The notes under the pieces: generated by a model | Database searches by the model: none | What the model was told of the DNA's origin: nothing | Seen by the model: the letters and a program-made list of their open reading frames with translations, nothing else | Translations under genes and position numbers: made by a program | Assembly: GCA_016290835.1 (NCBI GenBank) | Contig: JAEEVG010000014.1 | Coordinates: 1 to 46,902 of the forward strand | Direction: 5' to 3' | Source of the DNA: Bacteroidales bacterium | GTDB taxonomy: Bacteria > Bacteroidota > Bacteroidia > Bacteroidales > UBA932 | DNA: 46,902 nt | Shown: positions 1-46,902 of the stretch, in pieces | Position numbering within the stretch: position 1 is the stretch's first letter | How the letters are laid out: every line of letters starts with the position of its first letter

Positions 1-1706
1 GCCAGCACGCGACGCACATTCCCGCTTTCTCGGATATCCGCATTCCGTCCGGCACCCGGATCGCCCCGAAGGGCTTCTATCTGCTCGGGATGGCGAATTC
101 CGGCCTCGCCGTGAATGCCGCCAAGGGCGACAAGACGATCTACCTCCGCAGCGTGGAAGGTTTCCGCGAGGGAGACGAGATCCGGGTCGGCGGTGAGACG
201 CGCACGGTCAAGTCCGTCAGCGCCCCGCAGCCCCGTCCGGCGGATCCCGCAGCGATGATGCGCCGTCCGGCTGGTGCTCCGGGTACGCCGACGACGGTCT
301 GGCAGCCCCTGCCGGGCGGCCACGGAATCGAGTTCCCCGCCGGTGTGACCAACATCCCGGTCACATCCACCTTCGGATTCGAGGTCGGACAGAAGATGGC
401 CCTCGGCTACGGTGCCGAGCGTCCTGCCGTCTCCAATACGCTGGAGAAATATGAAGTCGTGACGGTGACCGCGGTCGGCAAACCGGGCACGCAGGGCTAC
501 CTGTCGATGGATGCCAAGCCGGGTGATACCAATATCAAGGTCTCTTCCACGGCGAATATCTCGGTGGGTGACAAGATCCGTCTCGACATCGCGAGCGAAG
601 GCCACGGCATCGAGACCGTGACCGTGACCAAGGTCGGCACGCCTTCGGCGCGCAATACCCTGGGCGGCCCGCTGCGTCCAGACGAGGATGCGGGTACGGG
701 CCTGGACATTGCCGAACCGCTGAAGTTCTTCCATTCCTCCAATATGCCCTACAGCGTGAACGGTACGGGCATCAGTTTCGAGCCGGCCACCAAGTATCCG
801 CACTATAGCAACGAGCCCGTACTCGCCCTGTGCTACGCCATCGAACTGGACAAGGCGCTCTCTTCCGCCCATCCGATCGATGAGGCCGTGACCGGCGGGA
901 GCGCTGTCTCCGCCGGCGCCTATGCGGGTGCCGTCCCGGCCGACCTGCTCTTCGGCGGTCCTGCCCTCTCCGATGCGGGCGGCAGCATCCTGCTTCGCGA
1001 TGCCCGCGGCCACGTGGCCGACGCCCTGAACTTCGGCCTGCTCGTGGATCCTTGGCTCTCCGAGGGCTATCAGGCTGATTCCGGTGCCAATGCGCCGGGT
1101 AACTTCGTGCCCACGCCTTCGGCTTCCCGCCGCTTTGGCGCCCTTCCGGGTGCGACGGCTTCCATCAGTGCCGGCCGCTATCCCGACGGAGCCGACCTGG
1201 ATGACAACAAGAATGACTTCCGCGTCCAGCAGACCTTCAGCGTGGCTGCCGCCGCCGAGCCGGGAGCCAATAATATCAAGCTCTTCTCGGTGCAGGGCAT
1301 CGCCCCCGGCTCGTCACTCGTCTTCGGACGTGGTGCGGATGCCGTGGTGGTCGAGGTCGCTGAAGTCGGTTCTCCCGGCGCAACCGTTCTGTCGGCTCCC
1401 GCCGGTCCCGGCGCCCGGAGCCTGACCGTTCTCTCCGCCCAGGGCTTCGTGCCCGGACAGGTCGTCCTCGTCGGTTCCGAGAAGGCCGAGGTCGCGGAAG
1501 TGATCATCCCGCGCGGCCGGCGTCTGCCGCCCGCCGAGATGCTCCAGAAACTGGTGCTCAAGACTCCGCTCCGCCAGTCCCACAAGGCCTCCGATCCGGT
1601 CTGCGGAACGGGTGTGACCCTGAAGGCGCCCTTGAAGGCCGCCGCAGCGCCCGGTGCACCGGTCGCTTCTGCACAACCTACCCCTGGCGCTCCCAACCGG
1701 TATTAA
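1..1706 (+). CDS. Lamin-tail-domain protein with beta-repeat insert, 5' end outside window
   Basis: The frame is open from the window edge (first full codon at base 3), so the N-terminus is missing; an ATG at 90 is internal. The first visible residues (about FSDIRIPSGTRIAPKGFYLLG) resemble the first half of a lamin tail domain. The second half seems to lie near residues 300-390, counted from the ATG at 90 (ILLRDARGHVADALNFG, then RYPDGADLDDNKNDF, which matches the usual PDG-D-DDN-DF signature). Between and after these lie about five beta repeats of 35-45 residues of the form GD..I.V.s..gf..Gd.i.ig, followed by a V..Vg segment. The protein ends in an Ala/Pro-rich tail without a clear sorting signal. 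A secreted or surface role is likely but the function is unknown. The next gene starts 4 bases after the stop. Confidence 0.6.
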   Translation, partial: QHATHIPAFSDIRIPSGTRIAPKGFYLLGMANSGLAVNAAKGDKTIYLRSVEGFREGDEIRVGGETRTVKSVSAPQPRPADPAAMMRRPAGAPGTPTTVWQPLPGGHGIEFPAGVTNIPVTSTFGFEVGQKMALGYGAERPAVSNTLEKYEVVTVTAVGKPGTQGYLSMDAKPGDTNIKVSSTANISVGDKIRLDIASEGHGIETVTVTKVGTPSARNTLGGPLRPDEDAGTGLDIAEPLKFFHSSNMPYSVNGTGISFEPATKYPHYSNEPVLALCYAIELDKALSSAHPIDEAVTGGSAVSAGAYAGAVPADLLFGGPALSDAGGSILLRDARGHVADALNFGLLVDPWLSEGYQADSGANAPGNFVPTPSASRRFGALPGATASISAGRYPDGADLDDNKNDFRVQQTFSVAAAAEPGANNIKLFSVQGIAPGSSLVFGRGADAVVVEVAEVGSPGATVLSAPAGPGARSLTVLSAQGFVPGQVVLVGSEKAEVAEVIIPRGRRLPPAEMLQKLVLKTPLRQSHKASDPVCGTGVTLKAPLKAAAAPGAPVASAQPTPGAPNRY

Positions 1707-1710
1707 TCAC

Positions 1711-2829
1711 GTGGAGGACCTGCGTCGTTTCAAGGTCCTGCTGCTGCCGATTTGTGCAGCCTGCCTGGCGCTCTCGCTCTGGATGCTCTTGCATTCCTGG
1801 GCGGGGGCGCCGATGGCGGGTTGCGGGGCCCTCAGCGCCTGTGACAGCGTGATGAGCAGCCCCTGGGCCTATGTACTCGGGGGCGTGCCGGTGAGCCTGC
1901 CTGCCGCCGCGCTCTATGTCCTGCTGCTGATCTGTCTCCTTTTCCTGGGCTCGGATGCCTCCTTGGACCGCTTTCTCTGGAGCGTGGCGCTGCCGCTGCT
2001 CTCCGGTTGCATCGTGGGGGCCGCCCTCTGGTTTTGCTGGCTGCAGCTCGGCGTCTTGCACCGCTTCTGCCCCTATTGCACAGTCCTTCATCTGCTGGGT
2101 TGCGTGGCGGCGGTGCTGATCCTGCGACGTTCCTACCGCGCCGGCCGGCGTATCGTACCCGTCTTTATCGCCGGCCTTTTCGCCGCTGCAATCTTCGCCT
2201 TCGTGCAGGCCAGGACCATGCCCGAGTCAATCTATGACAGCGGCAGCACGGGGGAGGCGCTGCCCGTTTTCACCGACGCGGACGTGCCCGCCCTGGGCGC
2301 GGAGGGGGCTCCGGTGGAGATTTCCCTGCTTTTCGATTTCCAGTGCGTCCATTGCCGCAGGCTCCACAAGATTCTGCCCGAGCTGCTGGACCAGACCGGC
2401 GGGCGGCTTCGCATCCGGCTCTGCCCGGTCCCGCTCAGCAGTGCCTGCAACCCGTATATCCCGGCCTCCGGGACCGACCGCTTCGCCGGTTCGTGCGCGC
2501 TCACGCGCCTCGCGCTCGCCGTCTGGTATGCCGCTCCACAGGCCTATTCAGGCTATTGGGATGCTATCCTGAACGAGGATGCTCCGGACCCGGAGCAGGC
2601 GGATGCGAGGGCGCGGGAACTGCTTGGCGAATCCTATGAGAGCGCCCTGGCAGATGCGCGCATCGATGCCTACCTGAAGCGGGTGTACGAATTGTTCGGG
2701 CGGACCTCCACCCTGGAGAAGAGCGGGGTGCCGCGATTGATCTACGGCGGACGCTGGCTCGTGCCCGAGGTGGACGAGGCGGATGCGCTCCTGGCACTCA
2801 TCCGCTCGGAACTGGGCACAGAACTTTAA
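1711..2829 (+). CDS. VKOR-thioredoxin fusion disulfide oxidoreductase
   Basis: This is a membrane vitamin-K-epoxide-reductase-type protein fused to a DsbA-like thioredoxin domain, expected to form disulfides in exported proteins by passing electrons to quinone. From the GTG at 1711, a helical membrane domain covers about residues 8-170. It has the loop cysteine pair (C38 and C44 in GCGALSAC) and the CPYC active site (C120/C123). A periplasmic thioredoxin domain follows with CVHC (C212/C215) and a cis-Pro region GVPRLIYGG. The total is 372 residues. An upstream GTG at 1654 would overlap the previous gene by 53 bases and adds residues that do not look like a signal, so 1711, 4 bases after the previous stop, is preferred. 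It is probably co-transcribed with the preceding gene. Confidence 0.85.
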   Translation: MEDLRRFKVLLLPICAACLALSLWMLLHSWAGAPMAGCGALSACDSVMSSPWAYVLGGVPVSLPAAALYVLLLICLLFLGSDASLDRFLWSVALPLLSGCIVGAALWFCWLQLGVLHRFCPYCTVLHLLGCVAAVLILRRSYRAGRRIVPVFIAGLFAAAIFAFVQARTMPESIYDSGSTGEALPVFTDADVPALGAEGAPVEISLLFDFQCVHCRRLHKILPELLDQTGGRLRIRLCPVPLSSACNPYIPASGTDRFAGSCALTRLALAVWYAAPQAYSGYWDAILNEDAPDPEQADARARELLGESYESALADARIDAYLKRVYELFGRTSTLEKSGVPRLIYGGRWLVPEVDEADALLALIRSELGTEL

Positions 2830-2864
2830 TTGACTTAACATTGTACCACCAATTATCTACCGTT

Positions 2865-5249
2865 ATGTATAAGCATCTTTTACCCTGCCTGGCCGCACTG
2901 GTCTTGGGTCAGGCCCTTCTCCCCGCACAGGAGAAGTACGAAATCAACGGCATCGACATGACGCGTGTCGAATACGAGCATTTCAAGAATCCCGATCGGG
3001 AATTCCGGGGCGTGCGCTTCATCAGCCTGAACCTCGACCGCTCCACGGAGCAGTCCATGCGGGATGCCGTCGAGCGTGATTTCAAAACCGACAAGTGGGG
3101 CTCCTTCGTGCTGATCGCCGGCGGCGGCAGCACGGCCGGCCTGTCCGACGAATATCTCGCCGGCTCCGGCCGGCAGCGGAAGGAGACCGGCATCGCCTAC
3201 CTCAGCGAGGATTATTTCAAACTCTACCGGGCCGCCATCGAGAAGGGCCTGGAACTGGGCTTCAAGTGCACCACCCTCTATGATGAGTGGGAATATCCGA
3301 GCGGTATGGTGGAGGGCCTGTTCTACAGCCGCTACCCGCAGGACTGCGCCAAGAGCCTGGAGATGGAGGAGAAAGACGTATCGGGCCGCGCCCAGACCGT
3401 GACCCTCACCATGCCCGAAAGCGGGATCTATATGGGGTCCGTGCTGATGAACCTCGACACCTACGAAAGGCGGGATGTCAGCAGCTCCTTCCGCGACGGG
3501 ACCCTGCGCTGCAACATTCCCGCGGGCAACTGGAAACTGATGCTCTTCTGGCTCGATCCCGCTTTCGCCCCGCGTTCCAGCAAGGGCGGATTCGTGGACT
3601 ATATGGACCGGGAGGCGGTCGCGAAATACATCGAAATGAGTTTCGGCGCCTATTATGCTCACCTGTCCGAGTTCTTCGGCACCGTAATCCGCCGGACTTT
3701 CTACGACGAGCCCACGATGATGCTCCAGGGCGGGCGGATGTGGACGCCGAAGTTCAACGAAGGCTTCCGCGCACGCTACGGCTATGATCCGATGACCCTC
3801 TATCCGGCGTTGTGGTACAACATCGGTCCCGAGACGGCCTCGGCCCGCAATGCCCTGTTCGGCTTCCGCGCGGATCTGTTCGCCGAGAATTACATCGGCC
3901 AGGTGTCCGAGTGGTGCCGCGCCCACGGCATCAAGGGCGGCGGCCACCTCGACCAGGAAGAGACCCGCAACCCCGTCGGTCCCAACGGCGACCTGATGAA
4001 GGCGTTCAAGTACCAGGACGTCCCGGCTACGGACGATATCTATTATCCCGGCCGCTCCAACGTCGGCTACAAGGTCGTCTCCTCCTCGGCCTACAACTGG
4101 GACAAGCCCGAGATGTTCACGGAGACCTTCGCCGCCTACAGCCGGCCGCAGTACGCCGCCCTGACCCCCGAGAACTACAAGCGGGTTTCCCTGGACCAGA
4201 TGGCGATGGGTACCAACATCCAGATCGAGTTCGAGCAGAAGTTCGACGGCATCGACTACTTCCTCGGCCGCGGGGGCTATATGCTGCGCGGCGGCCGCCA
4301 CGTCGCCGACGTGGCCGTGGTCTATCCGATCGCCGCACTCCAGACGGCCTACTCCTTTCCTTCCAAGCAGCAGAACGGGCATTACTATGCCTATATGGGC
4401 GGCATCCTGCCTCCCGAGATCGACTATATGGATGTGGGAGAGAGTCTTTTCCGCGGCCTTCGCGTGGATTATACCTACCTCCATCCCGAGGTGCTGGTGG
4501 AGAAGTGCAGCGTGGAAGGCAAGGAACTGCGCCTGAACAACACCAACAACTGGGAGCAGTACAAGGTGCTGGTCCTGCCGGGCGGCGACACCTTCTCCGC
4601 CGATGCGGCCGCCCGCGTGCTGGAGTTCTTCCGTGCCGGCGGTACGGTCATCGCCACCAGCAAGCTGCCCCGCTGGTCCGCCGAGCCGGGCCGGGACCAG
4701 GAGATCCGGGACATGGTCTATGAGGTCTTCGGGATGTCCGACATCAAGCCGATGACCTGCAACGTGCGGCACGCCACCTACCGTTTCCTCAACATCTTCA
4801 CCCAGACCAATTCGGCTGGCGGACGCGGCTATTTCATCGCCCATCCCTACACCTCGACCCTGGAGGAGATCCTCGCCGAGGCGGTCCCGGTGCGGGACAT
4901 CGACCTGGGCGTGAAGGCGGACTACTACGTCAAGATGGATCACGACTACGAGGGTGCCCTGACCTATACGCACAAAGTGCGGGGCGGCAAGGACCTCTAC
5001 TTCATCTCCAATTCCACGGATGCGCCGGTACAGATGCAGGTGGCCCTGCGCGGTGCGAAGAACAGTGTCGAGCTCTGGGATCCGCAGACCGGTGAGCGCC
5101 ACACCGTCGAGGCCGTGCGCTCCGAGCGCCGCGCAGCCCGCCGCGCCGCACCCCGCGGAGATGCCGAGCAGGCCCCTTCGCTGGGCTTCGTGACGGAATT
5201 CCCGCTGGAATTGCCGGCCCTGACAGGCTGCTTCATTGTGGCGGAATAA
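2865..5249 (+). CDS. GH106-like secreted glycoside hydrolase (alpha-L-rhamnosidase family)
   Basis: This is a 794-residue exported enzyme related to the GH106/alpha-L-rhamnosidase group, which acts on rhamnose-containing plant glycans such as rhamnogalacturonan. The ATG at 2865 begins a clear signal peptide (MYKHLLPCLAALVLGQALLPAQ); a TTG at 2841 in the same frame is less likely. The barrel region carries the family-like segment TTLYDEWEYPSG near residue 135 and an acidic motif RRTFYDEPTMM near residue 280. A glutamine-amidotransferase-like region (KVLVLPGGDTFSADAA) and a beta-rich C-terminus follow, as in Glyco_hydro_106 proteins. It is shorter than the 962-residue GH106 at 29321-32209 and differs clearly in sequence. 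Exact substrate is unknown; a divergent branch of the family is possible. Confidence 0.65.
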   Translation: MYKHLLPCLAALVLGQALLPAQEKYEINGIDMTRVEYEHFKNPDREFRGVRFISLNLDRSTEQSMRDAVERDFKTDKWGSFVLIAGGGSTAGLSDEYLAGSGRQRKETGIAYLSEDYFKLYRAAIEKGLELGFKCTTLYDEWEYPSGMVEGLFYSRYPQDCAKSLEMEEKDVSGRAQTVTLTMPESGIYMGSVLMNLDTYERRDVSSSFRDGTLRCNIPAGNWKLMLFWLDPAFAPRSSKGGFVDYMDREAVAKYIEMSFGAYYAHLSEFFGTVIRRTFYDEPTMMLQGGRMWTPKFNEGFRARYGYDPMTLYPALWYNIGPETASARNALFGFRADLFAENYIGQVSEWCRAHGIKGGGHLDQEETRNPVGPNGDLMKAFKYQDVPATDDIYYPGRSNVGYKVVSSSAYNWDKPEMFTETFAAYSRPQYAALTPENYKRVSLDQMAMGTNIQIEFEQKFDGIDYFLGRGGYMLRGGRHVADVAVVYPIAALQTAYSFPSKQQNGHYYAYMGGILPPEIDYMDVGESLFRGLRVDYTYLHPEVLVEKCSVEGKELRLNNTNNWEQYKVLVLPGGDTFSADAAARVLEFFRAGGTVIATSKLPRWSAEPGRDQEIRDMVYEVFGMSDIKPMTCNVRHATYRFLNIFTQTNSAGGRGYFIAHPYTSTLEEILAEAVPVRDIDLGVKADYYVKMDHDYEGALTYTHKVRGGKDLYFISNSTDAPVQMQVALRGAKNSVELWDPQTGERHTVEAVRSERRAARRAAPRGDAEQAPSLGFVTEFPLELPALTGCFIVAE

Positions 5250-5266
5250 GTTTTTGCTTATCTTTG
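5236..5266 (+). promoter_or_regulatory. Bacteroidota promoter for the aminotransferase
   Basis: TATCTTTG at 5259-5266 matches the TAnnTTTG -7 box exactly. A TTG at 5236-5238 lies 20 bases upstream, the usual -33 spacing. Predicted transcription starts about a dozen bases before the ATG at 5282. The -33 lies inside the 3' end of the preceding gene. Confidence 0.65.
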
Positions 5267-5281
5267 TGCGCTTTTTCGATT

Positions 5282-6478
5282 ATGATGGAGATCTCTCAAC
5301 GGGCTCAGAACATGCCGTCTTCCCCGATCCGGAAGCTGGCACCCTATGCCGACGCCGCCAAGCGCAACGGCGTTCACGTCTATCATCTCAACATCGGCCA
5401 GCCGGACATCCCGACGCCCCAGTGCGGCCTGGATGCCGTCAAGGCCATCGACAGGTCCATCCTGGAGTACAGCCCCTCGGACGGCTACCTGTCGCTGCGC
5501 ACCAAGATGGTCCAGTACTATGCCGAATACGGCATCTACCTATCCCCGGAGGAGATTATCATCACCGCCGGTGGCTCCGAGGCCGTGCTGTTCGCCTTCC
5601 TTGCCTGCCTGAGTCCGGGCGATGAGGTGATCATCACGGACCCGTTCTATGCCAACTATATGGCGTTCGCCATCTCGGTGGGCGCCGTGGTCAAGAGCGT
5701 CAAGACCTGCATCGAAGATGGCTTCCGCCTGCCTACGGTCGAGGCATTCGAAGAGCAGATCACCCCGCGTACCAAGGCCATCCTCATCTGCAACCCCAAC
5801 AACCCCACGGGTTACCTTTATACCCGCAAGGAGATGCAGCGCCTGCGCGACATCGTCAAGAAGCACGACCTGTTCCTGTTCAGCGACGAGGTCTATCGCG
5901 AGTTCATCTACACCGGGATGCCCTACATCTCCGCCTTCCACATGGAGGGGATAGACCAGAACGTCGTCCTGTTCGATTCCGTGTCCAAGCGCTATTCGGA
6001 GTGCGGCATCCGCATCGGCTGCCTCTGCACCAAGAACCGGGCGGTCCGGGAGGCCGTGATGAAGTTCTGCCAGGCGCGGCTGTCGCCGCCGTTGCTGGGC
6101 CAGATCGTGGCCGAGGCTTCGGTGGGCGTACAGAAGGAGTATCTCCAGAATGTCTATGAGGAGTACCTGGAACGCCGCAATTTCCTGGTCGACGGGCTCA
6201 ACAAGATTCCCGGCGTGTATTCGGCCATTCCGATGGGCGCCTTCTATACGATGGCCAAACTGCCCGTGGACGATGCCGAGAAGTTCTGCCTCTGGTGCCT
6301 GAGTGATTTCCAGTACGAGGGGGCGACCGTGATGCTCGCGCCCGGTGCCGGTTTCTATACGGAGCCGGGGGAGGGACGCCAGGAGGTCCGGATCGCCTAT
6401 GTGCTTTGCAAAGAAGATCTCGCCCGGGCCCTGACCGTACTGCAAAAGGCACTCGAAGCCTATCCGGGACGCCAGTAA
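5282..6478 (+). CDS. PLP-dependent class I/II aminotransferase
   Basis: This is a cytoplasmic fold-type I aminotransferase (aspartate aminotransferase superfamily) of 398 residues. Visible signatures are the N-terminal HLNIGQPDIPTP segment, the substrate/PLP loop NPNNPTG, the SDEVYREF stretch and the Schiff-base lysine in SVSKRYSECGIRIG, followed by the arginine-containing C-terminal REVRIAYV. The start is ATG 5282 (or the adjacent 5285), which sits just after a strong promoter box; upstream in-frame codons only extend into that promoter. It forms its own unit, closed by a terminator at 6518-6550. The amino-acid specificity cannot be read from the sequence. Confidence 0.88.
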   Translation: MMEISQRAQNMPSSPIRKLAPYADAAKRNGVHVYHLNIGQPDIPTPQCGLDAVKAIDRSILEYSPSDGYLSLRTKMVQYYAEYGIYLSPEEIIITAGGSEAVLFAFLACLSPGDEVIITDPFYANYMAFAISVGAVVKSVKTCIEDGFRLPTVEAFEEQITPRTKAILICNPNNPTGYLYTRKEMQRLRDIVKKHDLFLFSDEVYREFIYTGMPYISAFHMEGIDQNVVLFDSVSKRYSECGIRIGCLCTKNRAVREAVMKFCQARLSPPLLGQIVAEASVGVQKEYLQNVYEEYLERRNFLVDGLNKIPGVYSAIPMGAFYTMAKLPVDDAEKFCLWCLSDFQYEGATVMLAPGAGFYTEPGEGRQEVRIAYVLCKEDLARALTVLQKALEAYPGRQ

Positions 6479-6517
6479 AGCTGTCCGTCCGGACAGCGAC
6501 TGGTTAGTAGTAGTGGA

Positions 6518-6550
6518 GGAAGGCGACCAAAAGTCGCCTTCCTTTTTTTT
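6518..6550 (+). terminator. Rho-independent terminator after the aminotransferase
   Basis: A 10-bp perfect stem (GGAAGGCGAC at 6518-6527 with GTCGCCTTCC at 6533-6542) with a CAAAA loop is followed by eight T residues. A second small hairpin (CTGTCC/GGACAG, 6481-6496) precedes it. Confidence 0.9.
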
Positions 6551-6871
6551 CGGTGGGCTGCCCCTGCCGCCGCTTTTGGGCGGAAAGCCCGGAACAAGAA
6601 AAGTTGACTCTATTCCCGGACACCTCTCTGCCAATCGCGTCAACTTTTTGTCTGTCAGGCGCGGAGAAGGCCCCCGGCGCTCCTGGCGAACATTTTTGCA
6701 TTCCCGGAGCAAAATGACGTGTCCCTGCTCCCGGAAACATATATTTTTGCTATATTGCGGAAGGGAAGTGAAAAATCGTATTTCTAAAATAATATTTCAC
6801 GCTTCTGAAGATCTCCCCTATGAAGGCTATAAAAACCCTTATAGCCTCTGGTGATTCAAAGCAAAAAAGGC
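6551..6871. other. Non-coding stretch with hairpins and a possible orphan promoter
   Basis: No credible gene is seen here; short open frames lack family signatures. The stretch holds a 10-bp inverted repeat (AAAAGTTGAC at 6599-6608, GTCAACTTTT at 6639-6648) and a perfect TAnnTTTG box (TATTTTTG, 6742-6749). A 6-bp repeat (GTGAAA about 6769, TTTCAC about 6795) and a 7-bp hairpin (AGGCTAT 6824-6830, ATAGCCT 6841-6847) follow just before the shared terminator. Base composition is more AT-rich from about 6690 onward, as expected for a regulatory or small-RNA region. Confidence 0.4.
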
Positions 6872-6910
6872 AAAGAGGGTGACTGAAACAACTTCAGTCA
6901 CCCTCTTTTA
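6872..6910 (-). terminator. Terminator of the GH51 gene (possibly bidirectional)
   Basis: There is a 16-bp perfect stem, 6872-6887 with 6893-6908, and a 5-base loop. Read on the minus strand it is followed by GCC and a run of six T residues, so it mainly serves the arabinofuranosidase gene. On the plus strand only a short T stretch follows, which may still stop transcripts from 6742. Confidence 0.85.
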
Positions 6911-6932
6911 AAGTTGTGTTCGGCCGTAAGGC

Positions 6933-8984
6933 TTATTTCGCGGGGGAGAGGTCGAAGATGTAGATGTCGAAGCAGTAGGGGGCGAGGTTGACTTCGACGG
7001 AGCGGTCCAGGGAGCGGAGCTGGGCGCGGGTGGGTTTCCCGCCGGCGGCCTGGACGCGTTCGGCGGCCGTCACGGGCCGGCCGGAGAAGGCGCCGCGCAC
7101 CGGGGCGATCTGCTCCGGAAGCTCAATGGAATTGTCCTCATAGAGTTTGTCGGTGGTGAAGCGGACGCGCTCCACGGGGGCGATCTCCTGGCCCTTCTTC
7201 AGGCCGGTGAAGTTCAGCGCGAGGGTGCGGGGCTCCGCGGCGGTGTTGACCACCTTGACATAGATCTTGCCGCCGTCGATCACCGAGCTGGCGAAGATGC
7301 CGTCCTGGCCTTCTGCGCCCGACACGGTGGCACCGTCCATCGTGGTCCGCAGGACATTCTGTCCCTTGAACTCGGAATACAGCGACTGGACGTGCCAGCT
7401 GGCGGTGCGGAAGGACTTGAGGTTGTCATACCAGATCAGGTCCGGACGCCACTGCCAGCCCTCGACGTGGGCGAAGAGCGGGGCGTAGGTGGCCATGTGC
7501 ACGACGTCGGCGTTGCGCTCCAGGCCGGTCATGAAAGCCGCCTCGAGCAGCGAAGCGTAGAAATGGTTGAGCTTGCGGCCGCGGGCGTGGCAGGCATATT
7601 CGCCGGCGAAGACCTTCGGGCCCTTGCGGTCATAATTATCGTAGCGGGCGCCCTGGCTGAGGAACCACTCGTAGGGGCGATAGAAATGCTCATCCACGAG
7701 GTCGGCGTTCAGGCGGCGCATCTCGGGCCAGAGATAGTCGAACTGCTTGCCCTCGGAGTCGGGCCCGGACGAGCCGACGATCTTGATCTCGGGGTGGGCG
7801 GCGCGGATGGCCTTGAGGAAGGGCTCCAGGTGCTCGGGGTATTCCGGACCCCACTGCTCGTTGCCGATGCCGAGGAACTTGAGGTTGAACGGGGCGGGAT
7901 GCCCCATCTCGGCGCGCAGCGCGCCCCACTTCGTGTCGGTGGAGCCGTTGGCGAACTCGATCAGGTCCAGGGCGTCCTGGATGTAGGGCTGCAGTTCCGC
8001 CACGGGGACGTGGGCGTCGGGCGAATCGTTCTGGAACTGGCAGGCGAGGCCGCAGCTCAGGATCGGGAGCGGCTCGCTGCCGATCTCCTCGCTGAGCTGG
8101 AAGAACTCGAAGAAGCCCAGGCCGTAACTCTGGAAATAGTCCGGGAAGAAACGGTGCGGGAAGGTGTACTCCCAGCGGTTCTCGTTGAGAGGCCGGTTCT
8201 CTACGGGACCGACGGTATTCTTCCAGTTGTAGCGGGTGTCGAGGTCCGTGCCCTCGACGATGCAGCCGCCAGGGAAGCGGAAGATGCCGGGATGCAGGTC
8301 CGCAAGGGCCTGGGCAAGGTCCTTGCGCATACCGTTGCGGTGACCCATCCAGGTATCGGTGGGGAAGAGCGAGACGTGCTCGAGGTCCACCGTTACGTTC
8401 CGGCTCTCCAGGAAGATGCGCAGGGTGGCCTTGGGATCCGTCTTGCCGGCTTTCATCTCCACTTCATACTGCTTCCAGTCGCGGGAATCGACGGTGACCT
8501 TCGCCTGGGTGAAATATTGCTGTTCGCCCATCGAGGCGGTATTGATGAACTCGACGCGGAGCACGGCCTTGCCGCCCTCCGGGACGCGTGCCCAGACGCT
8601 GAAGCGGTAGGTCTCGCCTTCTTTGAGGCCGATCCCGAAGAATCCCTCATTGTCCAGGCCGGTCCATTTGTGCGGATGGCCGGGGTCGAAGAGGCGGACA
8701 TAGTGAGGGTTGCGATCGAAAGGGCCGTCTCCCCGGACCTCCACACGGCCGAAAGCTTTCCAGCCCTGGAGCGGGTCCTGCGGGAATTCGAACGAGCGAT
8801 TCTTGATCAGTTCGGCATAGAGACCGCCGTCGGCGGCGAAATTGATGTCTTCGAAGAAGATGCCGTACATAGTCGGCTGGATGGGGGCACCGGGTTTGGA
8901 AACCTGGATGTCGATCGGGCCGGCGAAGGCGCTGAGCGCGAGCGAAAGGGCCGCGGCAGCAGAAAGAATGCGGGAAAATTTCAT
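6933..8984 (-). CDS. Secreted GH51 alpha-L-arabinofuranosidase
   Basis: The enzyme releases terminal arabinose from arabinan, arabinoxylan or arabinogalactan side chains. It is 683 residues long from the ATG at 8984, which begins a signal peptide ending near SAFA|GP; the frame extends further upstream to 9116 but without signal features. A carbohydrate-binding-like beta domain lies at about residues 70-205. The catalytic barrel follows, with FRFPGGCIVEG near 235, the acid/base Glu in GIGNEQWG (E376) and the nucleophile Glu in VFAGEYACH (E462). A C-terminal beta-sandwich ends the protein, giving the classic GH51 layout. It is encoded alone on the minus strand with a strong terminator; no SusC/D genes adjoin it. 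Confidence 0.93.
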   Translation of the reverse strand: MKFSRILSAAAALSLALSAFAGPIDIQVSKPGAPIQPTMYGIFFEDINFAADGGLYAELIKNRSFEFPQDPLQGWKAFGRVEVRGDGPFDRNPHYVRLFDPGHPHKWTGLDNEGFFGIGLKEGETYRFSVWARVPEGGKAVLRVEFINTASMGEQQYFTQAKVTVDSRDWKQYEVEMKAGKTDPKATLRIFLESRNVTVDLEHVSLFPTDTWMGHRNGMRKDLAQALADLHPGIFRFPGGCIVEGTDLDTRYNWKNTVGPVENRPLNENRWEYTFPHRFFPDYFQSYGLGFFEFFQLSEEIGSEPLPILSCGLACQFQNDSPDAHVPVAELQPYIQDALDLIEFANGSTDTKWGALRAEMGHPAPFNLKFLGIGNEQWGPEYPEHLEPFLKAIRAAHPEIKIVGSSGPDSEGKQFDYLWPEMRRLNADLVDEHFYRPYEWFLSQGARYDNYDRKGPKVFAGEYACHARGRKLNHFYASLLEAAFMTGLERNADVVHMATYAPLFAHVEGWQWRPDLIWYDNLKSFRTASWHVQSLYSEFKGQNVLRTTMDGATVSGAEGQDGIFASSVIDGGKIYVKVVNTAAEPRTLALNFTGLKKGQEIAPVERVRFTTDKLYEDNSIELPEQIAPVRGAFSGRPVTAAERVQAAGGKPTRAQLRSLDRSVEVNLAPYCFDIYIFDLSPAK

Positions 8985-9054
8985 ATAGTGACAGGGTCTT
9001 AGGATGCGTGAATATAGTAAAAAAACCGCAGCTATGAAAATGCCGGCCCGGCGT

Positions 9055-9684
9055 TCAACTCGTTTCCCGGGTGAAGATCTCCTCGAACAGCGCGTGCAGG
9101 CGGGGCCGGTCTGCAATCAGCGAGCGGAGCTGGGCGAGTTTGGCGGCGTTCGGTGATTCGGGGATCCAGAGTTTGAGGTACCCCCCCTCGGCGTATTTTT
9201 CGCCCAGGTGCTGCAGGGTACGCTCCCAGTGTGCGGCACGGTCGAGTTCCGGATAATGGTCCAGGCCATATTGGATGGTGCGCGCTACGATGGTCTCCGG
9301 CTCGATCTGCCGGTCCGCCTCTGCGATGATGCGTCCGAGCAGGCTGCGGGGATCGTGGTCCAGGGAAGCGCGATGGTCTTCGGCCGCCCGGGCGATCTCC
9401 TCGATTTGCTCCGGGGAGAACCAGCGGGGCAGGAAGGGATCCTCCCGGATGATGCGTCCCGAGATGAGGTGATGGGTCCGGCGGTCTTCGCACAGGCCGG
9501 TGTCGTGGAAGGCCGCTGCGGCATAGACCATGTCGGGATCCACGGGGTAGAAAGCGGCGAGCGCCAGGGCGTCCCGGATGACGCGCTCCACGTGCGGCCG
9601 CCGGTGTGCCTTGTCGAAAGCGTCATAGCGGGGGAGAATCTCCGCTTCGACGTAAGCCTGCAGGGTGGGATAATCCTTTTCCAT
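9055..9684 (-). CDS. HD-domain phosphohydrolase
   Basis: This is a small cytoplasmic HD-superfamily protein (209 residues from ATG 9684). The metal ligands are visible in order: His in the RRPHVERV segment, His-Asp in AAFHDTGLCED and Asp in IIAEADRQI. Members of this family hydrolyse phosphate esters of nucleotides or related compounds; the substrate here is not predictable. The start at 9684 is preferred to 9711, which lies in AT-rich promoter-like sequence. The gene is divergent from the TapB-like gene with only 36 bases between the two starts, so both promoters must overlap. It ends 70 bases before the GH51 start. Confidence 0.75.
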   Translation of the reverse strand: MEKDYPTLQAYVEAEILPRYDAFDKAHRRPHVERVIRDALALAAFYPVDPDMVYAAAAFHDTGLCEDRRTHHLISGRIIREDPFLPRWFSPEQIEEIARAAEDHRASLDHDPRSLLGRIIAEADRQIEPETIVARTIQYGLDHYPELDRAAHWERTLQHLGEKYAEGGYLKLWIPESPNAAKLAQLRSLIADRPRLHALFEEIFTRETS

Positions 9685-9720
9685 GGCACGAAAATACGAT
9701 TTTTTTTGCATCTTTACATT

Positions 9721-10395
9721 GTGAAACCCTGCATTCTGCTGAGCCTGCTGTTGCTGCTGAGCCTGCCTGCCCGGGCAGGCGAGCCGTATTTCTGCACCCG
9801 GCCGGGCCGGACGCTTTATTACGAACGCACCGAGGCCGGCAGCGGAAAGCTCCGCCGCACGACCACCTTTGAGATTGACGCAGTGCGCCAGGACCCTTCC
9901 GGCCGCATGGTCGAGTACTTATTCACCCTCCGCCGGCCGGGCGGTGCGGCCTTGTATGGGGGCGCGGCGAAGATGCAGGTGGAGATCGCCCCGGACGGCA
10001 CCGTCCGGATGGACCTGGGAAGTACGCTGATCGCGATGTTGCAGAACCTGCTCCCGCGGGCCGCTTTCCGCTCGACCGGCACCCGGGCCCTGCTGCCCCC
10101 GGAGATGCGTCCCGGCGACCGCCTGCCGGATGCCCGCTGCGTCGTGGAGGGAGCGGGGATGAAATACCGGATCGATGTCACGGAGCGCGAGGTGCTCCGT
10201 CCCGAGCGGCTGGCGACCCCGGCCGGGACCTTCGATTGCGTCGTTGTACGCGAGCACAAGGTCGAGCGCGGTCCCGGACGATACCGCGACACGATCTCGG
10301 ATAGCTGGTACGCCCCGGGCGTGGGTTATGTCCGGCACGATACTTATGACAAGAATCTCCGCCTGGAGACGACGGAAATCCTGAAAAAATATTAA
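9721..10395 (+). CDS. Exported TapB/DUF3108-like protein
   Basis: This 224-residue protein starts at GTG 9721. The start is chosen because it begins a textbook signal peptide (VKPCILLSLLLLLSLPARA|GEP); the open frame upstream is antisense to the HD gene. The mature part is a single beta-rich domain with TLYYERTEAGSGK near the start and a late segment SWYAPGVGYVRHDTYD, both typical of the TapB/DUF3108 family found in Bacteroidota envelopes. The biochemical role of the family is not established. The gene lies 25 bases upstream of the YjbH-like gene and may be co-transcribed with it. Confidence 0.6.
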   Translation: MKPCILLSLLLLLSLPARAGEPYFCTRPGRTLYYERTEAGSGKLRRTTTFEIDAVRQDPSGRMVEYLFTLRRPGGAALYGGAAKMQVEIAPDGTVRMDLGSTLIAMLQNLLPRAAFRSTGTRALLPPEMRPGDRLPDARCVVEGAGMKYRIDVTEREVLRPERLATPAGTFDCVVVREHKVERGPGRYRDTISDSWYAPGVGYVRHDTYDKNLRLETTEILKKY

Positions 10396-10416
10396 ATTTG
10401 TAAGATTGTAAGTTTG
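10393..10416 (+). promoter_or_regulatory. Two candidate -7 boxes before the YjbH-like gene
   Basis: TAAATTTG at 10393-10400 and TAAGTTTG at 10409-10416 both match TAnnTTTG exactly. The first overlaps the stop codon of the TapB-like gene. The second ends only 4 bases before the ATG at 10421. No well-spaced -33 TTG is seen, and the stretch is AT-rich, so either box may be fortuitous. Confidence 0.4.
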
Positions 10417-10420
10417 CGAA

Positions 10421-11629
10421 ATGAAAAAGTGGATCCCGATCCTGTGTGCCACCCTGCTGTCGAGTCTCCCGTCGGCGGCCCAGCTTGTCAGCCACGCAGA
10501 CAGCGTGGCGCAGCGTCTCGCTGCGGCGGGTTTTGCGAACGTCCGTGCCGCCGAGACGCCGGAATTCACGGTCTATACCGTTGAAAACGATTATTACAAA
10601 ATACCGGCGGAAGGCTTCGTCCGCGCCGTCCAGATCATCGAGGGCGCCGGCCTGGACGGGACCCGGCCGGTCAAACTGATCGGTACAAATAGCAAGATTC
10701 CGGAACTGACGATCACCTACGATCCGCAGATCGGCGTGTGGCGGGCCACCAAGCGCCTGGATGCCTCCTGGGATGCCGTCCGGAACAAGGAGCGGCTCAA
10801 TGATTCCTTCCTCAAGACGAACTTGATCCTCTATCCCTCCTTATCTTTGACGAATCTGGTCATCGATCAGGTATACCAGAGTCTTTGGGAAATCAAGCCC
10901 ACGCTGGAGGTGCCGCTGTGGAAGGGAGCCCGGTTCACCTATCAACTGATCATCCCCATTTATACGGACTTCATCGACGCCAGTTATAAAAAAATCCATC
11001 CGGGTTTCATCACGCTGTCCCAGCGCTTCCGGGATCCCTGGCACCTGAACATCCTTGGCAAGGTGACGGTCGGCAATATGTCCAACCGCCGTTACGGAGC
11101 GATGCTCGAAGCTGCCTGGTGGTTCCCCAACGAGCGATTCTGGCTGGATGCCAATGCGGGTGTCGTCTCTCCGGCAATGTTCAACGGGTTCCAGTGGCGT
11201 TACGCTCTGGAGCCGATGTTCATCTTCGGCCTGGCAGGCAATTACTACAACCCTTCCCTCCAGACCCAGTTCATCTTGCGGGCCCAGCGTTTCCTGTATG
11301 GGGATTACGCGCTCAAATATGAGATGATACGGCATTTCCGCCACTGTTCCGTCGGTTTTTATGCCGAGTGGGGGGTGGAGATCTATGACAGGATTTATTA
11401 CACACCGAAACTCAACGGCGGTTTCCGTTTCCAGATTGCACTGCCGCCTTTCCGCATGAAGCGCCACGGCTATATCCCCAAGATTACGACCTCCGGCCAG
11501 ATGGGAATGAACTACAATGCCAACAACGAACAGCGTTTTTACCAGGAACTCCGCACGGAGGCAGACGACAATATTATGAGCAGAAACTACTTAAACCCCT
11601 ATTATATTAATATGGAGTTATCTCGATGA
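10421..11629 (+). CDS. Predicted outer-membrane protein, YjbH/GfcD-like
   Basis: This is a 402-residue exported protein with a signal peptide (MKKWIPILCATLLSSLPSAAQ). The N-terminal part (LAAAGFANVRAAETPEFTVYTVEN, then VQIIEGAGL and IPELTITYD) resembles the periplasmic domain of YjbH-type exopolysaccharide proteins. The rest alternates aromatic and polar residues in amphipathic strands (for example PLWKGARFTYQLIIP and KITTSGQMGMNYN), as in an outer-membrane barrel. It is shorter than Escherichia coli YjbH. No capsule genes lie nearby; the neighbours are other envelope proteins, so a surface role is likely but a polysaccharide role is inference. Confidence 0.5.
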   Translation: MKKWIPILCATLLSSLPSAAQLVSHADSVAQRLAAAGFANVRAAETPEFTVYTVENDYYKIPAEGFVRAVQIIEGAGLDGTRPVKLIGTNSKIPELTITYDPQIGVWRATKRLDASWDAVRNKERLNDSFLKTNLILYPSLSLTNLVIDQVYQSLWEIKPTLEVPLWKGARFTYQLIIPIYTDFIDASYKKIHPGFITLSQRFRDPWHLNILGKVTVGNMSNRRYGAMLEAAWWFPNERFWLDANAGVVSPAMFNGFQWRYALEPMFIFGLAGNYYNPSLQTQFILRAQRFLYGDYALKYEMIRHFRHCSVGFYAEWGVEIYDRIYYTPKLNGGFRFQIALPPFRMKRHGYIPKITTSGQMGMNYNANNEQRFYQELRTEADDNIMSRNYLNPYYINMELSR

Positions 11630-11643
11630 AATTTTCAAAAATA

Positions 11644-11675
11644 TTTGTTTTTTATCTTTTTCTGCAGTACCTTTG
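11644..11675 (+). promoter_or_regulatory. Strong promoter of the DUF3869-ompA unit
   Basis: TACCTTTG at 11668-11675 is a perfect TAnnTTTG box, with TTTG at 11644-11647 exactly 20 bases upstream as -33. This predicts a leader of about 80 bases before the ATG at 11763, AT-rich near the start codon as in highly translated Bacteroidota genes. Confidence 0.75.
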
Positions 11676-11762
11676 TCGGTTGTATAGTATAACTATGTCC
11701 AATTGTGGGCTTGCACTACGAAACAGGAATTAAGTTTAATGTTTAATATTTATTTTAAAGAA

Positions 11763-12656
11763 ATGAAAAAGTTTTTTTCGCTTATCGCGTTAGTTGGTGT
11801 GTTTGCCGCTTGCCAGCCTGAGAAGATCCAGACGGCATTCACTCTCGCCGGCGGTTCCGCGACGATCAATGTCAAGGTTGTTGACATCAACAACCATGGG
11901 GACTATTCCGGCACCTACACCCTTACGTCTACCGCCGGCACCGTTTCCGGCAACACGGTGACCATTTCTGCTGGTGAGAGCACGAAGCTCGCGGGCCAGA
12001 CGGTGACCGTTACCGTCAACGGACCGAAGTTCGTGAAGCCTTACACCTACGATGTGCTCGTCCCCGACGTGCTCCCTGGTGGCCAGGCCGCTATCAACGC
12101 CATCATCGTCGTCGGTGAGGGTGGTGACTACTCTTACGAAATCAAAGAGTCTGATGTTGCTACCGATGAGGAGGTTGAGATGATCAATGTCCACGACTAT
12201 CCTGTCAAGACCATCGACGGTGTGAACTGGTATGTCAACGAGTCCGAGTTCCTCCTGGAAGGCGACGTCGAGTACGATGTGGTCACTGGTTCCTCTTTCC
12301 TCGAGGGTTCCGCCAAGGTCGGCTTCGAGGGTGTCCTTTCCAATCTCAAGGAGATCTATACTGAGCCTACTGTGAAGGTCGTGAATCACCTTCCCATCAC
12401 GGTTTCCGCTTATGCGATCTGGAGGGCTTTCGCTACCTATACTACGACGCTTCGCACCCTCACGGTCACGGCTAAGAACAACAAGACCGGTGAGACGTTC
12501 GAGAAAGTTGTCGAGGCCAAGGTCAGACTGCTCTCTTCCACTCAGGCTGAGTTCGAGGAGAAGGCCAATCCTGACACCCACGGACACTATGTCCACGGCC
12601 AGGGTGAGCCCGGTGGCGCCAACAATGCCGGTGGTGGTATCGTCTATAGCGAGTAA
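11763..12656 (+). CDS. DUF3869-type lipoprotein
   Basis: This is a 297-residue lipoprotein beginning MKKFFSLIALVGVFAAC, with the lipidated Cys after FAA. It consists of beta-sandwich repeats: an Ig-like region (TFTLAGG... TINVKVVDINNHGDYSGTYTL) and later strands. The His/Gly-rich end (HGHYVHGQGEP, then NAGGGIVYSE) is characteristic of Bacteroides DUF3869 proteins. The function is unknown; the pairing with an OmpA protein 43 bases downstream suggests an abundant envelope component. Codons are biased toward GGT, GCT and GTC more than in flanking genes, consistent with high expression. The upstream TTG at 11703 is rejected as the start because it would disrupt the signal peptide. Confidence 0.7.
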   Translation: MKKFFSLIALVGVFAACQPEKIQTAFTLAGGSATINVKVVDINNHGDYSGTYTLTSTAGTVSGNTVTISAGESTKLAGQTVTVTVNGPKFVKPYTYDVLVPDVLPGGQAAINAIIVVGEGGDYSYEIKESDVATDEEVEMINVHDYPVKTIDGVNWYVNESEFLLEGDVEYDVVTGSSFLEGSAKVGFEGVLSNLKEIYTEPTVKVVNHLPITVSAYAIWRAFATYTTTLRTLTVTAKNNKTGETFEKVVEAKVRLLSSTQAEFEEKANPDTHGHYVHGQGEPGGANNAGGGIVYSE

Positions 12657-12699
12657 TCCTCAAGTATTCATTGTCTAACGAAATTAAAAACACAACGAT

Positions 12700-13851
12700 A
12701 TGAAACTGAAAGTTCTCGCCCTGTCTATCGCTCTTGCAGCCGGTATGTTTGCTGCAAACGCCCAGGCTGTCTACAAGGGAAATGACACGTTCATCGGCAT
12801 CGGTGGCGGTATCATCTCCGTCAACAACAAGGGTTTCAACACCCCTTCCTTCTACGGCAATATCATGGTCGGCCGTTATATCACTCCGGTTTGGGGTGTC
12901 CGCGGTGTCATCGGTGGTCCCTTCGAGACCCTCGATGCCGTTCAGGGGAATGCCTTTGATATGACTACCAACAACCCTCGTCCGTACAAGAACCAGCTCT
13001 TCGGTGAGTTCAACCTCGATGGTATGGTCAACTTCTCCAACATCTTCGCTGACGATCTCGCCCGCTTCGATGTCTATGGTTTCATCGGCCCGCAGCTGAA
13101 TGTTTCCAAGGAGAATTCCGTGCTCGTCAACACCGCCACCGCTCAGGATGTGTTCTTTGTCAAGGAAGCCACTGATCCGAAGGTCCGCTTCGGCGCCAGC
13201 GCCGGTCTCGGTCTCGGTTACAACTTCACCAACGCTTTCGAGCTCGCTCTCGAGGGCCGCTATGGCATCACCCCGTCCGTCTTCGGCGACGCCAGCCAGT
13301 TCCGCAAGGCTGAGGGCACCGGCCGCGTGACCCTCAACGCCATCTGGACCATCGGTGGCAAGCATGGCAAGTTCGCCCGTGCCGCCGCTGCCGCTGCCGC
13401 TGCCGGCTACCTCTCCAAGGAGGCTGCTGACGCGCTGGCCCGCGAGTATGCTAACAAGCACCCGAAGATCGTCGAGAAGGTCGTCGAGAAGGAGGTCATC
13501 AAGGAGGTCGAGAAGTACATCAACAACGAGATCCCTGCTTCCACCGCTGTCTTCTTCGATATCAACAAGGCTACCCTCACCCAGAAGGACAAGGCTCGCC
13601 TGCAGGTCTATGCCGAGTCTATGAAGAATGCTGACGCTACCTTCTCCGTGGCCGGCTACGCTGACAAGAAGACCGGTACTGCGAAGATCAACCAGACCCT
13701 CTCCGAGAAGCGTGCCAAGGCTGTCTATGACTACCTCATCAGCCTCGGTATCCCTGCCAGCAAGATGGAGACTTCCGCCCACGGTGGTGTCGATCCTATC
13801 TTCTTCAACAACGATGTGCTGAGCCGCACCGTGATTATCAAAGCGAAATAG
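12700..13851 (+). CDS. OmpA-family outer-membrane protein
   Basis: This 383-residue protein has a signal peptide (MKLKVLALSIALAAGMFAANAQA). An eight-stranded beta-barrel covers about residues 30-215. A linker holds an Ala run followed by a charged VVEKEVIKEVEKY segment likely to be coiled. The C-terminal OmpA peptidoglycan-binding domain covers about 275-383 (AVFFDINKATLT, FSVAGYADKKTG, NQTLSEKRAKAVYDYL). It anchors the outer membrane to the cell wall. It is co-transcribed with the DUF3869 gene and followed by a strong terminator. Codon use points to very high expression. Confidence 0.92.
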   Translation: MKLKVLALSIALAAGMFAANAQAVYKGNDTFIGIGGGIISVNNKGFNTPSFYGNIMVGRYITPVWGVRGVIGGPFETLDAVQGNAFDMTTNNPRPYKNQLFGEFNLDGMVNFSNIFADDLARFDVYGFIGPQLNVSKENSVLVNTATAQDVFFVKEATDPKVRFGASAGLGLGYNFTNAFELALEGRYGITPSVFGDASQFRKAEGTGRVTLNAIWTIGGKHGKFARAAAAAAAAGYLSKEAADALAREYANKHPKIVEKVVEKEVIKEVEKYINNEIPASTAVFFDINKATLTQKDKARLQVYAESMKNADATFSVAGYADKKTGTAKINQTLSEKRAKAVYDYLISLGIPASKMETSAHGGVDPIFFNNDVLSRTVIIKAK

Positions 13852-13881
13852 TTTTCTCTTTAGATAAATATTATTCGTGAG

Positions 13882-13912
13882 GACCCGCAAGCAATTGCGG
13901 GTCTTCTTTTTT
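13882..13912 (+). terminator. Terminator after ompA
   Basis: A 9-bp perfect stem (GACCCGCAA 13882-13890, TTGCGGGTC 13895-13903) with a GCAA tetraloop is followed by a T-rich tract. It ends about 16 bases before the promoter of the next gene. Confidence 0.88.
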
Positions 13913-13927
13913 CTCCCTTTCTTTTCC

Positions 13928-13935
13928 TATCTTTG
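13928..13935 (+). promoter_or_regulatory. -7 promoter box next to the GHMP kinase start
   Basis: TATCTTTG is a perfect TAnnTTTG box ending 4 bases before the ATG at 13940. With the usual distance from box to transcription start, the mRNA would begin within a couple of bases of the start codon. Confidence 0.6.
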
Positions 13936-13939
13936 CGCT

Positions 13940-15112
13940 ATGAAGTGCATCAGCAGGTTTGAATCGATCTATCACCGCTCTCCTCAGGCGGTTGCTTTTT
14001 GTCCCTATCGCGTATGCCCCGTCGGAGCACACGTCGACCACCAGTATGGCAAGGTCAGCGGTTTCGCTATCGACAGAGGCATACACATCGCCTACGACAC
14101 CAAACTCAACGGTATCGTCGAACTGGCCTCCTTGCAGTTTCCGAAACGAGCACAGTGGCACGTCCGGGACGTGTTCGAGACCCGGCGCGGAGACTGGGCG
14201 GATTATCTGCGCGGAGCGACCATCGAACTGGTCCGGCGCTATCCGATCCGGAACGGAATCAGCGGCGTGATCGAAGGCACTTTGCCGATCGGCGGCCTGT
14301 CTTCGTCGGCGGCCGTGACCATCGCCTTCCTGAAGGCGCTCTGCAGGGTCAATGACCTGCATCCCGCCCAGCATGAACTGATCGAGATGGCTTTGATGGC
14401 GGAAATCAATTATGTGGGTGTGTCCGTGGGCAAGTTGGACCAGTGTTGTGAGGTCTATTCGAAAAAGGATCATCTGCTCTATCTCGACACCCTCGATGAT
14501 TCGTTTGAATTGATTCCGGCCGCTCCGGGCGTCAAACCCTGGAAGATCGGTATCTTCTTCTCCGGATTGGAGCGCAATCTCCAGTCCAGCCGTTACAATA
14601 TGCGTGTTGACGAAGTGCGCAGCGCGGCCTATGCCCTGAAAGCCTATGCCGGGATGGAATATGGCAAGTTCCGCGAGACGCATCTCCGCGAGGTGCCCCG
14701 CGAGGTGTATGACCGCTTCAAAGACCGTCTTCCCGAGACCTGGCGGCGGCGGGCAGAGCATTTCTACACGGAGTTCGAGCGGGTAGAACGCGGTGCAGCC
14801 GCCTGGCGCGCCGGGGATATCGAGACCTATGGGCGGATCTCCACGGAGAGCGGGCATTCCTCGATCTACAACTGGGAGACGGGATCGCCTGAACTCAAGT
14901 TGCTCTACGAACTCATCGTCCGCCAGGACGGCGTCTATGGCGGCCGCTTCAGCGGCGCCGGCTTCAAAGGCTGCTGCATGGCCTTGATCGATCCGGCATA
15001 TGAGGACAGCATCGCCTCCGCGGTCCGCCGGGCCTATATAGCTGAATTCCCCGCACTTGCGGATAGATTCCTGTATAGCGGATGCTATTCTTCGAACGGA
15101 CTGAGCCTATGA
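13940..15112 (+). CDS. Galacturonokinase-like GHMP kinase (galactokinase family)
   Basis: This 390-residue cytoplasmic sugar kinase is predicted to phosphorylate the anomeric C1 of a hexose or hexuronic acid. The sugar-binding motif reads CPYRVCPVGAHVDHQYG (residues 21-37). This is close to plant galacturonokinase (which has PYRICPLGAHIDHQGG) rather than the GRVNLIGEHTDY of galactokinase. The ATP loop is LPIGGLSSSAA (115-125), the likely catalytic Asp is D167 in GKLDQ, and the C-terminal motif is GRFSGAGFKGCC. The start at 13940 is fixed by the promoter and by family length. The next gene, a nucleotidyltransferase, overlaps its stop (ATGA), so the two are probably coupled to make a nucleotide sugar. 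Galacturonate as substrate is inferred from motif similarity; galactose or another sugar remains possible. Confidence 0.8.
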   Translation: MKCISRFESIYHRSPQAVAFCPYRVCPVGAHVDHQYGKVSGFAIDRGIHIAYDTKLNGIVELASLQFPKRAQWHVRDVFETRRGDWADYLRGATIELVRRYPIRNGISGVIEGTLPIGGLSSSAAVTIAFLKALCRVNDLHPAQHELIEMALMAEINYVGVSVGKLDQCCEVYSKKDHLLYLDTLDDSFELIPAAPGVKPWKIGIFFSGLERNLQSSRYNMRVDEVRSAAYALKAYAGMEYGKFRETHLREVPREVYDRFKDRLPETWRRRAEHFYTEFERVERGAAAWRAGDIETYGRISTESGHSSIYNWETGSPELKLLYELIVRQDGVYGGRFSGAGFKGCCMALIDPAYEDSIASAVRRAYIAEFPALADRFLYSGCYSSNGLSL

Positions 15113-15840
15113 AATGTCTGATTCTGGCTGCGGGGTATGCCACCCGCCTTTATCCGCTTACGGAGAACTTCCCCAAACCATTACTCAAAGTAGGGGAGAA
15201 GACCATCCTGGACTGGCTGATCGATGATGTCGCGGCTTCCGGGGAGGTGGATGGCTTCGTAGTGATCTCCAATCACAGATTCGCCTCCATGTTCCGCGAA
15301 TGGGCTCCGGAAGGCGTTGTGGTCGTAGACGACGGCACTTCCTCCAACGAGACGCGGCTGGGGGCTGTCCGCGACATTCAATTCGCCATCGGGCAGCTCG
15401 GCCTGGACGAGGACCTGCTGGTGATCGCCGGAGACAATGTGCTGGACTTTAGCCTGGGGGCTTTCCTGCGCTACGCCCGCTCCAAAGGGACTTCCTGTGT
15501 GATGCGCTATTATGAGCCCGACGAAACCCGGCTGCACAAGAGCGGGGTCGTCGAGGTGGATGCGCAGGACCGCATCCTGTCGATGGAGGAGAAACCCGCG
15601 GCTCCGAAGAGCCGCTGGTGCTGTCCGCCCTTCTATTTCTATACGTGCGCGGATGCGCGCCGCGTGGGCGAGGCCATCGCTTCGGGATGCCCCGTGGATG
15701 CACCCGGGTCCCTTGCCGCCTGGCTGGCGGCCCGGACGGCCGTCCACGCGATGGAAATGCCGGGCCACCGCTATGATATCGGCAATCTGGCGAGTTATAA
15801 ACAGGTGAGTGCCACTTACAAAGGAATAACGGAGATTTGA
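15109..15840 (+). CDS. Sugar-1-phosphate nucleotidyltransferase
   Basis: This is a 243-residue enzyme of the NTP_transferase (RmlA/GalU-like) family, transferring NMP to a sugar-1-phosphate. The signature LILAAGYATRLYPLTENFPKP at residues 4-24 contains the G-x-x-T-R-L nucleotide loop and the Lys of FPKP. IAGDNVLDF carries the metal-binding Asp, and EEKPA follows near residue 165. The ATG at 15109 overlaps the kinase stop in an ATGA arrangement, implying translational coupling and a shared pathway: the kinase makes the sugar-1-phosphate and this enzyme activates it. The stop codon lies in the loop of the terminator. Which NTP is used cannot be told. Confidence 0.85.
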   Translation: MKCLILAAGYATRLYPLTENFPKPLLKVGEKTILDWLIDDVAASGEVDGFVVISNHRFASMFREWAPEGVVVVDDGTSSNETRLGAVRDIQFAIGQLGLDEDLLVIAGDNVLDFSLGAFLRYARSKGTSCVMRYYEPDETRLHKSGVVEVDAQDRILSMEEKPAAPKSRWCCPPFYFYTCADARRVGEAIASGCPVDAPGSLAAWLAARTAVHAMEMPGHRYDIGNLASYKQVSATYKGITEI

Positions 15841-15857
15841 CAATCTCCGTTTTTTTA
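15829..15857 (+). terminator. Terminator overlapping the stop codon of the nucleotidyltransferase
   Basis: A 9-bp perfect stem (ACGGAGATT 15829-15837, AATCTCCGT 15842-15850) has the TGA stop in its 4-base loop and a T-run after it. Confidence 0.88.
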
Positions 15858-15866
15858 TTATATTTG
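15837..15866 (+). promoter_or_regulatory. Promoter of the coiled-coil/zapA unit
   Basis: TATATTTG at 15859-15866 is a perfect -7 box. TTG at 15837-15839 is 19 bases upstream and lies within the preceding terminator. Translation starts at 15891. Confidence 0.6.
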
Positions 15867-15890
15867 CATATTGTATAATAGGCATCGACT

Positions 15891-16160
15891 ATGCTCGAGG
15901 AGATCAAGTCCAATATAGCCAAGCTGGTGGCACAATACGAGGCCGAGAGGCAGCGGGCGGACCATCTTGCACAGCGGCTTGCCACGAGCGAAGAAAAATG
16001 CCTGCGGTACAAGGAGCAGATTGCGAATTTGAACCAACAGATAGACAACCTCGAATTGATGCGGGCGTTCCAGGCATCCGGGGATCCCCAGGAGTCGAAA
16101 GAACGCATTGCGAGACTGATCCGGGAGATTGACAAATGCATAAAGCTGCTGGAGAGTTGA
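15891..16160 (+). CDS. Small coiled-coil protein upstream of zapA
   Basis: This 89-residue protein is almost entirely helical with heptad-like spacing (IAKLVAQYEAERQRADHLAQ, then YKEQIANLNQQIDNLELM). It begins right after a promoter and ends one base before zapA. The size, coiled coil and position suggest a cell-division partner of ZapA, comparable to ZapB, but there is no sequence signature to prove it. It is highly charged and lacks a signal peptide or membrane segment, so it is cytoplasmic. Confidence 0.7.
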   Translation: MLEEIKSNIAKLVAQYEAERQRADHLAQRLATSEEKCLRYKEQIANLNQQIDNLELMRAFQASGDPQESKERIARLIREIDKCIKLLES

Positions 16161-16161
16161 T

Positions 16162-16449
16162 ATGGCACAGGACATTACGTTGAAAGTTGCTGGCAAGTCT
16201 TATAGCCTCAGCGCCGCTTCTCCGGAGATGGAGCAGTTGATGCGCCTGGCTGCGCAGGACGTGTCGGCGATGATGACCAAGTTCGATGCCCGCTTCCCCG
16301 ACAGCAGTCCGGAGGACAAGCTGGTGTTCGTGGCCATCCAGGAGGCGGCCGGCAAGCTTTCCGCGCAGAAGAAGATGTCCCGCCTGGTCGAGGAGGTCCA
16401 GACGCTCGAAAGCGATGTGGCCGCCTATCTGGAAGGTATGAAAAAGTAA
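16162..16449 (+). CDS. zapA: Cell division protein ZapA
   Basis: This 95-residue ZapA-family protein binds FtsZ and promotes Z-ring bundling. Its N-terminal globular part (DITLKVAGKSYSL, then SPEMEQLMRLAAQDV) has the normal ZapA pattern, followed by a helical dimerisation tail (KLVFVAIQEAAGKLSAQKK). It sits one base after the coiled-coil gene and immediately before a 6S-like RNA, an order seen in many bacteria. Confidence 0.85.
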   Translation: MAQDITLKVAGKSYSLSAASPEMEQLMRLAAQDVSAMMTKFDARFPDSSPEDKLVFVAIQEAAGKLSAQKKMSRLVEEVQTLESDVAAYLEGMKK

Positions 16450-16605
16450 ATAGCCGTCAGGCCCATCTTCTGAAAACAACAAGTTCTTCGGAACCGGGTC
16501 TACTCGTCCTGAGGAAGGCAGGCCCGCTACGACGGGAAGCCCGGGACAGGACGGAGCCCAAAACATAATCAGAGGCTTTCTGAAAGCTCGGCTGACGGCT
16601 TTTTT
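16450..16605 (+). ncRNA. ssrS: 6S-like RNA downstream of zapA
   Basis: The roughly 150-base region between zapA and rny folds as one long interrupted hairpin. Its closing stem is AGCCGTCAG (16452-16460) with CTGACGGCT (16593-16601), followed by a T tract that can end the transcript. Inner helices include GTTC/GAAC around UUCG, GTCCTG with CAGGAC, and CCCG/CGGG. A 6S RNA immediately after zapA is a widespread arrangement; 6S RNA mimics an open promoter and binds RNA polymerase. The identification rests on position and shape, not on a confirmed model match; a different structured RNA or elaborate terminator is possible. Confidence 0.6.
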
Positions 16606-16663
16606 CTTTTTCTTCAATGCAGTATCTGCTTCTCCCGGCGGATACTTTTTTATTATATATATT

Positions 16664-18202
16664 ATGTTTTTATACTACATCCTAGCCGCAGTTGCAGGTG
16701 CCGTCCTGGCCCTTGCAATTTATATACTGGTCACCAGGATCATCTCCAAGGGACGCGCCGATGCCATCATCGAGAAGGCGAATCTCGAGGCAGAGAATGT
16801 CAAACAGCAGAAGATCCTCCAGGCCAAGGAGAAATTCCTCCAGCTCAAAGGAGAGCATGAGAGTTTCGTGAACAAGAAGAACAACGAGCTTCGCGAGCGG
16901 GAGAACAATATCCGTTCCCGCGAAGGGCAGCTCAAAGAACAGGCCGGCGAGTTGAACCGCCGCCAGCACGACCTGGACTCCCAGAAGGGGCAGGTCAATG
17001 CCTTGAAGAACAAGCTGGACGCGAAGCTCGAGGAATGTGAGCGCGTCACCGCCCAGGTCAACAAGGAACTGGAGAACATCGCCGGGATGACCGCCGAGGA
17101 CGCCCGCAAGATGCTGGTCGAGAATATGAAGGCGGAAGCCCGTACCGAGGCCCAAGCCTATATCAACGACACGATGGACGAGGCGCGGCTCAATGCCGCC
17201 CGGGAGGCCAAGCGCATTGTGATCAATACGATCCAGCGCACCGCCACGGAGACGGCCATTGAGAATGCCGTCACCACTTTCCCCATCGAGAACGACGAAG
17301 TCAAGGGCCGCATCATCGGCCGCGAGGGCCGCAATATCCGCGCCCTGGAGGCTGCCACGGGCGTGGAGATCGTGGTGGACGACACCCCGGACGCCATCCT
17401 GCTGTCTGCCTTCGATCCTGTCCGCCGCGAAGTTGCGCGTCTGTCGCTGCACCAGCTGGTGATCGACGGCCGCATCCATCCCGCCCGCATCGAGGAGGTG
17501 GTGGCCAAGGTCAGCAAGCAGCTCGAGGATGAGATTCTCGAGACCGGCAAGCGCACCTGCATCGATATGGGCATCCACGGACTCAACCTCGAACTCGTCA
17601 AGCTCATCGGCCGGATGAAATACCGTTCGTCTTATGGCCAGAACCTGCTCCAGCACTCCCGCGAAGTGGCCAACATCTGTGCGATCATGGCTTCCGAGCT
17701 GGGGCTGAACCCCAAGATCGCCCGCCGCGCCGGCCTGCTGCACGATATCGGCAAAGTCAGCGACGTGGATCCCGAGCTGCCGCACGCCATCCTCGGCGCT
17801 AAGCTCGCGGAGCAGTACAAAGAGCGTCCCGAGATCTGCAATGCCGTGGGCGCCCACCACGAGGAGATGGAGATGACCTCCATCTACGCCCCGCTGGTGC
17901 TGGTCGGAGATGCCATTTCCGGCGCCCGCCCGGGTGCCCGCCGCGAGGTGATCGAGTCCTATATCAAGCGCCTCAAGGGAATGGAAGACCTGGCGGCCTC
18001 CTATCCCGGCGTGACCAAGTCATACGCCATCCAGGCTGGCCGCGAGCTCCGCGTGATTGTGGGAGCCGACGAGGTTACCGACGAACAGGCCGCCCGCCTG
18101 TCCACGGACATCGCCCAGCGTATCCAAGATGAGATGACCTATCCGGGGCAGGTGAAAATCACCGTCATCCGTGAGACCCGTTCCGTCGCCATCGCCAAGT
18201 AG
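16664..18202 (+). CDS. rny: Ribonuclease Y
   Basis: This is a membrane-anchored endoribonuclease that initiates mRNA decay; 512 residues is normal length. It has an N-terminal transmembrane helix (residues 1-24) and a long coiled coil rich in Glu/Lys/Arg (about 30-190). A KH RNA-binding domain with [15 protein letters not shown] lies near residue 215, and an HD phosphodiesterase domain with HSREVANI and LLHDIGK near residues 330-365. The conserved end is [13 protein letters not shown]. It follows the 6S-like RNA and is 6 bases ahead of dsbD. No strong promoter box was found in the 58-base gap before it. Confidence 0.95.
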
Positions 18203-18208
18203 CGGGAT

Positions 18209-19984
18209 ATGTTACGCATTTTCCTTCTTGTGCTGGCCTTGCAGGCCACGCCGCAGATTCATTGGAAGTCCGAGGTCAAGACGTCTTCGGGTGGAAACCA
18301 GATCGTGTTGACGGGCGAGCTCGACGAAGGCATCGACCACGTGACCGGGACGGTGACGTATATGCCTTGCGAGGGCGATGCGTGCTATATGCCGGTCGAC
18401 TGGGATTTCGAAGAATTTATCAAGACTGCCGGGTCTGCAGCAGGTGTTGTTCCGGAACTGGATCTCGAAACAGCTCCTGCATCAGCCGGTCAGGGTAGTG
18501 TCTCCGGAGACACTACCCTGCCGGCAGCAGGAGCGGGAACCGAGGGAGGTGATCTTTGGGCGCTGATTTTGGAGGCGATTTTGTGGGGCTTCGCGATGCT
18601 GCTGACGCCCTGCGTGTTCCCGATGGTCCCGATGACCGTCTCCTTCTTCATGAAAGGCAGCGAAACGCCCCGCCAGGGCCGCCTCAAAGCCTTCTTGTAC
18701 GGACTTTTCATCGTCCTGCTTTATACCGTCCCGATCAGCCTGATCATCGGCATAACCTGGATTATCGGCGGCAGCGGCGTCACGGCCGACATCTTCAACT
18801 GGCTCTCGACCCACTGGCTGCCCAATATCATTTTCTTCCTGGTCTTCCTGGTTTTCGCTGCCAGTTTCTTCGGCGCCTTCGAGATCACCCTGCCCTCCAG
18901 CTGGACCAACAGTGCCGACAAGAACAGCGACCGCAAAGGCCTGGCCGGCATCTTCTTCCTGGCCCTGACCCTGGTGCTGGTCAGCTTCAGCTGCACCGGC
19001 CCCATCGTCGGCACGGTCCTGATCAAGAGCACGCAGGGCGAATTCTGGACGCCGATGGTCACGATGCTGGCCTTCAGCGTAGCCTTCGCCCTCCCGTTCA
19101 CGATCCTGGCGCTCTTCCCTTCGCTGCTCAAGAAGCTCCCGAAGAGCGGCGGCTGGCTTAACTCGGTCAAGGTCGTACTCGGTTTCATCGAGATCGCCCT
19201 GGGCTTGAAGTTCCTCAGCACGGCCGACCAGACCTATCACTGGCACCTGCTGGACCGGGAGGTCTACCTGGCCATCTGGATCGCCGTCTTCTTCCTGCTC
19301 GGACTCTACCTGCTGGGCAAGATCCGCTTCAAGAACGACACTCCGCTGGAATACCTCTCCGTCGGCCGCCTGGCTCTTGCCATCGGCGTTTTCGCCTTTG
19401 TCGTCTACCTGGTTCCCGGCATGTGGGGCGCCCCGCTCAAGGGCATTTCCGGCTACCTGCCGCCGATGGAAACGCAGGATTTCGTCCTGGGCTCCGGAGG
19501 AGGCGGAACAGGCGTTTCCGCGGTTCAGCTCGAGAATGAGGCCCTTCCCGACGGGATGATACGCATTGCGCACAATTTGCCTGCCTACGACAATCTGGAG
19601 GACGGCCTGGCTGCTGCCAAGGCTTCAGACAAGCCGGTCTTCCTGGATTTCACGGGTTACGGCTGCGTGAACTGCCGGGAGATGGAATCGCGCGTGTGGT
19701 CGGATCCCGAAGTACTCCGGCGGCTGCGGGAGGACTTCGTAATCGTGGCCCTGCACGTGGATGACAAGACCAAGTTGCCTGAATCGAAATGGGTTGTCAA
19801 CGACCAAGGCAAGACGCTCAAGGACGTGGGCCGGGTCAACTCCTACATCGCTCTCCACGACTTCGGCGTCAACGCCCAGCCCAATTACTTCCTGCTGGAC
19901 GGCGACGGCCGCCGCCTCGCAGGGCCGCGGCCGTACAACTTGGACATCCAGGGATTTATCGACTTCCTCGATTCCGCGCTATAG
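18209..19984 (+). CDS. dsbD: Thiol:disulfide interchange protein DsbD, shortened N-terminal domain
   Basis: DsbD moves reducing power from cytoplasmic thioredoxin to the periplasm. The 591-residue protein has a signal peptide, a small N-terminal domain, eight or so membrane helices and a C-terminal thioredoxin domain. The membrane cysteines are in LTPCVFPMVP and SFSCTGPIVG; the thioredoxin site is FTGYGCVNCREME. The N-terminal domain keeps its final segment with two Cys (VTYMPCEGDACYMPVDW), but the strands normally preceding it seem missing: VLTGELDEGI runs straight into DHVTGTVTYMPC. Residues around 95-105 are encoded by a 30-bp perfect palindrome (18491-18520). The gene ends 6 bases into the convergent purine phosphorylase gene. 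Confidence 0.9.
   Translation: MLRIFLLVLALQATPQIHWKSEVKTSSGGNQIVLTGELDEGIDHVTGTVTYMPCEGDACYMPVDWDFEEFIKTAGSAAGVVPELDLETAPASAGQGSVSGDTTLPAAGAGTEGGDLWALILEAILWGFAMLLTPCVFPMVPMTVSFFMKGSETPRQGRLKAFLYGLFIVLLYTVPISLIIGITWIIGGSGVTADIFNWLSTHWLPNIIFFLVFLVFAASFFGAFEITLPSSWTNSADKNSDRKGLAGIFFLALTLVLVSFSCTGPIVGTVLIKSTQGEFWTPMVTMLAFSVAFALPFTILALFPSLLKKLPKSGGWLNSVKVVLGFIEIALGLKFLSTADQTYHWHLLDREVYLAIWIAVFFLLGLYLLGKIRFKNDTPLEYLSVGRLALAIGVFAFVVYLVPGMWGAPLKGISGYLPPMETQDFVLGSGGGGTGVSAVQLENEALPDGMIRIAHNLPAYDNLEDGLAAAKASDKPVFLDFTGYGCVNCREMESRVWSDPEVLRRLREDFVIVALHVDDKTKLPESKWVVNDQGKTLKDVGRVNSYIALHDFGVNAQPNYFLLDGDGRRLAGPRPYNLDIQGFIDFLDSAL
18474..18533. repeat. Perfect 30-bp palindrome inside dsbD, extended by imperfect arms
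   Basis: CAGGGTAGTGTCTCC (18491-18505) is followed directly by its reverse complement (18506-18520). Outer arms continue the pairing: GCCGG/CCGGC and CTCCTGC/GCAGGAG. It encodes a Gly/Ser/Ala-rich linker between the N-terminal domain and the first membrane helix of DsbD. Confidence 0.9.
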
Positions 19985-20806
19985 CGCGGCGATGATTTTG
20001 GAGAAAAGCTCCGTCATCCTGGTGGCGGCGGCGTCGGCCTGCTGGACGACTTCGCCGCCATCGTGGAATTCCTTTGATTCGTTGTCCACGTTGGTGGCAT
20101 TGGTGACGACGGACATGCCGAAGACACGCATCCCGCAATGGCGTGCGACGATGACTTCGGGGATGGTGGACATACCCAGCAAGTCGGCGCCGATGGTGCG
20201 ATAGAAGCGAACTTCGGCAGGGGTCTCGTAGGTCGGGCCCGTGCTGCCGAAATAGACGCCTTTCTTCAGGGTGATGCCCATCTGGGCGGCACAATCTTCC
20301 GCAATTTTCTGCAACTCCAGATCGTAGGCGCAGGTCATATCCAGGAAACGCGGTCCGAATTCATCCAGATTGGGACCGATCAGCGGATTGGGGAACAAAC
20401 TGATGTGGTCGCGGATGATTACCAGGTCGCCGACCCGGAAGTCGGGATTGCAGCCGCCGGCTGCGTTGGAAACGAAGAGGAACTTTACCCCGAGCACGGC
20501 CAGGGTGCGGACGCCGATGGTCACGAGTTCCATCGGGTAGCCCTCGTAGTAATGGAACCGTCCCTGCATTGCGATGACGTATTTTCCGCCGAGCGTCCCG
20601 AAAATCAGATTCCCCTTGTGGCCGATGGCCGTGGACACCGGAAATCCCAGAATGTTCTTGTAGGGGATGACGATGGGATCTTCGATCCGGTCGGCGAGAC
20701 GGCCGAGGCCGCTGCCGAGGATGATTCCGATCAGGGGAACTTTCCCGCCGGTCTGCTTGAGGATGTAGTCGGCGGCGAGTTTATAGGTGCGAAGTCTGCT
20801 ATCCAT
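19979..20806 (-). CDS. punA: Purine nucleoside phosphorylase
   Basis: This 275-residue trimeric-type PNP catalyses phosphorolysis of inosine and guanosine to the base plus ribose-1-phosphate. Motifs seen are the phosphate loop GIILGSGLGRLAD (residues 26-38), GHKGNLIFG, the active-site stretch MQGRFHYYEGYPM, and the base-binding region STGPTYETPAEVRFYR with TNATNVDNE. It is last in a minus-strand unit DUF3276-mtaD-punA, 30 bases after mtaD, so nucleoside breakdown and deaminase activity are probably linked. Its 3' end overlaps dsbD by 6 bases tail to tail. Confidence 0.93.
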   Translation of the reverse strand: MDSRLRTYKLAADYILKQTGGKVPLIGIILGSGLGRLADRIEDPIVIPYKNILGFPVSTAIGHKGNLIFGTLGGKYVIAMQGRFHYYEGYPMELVTIGVRTLAVLGVKFLFVSNAAGGCNPDFRVGDLVIIRDHISLFPNPLIGPNLDEFGPRFLDMTCAYDLELQKIAEDCAAQMGITLKKGVYFGSTGPTYETPAEVRFYRTIGADLLGMSTIPEVIVARHCGMRVFGMSVVTNATNVDNESKEFHDGGEVVQQADAAATRMTELFSKIIAAL

Positions 20807-20836
20807 AGGTTGAAGAATTATTGGGTTATCAGTCGG

Positions 20837-22111
20837 TTATGTAATCTTGGCGAGGACCCTCCGCGCCTCGGCGAGAATCTCCCGCTCTCCCGGGATCTCC
20901 CGGTGACGCATCAAGAAGCGGCCGTCGCAGATGACCGAGTCGATGCAGTCGGAATGTGCCGAATAGACGAGGTTGGCGAGGAAGGGGCCGGGGGAGAGGA
21001 AAAAGGTGTTGTCCGTGTCCACGAGACACAGATCGGCGACGGCACCTTCCTCGAGGCGGCCGGCGTCGATCCGGAGCGCCCGGGCGCCGTTAACCGTGGC
21101 CATATCCAGCAACTCGGGTAGCGGCAGGGCAGACGGATCATCCCGCCAGGCCTTCTGGAAGATGGCGGCGGTCTTCATCGCCTCCAGGATGTCGAGGTTG
21201 TTGGAGGAGGCGCAGCCGTCCGTGCCCAGGCAGAGATTGATGCCGGCGTCTCGCATCTCGTTATAGAGGAAGCGGTAGCCGGAGGCGAGCTTGGTGTTGG
21301 AATTGATATTGTGGATGCAGTGCACGCCGCGGGTGGCGAGCAACTCAATGTCGTGCGGGGTGAGCCAGAGCGTGTGGGCGGCCAGCAGGCGGGGGGAGAG
21401 GACACCCAGGCTGTCGAGGTACTCAACAGGGGTAAGTCCGCCGTGGGCGGCCTTGCAGTCTTCTACCTCCTTGCGGGTCTCGCAGAGGTGGATATGCAGG
21501 TTGACATCGTATTTCCGGGCCAGGTCGGCCGTCCAGCAGATCATATCTTCGCTGACGGAATAGATGGCGTGGAAGGCCAGTTCATAGATGTGCCCGGGGT
21601 CGCCGGCGCCCAGGAAGGCCTCGCTCTTGGCAATGCATTGCTCTTTCTGGCGTTCGGCTTCGGCGTGGCTTCCCTTGTCCATCACGTCGTAGCCCGTGGC
21701 GATGCGCATACCCATCTCGCGGGCGGCCTGCACGGAGGAGTCGAAGAACCAGTATTGGTCGTTGAAAGTGGTCGTGCCGGTGCGGATCATCTCCAGGCAG
21801 GCGACCTTGGTGGCCCAGTAGACGAAGTCATGGTCGAGATGCTCCTCGACTTTCCAGATCTTGTCCAGCCAGGCGTGGAAATGCATATCTTCTCCGATCC
21901 CGCGCATCAGCGACATCGGGGAGTGGGTGTGCATATTGATAAATCCCGGGATGGCGACTTTGCCGGAACAGTCCATCATCTCCACGTCACCGGCGATCTG
22001 CCAGCGTGCAGCATCACCTGCGGGCCCGATTTTGCAAATCCGGCCCTTGTCGATCAGGACATCCTTGCGGTAGTCCCGGATGGTGACGTCCTTGAGGAGG
22101 ATGGCGCCCAT
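20837..22111 (-). CDS. mtaD: Amidohydrolase, MTA/SAH/5'-deoxyadenosine deaminase type
   Basis: This 424-residue metal-dependent hydrolase belongs to the TrzN/AtzB/MtaD group. The metal ligands are visible: HTHSPMSLMRG (His pair, near residue 60), a His in ELAFHAIYS and HIHLCET (near 210), AAHTLWL and the Asp in LGTDGCASSNN (near 315). Family members deaminate S-adenosylhomocysteine, methylthioadenosine or 5'-deoxyadenosine, clearing by-products of SAM enzymes. The adjacent purine phosphorylase would take the resulting inosine-type product, which supports a nucleoside substrate. Start and upstream stop overlap by one base (TGATG), indicating coupling with DUF3276. Confidence 0.85.
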   Translation of the reverse strand: MGAILLKDVTIRDYRKDVLIDKGRICKIGPAGDAARWQIAGDVEMMDCSGKVAIPGFINMHTHSPMSLMRGIGEDMHFHAWLDKIWKVEEHLDHDFVYWATKVACLEMIRTGTTTFNDQYWFFDSSVQAAREMGMRIATGYDVMDKGSHAEAERQKEQCIAKSEAFLGAGDPGHIYELAFHAIYSVSEDMICWTADLARKYDVNLHIHLCETRKEVEDCKAAHGGLTPVEYLDSLGVLSPRLLAAHTLWLTPHDIELLATRGVHCIHNINSNTKLASGYRFLYNEMRDAGINLCLGTDGCASSNNLDILEAMKTAAIFQKAWRDDPSALPLPELLDMATVNGARALRIDAGRLEEGAVADLCLVDTDNTFFLSPGPFLANLVYSAHSDCIDSVICDGRFLMRHREIPGEREILAEARRVLAKIT

Positions 22112-22455
22112 CAGAGGTCTTCGAATTCCACTTCACCGAAACCCTCGGCGGTCCGCTGCGGGATCTCGCCGTGGAAACAATTGTCCTTGATATAGGCGAT
22201 CACCTCATCCAGGCCCTCGGAGAATTTCTCGAAATCCTCTTTGTAGAGGAAAATCTTGTGCTTGTCGTAGTTGAACGTGCCGTCGGGGTTGTTGCGACGC
22301 TTGCTCTCCGTGATGGTGAGGTAAAAATCCTTCCGGCCCTTGGTGGCCTTAACGTCGAAGAAGTACGTCCGTTTGCCGGCCCGGACGGGCTTGGAGTAAA
22401 CATCCTCCGCTTCCCCCCGGTCGTACCTTGCCGAATCGTAATCGTCTCTGCGCAT
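22111..22455 (-). CDS. DUF3276 PUR-domain nucleic-acid-binding protein
   Basis: This 114-residue protein is of the Bacteroidota DUF3276 family, which has the PUR-alpha fold. The conserved core runs VRAGKRTYFFDVKATKG, then FYLTITESKR and HKIFLYKEDFEKF. PUR domains bind single-stranded DNA or RNA, so a regulatory or chaperone-like role is plausible, but none is proven here. It is the first gene of the minus-strand unit with mtaD and punA; a perfect -7 box lies just upstream. Confidence 0.85.
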   Translation of the reverse strand: MRRDDYDSARYDRGEAEDVYSKPVRAGKRTYFFDVKATKGRKDFYLTITESKRRNNPDGTFNYDKHKIFLYKEDFEKFSEGLDEVIAYIKDNCFHGEIPQRTAEGFGEVEFEDL

Positions 22456-22480
22456 AGCGATTTTTAATGTATATCCTCCA

Positions 22481-22488
22481 CAAAAATA
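22481..22488 (-). promoter_or_regulatory. -7 box for DUF3276-mtaD-punA
   Basis: On the minus strand the sequence reads TATTTTTG, a perfect TAnnTTTG box, giving a leader of about 20 bases before the ATG at 22455. It is back to back with the nusB promoter. Confidence 0.6.
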
Positions 22489-22510
22489 GGATTTTTTATT
22501 GATTACTTGC

Positions 22511-22518
22511 TATCTTTG
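22511..22518 (+). promoter_or_regulatory. -7 box for the nusB operon
   Basis: TATCTTTG is a perfect TAnnTTTG box, with the ATG of nusB at 22540. It is divergent from the box at 22481-22488; the two are 22 bases apart. Confidence 0.65.
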
Positions 22519-22539
22519 CAGACAAATTTGTTTGAAAGT

Positions 22540-23460
22540 ATGCTCAACCGAAGAATTCTCCGTATCAAGGCCTTCAAGACCATCTACTGCTACGCGGAAA
22601 ACCACGGTATGACCCTCAAGGAGGCGGAAGCACTGCTGGATATCGCGTGCGAGTCCACCCGGGACCTCTATCTGTTCCTCCTTTCCATCGTCCCGCCGCT
22701 CACGGAGGAGGCCCGAGGCCGGATTGAATCGGCGCGCGCCAAATTCAATCCTACCCAGGAGGAGCTCCATCCCAAACTCAAGTTCGTCGAGAACCGCATT
22801 GCGCAGATTCTCTCCCAAGACCCGGATTTCAACAAGCTTATCACCCGGAAGAAACTCTCCTGGGACCAGTATGATGTCTTGCTGCGCCGCCTCTACGAGC
22901 GTCTCCGCGCCCGCAAATATTTCAAGGAATACCTGGACAACGGCGAATCTTCGATGGAGGATGACGCCCGCCTGTGGGTGCGCATTTTTGAACGGGAATT
23001 CGAGGACCGCGATGAACTCGCCGGGATCCTGGAGGACCTCTCCATCCATTGGAACGATGACCTGGGTTATGCCCTGAATTGGTGTTGCCGTTCGGTGCGT
23101 GCCCTCGGGCAGGGGGAAACCTGGCGCCTGCCGCCCCTGTATATGAGCGAGGTCCCCGGCAACGAACACCTCGACAACGATCATCGTTTCGTGGTGAACC
23201 TGCTCCGGACCGCCTACGTGAACTTCGACGACTTCTGCGCCCGGGTCGCGGATCTCACCCCGAAGTGGACCCGGGACCGTCTCTGCACCACGGATCTCGC
23301 CTTGATCGCATGCGGGATGGCCGAGGCGCGGATCGCACCTGAAGTATCTCCGCGCATCATCATCAACGAGTACGTGGAGATCTCCAAATACTACAGCACG
23401 CCGGAGAGCAGCGGTTTCGTCAACGGCCTGCTGGACAAACTGATCAACCAACACAATTAA
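22540..23460 (+). CDS. nusB: Transcription antitermination factor NusB, long Bacteroidota form
   Basis: This 306-residue protein has a NusB domain at the C-terminal end (about 190-306). There, NEHLDNDHRFVVNLLRTAY, WTRDRLCTTDLALIACGMAE and SPRIIINEYVEISKYY match the helical bundle. The N-terminal part begins with the usual LNRRILRIKAFKTIYCY segment but contains a long helical insertion. NusB normally has about 140 residues; the double-size form is normal in Bacteroidota. It binds boxA RNA with NusE and supports rRNA transcription. The start at 22540 is chosen from family similarity and promoter position. It heads an operon running to rimO. Confidence 0.88.
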   Translation: MLNRRILRIKAFKTIYCYAENHGMTLKEAEALLDIACESTRDLYLFLLSIVPPLTEEARGRIESARAKFNPTQEELHPKLKFVENRIAQILSQDPDFNKLITRKKLSWDQYDVLLRRLYERLRARKYFKEYLDNGESSMEDDARLWVRIFEREFEDRDELAGILEDLSIHWNDDLGYALNWCCRSVRALGQGETWRLPPLYMSEVPGNEHLDNDHRFVVNLLRTAYVNFDDFCARVADLTPKWTRDRLCTTDLALIACGMAEARIAPEVSPRIIINEYVEISKYYSTPESSGFVNGLLDKLINQHN

Positions 23461-23464
23461 GAAT

Positions 23465-23803
23465 ATGAATATGATGATTTTGCAGGCGGCCGGTGGCGCC
23501 GCCGGACAGAATGCCGCAGGTGGCAGCCTCAGCTTCATCCTGATGCTCGCCCTGATGTTCCTGGTCATGTACCTCTTTATGATCCGTCCCCAGCGCAAGC
23601 AGCAGAAAGAACTGGAGGCGATGCGCAACGCCCTCAAGAAGGGTGACAAGGTCATCACTGCCGGCGGTATCTACGGGACCGTCGCCGAGGTGGACGAGCG
23701 CAGCGTCCTGATCAAGGTGGACGGCGAGACCAAACTCCGCGTGGACAAGTCTTCGATCCAGCGGGATATGAGCGACACCCCCGCCCAGACTGACAAGAAA
23801 TAA
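23465..23803 (+). CDS. yajC: Preprotein translocase subunit YajC
   Basis: This 112-residue protein has a Gly/Ala-rich N-terminus, one membrane helix (about residues 21-40, FILMLALMFLVMYLFMI) and the hallmark RPQRKQQKE directly after it. The cytoplasmic domain (GDKVITAGGIYGTVAEVDE) follows. YajC associates with SecDF and aids protein export. It lies 4 bases after nusB and 3 bases before the YbbR-like gene. Confidence 0.93.
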   Translation: MNMMILQAAGGAAGQNAAGGSLSFILMLALMFLVMYLFMIRPQRKQQKELEAMRNALKKGDKVITAGGIYGTVAEVDERSVLIKVDGETKLRVDKSSIQRDMSDTPAQTDKK

Positions 23804-23806
23804 TCC

Positions 23807-24736
23807 GTGAAACGCTGGGTACAATTCCTCCTTTGCGTGCTGCTTTCGGCCGGTTTCTGGCTCGTTCTCAATCTGTCGCAGCGTTATGTGGCGATTGTGA
23901 GCGTGCCGGTGGTCGCGACGAGCAACATCGAGGGGCGTTCAGCCGTGTCTACGTCGGAGGCCACCGTGACCGCACAGGTCGGGGCCACCGGCTTCCGGCA
24001 CCTGTTCCTCTCGCGTAAGCACAAACGCGCCGTGCAGGTGACTTTCGCCTCCGCCGATTTCCGGCACGACGAGGGGGAGTGGTACTCCATTCCGAACGCC
24101 AATCTCTACCGTTATGGCGCCCAGCTCTTCGGCGACGACGCCTCGGTAGAGTCGTTCATCTCCGAGGACATCTCCTTCTCCTTCCCGGAGGAGACCTACA
24201 AGAAGGTTCCGGTCCGTCCGGTGCTGTCCCTGTCTTTCGAACCCCAGTTCATGGCCCAGACCCCGATGTCGCTGCAGCCGGATTCCGTGCTCGTCTATGG
24301 GGAACCCTCCCGGCTGGACAACATCTCCTTCGTGCATACCAAACCGCTGACGCTCACGCTCTTGCGCAGCAGTGTCCACGGCAAGATCCCCCTCGAGACG
24401 ATTTCGGGCGTGCGTCTGTCGCACGATGAGGCCATCTACTCGATGGAGGTCTCCCGCTATGTGGAAATCCGCTCCGAGGTCAAGATTCTCACCCGCAATG
24501 TCCCGGCCCACGTGGACCTCGCCGTCCTGCCCTCCATGGCCACGGTGGTGTTCCGATGCGCTTTCCCGACCACGGCCGATCCCGCGGCGGTCACGGACTT
24601 CTATATCGACTACCACGACTTCGCCCTGTCCCGTACGGGCCGCTGTGTGGCGCACGTGGACGGCCTTCCTGCGAGCGTGATCGACTACACGCTCACGCCC
24701 GAAGTGTTCGACTGCCTGGTCAAAAGTACCGAATGA
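23807..24736 (+). CDS. YbbR-like domain protein (CdaR-like)
   Basis: This 309-residue protein starts at GTG 23807. An N-terminal membrane helix (WVQFLLCVLLSAGFWLVLNL) is followed by extracytoplasmic beta-rich YbbR repeats (for example VPVVATSNIEG, then KKVPVRPVLSLSFEPQFM and VLVYGEPSRLDNI). In Firmicutes the related CdaR regulates a cyclase; no cyclase gene is present here, so the role is unknown. The nusB-yajC-ybbR-coaE order suits the Bacteroidales. It ends one base before coaE. Confidence 0.8.
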   Translation: MKRWVQFLLCVLLSAGFWLVLNLSQRYVAIVSVPVVATSNIEGRSAVSTSEATVTAQVGATGFRHLFLSRKHKRAVQVTFASADFRHDEGEWYSIPNANLYRYGAQLFGDDASVESFISEDISFSFPEETYKKVPVRPVLSLSFEPQFMAQTPMSLQPDSVLVYGEPSRLDNISFVHTKPLTLTLLRSSVHGKIPLETISGVRLSHDEAIYSMEVSRYVEIRSEVKILTRNVPAHVDLAVLPSMATVVFRCAFPTTADPAAVTDFYIDYHDFALSRTGRCVAHVDGLPASVIDYTLTPEVFDCLVKSTE

Positions 24737-24737
24737 G

Positions 24738-25259
24738 ATGAAGACGATCCTGGTCACCGGTCCGATCGGCGGCGGCAAATCGGAAGTCTGCCGTTACCTT
24801 TCGTCGATGGACTTTCCGGTCTATAACTGCGACGAGCGCACCAAGATGCTCTACTCCCTCATTCCGGGTCTCAAGTGCAGCATCGAGGAGCGCCTGGGCC
24901 TGCCTTGGTCCGAGATCGGCCGGGTCTTCTCCGAGCCGGACAAACTCGCCGCCCTCGAATCCCTGGTTTATCCGTATGTCGTGGAGGACCTGAAGGCCTG
25001 GAAGGCGGCCCAGACCGCTCCGCTGCTCTTTGTCGAATCGGCCATCGCCCTGGATAAACCGCAGTTCGATGGCCTGTACGAGCAGGTCCTGCTCGTGTCG
25101 GCGCCCTATGCGATGCGCGTACAGCGCAATCCGAAGGCGGCCGAGCGGGATGCCCTGCAGGCTTTCGATCCCGCGCGGATCGACTTCACCGTGGACAATT
25201 CCGCGACCCTTCCCGAATTACAACTCAAAATCCGACAATTGATATGCAAACTGATTTAG
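24738..25259 (+). CDS. coaE: Dephospho-CoA kinase
   Basis: This 173-residue P-loop kinase phosphorylates dephospho-CoA, the last step of coenzyme A synthesis. The Walker A motif is GPIGGGKSE (residues 8-16). The DxD-like NCDERTKMLY and the lid region with YAMRVQRN are recognisable. It is about 20-30 residues shorter than the common form, mainly in the middle. It overlaps the DUF5606 gene by 16 bases. Confidence 0.85.
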   Translation: MKTILVTGPIGGGKSEVCRYLSSMDFPVYNCDERTKMLYSLIPGLKCSIEERLGLPWSEIGRVFSEPDKLAALESLVYPYVVEDLKAWKAAQTAPLLFVESAIALDKPQFDGLYEQVLLVSAPYAMRVQRNPKAAERDALQAFDPARIDFTVDNSATLPELQLKIRQLICKLI

Positions 25260-25669
25260 CACGGCTCCTTTCCGTATCCGGCCAGCACGGCCTTTTCCAC
25301 TATATCGCCCAGGCACGCAGCGGTGCCATCGCCGAGAACCTCGAGACGAAGCAGCGCAGGGTCTTCCCGACCTCCAGCCGCATCTCCACCCTCGCAGACA
25401 TCGCCATCTTCACCAGTGAGGGCGAGATGAAACTCGACGAGGTGTTCCTTGCACTCAAGGCGGTACTCGGCGACCAGCCGGCCCCTTCTCCCAAGGCCCC
25501 CGAACACGAACTCGTAGACTTGTTCAGCAAGGCCATCCCCAACTACGATCCCGACCGTTTCTACGTCTCCCATATGCGTAAGGTCGTAGACTGGTATGCC
25601 CAGATCGACAAGTACGCTTCGTTCGATTTCGTCAAGGAAGAGGAGAACGCCGATGCCGCGGAGGCTTAG
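25244..25669 (+). CDS. DUF5606 family protein
   Basis: This is a 141-residue cytoplasmic protein of a family restricted largely to Bacteroidota. The N-terminal barrel-like segment reads LLSVSGQHGLFHYIAQARSGAI with RRVFPTSSRISTLADIAIFT; the C-terminal helical part has HELVDLFSKAIPNYDPDRFY and HMRKVVDWYAQID. The function is unknown. It overlaps both coaE (16 bases) and rimO (17 bases), so translation of all three is probably coupled. Confidence 0.75.
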   Translation: MQTDLARLLSVSGQHGLFHYIAQARSGAIAENLETKQRRVFPTSSRISTLADIAIFTSEGEMKLDEVFLALKAVLGDQPAPSPKAPEHELVDLFSKAIPNYDPDRFYVSHMRKVVDWYAQIDKYASFDFVKEEENADAAEA

Positions 25670-26942
25670 GGTCGTCACCCTCGGCTGTTCGAAGAACACC
25701 GTCGACACAGAGCATCTGCTGGCCCAACTGCCACCGGATGCTTTCTGCATCGTGGACGGCGACGAGCCGGTCGATGTCCTGCTGGTCAACACCTGCGGGT
25801 TTATCGGTGACGCCAAGGAAGAATCCATCGCCGCCATCCTCGAGGCCGTGGAAGCCAAGAAACGCGGAGAGGCGGGGACCGTGGCCGTGTTCGGCTGCCT
25901 GTCGCAGCGCTACCGGGCCGAATTGCCTGCCGAGATTCCGGAGGTGGATGCCTGGTTCGGCGCCCGCGACCTCGGGGAGGTCCTGCGCTGGCTGGGGGTG
26001 TGTCCCGCGCCCTTCGTGACACGCCGCATCGCCGAGGCCAAGGGCTATGCCTATCTCAAGATTTCCGAGGGCTGCGACCGCCGCTGCTCGTATTGCGCCA
26101 TCCCGTTCATCCGTGGGACGCATCGTTCCGTCCCGATGGAAGAACTCGTCGCGGAAGCGGAACTGCTTGCTTCGCGCGGCGTGCGCGAATTGATCCTGAT
26201 CGCCCAGGACACGACCTGGTATGGGCTGGACCGCTATGGGCGCCGTGCCCTGGCAGAGTTGCTGGAGCGTCTCTCGGCGGTGGAGGGGATAGAATGGCTC
26301 CGCATCCACTATTCCTATCCGGCGGACTTCCCGGAGGACGTCCTCACCATGATGGCCCGCAACCCCAAGGTTTGCAAATACCTGGATATCCCCCTGCAGC
26401 ATATCTCCGACGGGGTGCTGGACCGGATGCACCGCCACATCGACGGGGCCCGGACGCGCGCGCTCATCGCCCGCCTGCGGGAGGTCGTGCCGGGTGTGGT
26501 GCTCCGCACGACGATGATCGTCGGACATCCCGGCGAGACGCCCGAAGCGTTCGAGGAGCTGCTGGATTTCGTGCGCGAGGCGCGTTTTGAGCGTCTGGGC
26601 GCCTTCATGTACAGCGAAGAGGAGGGGACATGGGGCGCGGCACATCTCCCGGATGAAGTGCCCGCTGAACTTAAACAAGAACGTCTGGACCGCCTGATGG
26701 AACTCCAGCGCGAGATCTCCCTCTCCTGCAACCGCAGCCGGATCGGGACGGAAGTACAGGTCCTGGTGGACGAGGTGCTGGACGGCGCAGCGGTGTGCCG
26801 CAGCGAATTCGAGAGTCCCGAGGTGGACGGCGAAATCCTCGTCCGGGAACTCTCGCCGGATGTGCGCGTGGGGGATATGATCCGCGTGCGCATCGTCGAT
26901 GCGGAAGATTATGACCTGATCGGTCGGCAAGTGCTGGATTAA
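25653..26942 (+). CDS. rimO: Ribosomal protein S12 methylthiotransferase RimO
   Basis: This 429-residue radical-SAM enzyme adds a methylthio group to an Asp of ribosomal protein S12. The N-terminal MTTase domain holds the auxiliary cluster cysteines (LGCSKNTVDTE, NTCGFI and VFGCLSQRY). The radical-SAM triad CDRRCSYC follows near residue 140, and a TRAM domain ends the protein. The start is ATG 25653 inside the preceding gene, since upstream sequence in this frame is the DUF5606 shadow. It is the last gene of the nusB operon. Confidence 0.93.
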   Translation: MPRRLRVVTLGCSKNTVDTEHLLAQLPPDAFCIVDGDEPVDVLLVNTCGFIGDAKEESIAAILEAVEAKKRGEAGTVAVFGCLSQRYRAELPAEIPEVDAWFGARDLGEVLRWLGVCPAPFVTRRIAEAKGYAYLKISEGCDRRCSYCAIPFIRGTHRSVPMEELVAEAELLASRGVRELILIAQDTTWYGLDRYGRRALAELLERLSAVEGIEWLRIHYSYPADFPEDVLTMMARNPKVCKYLDIPLQHISDGVLDRMHRHIDGARTRALIARLREVVPGVVLRTTMIVGHPGETPEAFEELLDFVREARFERLGAFMYSEEEGTWGAAHLPDEVPAELKQERLDRLMELQREISLSCNRSRIGTEVQVLVDEVLDGAAVCRSEFESPEVDGEILVRELSPDVRVGDMIRVRIVDAEDYDLIGRQVLD

Positions 26943-26957
26943 TTCATTGTTTTTTGG

Positions 26958-26965
26958 TATATTTG
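26958..26965 (+). promoter_or_regulatory. -7 box for glsA-glsB
   Basis: TATATTTG is a perfect TAnnTTTG box about 20 bases before the ATG at 26986. It shows that the lipid genes can be transcribed apart from rimO. No clear -33 was seen. Confidence 0.55.
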
Positions 26966-26985
26966 CCTTACTAAAACCTGCCGAT

Positions 26986-27798
26986 ATGCCTGAAGCCATC
27001 CCTGACGGTCTGTTGGATCTGGACCGGATTGTCGCTACTAAATTCAAGGGAAAGAAAGTCCCCGGTTTCGTCGTACGCTTCATGAAGCGTTTCGTGCACC
27101 AGGATTGGATGAACAACATCCTCAGCCGGGGCTACCAGGGTGCGGACTTTTGTGACGATACACTCAGCCGGATGGGGGTCACGATCGAAGTTGAAGGCCT
27201 GGAGAATGTCCCCAAAAACGGAACCCTCTATACCTTTGCCTCCAATCATCCGCTCGGCGGCGTGGACGGGCTGGCGCTGTGCAGCCTGATCACCCGCAAC
27301 TTCGGACCGATGCGGATGCTGGTCAATGATTTCCTGCTGTACATCAAGCCCATCGCCCCGCTCTGCGTGCCGATCAACAAAGTCGGCGGCCAGGCGCGCG
27401 ACCTGCCCCGGATGATAGACGAGGCCTTCGCATCGGAGAATCACCTGTTGATGTTCCCCGCCGGCGTGGCGTCCCGCAAGATAGACGGCAAGGTGCAGGA
27501 TTTTCCCTGGACCAAGACCTTCATCACAAAGAGCGTCTCCAACGGCCGCTCCATCGTGCCCGTCCATTTTGTCGGGCGCAACTCGGCCCGCTTCTACCGC
27601 GCCGACTGGCTCTTCCGCAAGACGCTCAAACTCAAGTTCAATATCCCGATGCTCTTCCTCCCGGACGAGTTCTACCGGGCGCAGAACAAGACTTTCAAGA
27701 TCATCCTCGGCAAGCCTATCCCGCCCGAGACCTTCGACAAGAGCCGGACGGCGCTGCAGTGGGCGGCCTGGGTGCGTGAACAAGTGTATCAATTATAA
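26986..27798 (+). CDS. glsA: PlsC-type O-acyltransferase, probable glycine-lipid synthase GlsA
   Basis: This 270-residue membrane-associated acyltransferase carries the catalytic block FASNHPLGGVDG, an H-x5-D spacing rather than the H-x4-D of standard PlsC, and the block-III motif LLMFPAGVASRK. In Bacteroides, GlsA esterifies the hydroxyl of an N-acylated glycine to give a glycine lipid. The assignment rests on the direct neighbour, a GNAT/OlsB-like N-acyltransferase 9 bases downstream, the same pair as in Bacteroides thetaiotaomicron. A general 1-acylglycerol-phosphate acyltransferase is the alternative. The start at 26986 fits the promoter; 26947 would place the promoter inside the gene. 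Confidence 0.75.
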   Translation: MPEAIPDGLLDLDRIVATKFKGKKVPGFVVRFMKRFVHQDWMNNILSRGYQGADFCDDTLSRMGVTIEVEGLENVPKNGTLYTFASNHPLGGVDGLALCSLITRNFGPMRMLVNDFLLYIKPIAPLCVPINKVGGQARDLPRMIDEAFASENHLLMFPAGVASRKIDGKVQDFPWTKTFITKSVSNGRSIVPVHFVGRNSARFYRADWLFRKTLKLKFNIPMLFLPDEFYRAQNKTFKIILGKPIPPETFDKSRTALQWAAWVREQVYQL

Positions 27799-27807
27799 TC
27801 GTTCGAT

Positions 27808-28941
27808 ATGGAAAAAGTGCTGGACCCGGTAAGTCCTGAACTGCTCAGAGCGGAACTTACCCCTGACAAGAAGTTGTGCGACACCAACAAGGCTGACAAC
27901 GAGATTTACGTCGTCGACGGCCAGGATGCCCCCAACGTCCTGCTGGAAATCGGACGCCTGCGGGAAATCGCTTTCCGCGACTCAGGCGGCGGTACCGGCA
28001 TGTCCGTCGACCTCGACGAGTTCGATACGACTTCGGACCATCCATACAAGCAGATCATCATCTGGGATCCGGAGGCCTCCGCCATCATCGGAGGATACCG
28101 CTACATCCTGGGACCGGATGTCAAGATGCAGCCGGACGGACAGCCCCACATCACCTCCTCCCATATGTTCCATTATTCGGAGGAGTTCATCCGGGACTAT
28201 CTGCCCCACGTGATCGAACTGGGCCGCTCCTTCGTCACGCCCGAGTACCAGAGTTCCAAAGCCGGAGCCAAGGGCATCTTCGCCCTGGACAACCTCTGGG
28301 ACGGCATCGCGGCCGTTATCCTGCAGCACCCCAACATCATGTACCTGCTGGGCAAGATGACCATCTATCCGACCTTCGACAAATCCTGCCGCGAACTCAT
28401 CCAGCATTTCCTCTGGAAACATTTCCCGGATCCCGACGAACTGGCCCGCCCCAAGTACCCCGTGGATGTGGAGACGGACGGCCGCCTGCTGAACCTGATC
28501 CTGAAGGATGACGAATTCAAACCCGACTACCGCAACCTCAAGGAGGCGGTGCGCAAACTCGGGTTCAACATTCCGCCGCTGGTGAATTCGTATATGAATA
28601 TCTCACCGACGATGAAGATGCTCGGCACGGGGATCAACGATGAGTTCTTCGATGCCTACGACACCGGAATCATGATCTGCTTCGACGAGATGTACGCCGA
28701 TAAGCGCGACCGCCACAAAGCGCCCTATTTCCGCCACCTGGCGGAGAAGATGCGCCTCCGCTTCCCGAGCATCCGTTCAGAGGCGGAAGAACTGGCCGAC
28801 CGGCTCTCCTCGGTCAAGGAAGGGAAGCGCATGCAGCGTTTCAATACGTTCCTGGAAAAGCAAAAGGAGAGAGTGGTCGAGGCAGAAAAGAAACTGCGCA
28901 AGTCCCTGCGGCGCAAAAAGAAAGAACAGGCGAAGCCGTAA
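27808..28941 (+). CDS. glsB: GNAT-type N-acyltransferase, probable glycine-lipid synthase GlsB
   Basis: This 377-residue protein is of the OlsB/hemolysin-like acyltransferase family. It is proposed to attach a 3-hydroxy-acyl chain from ACP to glycine. Typical segments are IGRLREIAFRDSGGGTGMSVDLDEFD, the fold's central strands (QIIIWDPEASAIIGGYRYILG) and HVIELGRSFVTPEYQSS. The C-terminus is a very basic helical tail (RVVEAEKKLRKSLRRKKKE). The gene follows glsA closely. Its last codons overlap, in antisense, the 3' end of the RNase P RNA gene, so that Lys/Gln-rich tail also encodes half of an RNA helix. Confidence 0.75.
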   Translation: MEKVLDPVSPELLRAELTPDKKLCDTNKADNEIYVVDGQDAPNVLLEIGRLREIAFRDSGGGTGMSVDLDEFDTTSDHPYKQIIIWDPEASAIIGGYRYILGPDVKMQPDGQPHITSSHMFHYSEEFIRDYLPHVIELGRSFVTPEYQSSKAGAKGIFALDNLWDGIAAVILQHPNIMYLLGKMTIYPTFDKSCRELIQHFLWKHFPDPDELARPKYPVDVETDGRLLNLILKDDEFKPDYRNLKEAVRKLGFNIPPLVNSYMNISPTMKMLGTGINDEFFDAYDTGIMICFDEMYADKRDRHKAPYFRHLAEKMRLRFPSIRSEAEELADRLSSVKEGKRMQRFNTFLEKQKERVVEAEKKLRKSLRRKKKEQAKP

Positions 28942-29267
28942 GCCGGTTTCTGTTCACTGGTTTTCTGCCATTTATCTTCGCAACCTACCCCCTGGCATCG
29001 GGCGGGCCGCCCTCATCTGCCAGTATATTTGGTCTTGCAGGTCCCGGCGTCGTACCCGCACGGCATCGCTGCCGGGCGTCGTGGGCTCTTGCCCCGCGTT
29101 TTCACCCTTGCCTGCCGTCAGGGGCCGGAGCCCCGGGGGCGGGCGGTTCTTTTCTGTTACGACTCTCGTAAGGTTACCCCCACCTGCGCTTTCCGCAGCG
29201 GGATGCCCTGTCCTGTCCGGACTTTCCTCCCTTTCGGGCGGCAGATCGCTCCACCTGTTCTAATTGC
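28917..29267 (-). ncRNA. rnpB: RNase P RNA (bacterial type A)
   Basis: This is the catalytic RNA that matures tRNA 5' ends. On the minus strand the conserved core GGGAGGAAAGTCCGGAC is at about 29210-29226, ACAGAAAAGAACCGCC near 29145, and the closing ACAGAAACCGGCTTA near 28940-28954. Helix P1 pairs AGAACAGG (29254-29261 read on minus) with CCTGTTCT (28923-28930 on minus). That puts the 3' end inside the last codons of glsB; the T-rich stretch just beyond would terminate the RNA. The 5' end is estimated from the promoter box at 29271-29278. Confidence 0.92.
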
Positions 29268-29300
29268 GCACAAAGATACACTTTTTTGCGCAATTAGAAC
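29257..29300 (-). promoter_or_regulatory. rnpB -7 box framed by a 14-bp perfect inverted repeat
   Basis: The minus strand reads TATCTTTG at 29278-29271, a perfect TAnnTTTG box. It is flanked by GTTCTAATTGCGCA (29257-29270) and its exact reverse complement (29287-29300), with a 16-base spacer that holds the box. No -33 at the usual 20-base distance is seen. The repeat may stop read-through from the rhamnosidase gene or serve as an operator. Confidence 0.7.
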
Positions 29301-29320
29301 AGCGGGGGAGCGGATTCGTC

Positions 29321-32209
29321 TTATTGCTGGACGGAGAGCGCGGAGAGCGTGACGGGCCCGAGCAGACCGGACTCACGGAAGTCCCAGCCGGCGGCGCTGA
29401 AGGAACCGTCCGGAGCGCGGCTGATGGGGATGCGCGGCTGGATGTTTGCGTTGTAGAAAATCTTCCAAGGCTTGCCGTTGCGGTCCATGTCAATGATGCG
29501 GTTGGTCATCAGATTGGACACTTTCACGACGAGCTCGCCGCCGCGCTCGGCCTGTTCCTGGGTGAGCCGCACGGTAAAGGGCTTCTTGAAGAGGGTGCCC
29601 AGGCATTTTCCGTTCAGCCATACGCTGGCGCTTTCGCGCACGTCGCCGAGATCGAGCTCCCAGGCATCTGCCTTGTCCTGGACGCCCGTCAGTTTGAAGC
29701 GGTACTCGGCGGTGCCGGAGAAGACTTCATAGGCCCGCCCGTAGAGGGTCCAGGAGCCGAGCCGGCTGATGGTGCGGGAGGCGGGCAGGGCGGGGCCGCC
29801 GTCGGTAAAGACCACGGTCCAGTCGCCCGCCAGGATTCGCCTGCCGCCATTCAGCTGGTAGAAGTCGAAGGAGGCACCGTCATAACTGCCGGCGAAGGTT
29901 TCGAGCAGCAGGGACTCGTCGGGCAGCAGACGCAGGAAGACCTCGGCCTTGCCGTCTTCGCCGCTGCGCACACGGCCGAAACCGAAGCGGCCGTCCATCG
30001 GGTCGTAGATGCCGATGCTGCCGCAGACGGCATCCACCGGGATCCAGCCTTCGACCGTCTCGGCACCGGGGTTCTTGACGAAATAATAGCGGCCGCCGTC
30101 ATCCTTGACGCGGCTGATGCACTGCAGGCCCAGATCGTACATCCGCTCGCGGCTGATGCCAGCTCCGGCCAGCAGGGCGTCGAGGTCGGAGGAGACGCAG
30201 ATGCGTCCCAGACCCAGGCGGGCGACGCGGATGCCGTCCTGCTCCCTGAAGCGCAGAGAACCCTTGAGTTTCTCGAACATGCTGCGGTTCTTCTCCAGGT
30301 CGCTCAGGCCGGGTACATCCTTCGGCAGGTCGCCTTCGACCAGGATGGTGGCTCCCCTGGCCGCCAGCGTGAGGAGTTTCGCGAAGGTGGCCAGCTGCAT
30401 CTTGTCGCATTCGGGGACGATGAGGGTCTTGTAGCGGCTGCCGTTCAGGGTGACGAGTTCGTGGCGGTCGGTGCGGATGTTCTCCAGGACCATCTTGTCC
30501 GTGATGTAGTCCCAGGTGTAGCCCCGGTCGTAGAGGGCCTCGGCGGATTTGCCGATGGCACTCTGGGTGGGGGTGTTCTGATTCATGTGGAAGAGCAGCT
30601 GCTCGCGGCCGCGCTCGGATTGGAGGTCGGTGGCATCGAAGAAGAGCAGGATGTCGCTGTCGGGATGCCCGGCCTGCAGGAAACTCTGGCAGCGGGCCAC
30701 ATAGCTGTTGAAAGCGCCGAAATCCTTCCAGAACGGGTTGGTGGGCTGGAAATGCACGGCGGCATAGAACATCCAGCCGGGCCAAGGAGCGTCATCCGGC
30801 GAGAGGCAGGTGCCGTGGTAGAAGATGTGGTTGACGCCCGACAGGAAATAGGTGTCCACGGAGGTTTTGACGTCGCCCAGGGTGGAATAGAAGTGCTCGT
30901 TCAGCCAGGTGCAGGCTTCGGCGGAGGTGAGCGGCTTGTCGGTCACGTGGGCGGCCGACGATGCGGTCTTCATGCCGATGATGCTGCGGCCCTCGGTTTC
31001 GGGGACATCGCTGACCCCGTAGAGATCCATGATGTTGGCGGGGGAGCCGTGGGCCTGGTTGCGTATGCCCTTGCCCTGGCGGGCGGCCCACTCCTGCCAC
31101 ATTGCGGAATACTTCTCGCGCAGGAGTTCTCCGATGGTCTGCCGGTAGTCGAAGACCACGCGGTCCTGGACATCCTTGTCGCCGGCCACGCCGAGCAGTT
31201 CGGCCATATGGGGCTTGAGGTCGTAGCCGCGGCGGGCCTGGAATTCTGCGAAGAATTCCGGGGTCCAGTCGGAGTTGCCGCGGGCGTCGTCCACCTCGTA
31301 GGAGTCGTTGAAATAGTAGCGGATCTTGCTGACGTCGTAGCCCTTGAAGGCTTCGTCGAACTTCCGGAGGTAGCGCTCGATGGCCTCGCCGGAGAAGTGG
31401 TCGATCACGTCGCCCTCGCCGCCCGGACCGGCGCGCTCCACGAGTTTGCCGTGCCAGCCCAGGAACAGGGCGCAGAGGGTCCAGTCGCCTTCGGGGGCCG
31501 TCCAGTCGAGGGTGAGATCTTCCCGGACCCGGCCGGTGAGGTCCTCATAGGCGCCCGTGGCGCTGTGGGCGGTGACGGCGATCAGGGGAAGGTCCTGGGG
31601 ATAGCGGACCTGCTCATAGGCATGCTGCTGCAGGCTGTCATTGGCCGCGATGGGATATTCCATCCGGGAGATGTCGTCCGGGATGCCGATGGTGCGGACC
31701 ATGGCCGGTTCGGTGTAGCGGATCTGGTCCTGGAGCGTCTCGCCTCCCTTCAGCCGGAAGGTTTTGTAGGCCAGGTAGCGGCAGGCATAGTCCGGGGTTA
31801 CCCAGGGGCCGCCGAACGGCCAGCCGGAGGCGTTGGCGAGGTCGATGCCCATATCCCGGGCGTCGGCCTGCTCCAGGGTGTAGGTGAACAGGTCCATCCA
31901 GGCGGGGGTGAGATATTCCAGGAAACGGTCTTCGTAACCCTTGGTACCGTAGATGGTGGTCACCTCCATGCCGCCCAGACCGGCCTCGGCGTACTGGTCG
32001 AGCATCGTGTCAATATCGGATTTGCCGACGGCGCTGGCAGGCCACCACCAGCGGGTCCAGGGCTTGGTTTCCCGGGTGATCTCGGGCCAGGCGAGCTGTC
32101 CGGTCTCGGGTTTGAGCGGTTTGACGGGCTGTCGGCAGGCGAACAGCGCAAGGAGCAGGGCGCACAAGGGCAGCGCCCGGCGCAGGAGGGTGGGGAGGTG
32201 TCGGTTCAT
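29321..32209 (-). CDS. GH106 alpha-L-rhamnosidase, lipoprotein
   Basis: This 962-residue lipoprotein (signal ending LLALFAC, lipidated Cys near residue 25) removes alpha-L-rhamnose from plant polysaccharides such as rhamnogalacturonan. The family start KPWTRWWWPASAVGKSDI is near residue 48 and the segment LANASGWPFGGPWVTPDY near residue 125. The barrel motif KIRYYFNDSYEVDDARG lies near residue 275, followed by YKTLIVPECDKMQL. The C-terminal galactose-binding-like domain reads WELDLGDVRESASVWLNGK. The length matches GH106. It follows the glutaminyl cyclase gene by 23 bases and shares its promoter. The lipid anchor suggests a periplasmic or surface position. Confidence 0.9.
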   Translation of the reverse strand: MNRHLPTLLRRALPLCALLLALFACRQPVKPLKPETGQLAWPEITRETKPWTRWWWPASAVGKSDIDTMLDQYAEAGLGGMEVTTIYGTKGYEDRFLEYLTPAWMDLFTYTLEQADARDMGIDLANASGWPFGGPWVTPDYACRYLAYKTFRLKGGETLQDQIRYTEPAMVRTIGIPDDISRMEYPIAANDSLQQHAYEQVRYPQDLPLIAVTAHSATGAYEDLTGRVREDLTLDWTAPEGDWTLCALFLGWHGKLVERAGPGGEGDVIDHFSGEAIERYLRKFDEAFKGYDVSKIRYYFNDSYEVDDARGNSDWTPEFFAEFQARRGYDLKPHMAELLGVAGDKDVQDRVVFDYRQTIGELLREKYSAMWQEWAARQGKGIRNQAHGSPANIMDLYGVSDVPETEGRSIIGMKTASSAAHVTDKPLTSAEACTWLNEHFYSTLGDVKTSVDTYFLSGVNHIFYHGTCLSPDDAPWPGWMFYAAVHFQPTNPFWKDFGAFNSYVARCQSFLQAGHPDSDILLFFDATDLQSERGREQLLFHMNQNTPTQSAIGKSAEALYDRGYTWDYITDKMVLENIRTDRHELVTLNGSRYKTLIVPECDKMQLATFAKLLTLAARGATILVEGDLPKDVPGLSDLEKNRSMFEKLKGSLRFREQDGIRVARLGLGRICVSSDLDALLAGAGISRERMYDLGLQCISRVKDDGGRYYFVKNPGAETVEGWIPVDAVCGSIGIYDPMDGRFGFGRVRSGEDGKAEVFLRLLPDESLLLETFAGSYDGASFDFYQLNGGRRILAGDWTVVFTDGGPALPASRTISRLGSWTLYGRAYEVFSGTAEYRFKLTGVQDKADAWELDLGDVRESASVWLNGKCLGTLFKKPFTVRLTQEQAERGGELVVKVSNLMTNRIIDMDRNGKPWKIFYNANIQPRIPISRAPDGSFSAAGWDFRESGLLGPVTLSALSVQQ

Positions 32210-32232
32210 ATCGGTTTTTTTATGGTTCGGGG

Positions 32233-33003
32233 TTAATTCTGCGGGATGAGTTTGACCTCGTACAGGCGGGGCCAGTATTTGCCGGTCAGGTAGATTTTGC
32301 CCGTGGCGGGGTCGCGGGCGATGCCGTTGAGCACGTCCGTATTGGGGCTGCGCAACTTGTTGGGGAGCAGGCCGCTGCAGTCGATGCGGGCCTCGACCTT
32401 GCCGTCGGCGGGGTTGATGATTACGATCAGGTCGGTGGTGTAGACATTGGCCCAGACCTTGCCGTCGATGTATTCCAGTTCGTTGAGGTAGCGCACGGGA
32501 CGACCGTCCATCGTGACGGTGACCGAGCGCTCTTGTTTGAATTCCGGGGTGAGGAAATAAAGCCGGGCGGTGCCGTCCGAGGCGATCAGGGATTTGCCGT
32601 CGGTGGTCAGGCCCCAGCCTTCGCGGGGGTAGGAGTAGGTCTGCCGGTATTCCAGGGTGGCGGCGTCGTAGACGAAGGCGACCTTGTTGAGCCAGGTCAG
32701 GATGAAGAGTTTGCCGTCCAGCATGACGGAGCCTTCGGCGAAGTATTTCGGCTGGAAGTTCATGCGGCTCAGGGCTTTGCCGGTCTCGAGTTCGACTTCG
32801 CGGAAGGTGGACTCGCCGAACTGGCCCGTGCTTTCGTAGAAGTGTCCGCCGTGGAAGAAGAGGCCCTGGGTGTAGGAGCCCGTGTCGTGGGGGTACTCCT
32901 TCACGACTTCTATTTTATATTGTTTTACGCGCGCGGAGCAGCCGCAGCAGAGCAGGGCGAGGATCAGGGGGAGGGCGGCGCGCAGGATTCGGACGGATTT
33001 CAT
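32233..33003 (-). CDS. Glutaminyl-peptide cyclotransferase, lipoprotein
   Basis: This 256-residue lipoprotein has a cysteine-rich signal end (LALLCCGCSA). It is a bacterial/plant-type beta-propeller glutaminyl cyclase, which converts N-terminal glutamine of exported proteins to pyroglutamate. Signatures are YTQGLFFHGGHFYESTGQFG near residue 43, the strands LFILTWLNKVAFVYD, the NELEYIDGKVWANVY segment and VLNGIARDPATGKIYLTGK near the end. In Bacteroidota many lipoproteins and exported proteins start with Gln after signal cleavage, so the enzyme probably acts broadly. It is the first gene of a two-gene unit with the GH106 rhamnosidase. Confidence 0.9.
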   Translation of the reverse strand: MKSVRILRAALPLILALLCCGCSARVKQYKIEVVKEYPHDTGSYTQGLFFHGGHFYESTGQFGESTFREVELETGKALSRMNFQPKYFAEGSVMLDGKLFILTWLNKVAFVYDAATLEYRQTYSYPREGWGLTTDGKSLIASDGTARLYFLTPEFKQERSVTVTMDGRPVRYLNELEYIDGKVWANVYTTDLIVIINPADGKVEARIDCSGLLPNKLRSPNTDVLNGIARDPATGKIYLTGKYWPRLYEVKLIPQN

Positions 33004-33031
33004 CTGGACAAACTTATGTGGATACTATCTG

Positions 33032-33039
33032 CAAAGATA
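33032..33039 (-). promoter_or_regulatory. -7 box for the glutaminyl cyclase-GH106 unit
   Basis: On the minus strand the box reads TATCTTTG, a perfect match, and predicts a leader of about 25 bases before the ATG at 33003. Confidence 0.65.
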
Positions 33040-33050
33040 ATGTATTTACA

Positions 33051-33602
33051 ACTTGTTTCGAAATCATTTTACAGCAATCTTCCAGCCCCGTCTGCGAAGC
33101 GTCAGAGAGCCAGGTCCCTTCTGGCAGTCCGCGCCTCCCGGGCCTGCGCGCTGACGTCGGGCCGGCGGCGGGGCTTTCCGCCTCGGTTGCTGGACGGCTG
33201 ACTCCTCCTTTTTGGCCGTCTCCTGCGGAGCCGTCCAACAGTCGTCAGACAGACGCCGTCCTGGGTCTTCGTCGGGCCCCGCTGACCGCCGCCCTCCTAA
33301 TCGCGCTGCAGGCCCGGGAGGCCGGTCTGCCCCCGGGGCGTTTGAGCGAAGCGAGGTCGGCATCAGCGGTCTTTGTCGTTTGGATATAGGTTTGGAGCGA
33401 AGCGACGGGGGGAGCCCGAGGGGAACACCCCTCGGTAATCAGGAGCCCGCAGGGTCTTTGTCGTACAAGGGTACGACAAAGACCCGCTGTCGCAGCGGGT
33501 CTTTACGGTTAGTTAGTAGTGTATTACCTTATAGAAGGTTAATTATTGTTGGTTAGAAGTCTCCGGCACAGAACCGGAGTAGAGTTGTTTCATTTCCGAC
33601 TA
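33051..33602. other. Long non-coding region with nested inverted repeats
   Basis: No gene is supported in the 679 bases between 33003 and 33683. The region holds CCTCCCGGGCCTGC (33134-33147) with its exact complement (33307-33320), extended by GCGC/GCGC. Inner pairs are GGCGGCGG/CCGCCGCC and TGGACGGCT/AGCCGTCCA. Further hairpins are CCGAGGGG-aaca-CCCCTCGG (33416-33435), a 15-bp stem (33452-33466 with 33471-33485) and a 12-bp stem (33478-33489 with 33493-33504). The motif GAGCGAAGCGA occurs twice and GGTCTTTGTCG twice. The composition is far more GC-rich than the AT-rich block 33600-33700 beside it. Confidence 0.6.
33478..33599 (-). ncRNA. Candidate small RNA between trmD and the glutaminyl cyclase gene
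   Basis: A stand-alone promoter box is followed, on the minus strand, by about 120 bases without an open frame. These contain a hairpin CTCCGG/CCGGAG and end at a 12-bp perfect stem (33504-33493 with 33489-33478). Only three T residues follow that stem, so termination may be weak, and the transcript may continue toward the cyclase gene as a long leader. No known RNA family was recognised. Confidence 0.35.
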
Positions 33603-33610
33603 CAAAGATA
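33603..33610 (-). promoter_or_regulatory. Orphan -7 box upstream of the structured region
   Basis: On the minus strand it reads TATCTTTG, a perfect TAnnTTTG box in AT-rich sequence, about 600 bases before the nearest downstream gene. Confidence 0.5.
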
Positions 33611-33682
33611 CGCACATTTTTTAATTCGGCAAGTTTTTTCTAAAAATTTCTGAAAAAAATTAGAAAAAATTCACTTGAATTA

Positions 33683-34366
33683 TTAAAGTTTTTTACTAAC
33701 TAACTCCGGTCGGAGGGCTTCCGTTCGCTTAAGTGCCTGTTCATCTTGCCATTGCTCGATCAGCTTGGGATTTCCGCTTAACAGGACCTCCGGAACTTTC
33801 CATCCGTTGAACTCGGCGGGGCGGGTATAGACGGGGGGCGAGAGGAGCCCGTCCTGGAAACTGTCGGACAGGGCGGAGGTCTCGTCGGTCAAGGCGCCGG
33901 GGATCAGCCGGACGATGGAATCGGCGAGCAGGGCCGCGGGAATCTCGCCGCCGCTCACCACATAGTCGCCCACCGAGATCTCCCGGGTGACGAGGTGTTC
34001 GCGGATACGGTGGTCAATGCCCTTGTAGTGACCGCAGAGCAGAATGAGGTTTTCCTTCAGGGAGAGTTCATTGGAGATGGCCTGGGTGAGCCGTTCGCCG
34101 TCGGGGGAGAGGTAGATGACATCGTCGTAGTTGCGTTCGGCTTTCAACTCCTCGATCATCTGGTAGACGGGCTCGATGCGCATGACCATCCCGGCGTCGC
34201 CGCCGTAACTATAGTCGTCCACGTTCTTGCGCGGACCGATGCCGTATTTGCGCAGGTTGTGCACCCGGATGTCCACCAGGCCCTTTTTGATGGCACGTCC
34301 CACGATGGAGTAGGAGAGGGGACTCTCCAGCAGTTCGGGGACGACGGTGAGGATATCAATTCTCAT
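33683..34366 (-). CDS. trmD: tRNA (guanine-N1)-methyltransferase TrmD
   Basis: This 227-residue SPOUT methyltransferase makes m1G37 in tRNAs and prevents frameshifting. It begins MRIDILTVVPELLESPLSYSI. It contains YGGDAGMVMRIEPV near residue 55, the trefoil-knot SAM region LILLCGHYKGIDHRIREH (about 108-125) and ISVGDYVVSGGEIPA, and the C-terminal YTRPAEFNGWKVPEVLLSGN. It is encoded alone on the minus strand, divergent from the DUF349 gene. Confidence 0.96.
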   Translation of the reverse strand: MRIDILTVVPELLESPLSYSIVGRAIKKGLVDIRVHNLRKYGIGPRKNVDDYSYGGDAGMVMRIEPVYQMIEELKAERNYDDVIYLSPDGERLTQAISNELSLKENLILLCGHYKGIDHRIREHLVTREISVGDYVVSGGEIPAALLADSIVRLIPGALTDETSALSDSFQDGLLSPPVYTRPAEFNGWKVPEVLLSGNPKLIEQWQDEQALKRTEALRPELVSKKL

Positions 34367-34385
34367 AATGATAAGTTTTGTCCTG

Positions 34386-34393
34386 CAAAAATA
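34386..34393 (-). promoter_or_regulatory. -7 box for trmD
   Basis: On the minus strand it reads TATTTTTG, a perfect TAnnTTTG match, giving a leader of about 16 bases before the ATG at 34366. Confidence 0.6.
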
Positions 34394-34413
34394 CCCTTTT
34401 TATTTAATTTTAG

Positions 34414-34421
34414 TATATTTG
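34414..34421 (+). promoter_or_regulatory. -7 box for the DUF349-yidC-yggS unit
   Basis: TATATTTG is a perfect match, about 30 bases before the ATG at 34453 and back to back with the trmD box. Confidence 0.6.
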
Positions 34422-34452
34422 TGGGTTATAACTAATCTATAACTCTGATATT

Positions 34453-36354
34453 ATGAGCGAAATCATCAATCCTGAAGAGATCCAGCAAGTCCTTTCAGAT
34501 GTAGAAGGCCAGGTGGACACCGTATCCGGAAAGGCCGAGAGCACCGTCGAGACCGCGGCAGAAGTTGCCGTGGAGGCGGTCCCTGCCGAGGAGGCTCCCG
34601 CAGTAGTAGAACCGGCACCGGTTGAAGAAGAACCGGTCCCCGCCGAGGAAGAACCGGCGCAAGCCGAAGCAGAAGAGCCGGCCCCGGCCGACAAGGCCGA
34701 CAGCTTCGCGGACAAGACCCTCGCGGAACTTTCCGATCTGTTCGTACAACTCAAAGACAGCGCGGAGCGGATGTCCCGCTCCAAGGAAGCCGAAGCCATC
34801 AAGTCGGCTTTCTACCGCCTGCTCGGCAAGCTAAAAGGCGAGAGCGGCGTGTCCGAAGACGCGGAGTCCAGCCAGAATAATCCTTTCGAAGCCGTCGAGC
34901 AGAATTTCAAGGCGCTCTATGCCGATTACAAGAAGGAGCGCGCCGAGTTCAACAAGCAGCAAGATGCCCAGCGTGAGGAGAATCTGGCCAAGAAGCAGGC
35001 CATCATCGAGGATCTCAAAGCCATCGTCGAGGGCCAGGAGGATGTCAGCGCCCAGTTCCCGGCGTTCCGCGAACTCCAGAATCGCTGGAGGGAGGCGGGC
35101 CCCGTGCCGGCCACGGCTTTCCGGGACATCAACGATACCTACCAGTTCTATGTGGAGAAGTTCTACGACATGGTCAAGATCAACCGCGACCTGCGCGACC
35201 TGGACTTCCGCAAGAACCTCGAGGCCAAGGTGGCCTTCTGCGAGGCGGCCGAGAAACTCGCCGAGAACGAGAACGTCGTGAGCGCCTTCCACGAGCTGCA
35301 GAAACTCCACGAGCAGTGGAAAGAATACGGCCCCGTCGCGCGCGAGAAGCGCGAGGACATCTGGAACCGCTTCAAGGCGGCCACCGCCGTGATCAACAAG
35401 CGCTACCAGGCTCATTTCGAGGGGCTTAAGGAGCAGCAGGCCGACAACCTCGCCAAGAAGACCGAACTGTGCGAGCGCACCGAGGCGATCGTCGCCCGCG
35501 AGATCAAGTCTTCCGGCGAATGGAACGCCCTCTCCAAGGAGATCGAGGAGATCCAGGCCGCCTGGCGCCGCATCGGCTATGCCACCAAGAAGGACAACCA
35601 GAAGATCTACGACCGCTTCCGCACGGCCTGTGATGCCTTCTACACCCGCAAGCGCGAGTTCTACTCCGGCATCAAGGACAATATGAACGAGAACCTCGAG
35701 AAGAAGCTTTCCCTGATCGAGCAGGCCGAGGCCCTCAAGACCAGCACCGACTGGAAGAAGGCCACCGACCAGTTCATCGCCCTGCAGAAGCAGTGGAAGG
35801 AGATCGGCGCCGTGCCGCGCAAGAAGTCCGAGGCCCTCTGGAAGAAGTTCCGCGGCGCCTGCGACGAGTTCTTTGCCGCCCGCGATGCCAATGCCGGGGG
35901 AGAGAATGATTTCTACGGCAACCTGAAAGCCAAGCGCAAGGTCGTCGAGGACATCCTCGCTTATGAGTGCACCGACGAGGCCGCCGACGAAGCCGCAATG
36001 CACGCTTTCGCCGAGCGCTTCTCCGCCATCGGCCACGTTCCCTTCAAGGAGAAGGACAACGTCAACCGCGCCTACCGTGACGCGATGCAGCAGAAGTTCC
36101 CTGCCTTCTCGTCCCAGCGCGGCGCCCAGCCGCGCGGCGGCCGCGCCCCGCGCAGTCCCAAGGACCTGCTGATCGAGAAGTACAACAAGCTCCAGCAGAA
36201 CATCACCACCTACGAGAACAATATTGGATTCTTCTCCGCCTCCAAGAACAGCGAGCCGCTGATCCGCCAGATGGAGGAGCGCATTGAGCAAGCCAAGGCC
36301 GAGTTGAAGGAGTTGGAGGCGCAGATCAGAAAGGCCGAGGAGGGCGAGGCGTAA
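34453..36354 (+). CDS. DUF349 repeat protein
   Basis: This 633-residue cytoplasmic protein has an acidic Glu/Ala/Pro-rich N-terminus (about residues 1-80, with repeated PAEEEPA-type words). About five helical DUF349 repeats follow, each with a W-RxxG core (QNRWREAGPVP, HEQWKEYGPVA, QAAWRRIGYAT, QKQWKEIGAVP and a last degenerate FSAIGHVP). A coiled C-terminus ends it. DUF349 proteins are common in Bacteroidota and poorly understood; roles with nucleic acids or ribosomes have been suggested for distant relatives. It ends one base into yidC (TAATG), so the two are translationally coupled. Confidence 0.8.
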   Translation: MSEIINPEEIQQVLSDVEGQVDTVSGKAESTVETAAEVAVEAVPAEEAPAVVEPAPVEEEPVPAEEEPAQAEAEEPAPADKADSFADKTLAELSDLFVQLKDSAERMSRSKEAEAIKSAFYRLLGKLKGESGVSEDAESSQNNPFEAVEQNFKALYADYKKERAEFNKQQDAQREENLAKKQAIIEDLKAIVEGQEDVSAQFPAFRELQNRWREAGPVPATAFRDINDTYQFYVEKFYDMVKINRDLRDLDFRKNLEAKVAFCEAAEKLAENENVVSAFHELQKLHEQWKEYGPVAREKREDIWNRFKAATAVINKRYQAHFEGLKEQQADNLAKKTELCERTEAIVAREIKSSGEWNALSKEIEEIQAAWRRIGYATKKDNQKIYDRFRTACDAFYTRKREFYSGIKDNMNENLEKKLSLIEQAEALKTSTDWKKATDQFIALQKQWKEIGAVPRKKSEALWKKFRGACDEFFAARDANAGGENDFYGNLKAKRKVVEDILAYECTDEAADEAAMHAFAERFSAIGHVPFKEKDNVNRAYRDAMQQKFPAFSSQRGAQPRGGRAPRSPKDLLIEKYNKLQQNITTYENNIGFFSASKNSEPLIRQMEERIEQAKAELKELEAQIRKAEEGEA

Positions 36355-38213
36355 TGGACAAGAATTCAATCATCGGATTCGTCCTCATCGCGGTCATCTT
36401 CATCGGGTTCTCGCTGTTCCAGTCCCGCCAGATGCGTAAGGCGGCCGAACAGCAGGCTCAGCTGGATTCCATCTCCCGCGTCGAGACCCTCGAGCGTGAA
36501 CTCGCCGAGGCGGAACGGACCGTCGCCCTGGCCGACTCCGCTATGGAGCAGGCCGCCCCCCGTGCCATCTACAAGGACTCCACCCTCGAGGCGGCTTCCC
36601 GCGCCGAGGGCGGCATCGTGGCCCTGGAGAACAGCAAGATCAAGCTTGAATTCACCACCAAGGGCGCCCAGCCCTGGTCGGCCCGGATCAAGGACTACAA
36701 GAACTACGACAGCACGGAGCTGTATCTGTTCAAGCCCGGCGCTTCCGAGTATTCGATCAGCGTCTATACCGGCGAGTACATCCGCACCAGCGACTTCGTC
36801 TTCGAGGTCGCGGAGCAGACCGACAGCACCCTGGTGATGCGTCTGCCTTTCGCCGGAGGCGGCTACATCGAGCAGAAGTATACGCTCCACGCCGATTCCT
36901 ACCGGGTGGACAACCTGCTTTCCTTCGTGGGGATGCAGGATGTGATCCCGCGTAATGTCAGCGTCTTCGACCTGGACTACAATGTGATGATCCCCCGGAT
37001 GGAGAAGGGCTACAAGAACGAGTCCCAGTACTCCAAGCTGGACTACTATTTCGAGGGTGACAAGAAGCCCGTCGAAATCGGTCGCGGCCGCAACGCCTCG
37101 CGCCGGGTGGACTCCCGCCTGAGCTGGTTCGCGTTCCAGCAGCAGTTCTTCTCCGCCATCCTGCGTGCCCCGCAGCAGTTCGCCTCCGGCGAGCTGGCCG
37201 TCAATTTCATGCCGCAGGACGATCCGGAGCGCAACTTGATGTCCTGCACGGCCTGGATGCGCGGCGACCTGCCTGCCGGCGGGCAGGGGAGCATCCCGTT
37301 CGAGTTCTATTTCGGTCCCAACCACTACCGGACCCTCAAGGACCTCGGACACAAGTTCGAGAAGATCATCCCGCTGGGCGGCTGGCTCGTGGGCTGGTTT
37401 ACGAAGTATGCCATCATCCCGATGTTCAACTTCTTCCACCGCTTCATCTCCAGCTTCGGCCTGATCATCCTGCTGATGACCCTCGTCATCAAGCTTGTGG
37501 TCTTCCCGCTGACCTACAAGTCCTACGCTTCATCCGCGAAGATGAGTGCGCTCAAGCCCGAGATCGAGAAGATCAACGCCAAGTTCCCGCACCAGGACAA
37601 CCAGCAGGAGATGATGAAGAAGCAGCAAGCCACGATGGATCTCTACAAACGGGCCGGGGTGAGTCCGATGGGCGGCTGCCTGCCGACCCTGCTCACCTTC
37701 CCGATCCTGTGGGCCATGTTCCGCTTCTTCCCGGCTTCCATCGAGCTGCGCCAGCAGTCCTTCCTGTGGTGCCACGACCTGTCGGCCTACGATTCCATCG
37801 TGGACTTCGGGACCCGCGTCCCGCTGATTGGCGACCACATCTCCCTGTTCGCCCTCCTGATGGCGGTCACGATGTGGCTGTACTCCAAGATGACGATGGC
37901 CAATCAGCCGGCTGCGGCGGGTGATCCCAATGCCGCCTCGATGCGCTTTATGAGCGTGTGGATGATGCCGATCATGATGTTCTTCATCTGCAACAACCTC
38001 TCCGCCGCCCTCAGCTACTACTACCTCCTCTCCCAGTTGATCTCCATCGTGCAGACCTGGGCGATCCGCCGCTCCATCAACAAGGATGAGATCCTGGCGA
38101 AGGTGCGTGCTTCCGCCGGCAAGCCCGTGCAGAAGAGCAAGTGGCAGCAGCGCCTGGAGGAAGCGCAGAAGATGCAGGAAAAGATGCAGCGTGAGCAGCA
38201 GAAGCGCAGATAA
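36354..38213 (+). CDS. yidC: Membrane protein insertase YidC
   Basis: This 619-residue insertase acts with Sec or alone to place proteins in the inner membrane. It has an N-terminal membrane helix (IIGFVLIAVIFIGFSLF) and a large periplasmic beta domain (about 60-330, WSARIKDYKNYDS and KYTLHADSYRVDN). The conserved C-terminal membrane core follows, with FGLIILLMTLVIKLVVFPLTYKSY, the cytoplasmic loop KKQQATMDLYKRAGVSPMGGCLPTLL and later helices. The C-terminus is basic. It is coupled to the DUF349 gene upstream and to yggS downstream by TAATG overlaps. Confidence 0.96.
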   Translation: MDKNSIIGFVLIAVIFIGFSLFQSRQMRKAAEQQAQLDSISRVETLERELAEAERTVALADSAMEQAAPRAIYKDSTLEAASRAEGGIVALENSKIKLEFTTKGAQPWSARIKDYKNYDSTELYLFKPGASEYSISVYTGEYIRTSDFVFEVAEQTDSTLVMRLPFAGGGYIEQKYTLHADSYRVDNLLSFVGMQDVIPRNVSVFDLDYNVMIPRMEKGYKNESQYSKLDYYFEGDKKPVEIGRGRNASRRVDSRLSWFAFQQQFFSAILRAPQQFASGELAVNFMPQDDPERNLMSCTAWMRGDLPAGGQGSIPFEFYFGPNHYRTLKDLGHKFEKIIPLGGWLVGWFTKYAIIPMFNFFHRFISSFGLIILLMTLVIKLVVFPLTYKSYASSAKMSALKPEIEKINAKFPHQDNQQEMMKKQQATMDLYKRAGVSPMGGCLPTLLTFPILWAMFRFFPASIELRQQSFLWCHDLSAYDSIVDFGTRVPLIGDHISLFALLMAVTMWLYSKMTMANQPAAAGDPNAASMRFMSVWMMPIMMFFICNNLSAALSYYYLLSQLISIVQTWAIRRSINKDEILAKVRASAGKPVQKSKWQQRLEEAQKMQEKMQREQQKRR

Positions 38214-38953
38214 TGATCCAGGACAATCTCATAGCGATCAGACAGGAACTGCCACCGGAGGTCAAACTGGTGGCAGTTTCCAAATTCCATCCCGTCGAAG
38301 CCATCCGGGAGGCCTGGGCCGCCGGGCAGCGCGTCTTCGGGGAGAACCGTCCCCAGGAGTTCGCCCGGAAGGTAGCCGAGGTTGCCGCATGGTTGCGCGG
38401 TCGCGACAGCGACATCCGCGCCATCCCCCTTGAGGGGGCGCAGGGGGTGACGGCACACGAAGTGCCACGGGACGAAGTGGAGTGGCACTTCCTGGGACAT
38501 CTGCAGACCAACAAGCTCAAGCTCGTCCTCCCGTACGCTGCGCTCGTGCAGTCGGTGGACAGCGCCCACCTGCTGGATGCCATTCAGGACTGGGGCAAGG
38601 CGAATGACAGGCTGATCAGCGTCCTGCTGGAGTTGCATATCGGCGCGGAGCAGACCAAGCAGGGTTTCAAGGAGGAAGAGATCCTGGATATCCTTTTCCG
38701 CGCGGACAAGTATAAGAATGTCCGTTTCTGCGGGTTGATGGGGATGGCTACGCACACCGATTCCGAAGACGACATCCGGGCCGATTTCGCCCGCATCGCG
38801 GACTTCCACGCCTATCTGCGGGACCTTTTCCCGGAGCTCACGGATTTTCGCGAACTTTCTATCGGGATGTCCGGCGACTGGCGTATCGCCCTCGACTATG
38901 GCGCCACCATCGTCCGCATCGGTACTGCCATCTTCGGAGAAAGACAATACTAG
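38213..38953 (+). CDS. YggS-type PLP homeostasis protein with internal insertion
   Basis: This 246-residue protein is of the YggS/PROSC family, a PLP-binding barrel that buffers vitamin B6 without known catalysis. The PLP lysine is K24 (VAVSKFHP), followed by VFGENRPQEF and WHFLGHLQTNK. LSIGMSGDWRIAL (the SMGMS-type phosphate loop) and IVRIGTAIFGER are at the end. About 28 residues (around 60-87) between RKVAEVA and DEVEWHF are not usual for the family. Their DNA contains two small hairpins (CCCCC-TTGA-GGGGG at 38425-38438 and GGCAC-ACGAA-GTGCC at 38452-38466), suggesting an inserted repeat kept in frame. Confidence 0.88.
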   Translation: MIQDNLIAIRQELPPEVKLVAVSKFHPVEAIREAWAAGQRVFGENRPQEFARKVAEVAAWLRGRDSDIRAIPLEGAQGVTAHEVPRDEVEWHFLGHLQTNKLKLVLPYAALVQSVDSAHLLDAIQDWGKANDRLISVLLELHIGAEQTKQGFKEEEILDILFRADKYKNVRFCGLMGMATHTDSEDDIRADFARIADFHAYLRDLFPELTDFRELSIGMSGDWRIALDYGATIVRIGTAIFGERQY

Positions 38954-38960
38954 GCGCCGC

Positions 38961-39203
38961 GGCAGCCGGCTTGCTCCGGAGGGCAGAAAAAAAGCTGTCG
39001 CAAAATGCCCTCCGGAGCAAGCGACTGCCGGCGGCGGGCAGAAAAAAAGCTGTCGCAAAATGCTCTCCGGAGCAAGCGGCTGCCGGCGGCGGACAAGAAA
39101 ACGGCTGTCGCGAAATGCCCTCCGGAGCAAGCGGCTGCCGGCGGCGGACAAGAAAAAAGCTGTCGCAAAATGCCCTCCGGAGCAAGCGGCTGCCGGCGGC
39201 GGA
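38961..39203. repeat. Array of 55-bp tandem repeats with an inverted leading copy
   Basis: Copies start with CTCCGGAGCAAGCGGCTGCC at 39010, 39065, 39120 and 39175; the last is partial. The period is exactly 55 bases and copies differ at only a few positions. Each continues with GGCGGCGGACAAGAAAAAA then AGCTGTCGCAAAATGCC. At the left edge (38961-38985) the first part occurs in reverse orientation, so it can pair with the first copy as a stem of about 24 bp with a 20-base loop. Because 55 is not a multiple of three, the open frames crossing it are not conserved reading frames. There are no unique spacers. Confidence 0.92.
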
Positions 39204-39220
39204 GTGACGGGAATAATTGC

Positions 39221-39228
39221 TATATTTG
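39221..39228 (+). promoter_or_regulatory. -7 box next to the surE start
   Basis: TATATTTG is a perfect TAnnTTTG box ending 5 bases before the ATG at 39234, so the mRNA is predicted to begin almost at the start codon. Confidence 0.55.
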
Positions 39229-39233
39229 TAGAG

Positions 39234-40058
39234 ATGAAGATACTGATCACCAATGACGACGGGATCCATGCCAAGGGGCTGCTGACCCTGATCCGGATCC
39301 TCAAACCCTACGGCTCCCTGACGATCGTCGCCCCCAAACGTGCCCAGAGCGGCATGTCGATGGCGGTGACCATGGGTTATAAGCCCATCGCCGTGCGGCA
39401 TCTGGAGTCCAAGCCCGGAGAAGACTGGTGGTACCTCGACGGCACCCCCGCCAGTTGCATCAAATACGGCATAGACAATGTCCTCTTCCCGGAGCGCCCC
39501 GACCTCGTCGTCAGCGGCATCAATCACGGTAGCAACGCCGCCACGGCTTCCATCTATTCCGGCACCATCGGCGCCGCGATGGAAGGTGCGGTGAACGGCA
39601 TCCCTGCCCTGGGTGTGAGCCTGGATTCTTTCAGCGACGATGCCGACTTCTCCTGCGTGGAGGCCCTGCTCCCCGGGATCCTGGACAAACTCCTGCCCCG
39701 CCTGAGCGGCCGTTTCGGTCTCTTCTACAACATCAACTTCCCCAACCGCCCCGCCGACCGCATCCACGGCATCCGCGTCGGACGGATGGGCTACGGCCAC
39801 TGGGAGCGCGAATACCAGCCCTACGGCGAATTCCTCCGCAGGCGCGGGCGCGTCCCTTCCGAAGAGGACTGCCGCTATGTGGCGCATCTCGAGCCGGGGG
39901 AGGAACTGGTGGTGATGGCCGGCGATTTCACGGACAACGGCAACAATCCCGCCGATGCGGACCACATCCTCCTGCAGCAGGGCTACGTCGTCATCACCCC
40001 CGAGAACATAGACAACACCGACCTGGGCGAAATCGAACGGCTATGCGCTATTATCTGA
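39234..40058 (+). CDS. surE: 5'/3'-nucleotidase SurE
   Basis: This 274-residue metal-dependent nucleoside monophosphatase has the N-terminal metal site ILITNDDGIHAKG, then APKRAQSGMSMAVT, and DLVVSGINHGSNAATASIYSGTIGAAMEG near residue 85-115. The family ends with a variable dimerisation tail. The open frame runs further upstream through the tandem repeats, but the conserved start and the promoter fix ATG 39234. Its last 16 bases overlap lpxB. Confidence 0.94.
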   Translation: MKILITNDDGIHAKGLLTLIRILKPYGSLTIVAPKRAQSGMSMAVTMGYKPIAVRHLESKPGEDWWYLDGTPASCIKYGIDNVLFPERPDLVVSGINHGSNAATASIYSGTIGAAMEGAVNGIPALGVSLDSFSDDADFSCVEALLPGILDKLLPRLSGRFGLFYNINFPNRPADRIHGIRVGRMGYGHWEREYQPYGEFLRRRGRVPSEEDCRYVAHLEPGEELVVMAGDFTDNGNNPADADHILLQQGYVVITPENIDNTDLGEIERLCAII

Positions 40059-41167
40059 TCGCAGGCGAGGCCTCCGGAGACCTCCACGGCAGCAATCTCA
40101 TCAAGGGACTGCACGTCGAAGACCCCGCGGCGGAATGCCGCTGCCGGGGCGGGGAACTGATGCAGGCGGCCGGAGCCGAACTCGTGCACCATTATAAAGA
40201 AGGTGCCGTGATGGGCCTGACCGATGTGCTCGCCAAGGCGGGCAAATTGCTCCGCAGCCTGCGGGATTGCAAGCGGGATATCGCCGCCTGGGGACCCGAA
40301 GTGGTGATCCTGATCGACTATCCGGGCTTCAATATGAAGATTGCGAAGTGGTGCCACGCACGTGGTATCCGCGTCTTCTATTACATCGCGCCCAAGACCT
40401 GGGCCTCCCGTGCGGGGCGCAACCGCAAACTCAAGGCCTGGGTGGACCGCCTCTTCATCGTCTTTCCTTTTGAGATTCCGTATTTTACGAAGGAAGGCGT
40501 GCCCTTCGTCTACCGGGGCAATCCGCTTGTCGATGCCGTGGACGGCCACGCCTATGCCCGTCCCGCGGAGGGTCGCTATATCGCCCTGCTCGCGGGCTCG
40601 CGCAAGGGCGAGATCCGGCGGATGATGCCGGTTTGCATGACGGTGGCTGACCGCCTGTCGGAGCTGCCCGGCTGGAAGGACGTTCGCTTCGTGCTGGCCG
40701 GCGCCCCGGCCCGCAGCGAGGCCGACTATGCCCCCTGGATCGCCGGTCGCCCGAATGTGGACCTGGTCTTCGGCCGGACCTACGATGTGTTGAAATATGC
40801 CGATGCCGCCGTGATCAACTCCGGTACCGCCTCGCTCGAGGCCGCGCTCATCGGCACCCCGCAGGTGGTCTGCTGGAGTACCTCGCCCTTTACGGCCTGG
40901 GTCGCCCGCCACGTCTTCCACGTGCTGGATCATATCAAATACATCTCCCTGGGCAATCTCTGCCTGGACCGCCTGGCGTTCCGGGAGCTGATCCAGGAAG
41001 AATTCACCCCCGATGCCGTCGCGGCGGAAGTGCAGCGGCTCGTCGAGGACGGCCCGTACCGGGAGCGGATGCTCGCGGACTACGCCGACATCCGCGAATC
41101 CCTGGGCGGGAGCGGGGCTTCCCGCGCCGTGGCCCGGGCCATGATAGAAGAACTCAACAAAAAGTAA
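40043..41167 (+). CDS. lpxB: Lipid-A-disaccharide synthase
   Basis: This 374-residue GT19 glycosyltransferase condenses UDP-2,3-diacylglucosamine with lipid X in LPS synthesis. The start MRYYLIAGEASGDLHGSNLI is diagnostic. GVMGLTDVLAKAGKLLRSL, PEVVILIDYPGFNMKIAKW and YYIAPKTWASRAGR follow, with the UDP-binding region containing NSGTASLEAALIGTPQVV near residue 255-272. It begins inside the end of surE, 16 bases before the surE stop. The surE-lpxB order is common in Bacteroidota. It shows that the cell is a true Gram-negative with lipid A. Confidence 0.96.
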   Translation: MRYYLIAGEASGDLHGSNLIKGLHVEDPAAECRCRGGELMQAAGAELVHHYKEGAVMGLTDVLAKAGKLLRSLRDCKRDIAAWGPEVVILIDYPGFNMKIAKWCHARGIRVFYYIAPKTWASRAGRNRKLKAWVDRLFIVFPFEIPYFTKEGVPFVYRGNPLVDAVDGHAYARPAEGRYIALLAGSRKGEIRRMMPVCMTVADRLSELPGWKDVRFVLAGAPARSEADYAPWIAGRPNVDLVFGRTYDVLKYADAAVINSGTASLEAALIGTPQVVCWSTSPFTAWVARHVFHVLDHIKYISLGNLCLDRLAFRELIQEEFTPDAVAAEVQRLVEDGPYRERMLADYADIRESLGGSGASRAVARAMIEELNKK

Positions 41168-41173
41168 ATCAAT

Positions 41174-41881
41174 ATGGTAGCACTTGTCACAGGCGCATCG
41201 CGCGGCATCGGGAAAACCATCGCGATGGAACTCGCCAAACTGGGTTATGACCTGGCCCTCGTCTCCCGCGACGCGGCGGCGCTTGCCGATGTGATCGCCG
41301 CCCTGCCGGATTCTTGCGGCAAGGCCGTCGCCATCCCGGCCGACCTCGCCCTGGAGGAGTCTTATACGCAGGTCGTCGAAGAAGCGGCCGCCCAGCTGGG
41401 CGGACTCGATGTGCTCGTCAATTGCGCCGGGCTCTCGCAGGCCGGTCCCTTCGAGACCGTCTCCCCGGAGCAGTGGGACAGCATCTTCGCGGTCAATGCC
41501 AAGGCGCCCTTCTTCATCTGTCGGGCGGCCTTGCCCTACCTCAAGAAGTCGGAGAAGCCCATCGTCATCAACATCTCCTCTGTGGTCGGTTTCAAGGGCT
41601 ACATCCACCAGAGCGCATATGCTTCCTCCAAGCACGCCCTCGCGGGCTTCACCAAAGTCTTCGCCAAGGAAGTCCAGCCCTTCGGTATCCGCGTCCACCT
41701 GATCAGCCCCGGGGGCGTGGCCACCGAAATGGTGAAGAAGATGCGCCCCGACATCAATGCCGACGAGCTCATCCAACCCGAAGAAATCGCGGAACTCGTG
41801 CGTTTCCTGGTCAGCTGGGAGGGGAAGGGAACCATCGACCAGTTCTACATCCGCCGCTACTCCTCCCTGGCGTTCGATTGA
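41174..41881 (+). CDS. Short-chain dehydrogenase/reductase (FabG-like)
   Basis: This 235-residue classical SDR has the NAD(P) motif TGASRGIGKT (residues 6-15), NCAG, a Ser in the NISSVVG stretch and the catalytic Tyr-Lys as YASSKHAL. The C-terminus is short and lacks the usual ending, giving RYSSLAFD. FabG-type 3-oxoacyl-ACP reductases and many sugar or alcohol dehydrogenases share these features, so the substrate is open; the position after lpxB hints at lipid metabolism. It starts 6 bases after lpxB. Confidence 0.8.
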   Translation: MVALVTGASRGIGKTIAMELAKLGYDLALVSRDAAALADVIAALPDSCGKAVAIPADLALEESYTQVVEEAAAQLGGLDVLVNCAGLSQAGPFETVSPEQWDSIFAVNAKAPFFICRAALPYLKKSEKPIVINISSVVGFKGYIHQSAYASSKHALAGFTKVFAKEVQPFGIRVHLISPGGVATEMVKKMRPDINADELIQPEEIAELVRFLVSWEGKGTIDQFYIRRYSSLAFD

Positions 41882-41914
41882 TCCGCTGCGGGGGCATAGA
41901 TTTTTTCGGAAGAC

Positions 41915-41946
41915 TTTGGTTTTCATCGGGAAAAATGCTAAATTTG
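41915..41946 (+). promoter_or_regulatory. Promoter of gapdh
   Basis: TAAATTTG at 41939-41946 is a perfect -7 box with TTTG at 41915-41918 exactly 20 bases upstream. It gives a leader of about 60 bases, AT-rich and purine-rich just before the ATG at 42010, as expected for a highly expressed gene. Confidence 0.75.
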
Positions 41947-41988
41947 CGTCGCCTTCGAGGCAGGAAAAATCAAGTAACGATTTATTAA

Positions 41989-43005
<1,017 letters not shown>

Positions 43006-43034
43006 TTCGGAGAAACCAAGACTTTTTCTTCCCG

Positions 43035-43060
43035 GGATGGCAGATTTCTGCCATCCTTTT
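43035..43060 (+). terminator. Terminator after gap
   Basis: A 9-bp perfect stem (GGATGGCAG 43035-43043, CTGCCATCC 43048-43056) with an ATTT loop is followed by four T residues. Confidence 0.85.
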
Positions 43061-43062
43061 CT

Positions 43063-43070
43063 TATATTTG
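43063..43070 (+). promoter_or_regulatory. -7 box for the C1B peptidase operon
   Basis: TATATTTG is a perfect TAnnTTTG box just after the gap terminator and about 30 bases before the ATG at 43102. Confidence 0.6.
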
Positions 43071-43101
43071 TATCTGAAACAAAATTTTATTAATCGTAGC
43101 A

Positions 43102-44304
43102 ATGAAGAAATTAACTCTTTTTGCCGTCGCCCTGCTTTGCCTGGGCGCTTCCGCTTCCGCCCAGCAGAGACCTGCCGGGCCGTCATTCCCCGACTATACC
43201 TTCACGACCGTGAAGGCCGCGCCGATCACTCCTGTCAAGAACCAGGGTAGCAGCGGTACCTGCTGGTCCTTCTCCGCCATCAGCTTCCTCGAGTCCGAGG
43301 CCATCCGTCTGTGCGGCATCAAGGACGAGTCCAAGTATCCTGATTTCTCCGAGTTCTTCGTTGTCGGCACCTCCTACAAGGAGCGCGCCGAGAAGTTCGT
43401 CCGCGTGGACGGCAAGCTGAACTTCAGCGTCGGCTCCGGCTGCGGCGACGCCCTCGATGTGGTCAAAAACCACGGTATCGTCCCCAACGAACTGGTGACC
43501 GGTCTGAACTATGGCACCCCGCTTCCCAACCAGTCCGAGCTCGACGCCGTGCTGCTGGGCTATGTGGAGGCCATCGCCAAGGCCCGCAAGCCGTCCGTCG
43601 CCTGGAAGCGCGGTTTCGCCGCCATCGTTGACGAGTACTTCGGCAAAGCCCCCGAGAAGTTCGTCGTGGACGGCAAGGAGTACACCGCCGAGTCCTATCG
43701 CGATGCGATGAAGATCAACCCGGACGACTATATCGAGCTGACTTCCTTCACCCATCATCCGTTCTACACCTGGTTCCCCCTGGAGGTCGCCGACAACTGG
43801 CGCGCCACGCTCTCCTACAATGTCCCGATCGACGAGCTCGTCGCCGTGCTGGACAATGCCCTGGAGAACGGCTACACCGCCTGCTGGGGTGCTGACGTGA
43901 GCCACAGCGGCTTCAATCGCCAGGGTCTCGGCATCCTCGTCGACACCCAGGCTTCCACCTCGACCGTCGGCTCCGACCAGGAGCGCTTCGTCGGCCGCAA
44001 TCCGGCCGCCCCGGCCGCTCCCGTCCTCTCCAACGTGGTGGAGGCTGTCCCTACGCAGGAGTCCCGCCAGGCCGAGTTCGATGACAAGACGATGACCGAC
44101 GACCACGGCATGCACATCTTCGGCATCGCCAAGGATCAGAATGGCAAGAAGTACTACATGGTCAAGAACTCCTGGGGTGTGACCGGCAAGTACGATGGCA
44201 TCTGGTACTGCACCGAGGCCTTCATCCGTGCCCAGACCCTGGACATCACCATCCATAAGTCCGCCCTGACGCCCGCTCTCAAGAAGAAACTGGGCGTTAA
44301 ATAA
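43102..44304 (+). CDS. Secreted C1B cysteine peptidase (aminopeptidase C/bleomycin hydrolase type)
   Basis: This 400-residue papain-like peptidase has a signal peptide (MKKLTLFAVALLCLGASASA), unlike cytoplasmic PepC. The catalytic Cys is C54 in KNQGSSGTCWSFSAI, preceded by the oxyanion Gln. The His is in DDHGMHIFGIA (H338) and the Asn in MVKNSWGVTGKY (N356). A Pro/Ala-rich stretch at about residues 300-320 looks like a loop insertion. It probably trims peptides in the periplasm. It starts a unit with pssA (2-base gap) and the two following genes, an unexpected combination. Confidence 0.9.
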   Translation: MKKLTLFAVALLCLGASASAQQRPAGPSFPDYTFTTVKAAPITPVKNQGSSGTCWSFSAISFLESEAIRLCGIKDESKYPDFSEFFVVGTSYKERAEKFVRVDGKLNFSVGSGCGDALDVVKNHGIVPNELVTGLNYGTPLPNQSELDAVLLGYVEAIAKARKPSVAWKRGFAAIVDEYFGKAPEKFVVDGKEYTAESYRDAMKINPDDYIELTSFTHHPFYTWFPLEVADNWRATLSYNVPIDELVAVLDNALENGYTACWGADVSHSGFNRQGLGILVDTQASTSTVGSDQERFVGRNPAAPAAPVLSNVVEAVPTQESRQAEFDDKTMTDDHGMHIFGIAKDQNGKKYYMVKNSWGVTGKYDGIWYCTEAFIRAQTLDITIHKSALTPALKKKLGVK

Positions 44305-44306
44305 GG

Positions 44307-45026
44307 ATGACGCTTCGCAAGTACATTCCTGACTTTATCACCTCGATGAATCTCGTATGCGGGCTCATCGGGGTGATATTTGCGTTCAGGTCCCGCCTGG
44401 ACCTGGCGTTCTACTGCATGCTCGCCGCAGCCGTCTTTGATTTCCTGGACGGCTTTGCGGCGCGGCAGCTGAGCGCATATTCCGATTTCGGCAAGGAACT
44501 GGATTCGCTCTGCGACCTGGTCAGCTTCGGCGTTCTGCCCTCGCTGATGCTGTGCAGATTGATGCAAATGTTCCGTTTCGCCCAGCCGTGGTACAGCTGG
44601 CTGCCGCTGATCCTGGCGGTATTCAGTGCCCTGCGGCTCGCCAAATTCAATGTGGACACCCGCCAGGAGGACAGTTTCCTGGGCCTGCCCGTCCCCGCTT
44701 CCGCGATCTTCTGCGGGGCGCTCTGCTGCTACTGCTGCTATTCGCCCGCGGAGTTCCTCTCCACCTGGGTGGCCGGGCAGGTGTTCATCCCGCTGCTTGT
44801 CCTCTGCCTCTGCGCGCTGCTCGTCAGCGAAGTCCCGATGTTCGCCTTCAAGTTGCATAAGACCGACCCGCGGCCCCTGCAGGTCAAGCGCCTGACCCTG
44901 ATCGCCTTCTTCGTCTGTGCGGGCGTCTTCTGCCTGCTGGCCTCCCACCACTGGTCGCTCGCCGTGTTGCTGGGCTTCGCTTTCTATATTCTGAACAATC
45001 TGGTTTACGCTCTTTTCAAACTATGA
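44307..45026 (+). CDS. pssA: CDP-diacylglycerol-serine O-phosphatidyltransferase
   Basis: This 239-residue membrane enzyme makes phosphatidylserine from CDP-diacylglycerol, the route to phosphatidylethanolamine. The CDP-alcohol phosphatidyltransferase motif reads D-x2-DG-x2-AR-x8-G-x3-D-x3-D in DFLDGFAARQL and GKELDSLCD (about residues 47-72). About seven hydrophobic helices follow. The N-terminal YIPDFITSMNLVCGLIGV is typical of the Bacillus-type PssA. It overlaps the next gene by 4 bases. Confidence 0.93.
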   Translation: MTLRKYIPDFITSMNLVCGLIGVIFAFRSRLDLAFYCMLAAAVFDFLDGFAARQLSAYSDFGKELDSLCDLVSFGVLPSLMLCRLMQMFRFAQPWYSWLPLILAVFSALRLAKFNVDTRQEDSFLGLPVPASAIFCGALCCYCCYSPAEFLSTWVAGQVFIPLLVLCLCALLVSEVPMFAFKLHKTDPRPLQVKRLTLIAFFVCAGVFCLLASHHWSLAVLLGFAFYILNNLVYALFKL

Positions 45027-46132
45027 TCTCCTTTGATGTCCGTCGCGCGGCTCCGCTGCTTCTTTTCCTGGCCCTGATCCCTGCCTGCAAACCCAAGGCC
45101 GGTCCGGGCCGGCCCACGATCCCGGTGGTGCGCGAAATCCTGGAAGGTAAGAGCGATCCCCGGGCGCAGATGTTGCGCGAGGGGGATCCCCGCCCCGCTT
45201 CGGACATTGCCATCATCGGCTCCGAATACGCTTGCGACCGCTTCTCCGAGCAGCTCTCCTTCCTGGACGTGCGGGACAATGTAGATGCCCGCCTCTTGCC
45301 GGACGATCTGCCTGATTTCGCCGGCGAGACTTTTGTCTGCATCGAGGATTCGGTTCCGTATGCATCGATACTGGAGGAATCCGGAGAAGAAGAGTTGCGC
45401 CGCCAGACGGTCCTGCGCGTCCTCGCGGCCTTGGATACGGTGATCCATATCAGCCCCTATGACCGGGAAGGTCTGGGTGGCAAGGCTCCTGCCAAGATGG
45501 TCATCCTGGCAGATCCTTATCTGGCAGAGTATGGTGGTTTCGACGTGGATACGCTCCTGCGTGCGACCGGCTGCGACGTCCCGGTGGTCAGCCCGGTCGA
45601 GTTGATGATCGACCACGCCTTCGAGGCGGACAAACGCACCGACCTGTCCGTGGCCATCCTCTGCGACCCGCAATTAGCTTCGAGCGGGGTATATGAACGC
45701 ATCTTCGCCCGCAAGGCCGCTCTCAGGGGCCTGCGTGGCGTTTCATGCGTGGTCAGCGGTGTGGAGCAGCGCGACAGTGTGCTGCACCGCTTTTTGAACG
45801 GATATATGAAGGAGGGGCATACCAAGCCGCTGGATGCCATCCTGATCGACGACCTGTCGGTACGGCCGGATTCCCTGAAACTGGAACTGGCCGAGATCGT
45901 ATCCGTAATGAATGAGAGTTCGATGACTTTCGGCCGTCTCATTTCCCGCAATTTCTTCTTCCTCGACACTTTTGATGAGGTAGCGGACTATTGCCACGAT
46001 TTCCTCCGGGACAACAATCTCTTTACACACAATATAGCAAAACCCAGGGTGACGATTTACCGGCCGGCCAAGCGTCCGGACAGCGATGACGGATCGATCA
46101 TCCTGATCCCAGGCTCGTATGTTCAAGATTAG
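45023..46132 (+). CDS. Unrecognised lipoprotein
   Basis: This 369-residue protein has a lipoprotein signal (RRAAPLLLFLALIPAC, Cys near 22). I do not recognise the family. It is mixed alpha/beta, with segments such as ASDIAIIGSEYAC, AKMVILADPYLAEYGGFD and LSVAILCDPQLASSGVYERIF, followed by VVSGVEQRDSVLHRF, then LDAILIDDL. This pattern of hydrophobic strands ending in small residues recalls a two-domain periplasmic-binding-protein-like fold, but this is only an impression. It overlaps pssA by 4 bases and the exonuclease gene by 14, so it belongs to the same operon. Confidence 0.7.
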   Translation: MISFDVRRAAPLLLFLALIPACKPKAGPGRPTIPVVREILEGKSDPRAQMLREGDPRPASDIAIIGSEYACDRFSEQLSFLDVRDNVDARLLPDDLPDFAGETFVCIEDSVPYASILEESGEEELRRQTVLRVLAALDTVIHISPYDREGLGGKAPAKMVILADPYLAEYGGFDVDTLLRATGCDVPVVSPVELMIDHAFEADKRTDLSVAILCDPQLASSGVYERIFARKAALRGLRGVSCVVSGVEQRDSVLHRFLNGYMKEGHTKPLDAILIDDLSVRPDSLKLELAEIVSVMNESSMTFGRLISRNFFFLDTFDEVADYCHDFLRDNNLFTHNIAKPRVTIYRPAKRPDSDDGSIILIPGSYVQD

Positions 46133-46902
46133 CATTCAATCTGACGAGATAGAGAAAATGCCGCTGGGAGCCTTTCCCGGCAAAATCCAGGTAATCGACA
46201 AAATCGGATTCGACTTCCTGAAAGCGGTTACCTACCTTCGCACCCAAAGGGTGCTCGGTTTCGACACCGAGACACGTCCGGTCTTCTCTCCGGGCCAGCG
46301 CCACAATCACGTCGCCCTGCTCCAACTCTCCGGACCCCGCCGGGCCTACCTGTTCCGGGTCGGCTTGATCGGGATGCCTTCGGTGCTCTGCAAATTGATC
46401 TCCAATCCCCGCATCCTCAAAGTCGGCGCCGCCGTCCACGATGATGTCCGCGGACTGCAATATTATCAGAAATTCCCCGAAAAGGGTTTCGTGGACCTCC
46501 AGAAGATCGCTTTTGAATGGGGAATCCGCGACAAGAGCGTCAAGAAGCTTGCCGCCAATATCCTGGGCGTCAAGATCTCGAAATCGCAGCAGCTTTCCAA
46601 CTGGGAAGCCGACGCCCTCTCCCCGGCGCAGCAGCTCTATGCTGCGACCGATGCCTGGGTGTGCCGTGAGATGTATCTTAAGCTGCTCCGTTCCGAGAAG
46701 CATCCGCTGACCCCGGAGGAACTCAATCCGCCGCAGCCCCAGCCCGAGCAGGCCCCGCCCGCACCGAAGGCCGTCGTTCCGGAACAGACAGTCCCTCTGA
46801 CCCCTTCGCAGAAGCGCCGCCGCCGGCGCAAGCGCGCGAAAGCCGCAGCCGCTGCTGCGGCCTCCGGTGCGAAGGCTCCGGCCGCGAAGCCGGCTCCGGC
46901 CT
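46119..46902 (+). CDS. 3'-5' exonuclease, DEDD (RNase D-like), 3' end outside window
   Basis: The frame from ATG 46119 stays open to the window end, so about 261 residues are visible and the gene is truncated by the edge. The DEDD-family exonuclease motifs are present in order: VLGFDTETRP (Exo I), KVGAAVHDDVRGL (Exo II) and YAATDAWVCREMYLKLL (Exo III, Tyr-type spacing). Together with VDLQKIAFEWG and KKLAANILGV these resemble the catalytic domain of RNase D. There is no HRDC domain; instead a Pro/Glu-rich linker leads to a very basic run (QKRRRRRKRAKA) and an Ala/Pro/Lys-rich tail. It probably processes RNA. The start overlaps the lipoprotein gene by 14 bases. Confidence 0.85.
   Translation, partial: MFKISIQSDEIEKMPLGAFPGKIQVIDKIGFDFLKAVTYLRTQRVLGFDTETRPVFSPGQRHNHVALLQLSGPRRAYLFRVGLIGMPSVLCKLISNPRILKVGAAVHDDVRGLQYYQKFPEKGFVDLQKIAFEWGIRDKSVKKLAANILGVKISKSQQLSNWEADALSPAQQLYAATDAWVCREMYLKLLRSEKHPLTPEELNPPQPQPEQAPPAPKAVVPEQTVPLTPSQKRRRRRKRAKAAAAAAASGAKAPAAKPAPA

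Follow-up and report, generated by a model that had tools for sequence, protein, structure and literature searches.

Organization of the locus

The window, i.e., the whole stretch of 46,902 nucleotides that was analyzed, contains a pair of overlapping genes that encode a kinase (called GAK) and a nucleotidyltransferase (called NTP). The features of the locus are as follows:

13879..13906, + strand: terminator-like hairpin between the OmpA gene and the kinase
13928..13935, + strand: TATCTTTG, just 5' of the kinase ATG, read from the sequence
13940..15112, + strand: open reading frame of 390 aa, galacturonokinase-like GHMP kinase (GAK)
14003..14050, + strand: motif CPYRVCPVGAHVDHQY (residues 21-36), predicted to bind the substrate and replacing galactokinase GRVNLIGEHTDY, with Ala30 for Glu
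15109..15112, + strand: ATGA overlap of the kinase stop and the NTP start
15109..15840, + strand: open reading frame of 243 aa, sugar-1-phosphate nucleotidyltransferase (NTP), probably UTP-using
15828..15851, + strand: terminator-like hairpin that spans the 3' end of NTP

The ATGA overlap of the kinase with an NTP-transferase gene, as given in the preliminary description, is borne out, with both open reading frames on the + strand. An OmpA-family gene is the upstream neighbor of the kinase, and a small unassigned open reading frame, a ZapA gene and RNase Y lie 3' of NTP. The two hairpins bound the pair, which gives it the appearance of a self-contained two-gene unit; five hairpins are present on both strands versus 2.3 expected, so any single site is weak evidence. 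The TATCTTTG element fits the Bacteroidota -7 promoter motif TAnnTTTG.

The kinase has a galactokinase fold and an altered sugar pocket

The kinase contains the Pfam domains PF10509, PF00288 and PF08544 above their cut-offs, and it matches the NCBIfam galactokinase equivalogs, in every case under the cut-off (NF003006, 188 of 443 bits; TIGR00131, 179 of 227 bits). The AlphaFold2 model (pLDDT 88.1) is a confident galactokinase fold, in which residues 214-219 have pLDDT values below 50, and a Foldseek search with this model retrieves human GALK1 with a TM-score of 0.85. The motif of this galactokinase-fold protein is CPYRVCPVGAHVDHQ, and the altered motif and the two other regions that had been likened to the plant enzyme are all present (CPYRVCPVGAHVDHQYG, SGHSSIYNWETG and GVYGGRFSGAGFKGCC). 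Where galactokinases have GEHTDY with a glutamate, the window kinase reads GAHVDH. Alanine occupies the glutamate position in all 81 family rows (the window kinase and the best 80 of at least 589 relatives), and the whole pattern CP.R.CP.G.H.DH is found in 73 of the 81, in agreement with the galacturonokinase (GalAK) motif CPYR.CP.GAH.DH.

To describe the pocket, 33 of the 81 GAK rows were aligned with 21 galactokinase rows and with plant AtGalAK (At3g10700), whose sequence, here and in the trees and identities below, is a provisional one and not a database copy. This provisional sequence carries Ala41, Tyr250 and Ala368, the residues studied in plant GalAK, at exactly those numbers, which favors its correctness. 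The glutamate present in 21/21 galactokinase rows is alanine in 33/33 GAK rows and in AtGalAK; likewise, the tyrosine and asparagine of the galactokinase rows are replaced by His34 and Cys26 in all 33 GAK rows and in AtGalAK. Lys343 is invariant in the 33 GAK rows, whereas the residue is glycine in 21/21 galactokinase rows and arginine in AtGalAK. Arg24, His31, Asp33 and Asp167 are common to the GAK and galactokinase rows, and the catalytic Arg and Asp are thus retained. Additionally, the window kinase has Tyr219 at a position that is Phe in 29 of the 33 aligned GAK rows. The galactokinase glutamate sits at the C6 hydroxyl of the sugar, so a substrate with a C6 carboxylate would presumably call for the loss of this residue, and Lys343 is a candidate for pairing with that carboxylate.

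The kinase groups with plant galacturonokinase

In a tree of 62 rows, AtGalAK and 33 GAK rows form one group with a support of 100/100, and the galactokinases from GAK-carrying genomes and E. coli GalK fall outside this group. The Pyrococcus galactokinase is sister to GAK plus the plant enzyme (97/96) in this tree, and the galactokinases do not form one clade. A second tree of 40 rows used 13 GAK rows, among them a divergent one (45% identical) that subdivides the branch, and omitted two long rows, those of Pyrococcus and L106; it again recovers GAK with AtGalAK at 100/100, and here the galactokinases form one clade (92/38). AtGalAK sits on a long branch, and for both trees the program flags a risk that long branches have been joined. 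Of the 30 PF10509 loci retrieved, two that did not fit the motif searched for (L120 and L121) and two that are themselves GAK (L123 and L124) were omitted from the tree rows. AtGalAK is approximately 38-39% identical to the closest GAK rows and 36% identical to the window kinase, compared with 25.5-27.3% for the ten listed rows of galactokinases. The proposed kinship with plant galacturonokinase over galactokinase is therefore upheld by both trees and by the identities, given the provisional plant sequence. Clear grouping with ordinary galactokinases, which the preliminary description had named as grounds for refutation, appears in neither tree.

Among 36 GAK genomes searched (from the 80 best relatives), 31 contain more than one PF10509 match, and a separate galactokinase-type gene was read in at least 26 (18 with GEHTDY, one with GEHIDY and seven with GNHTDH). 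A plain galactokinase was rejected on the basis of the tree, the motif, these coexisting galactokinase-type genes and the gene context. A divergent galactokinase that acts with a UDP-galactose pyrophosphorylase and bypasses GalT (galactose to Gal-1-P to UDP-Gal) would account for the fold shared with human GALK1 and for the retained Arg24, His31, Asp33 and Asp167, and a search of the window's genome found no second PF10509 gene. Against this reading, which we regard as unlikely, the glutamate is gone in every family row, most of the GAK genomes searched hold a separate galactokinase-type gene, GAK lies outside the galactokinases in both trees, and the uronate context described below is missing around 20 galactokinase-type genes. 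The kinase is galacturonokinase-like and not an ordinary galactokinase, and galacturonate (GalA) would be its most likely substrate.

The nucleotidyltransferase

NTP matches PF00483 with 86 bits against a cut-off of 21.2, and its model (pLDDT 91.4) has an RmlA-type fold (TM-score to RmlA of 0.76-0.80). The large eukaryotic UDP-sugar pyrophosphorylase (USP) is of the UDPGP type, whereas NTP is a protein of 243 aa that belongs to PF00483 and not to the UDPGP family. The nearest NCBIfam model is a haloarchaeal UTP-glucose-1-phosphate uridylyltransferase (78 of 400 bits), and in both NCBIfam and the PDB the best matches to NTP are nucleotidyltransferases for glucose-1-phosphate, which counts against the pathway proposed below. 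That NTP would use UTP and GalA-1-P is suggested by its fusion and linkage to a UDP-uronate 4-epimerase-like gene, as described below.

Distribution of the family and linkage of the two genes

A scan of genome contigs confirmed at least 589 relatives of the kinase, of which the best 80 (65-84% identical) were kept. Their sources are Bacteroidales of the gut and rumen as well as Clostridia and Oscillospiraceae, together with Phocaeicola oris, an oral or animal isolate; the preliminary description treated the pair as an isolated oddity, but the family is widespread among the Bacteroidales and Clostridia of the gut. NTP adjoins the kinase in 76 of the 80, directly downstream in 75 and upstream in one (L008), which corroborates the functional link that had been proposed between the two genes and shows that their pairing is not accidental. 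The four loci that lack NTP are L033, L049, L057 and L064, the last on a contig that stops just past the kinase. The starts of the two genes overlap or touch in 21 of the 80.

A profile search of 295 genomes that evenly sample the class of the window's genome gives matches in 75 at 1e-20. Only the window's genome (754 bits) and G505 (470 bits) score far above the galactokinase range, the other 73 matches (at most 194 bits) being judged by score alone. The G505 kinase is 45% identical to that of the window and is also followed by NTP. The DNA pattern GAH.DHQ matches in 19 of 296 genomes of the phylum, and among the 22 places listed, GAHVDHQ is encoded only in the window; the other places look like chance and the DHN variant is missed, so the pattern gives no useful distribution.

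Glucose-6-phosphate isomerase lies directly upstream in 19 of the best 80 loci with 83-100% identity, which suggests the synteny of one lineage; the proposed model does not explain this neighbor, which counts against it. GH51 arabinofuranosidase-type genes are found near GAK in 11 loci, including the window, and many GAK loci are polysaccharide loci by eye.

Probable uronate genes lie near 29 of the 80 loci

A UDP-glucuronate-4-epimerase-like gene (GAE) is present in 25 of the best 80 GAK loci and a UDP-glucose dehydrogenase (Ugd) in 11, with either one in 29. Seven gene orders are observed: KIN-NTP-GAE (10), GAE-KIN-NTP (8), KIN-NTP-GAE-UGD (4), KIN-NTP-UGD (4), and UGD-KIN-NTP-GAE, GAE-KIN-NTP-UGD and GAE-KIN-UGD (one each). 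In L040 and L048, NTP and GAE are fused into one protein of 611 aa. Such variation in gene order, together with the fusions, is an argument that the linkage has been selected more than once. Neither NTP, GAE nor Ugd (>30% identity) was found in 20 neighborhoods of approximately 9-12 kb around the galactokinase-type genes of GAK genomes (14 GEHTDY, one GEHIDY and five GNHTDH). The difference in GAE between GAK loci and galactokinase-type loci has a Fisher p value of 0.003, which is only a guide because the rows are related by descent and not independent. On the opposite side, no GAE or Ugd is found near the pair in the window itself, and neither is found in the stretch examined for 51 of the 80 best loci, which counts against the uronate reading. 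The direct route to a nucleotide sugar that had been suggested gains support from the UDP-uronate gene context and from the NTP-epimerase fusions, both of which point to a UDP-uronate as the probable product.

Uronate isomerase (UxaC) occurs in 35 of 37 GAK genomes versus 45 of 295 class genomes, and it is present in the window's genome. This co-occurrence was rejected as evidence for GalA because the enrichment vanishes within the order: eight of nine listed order-mates of the window's genome also have UxaC, which indicates an effect of habitat or lineage, and UxaC is left out of the support. Isomerase-type catabolism nevertheless coexists with GAK in these 35 genomes, which makes the kinase route a side branch that does not replace this catabolism.

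Identity of the neighboring epimerase

The solved structure nearest to GAE is 5u4q (366-391 bits; 368 for the copy in the window's genome), which the PDB names a dTDP-glucose 4,6-dehydratase, a name that counts against the epimerase reading; we take 5u4q to be of the Klebsiella Uge/GlaKP type. The next closest structures are 6zl6 and its kin, presumably the Bacillus cereus UDP-GlcA 4-epimerase of the PMC7984243 study. None of the GAE and Ugd genes exceeds the cut-off of an NCBIfam equivalog model, which also counts against the assignment. The GAE neighbor genes read ASSSSVYG in 23 of 25 and RFFTVYGP in 22 of 25. According to the available part of PMC7984243, the carboxylate contacts of UDP-GlcA 4-epimerase are Thr/Ser126, Ser127 and Ser128, and Glu replaces Ser at 128 in the decarboxylases. 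This Ser/Thr-Ser-Ser triplet, as opposed to the residues of GalE or the decarboxylases, is carried by 23 of the 25 neighbor genes.

These comparisons bear on two further alternatives. If the product of the pair were instead the nucleotide of a different acidic or amino galacto-sugar, destined for capsules (e.g., of the GalNAcA type), and the epimerase a broad one, the polysaccharide character of many loci would be expected, and epimerases of the WbgU/WbpP type do match GAE; they do so at 115-137 bits, however, far below 5u4q, and GAE carries the Ser triplet of the UDP-GlcA 4-epimerases, which leaves this the least probable of the alternatives considered. A pair that acts on a galacto sugar without C6 or a 6-deoxy one (L-arabinopyranose or D-fucose), with the alanine merely tolerating the missing C6 hydroxyl, is very unlikely. 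L-arabinopyranose superposes on galactopyranose minus C6, and the GH51 genes near GAK would suit such a substrate, but NTP is joined to, or lies beside, an enzyme of the UDP-uronate 4-epimerase type, and the kinase is kin to GalAK and probably not to arabinokinase, whose motif differs.

A proposed salvage pathway

The two genes are best read as an operon that salvages a uronic acid of galacto configuration, D-galacturonate being the most likely one, and we assign this reading a probability of roughly 0.7. By homology and context, GAK would phosphorylate free GalA at C1 (GalA + ATP to GalA-1-P), and NTP would convert GalA-1-P and UTP to UDP-GalA and PPi. Where present, GAE would, by homology, interconvert UDP-GalA and UDP-GlcA, and the gene neighborhood suggests transfer into surface polysaccharide. 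That GalA is the substrate, that UTP is used, and that the flow runs in this direction and ends in polysaccharide are inferences from such comparisons. Galacturonic acid is the main sugar of pectin, and with GAE this scavenged sugar could give rise to UDP-GalA as well as UDP-GlcA as donors for capsule or exopolysaccharide.

The uronate supply of the genomes bears on this pathway. The window's genome has a GAE (69% identical) on contig C93, where it adjoins genes with Wzz/GNVR/AAA_31, Poly_export and CpsB_CapC domains; judged by these domains, the locus is of the capsule or exopolysaccharide export type. No Ugd was found in this genome, and no nucleotide-sugar dehydrogenase scores above the TIGR03026 cut-off (best 19 versus 189.8 bits), whereas 14 of 14 control genomes match this model, 13 of them above the cut-off. 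In this genome, UDP-uronates may thus come from salvage alone; at a completeness of 94.34%, an overlooked dehydrogenase gene is possible. Across 38 GAK genomes, GAE (E<=1e-60) is found in 27 and absent in 11, and Ugd is found in 21 and absent in 17; these absences count against the salvage reading. Among the 27 genomes with GAE, 11 show no Ugd, and nine of these 11 have no nucleotide-sugar dehydrogenase above the cut-off; the remaining two (G299 and G303) encode enzymes that resemble UDP-ManNAc and UDP-GlcNAc dehydrogenases. An epimerase without a de novo source of its substrate is the pattern expected from a salvage pathway. Tentatively, and at somewhat less than even odds, the operon could be the sole source of uronic-acid nucleotide sugars in some gut bacteria, including the window's genome. 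If so, scavenged galacturonate would, without Ugd, be converted to UDP-GalA and then to UDP-GlcA by the epimerase running backwards, and the composition of the capsule or exopolysaccharide would depend on dietary pectin.

If the salvage pathway is correct, gut bacteria would not only break galacturonate down by isomerase or oxidative routes but also have a third use for it, namely direct activation for glycan building, and an explanation would be at hand for a large set of genes that are prone to being labeled galactokinase. It would also make a bacterial GalA kinase available to glycochemists; the plant GalA kinase is described as unstable and too weak in the authors' hands in the available text of PMC7984243.

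Comparison with known systems

Eukaryotic USP is a large enzyme. In plants, as the accessible part of PMC8636097 describes, GalA is converted to GalA-1-P and UDP-GalA by GalAK and the broad UDP-sugar pyrophosphorylase (USP/Sloppy), and the present pair shares with this system the kinase motif and branch and the two-step logic to UDP-GalA. It differs in being bacterial and operonic, with a 243-aa RmlA-type second enzyme, and in being often tied to capsule genes. In the text returned by a full-text search of the open-licence literature, no report of a bacterial galacturonokinase was found. The plant salvage route is known, and what appears to be new is a bacterial operon version of it, with GalA as the probable substrate.

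An operon that acts mainly on glucuronate, or on both uronates, with UDP-GlcA formed first, would be equally compatible with the GAE and Ugd context, which suits either uronate. We consider such an operon improbable, since the kinase lies on the galactokinase/GalAK branch (in trees without plant glucuronokinase), plant glucuronokinase belongs to a different GHMP branch, and Asp33 is invariant in the family; its equivalent in galactokinase presumably reads the galacto C3/C4 hydroxyls. In its favor, a glucuronokinase is fused to a bacterial-type nucleotidyltransferase in zebrafish (DrGKUP) and other lower animals, as stated in the available portion of PMC3938481. The proposed galacturonate operon resembles DrGKUP in coupling a uronate kinase to a short bacterial-type nucleotidyltransferase and differs in the kinase, which in DrGKUP is of the glucuronokinase branch and in GAK of the galactokinase/GalAK branch. 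According to the same portion, DrGKUP acts on GlcA only and has very low pyrophosphorylase activity, prokaryotic homologues of its nucleotidyltransferase domain include Prevotella and Alistipes, and prokaryotes carry the pyrophosphorylase domain only (PMC3938481); a kinase gene beside that domain is not mentioned there. If the nucleotidyltransferases are orthologous, the operon would supply the missing kinase for such bacteria.

FKP of Bacteroides fragilis (L-fucokinase/GDP-fucose pyrophosphorylase) has a role in capsule and surface polysaccharide. It is similar to the present pair in that a GHMP kinase and a nucleotidyltransferase salvage a sugar of the host or diet (PMC11982464, available excerpt), and it differs in using fucose and GTP, in being one fused protein and in its GHMP branch. 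As FKP does for L-fucose, the galacturonate route, if real, would connect dietary pectin with the polysaccharides that Bacteroidales and Clostridia of the rumen and gut carry on their surface. GalK shares the fold and catalytic residues with GAK, whereas it has Glu in place of the GAK Ala, differs at other pocket positions and falls in a separate clade, and both kinds coexist in one genome. The heptose kinase/guanylyltransferase pair HddA/HddC also combines a GHMP kinase with a small nucleotidyltransferase, but the two proteins studied here reach only 17 and 32 bits against the HddA and HddC cut-offs of 600 and 300.

Genomic context of the kinase operon

Two genes of the window lie upstream of the operon that encodes the galacturonokinase-like kinase and its partner nucleotidyltransferase, and both are fitting for a plant-polysaccharide degrader:

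2841-5249, + strand, GH106 rhamnosidase-like gene
6933-9116, - strand, GH51-type alpha-L-arabinofuranosidase gene

Among the best 80 of at least 589 relatives, the kinase is immediately preceded by a glucose-6-phosphate isomerase gene in 19 loci (L011, L012, L015, L018-L021, L024, L025, L027, L029, L030, L038, L042, L044, L046, L052, L056 and L066). The nucleotidyltransferase is absent from the stretch examined around the kinase in L033, L049 and L057; the L049 kinase is flanked on either side by genes for the UDP-glucuronate-4-epimerase-like enzyme and UDP-glucose dehydrogenase. In Clostridia-titled loci, a gene for a PF14907 "uncharacterised nucleotidyltransferase" recurs close to the operon, in L073 and six further loci of the same cluster, with the Pfam assignment made on the L073 copy (L073:10300-11481).

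Related genes elsewhere in the genomes

Several genomes with the galacturonokinase-like kinase also contain a further GHMP clade of approximately 380-445 aa, in which GNHTDH replaces the galactokinase motif GEHTDY (L107, L111, L115, L116, L117, L119 and L122). This clade forms a separate branch with a support of 100/100 in both the 62-row and 40-row kinase trees. Additionally, in a capsule-type locus of the window's genome (L184), the UDP-uronate epimerase gene is adjoined by that of a different NTP transferase (PF12804/PF00483; L184:667-1515).
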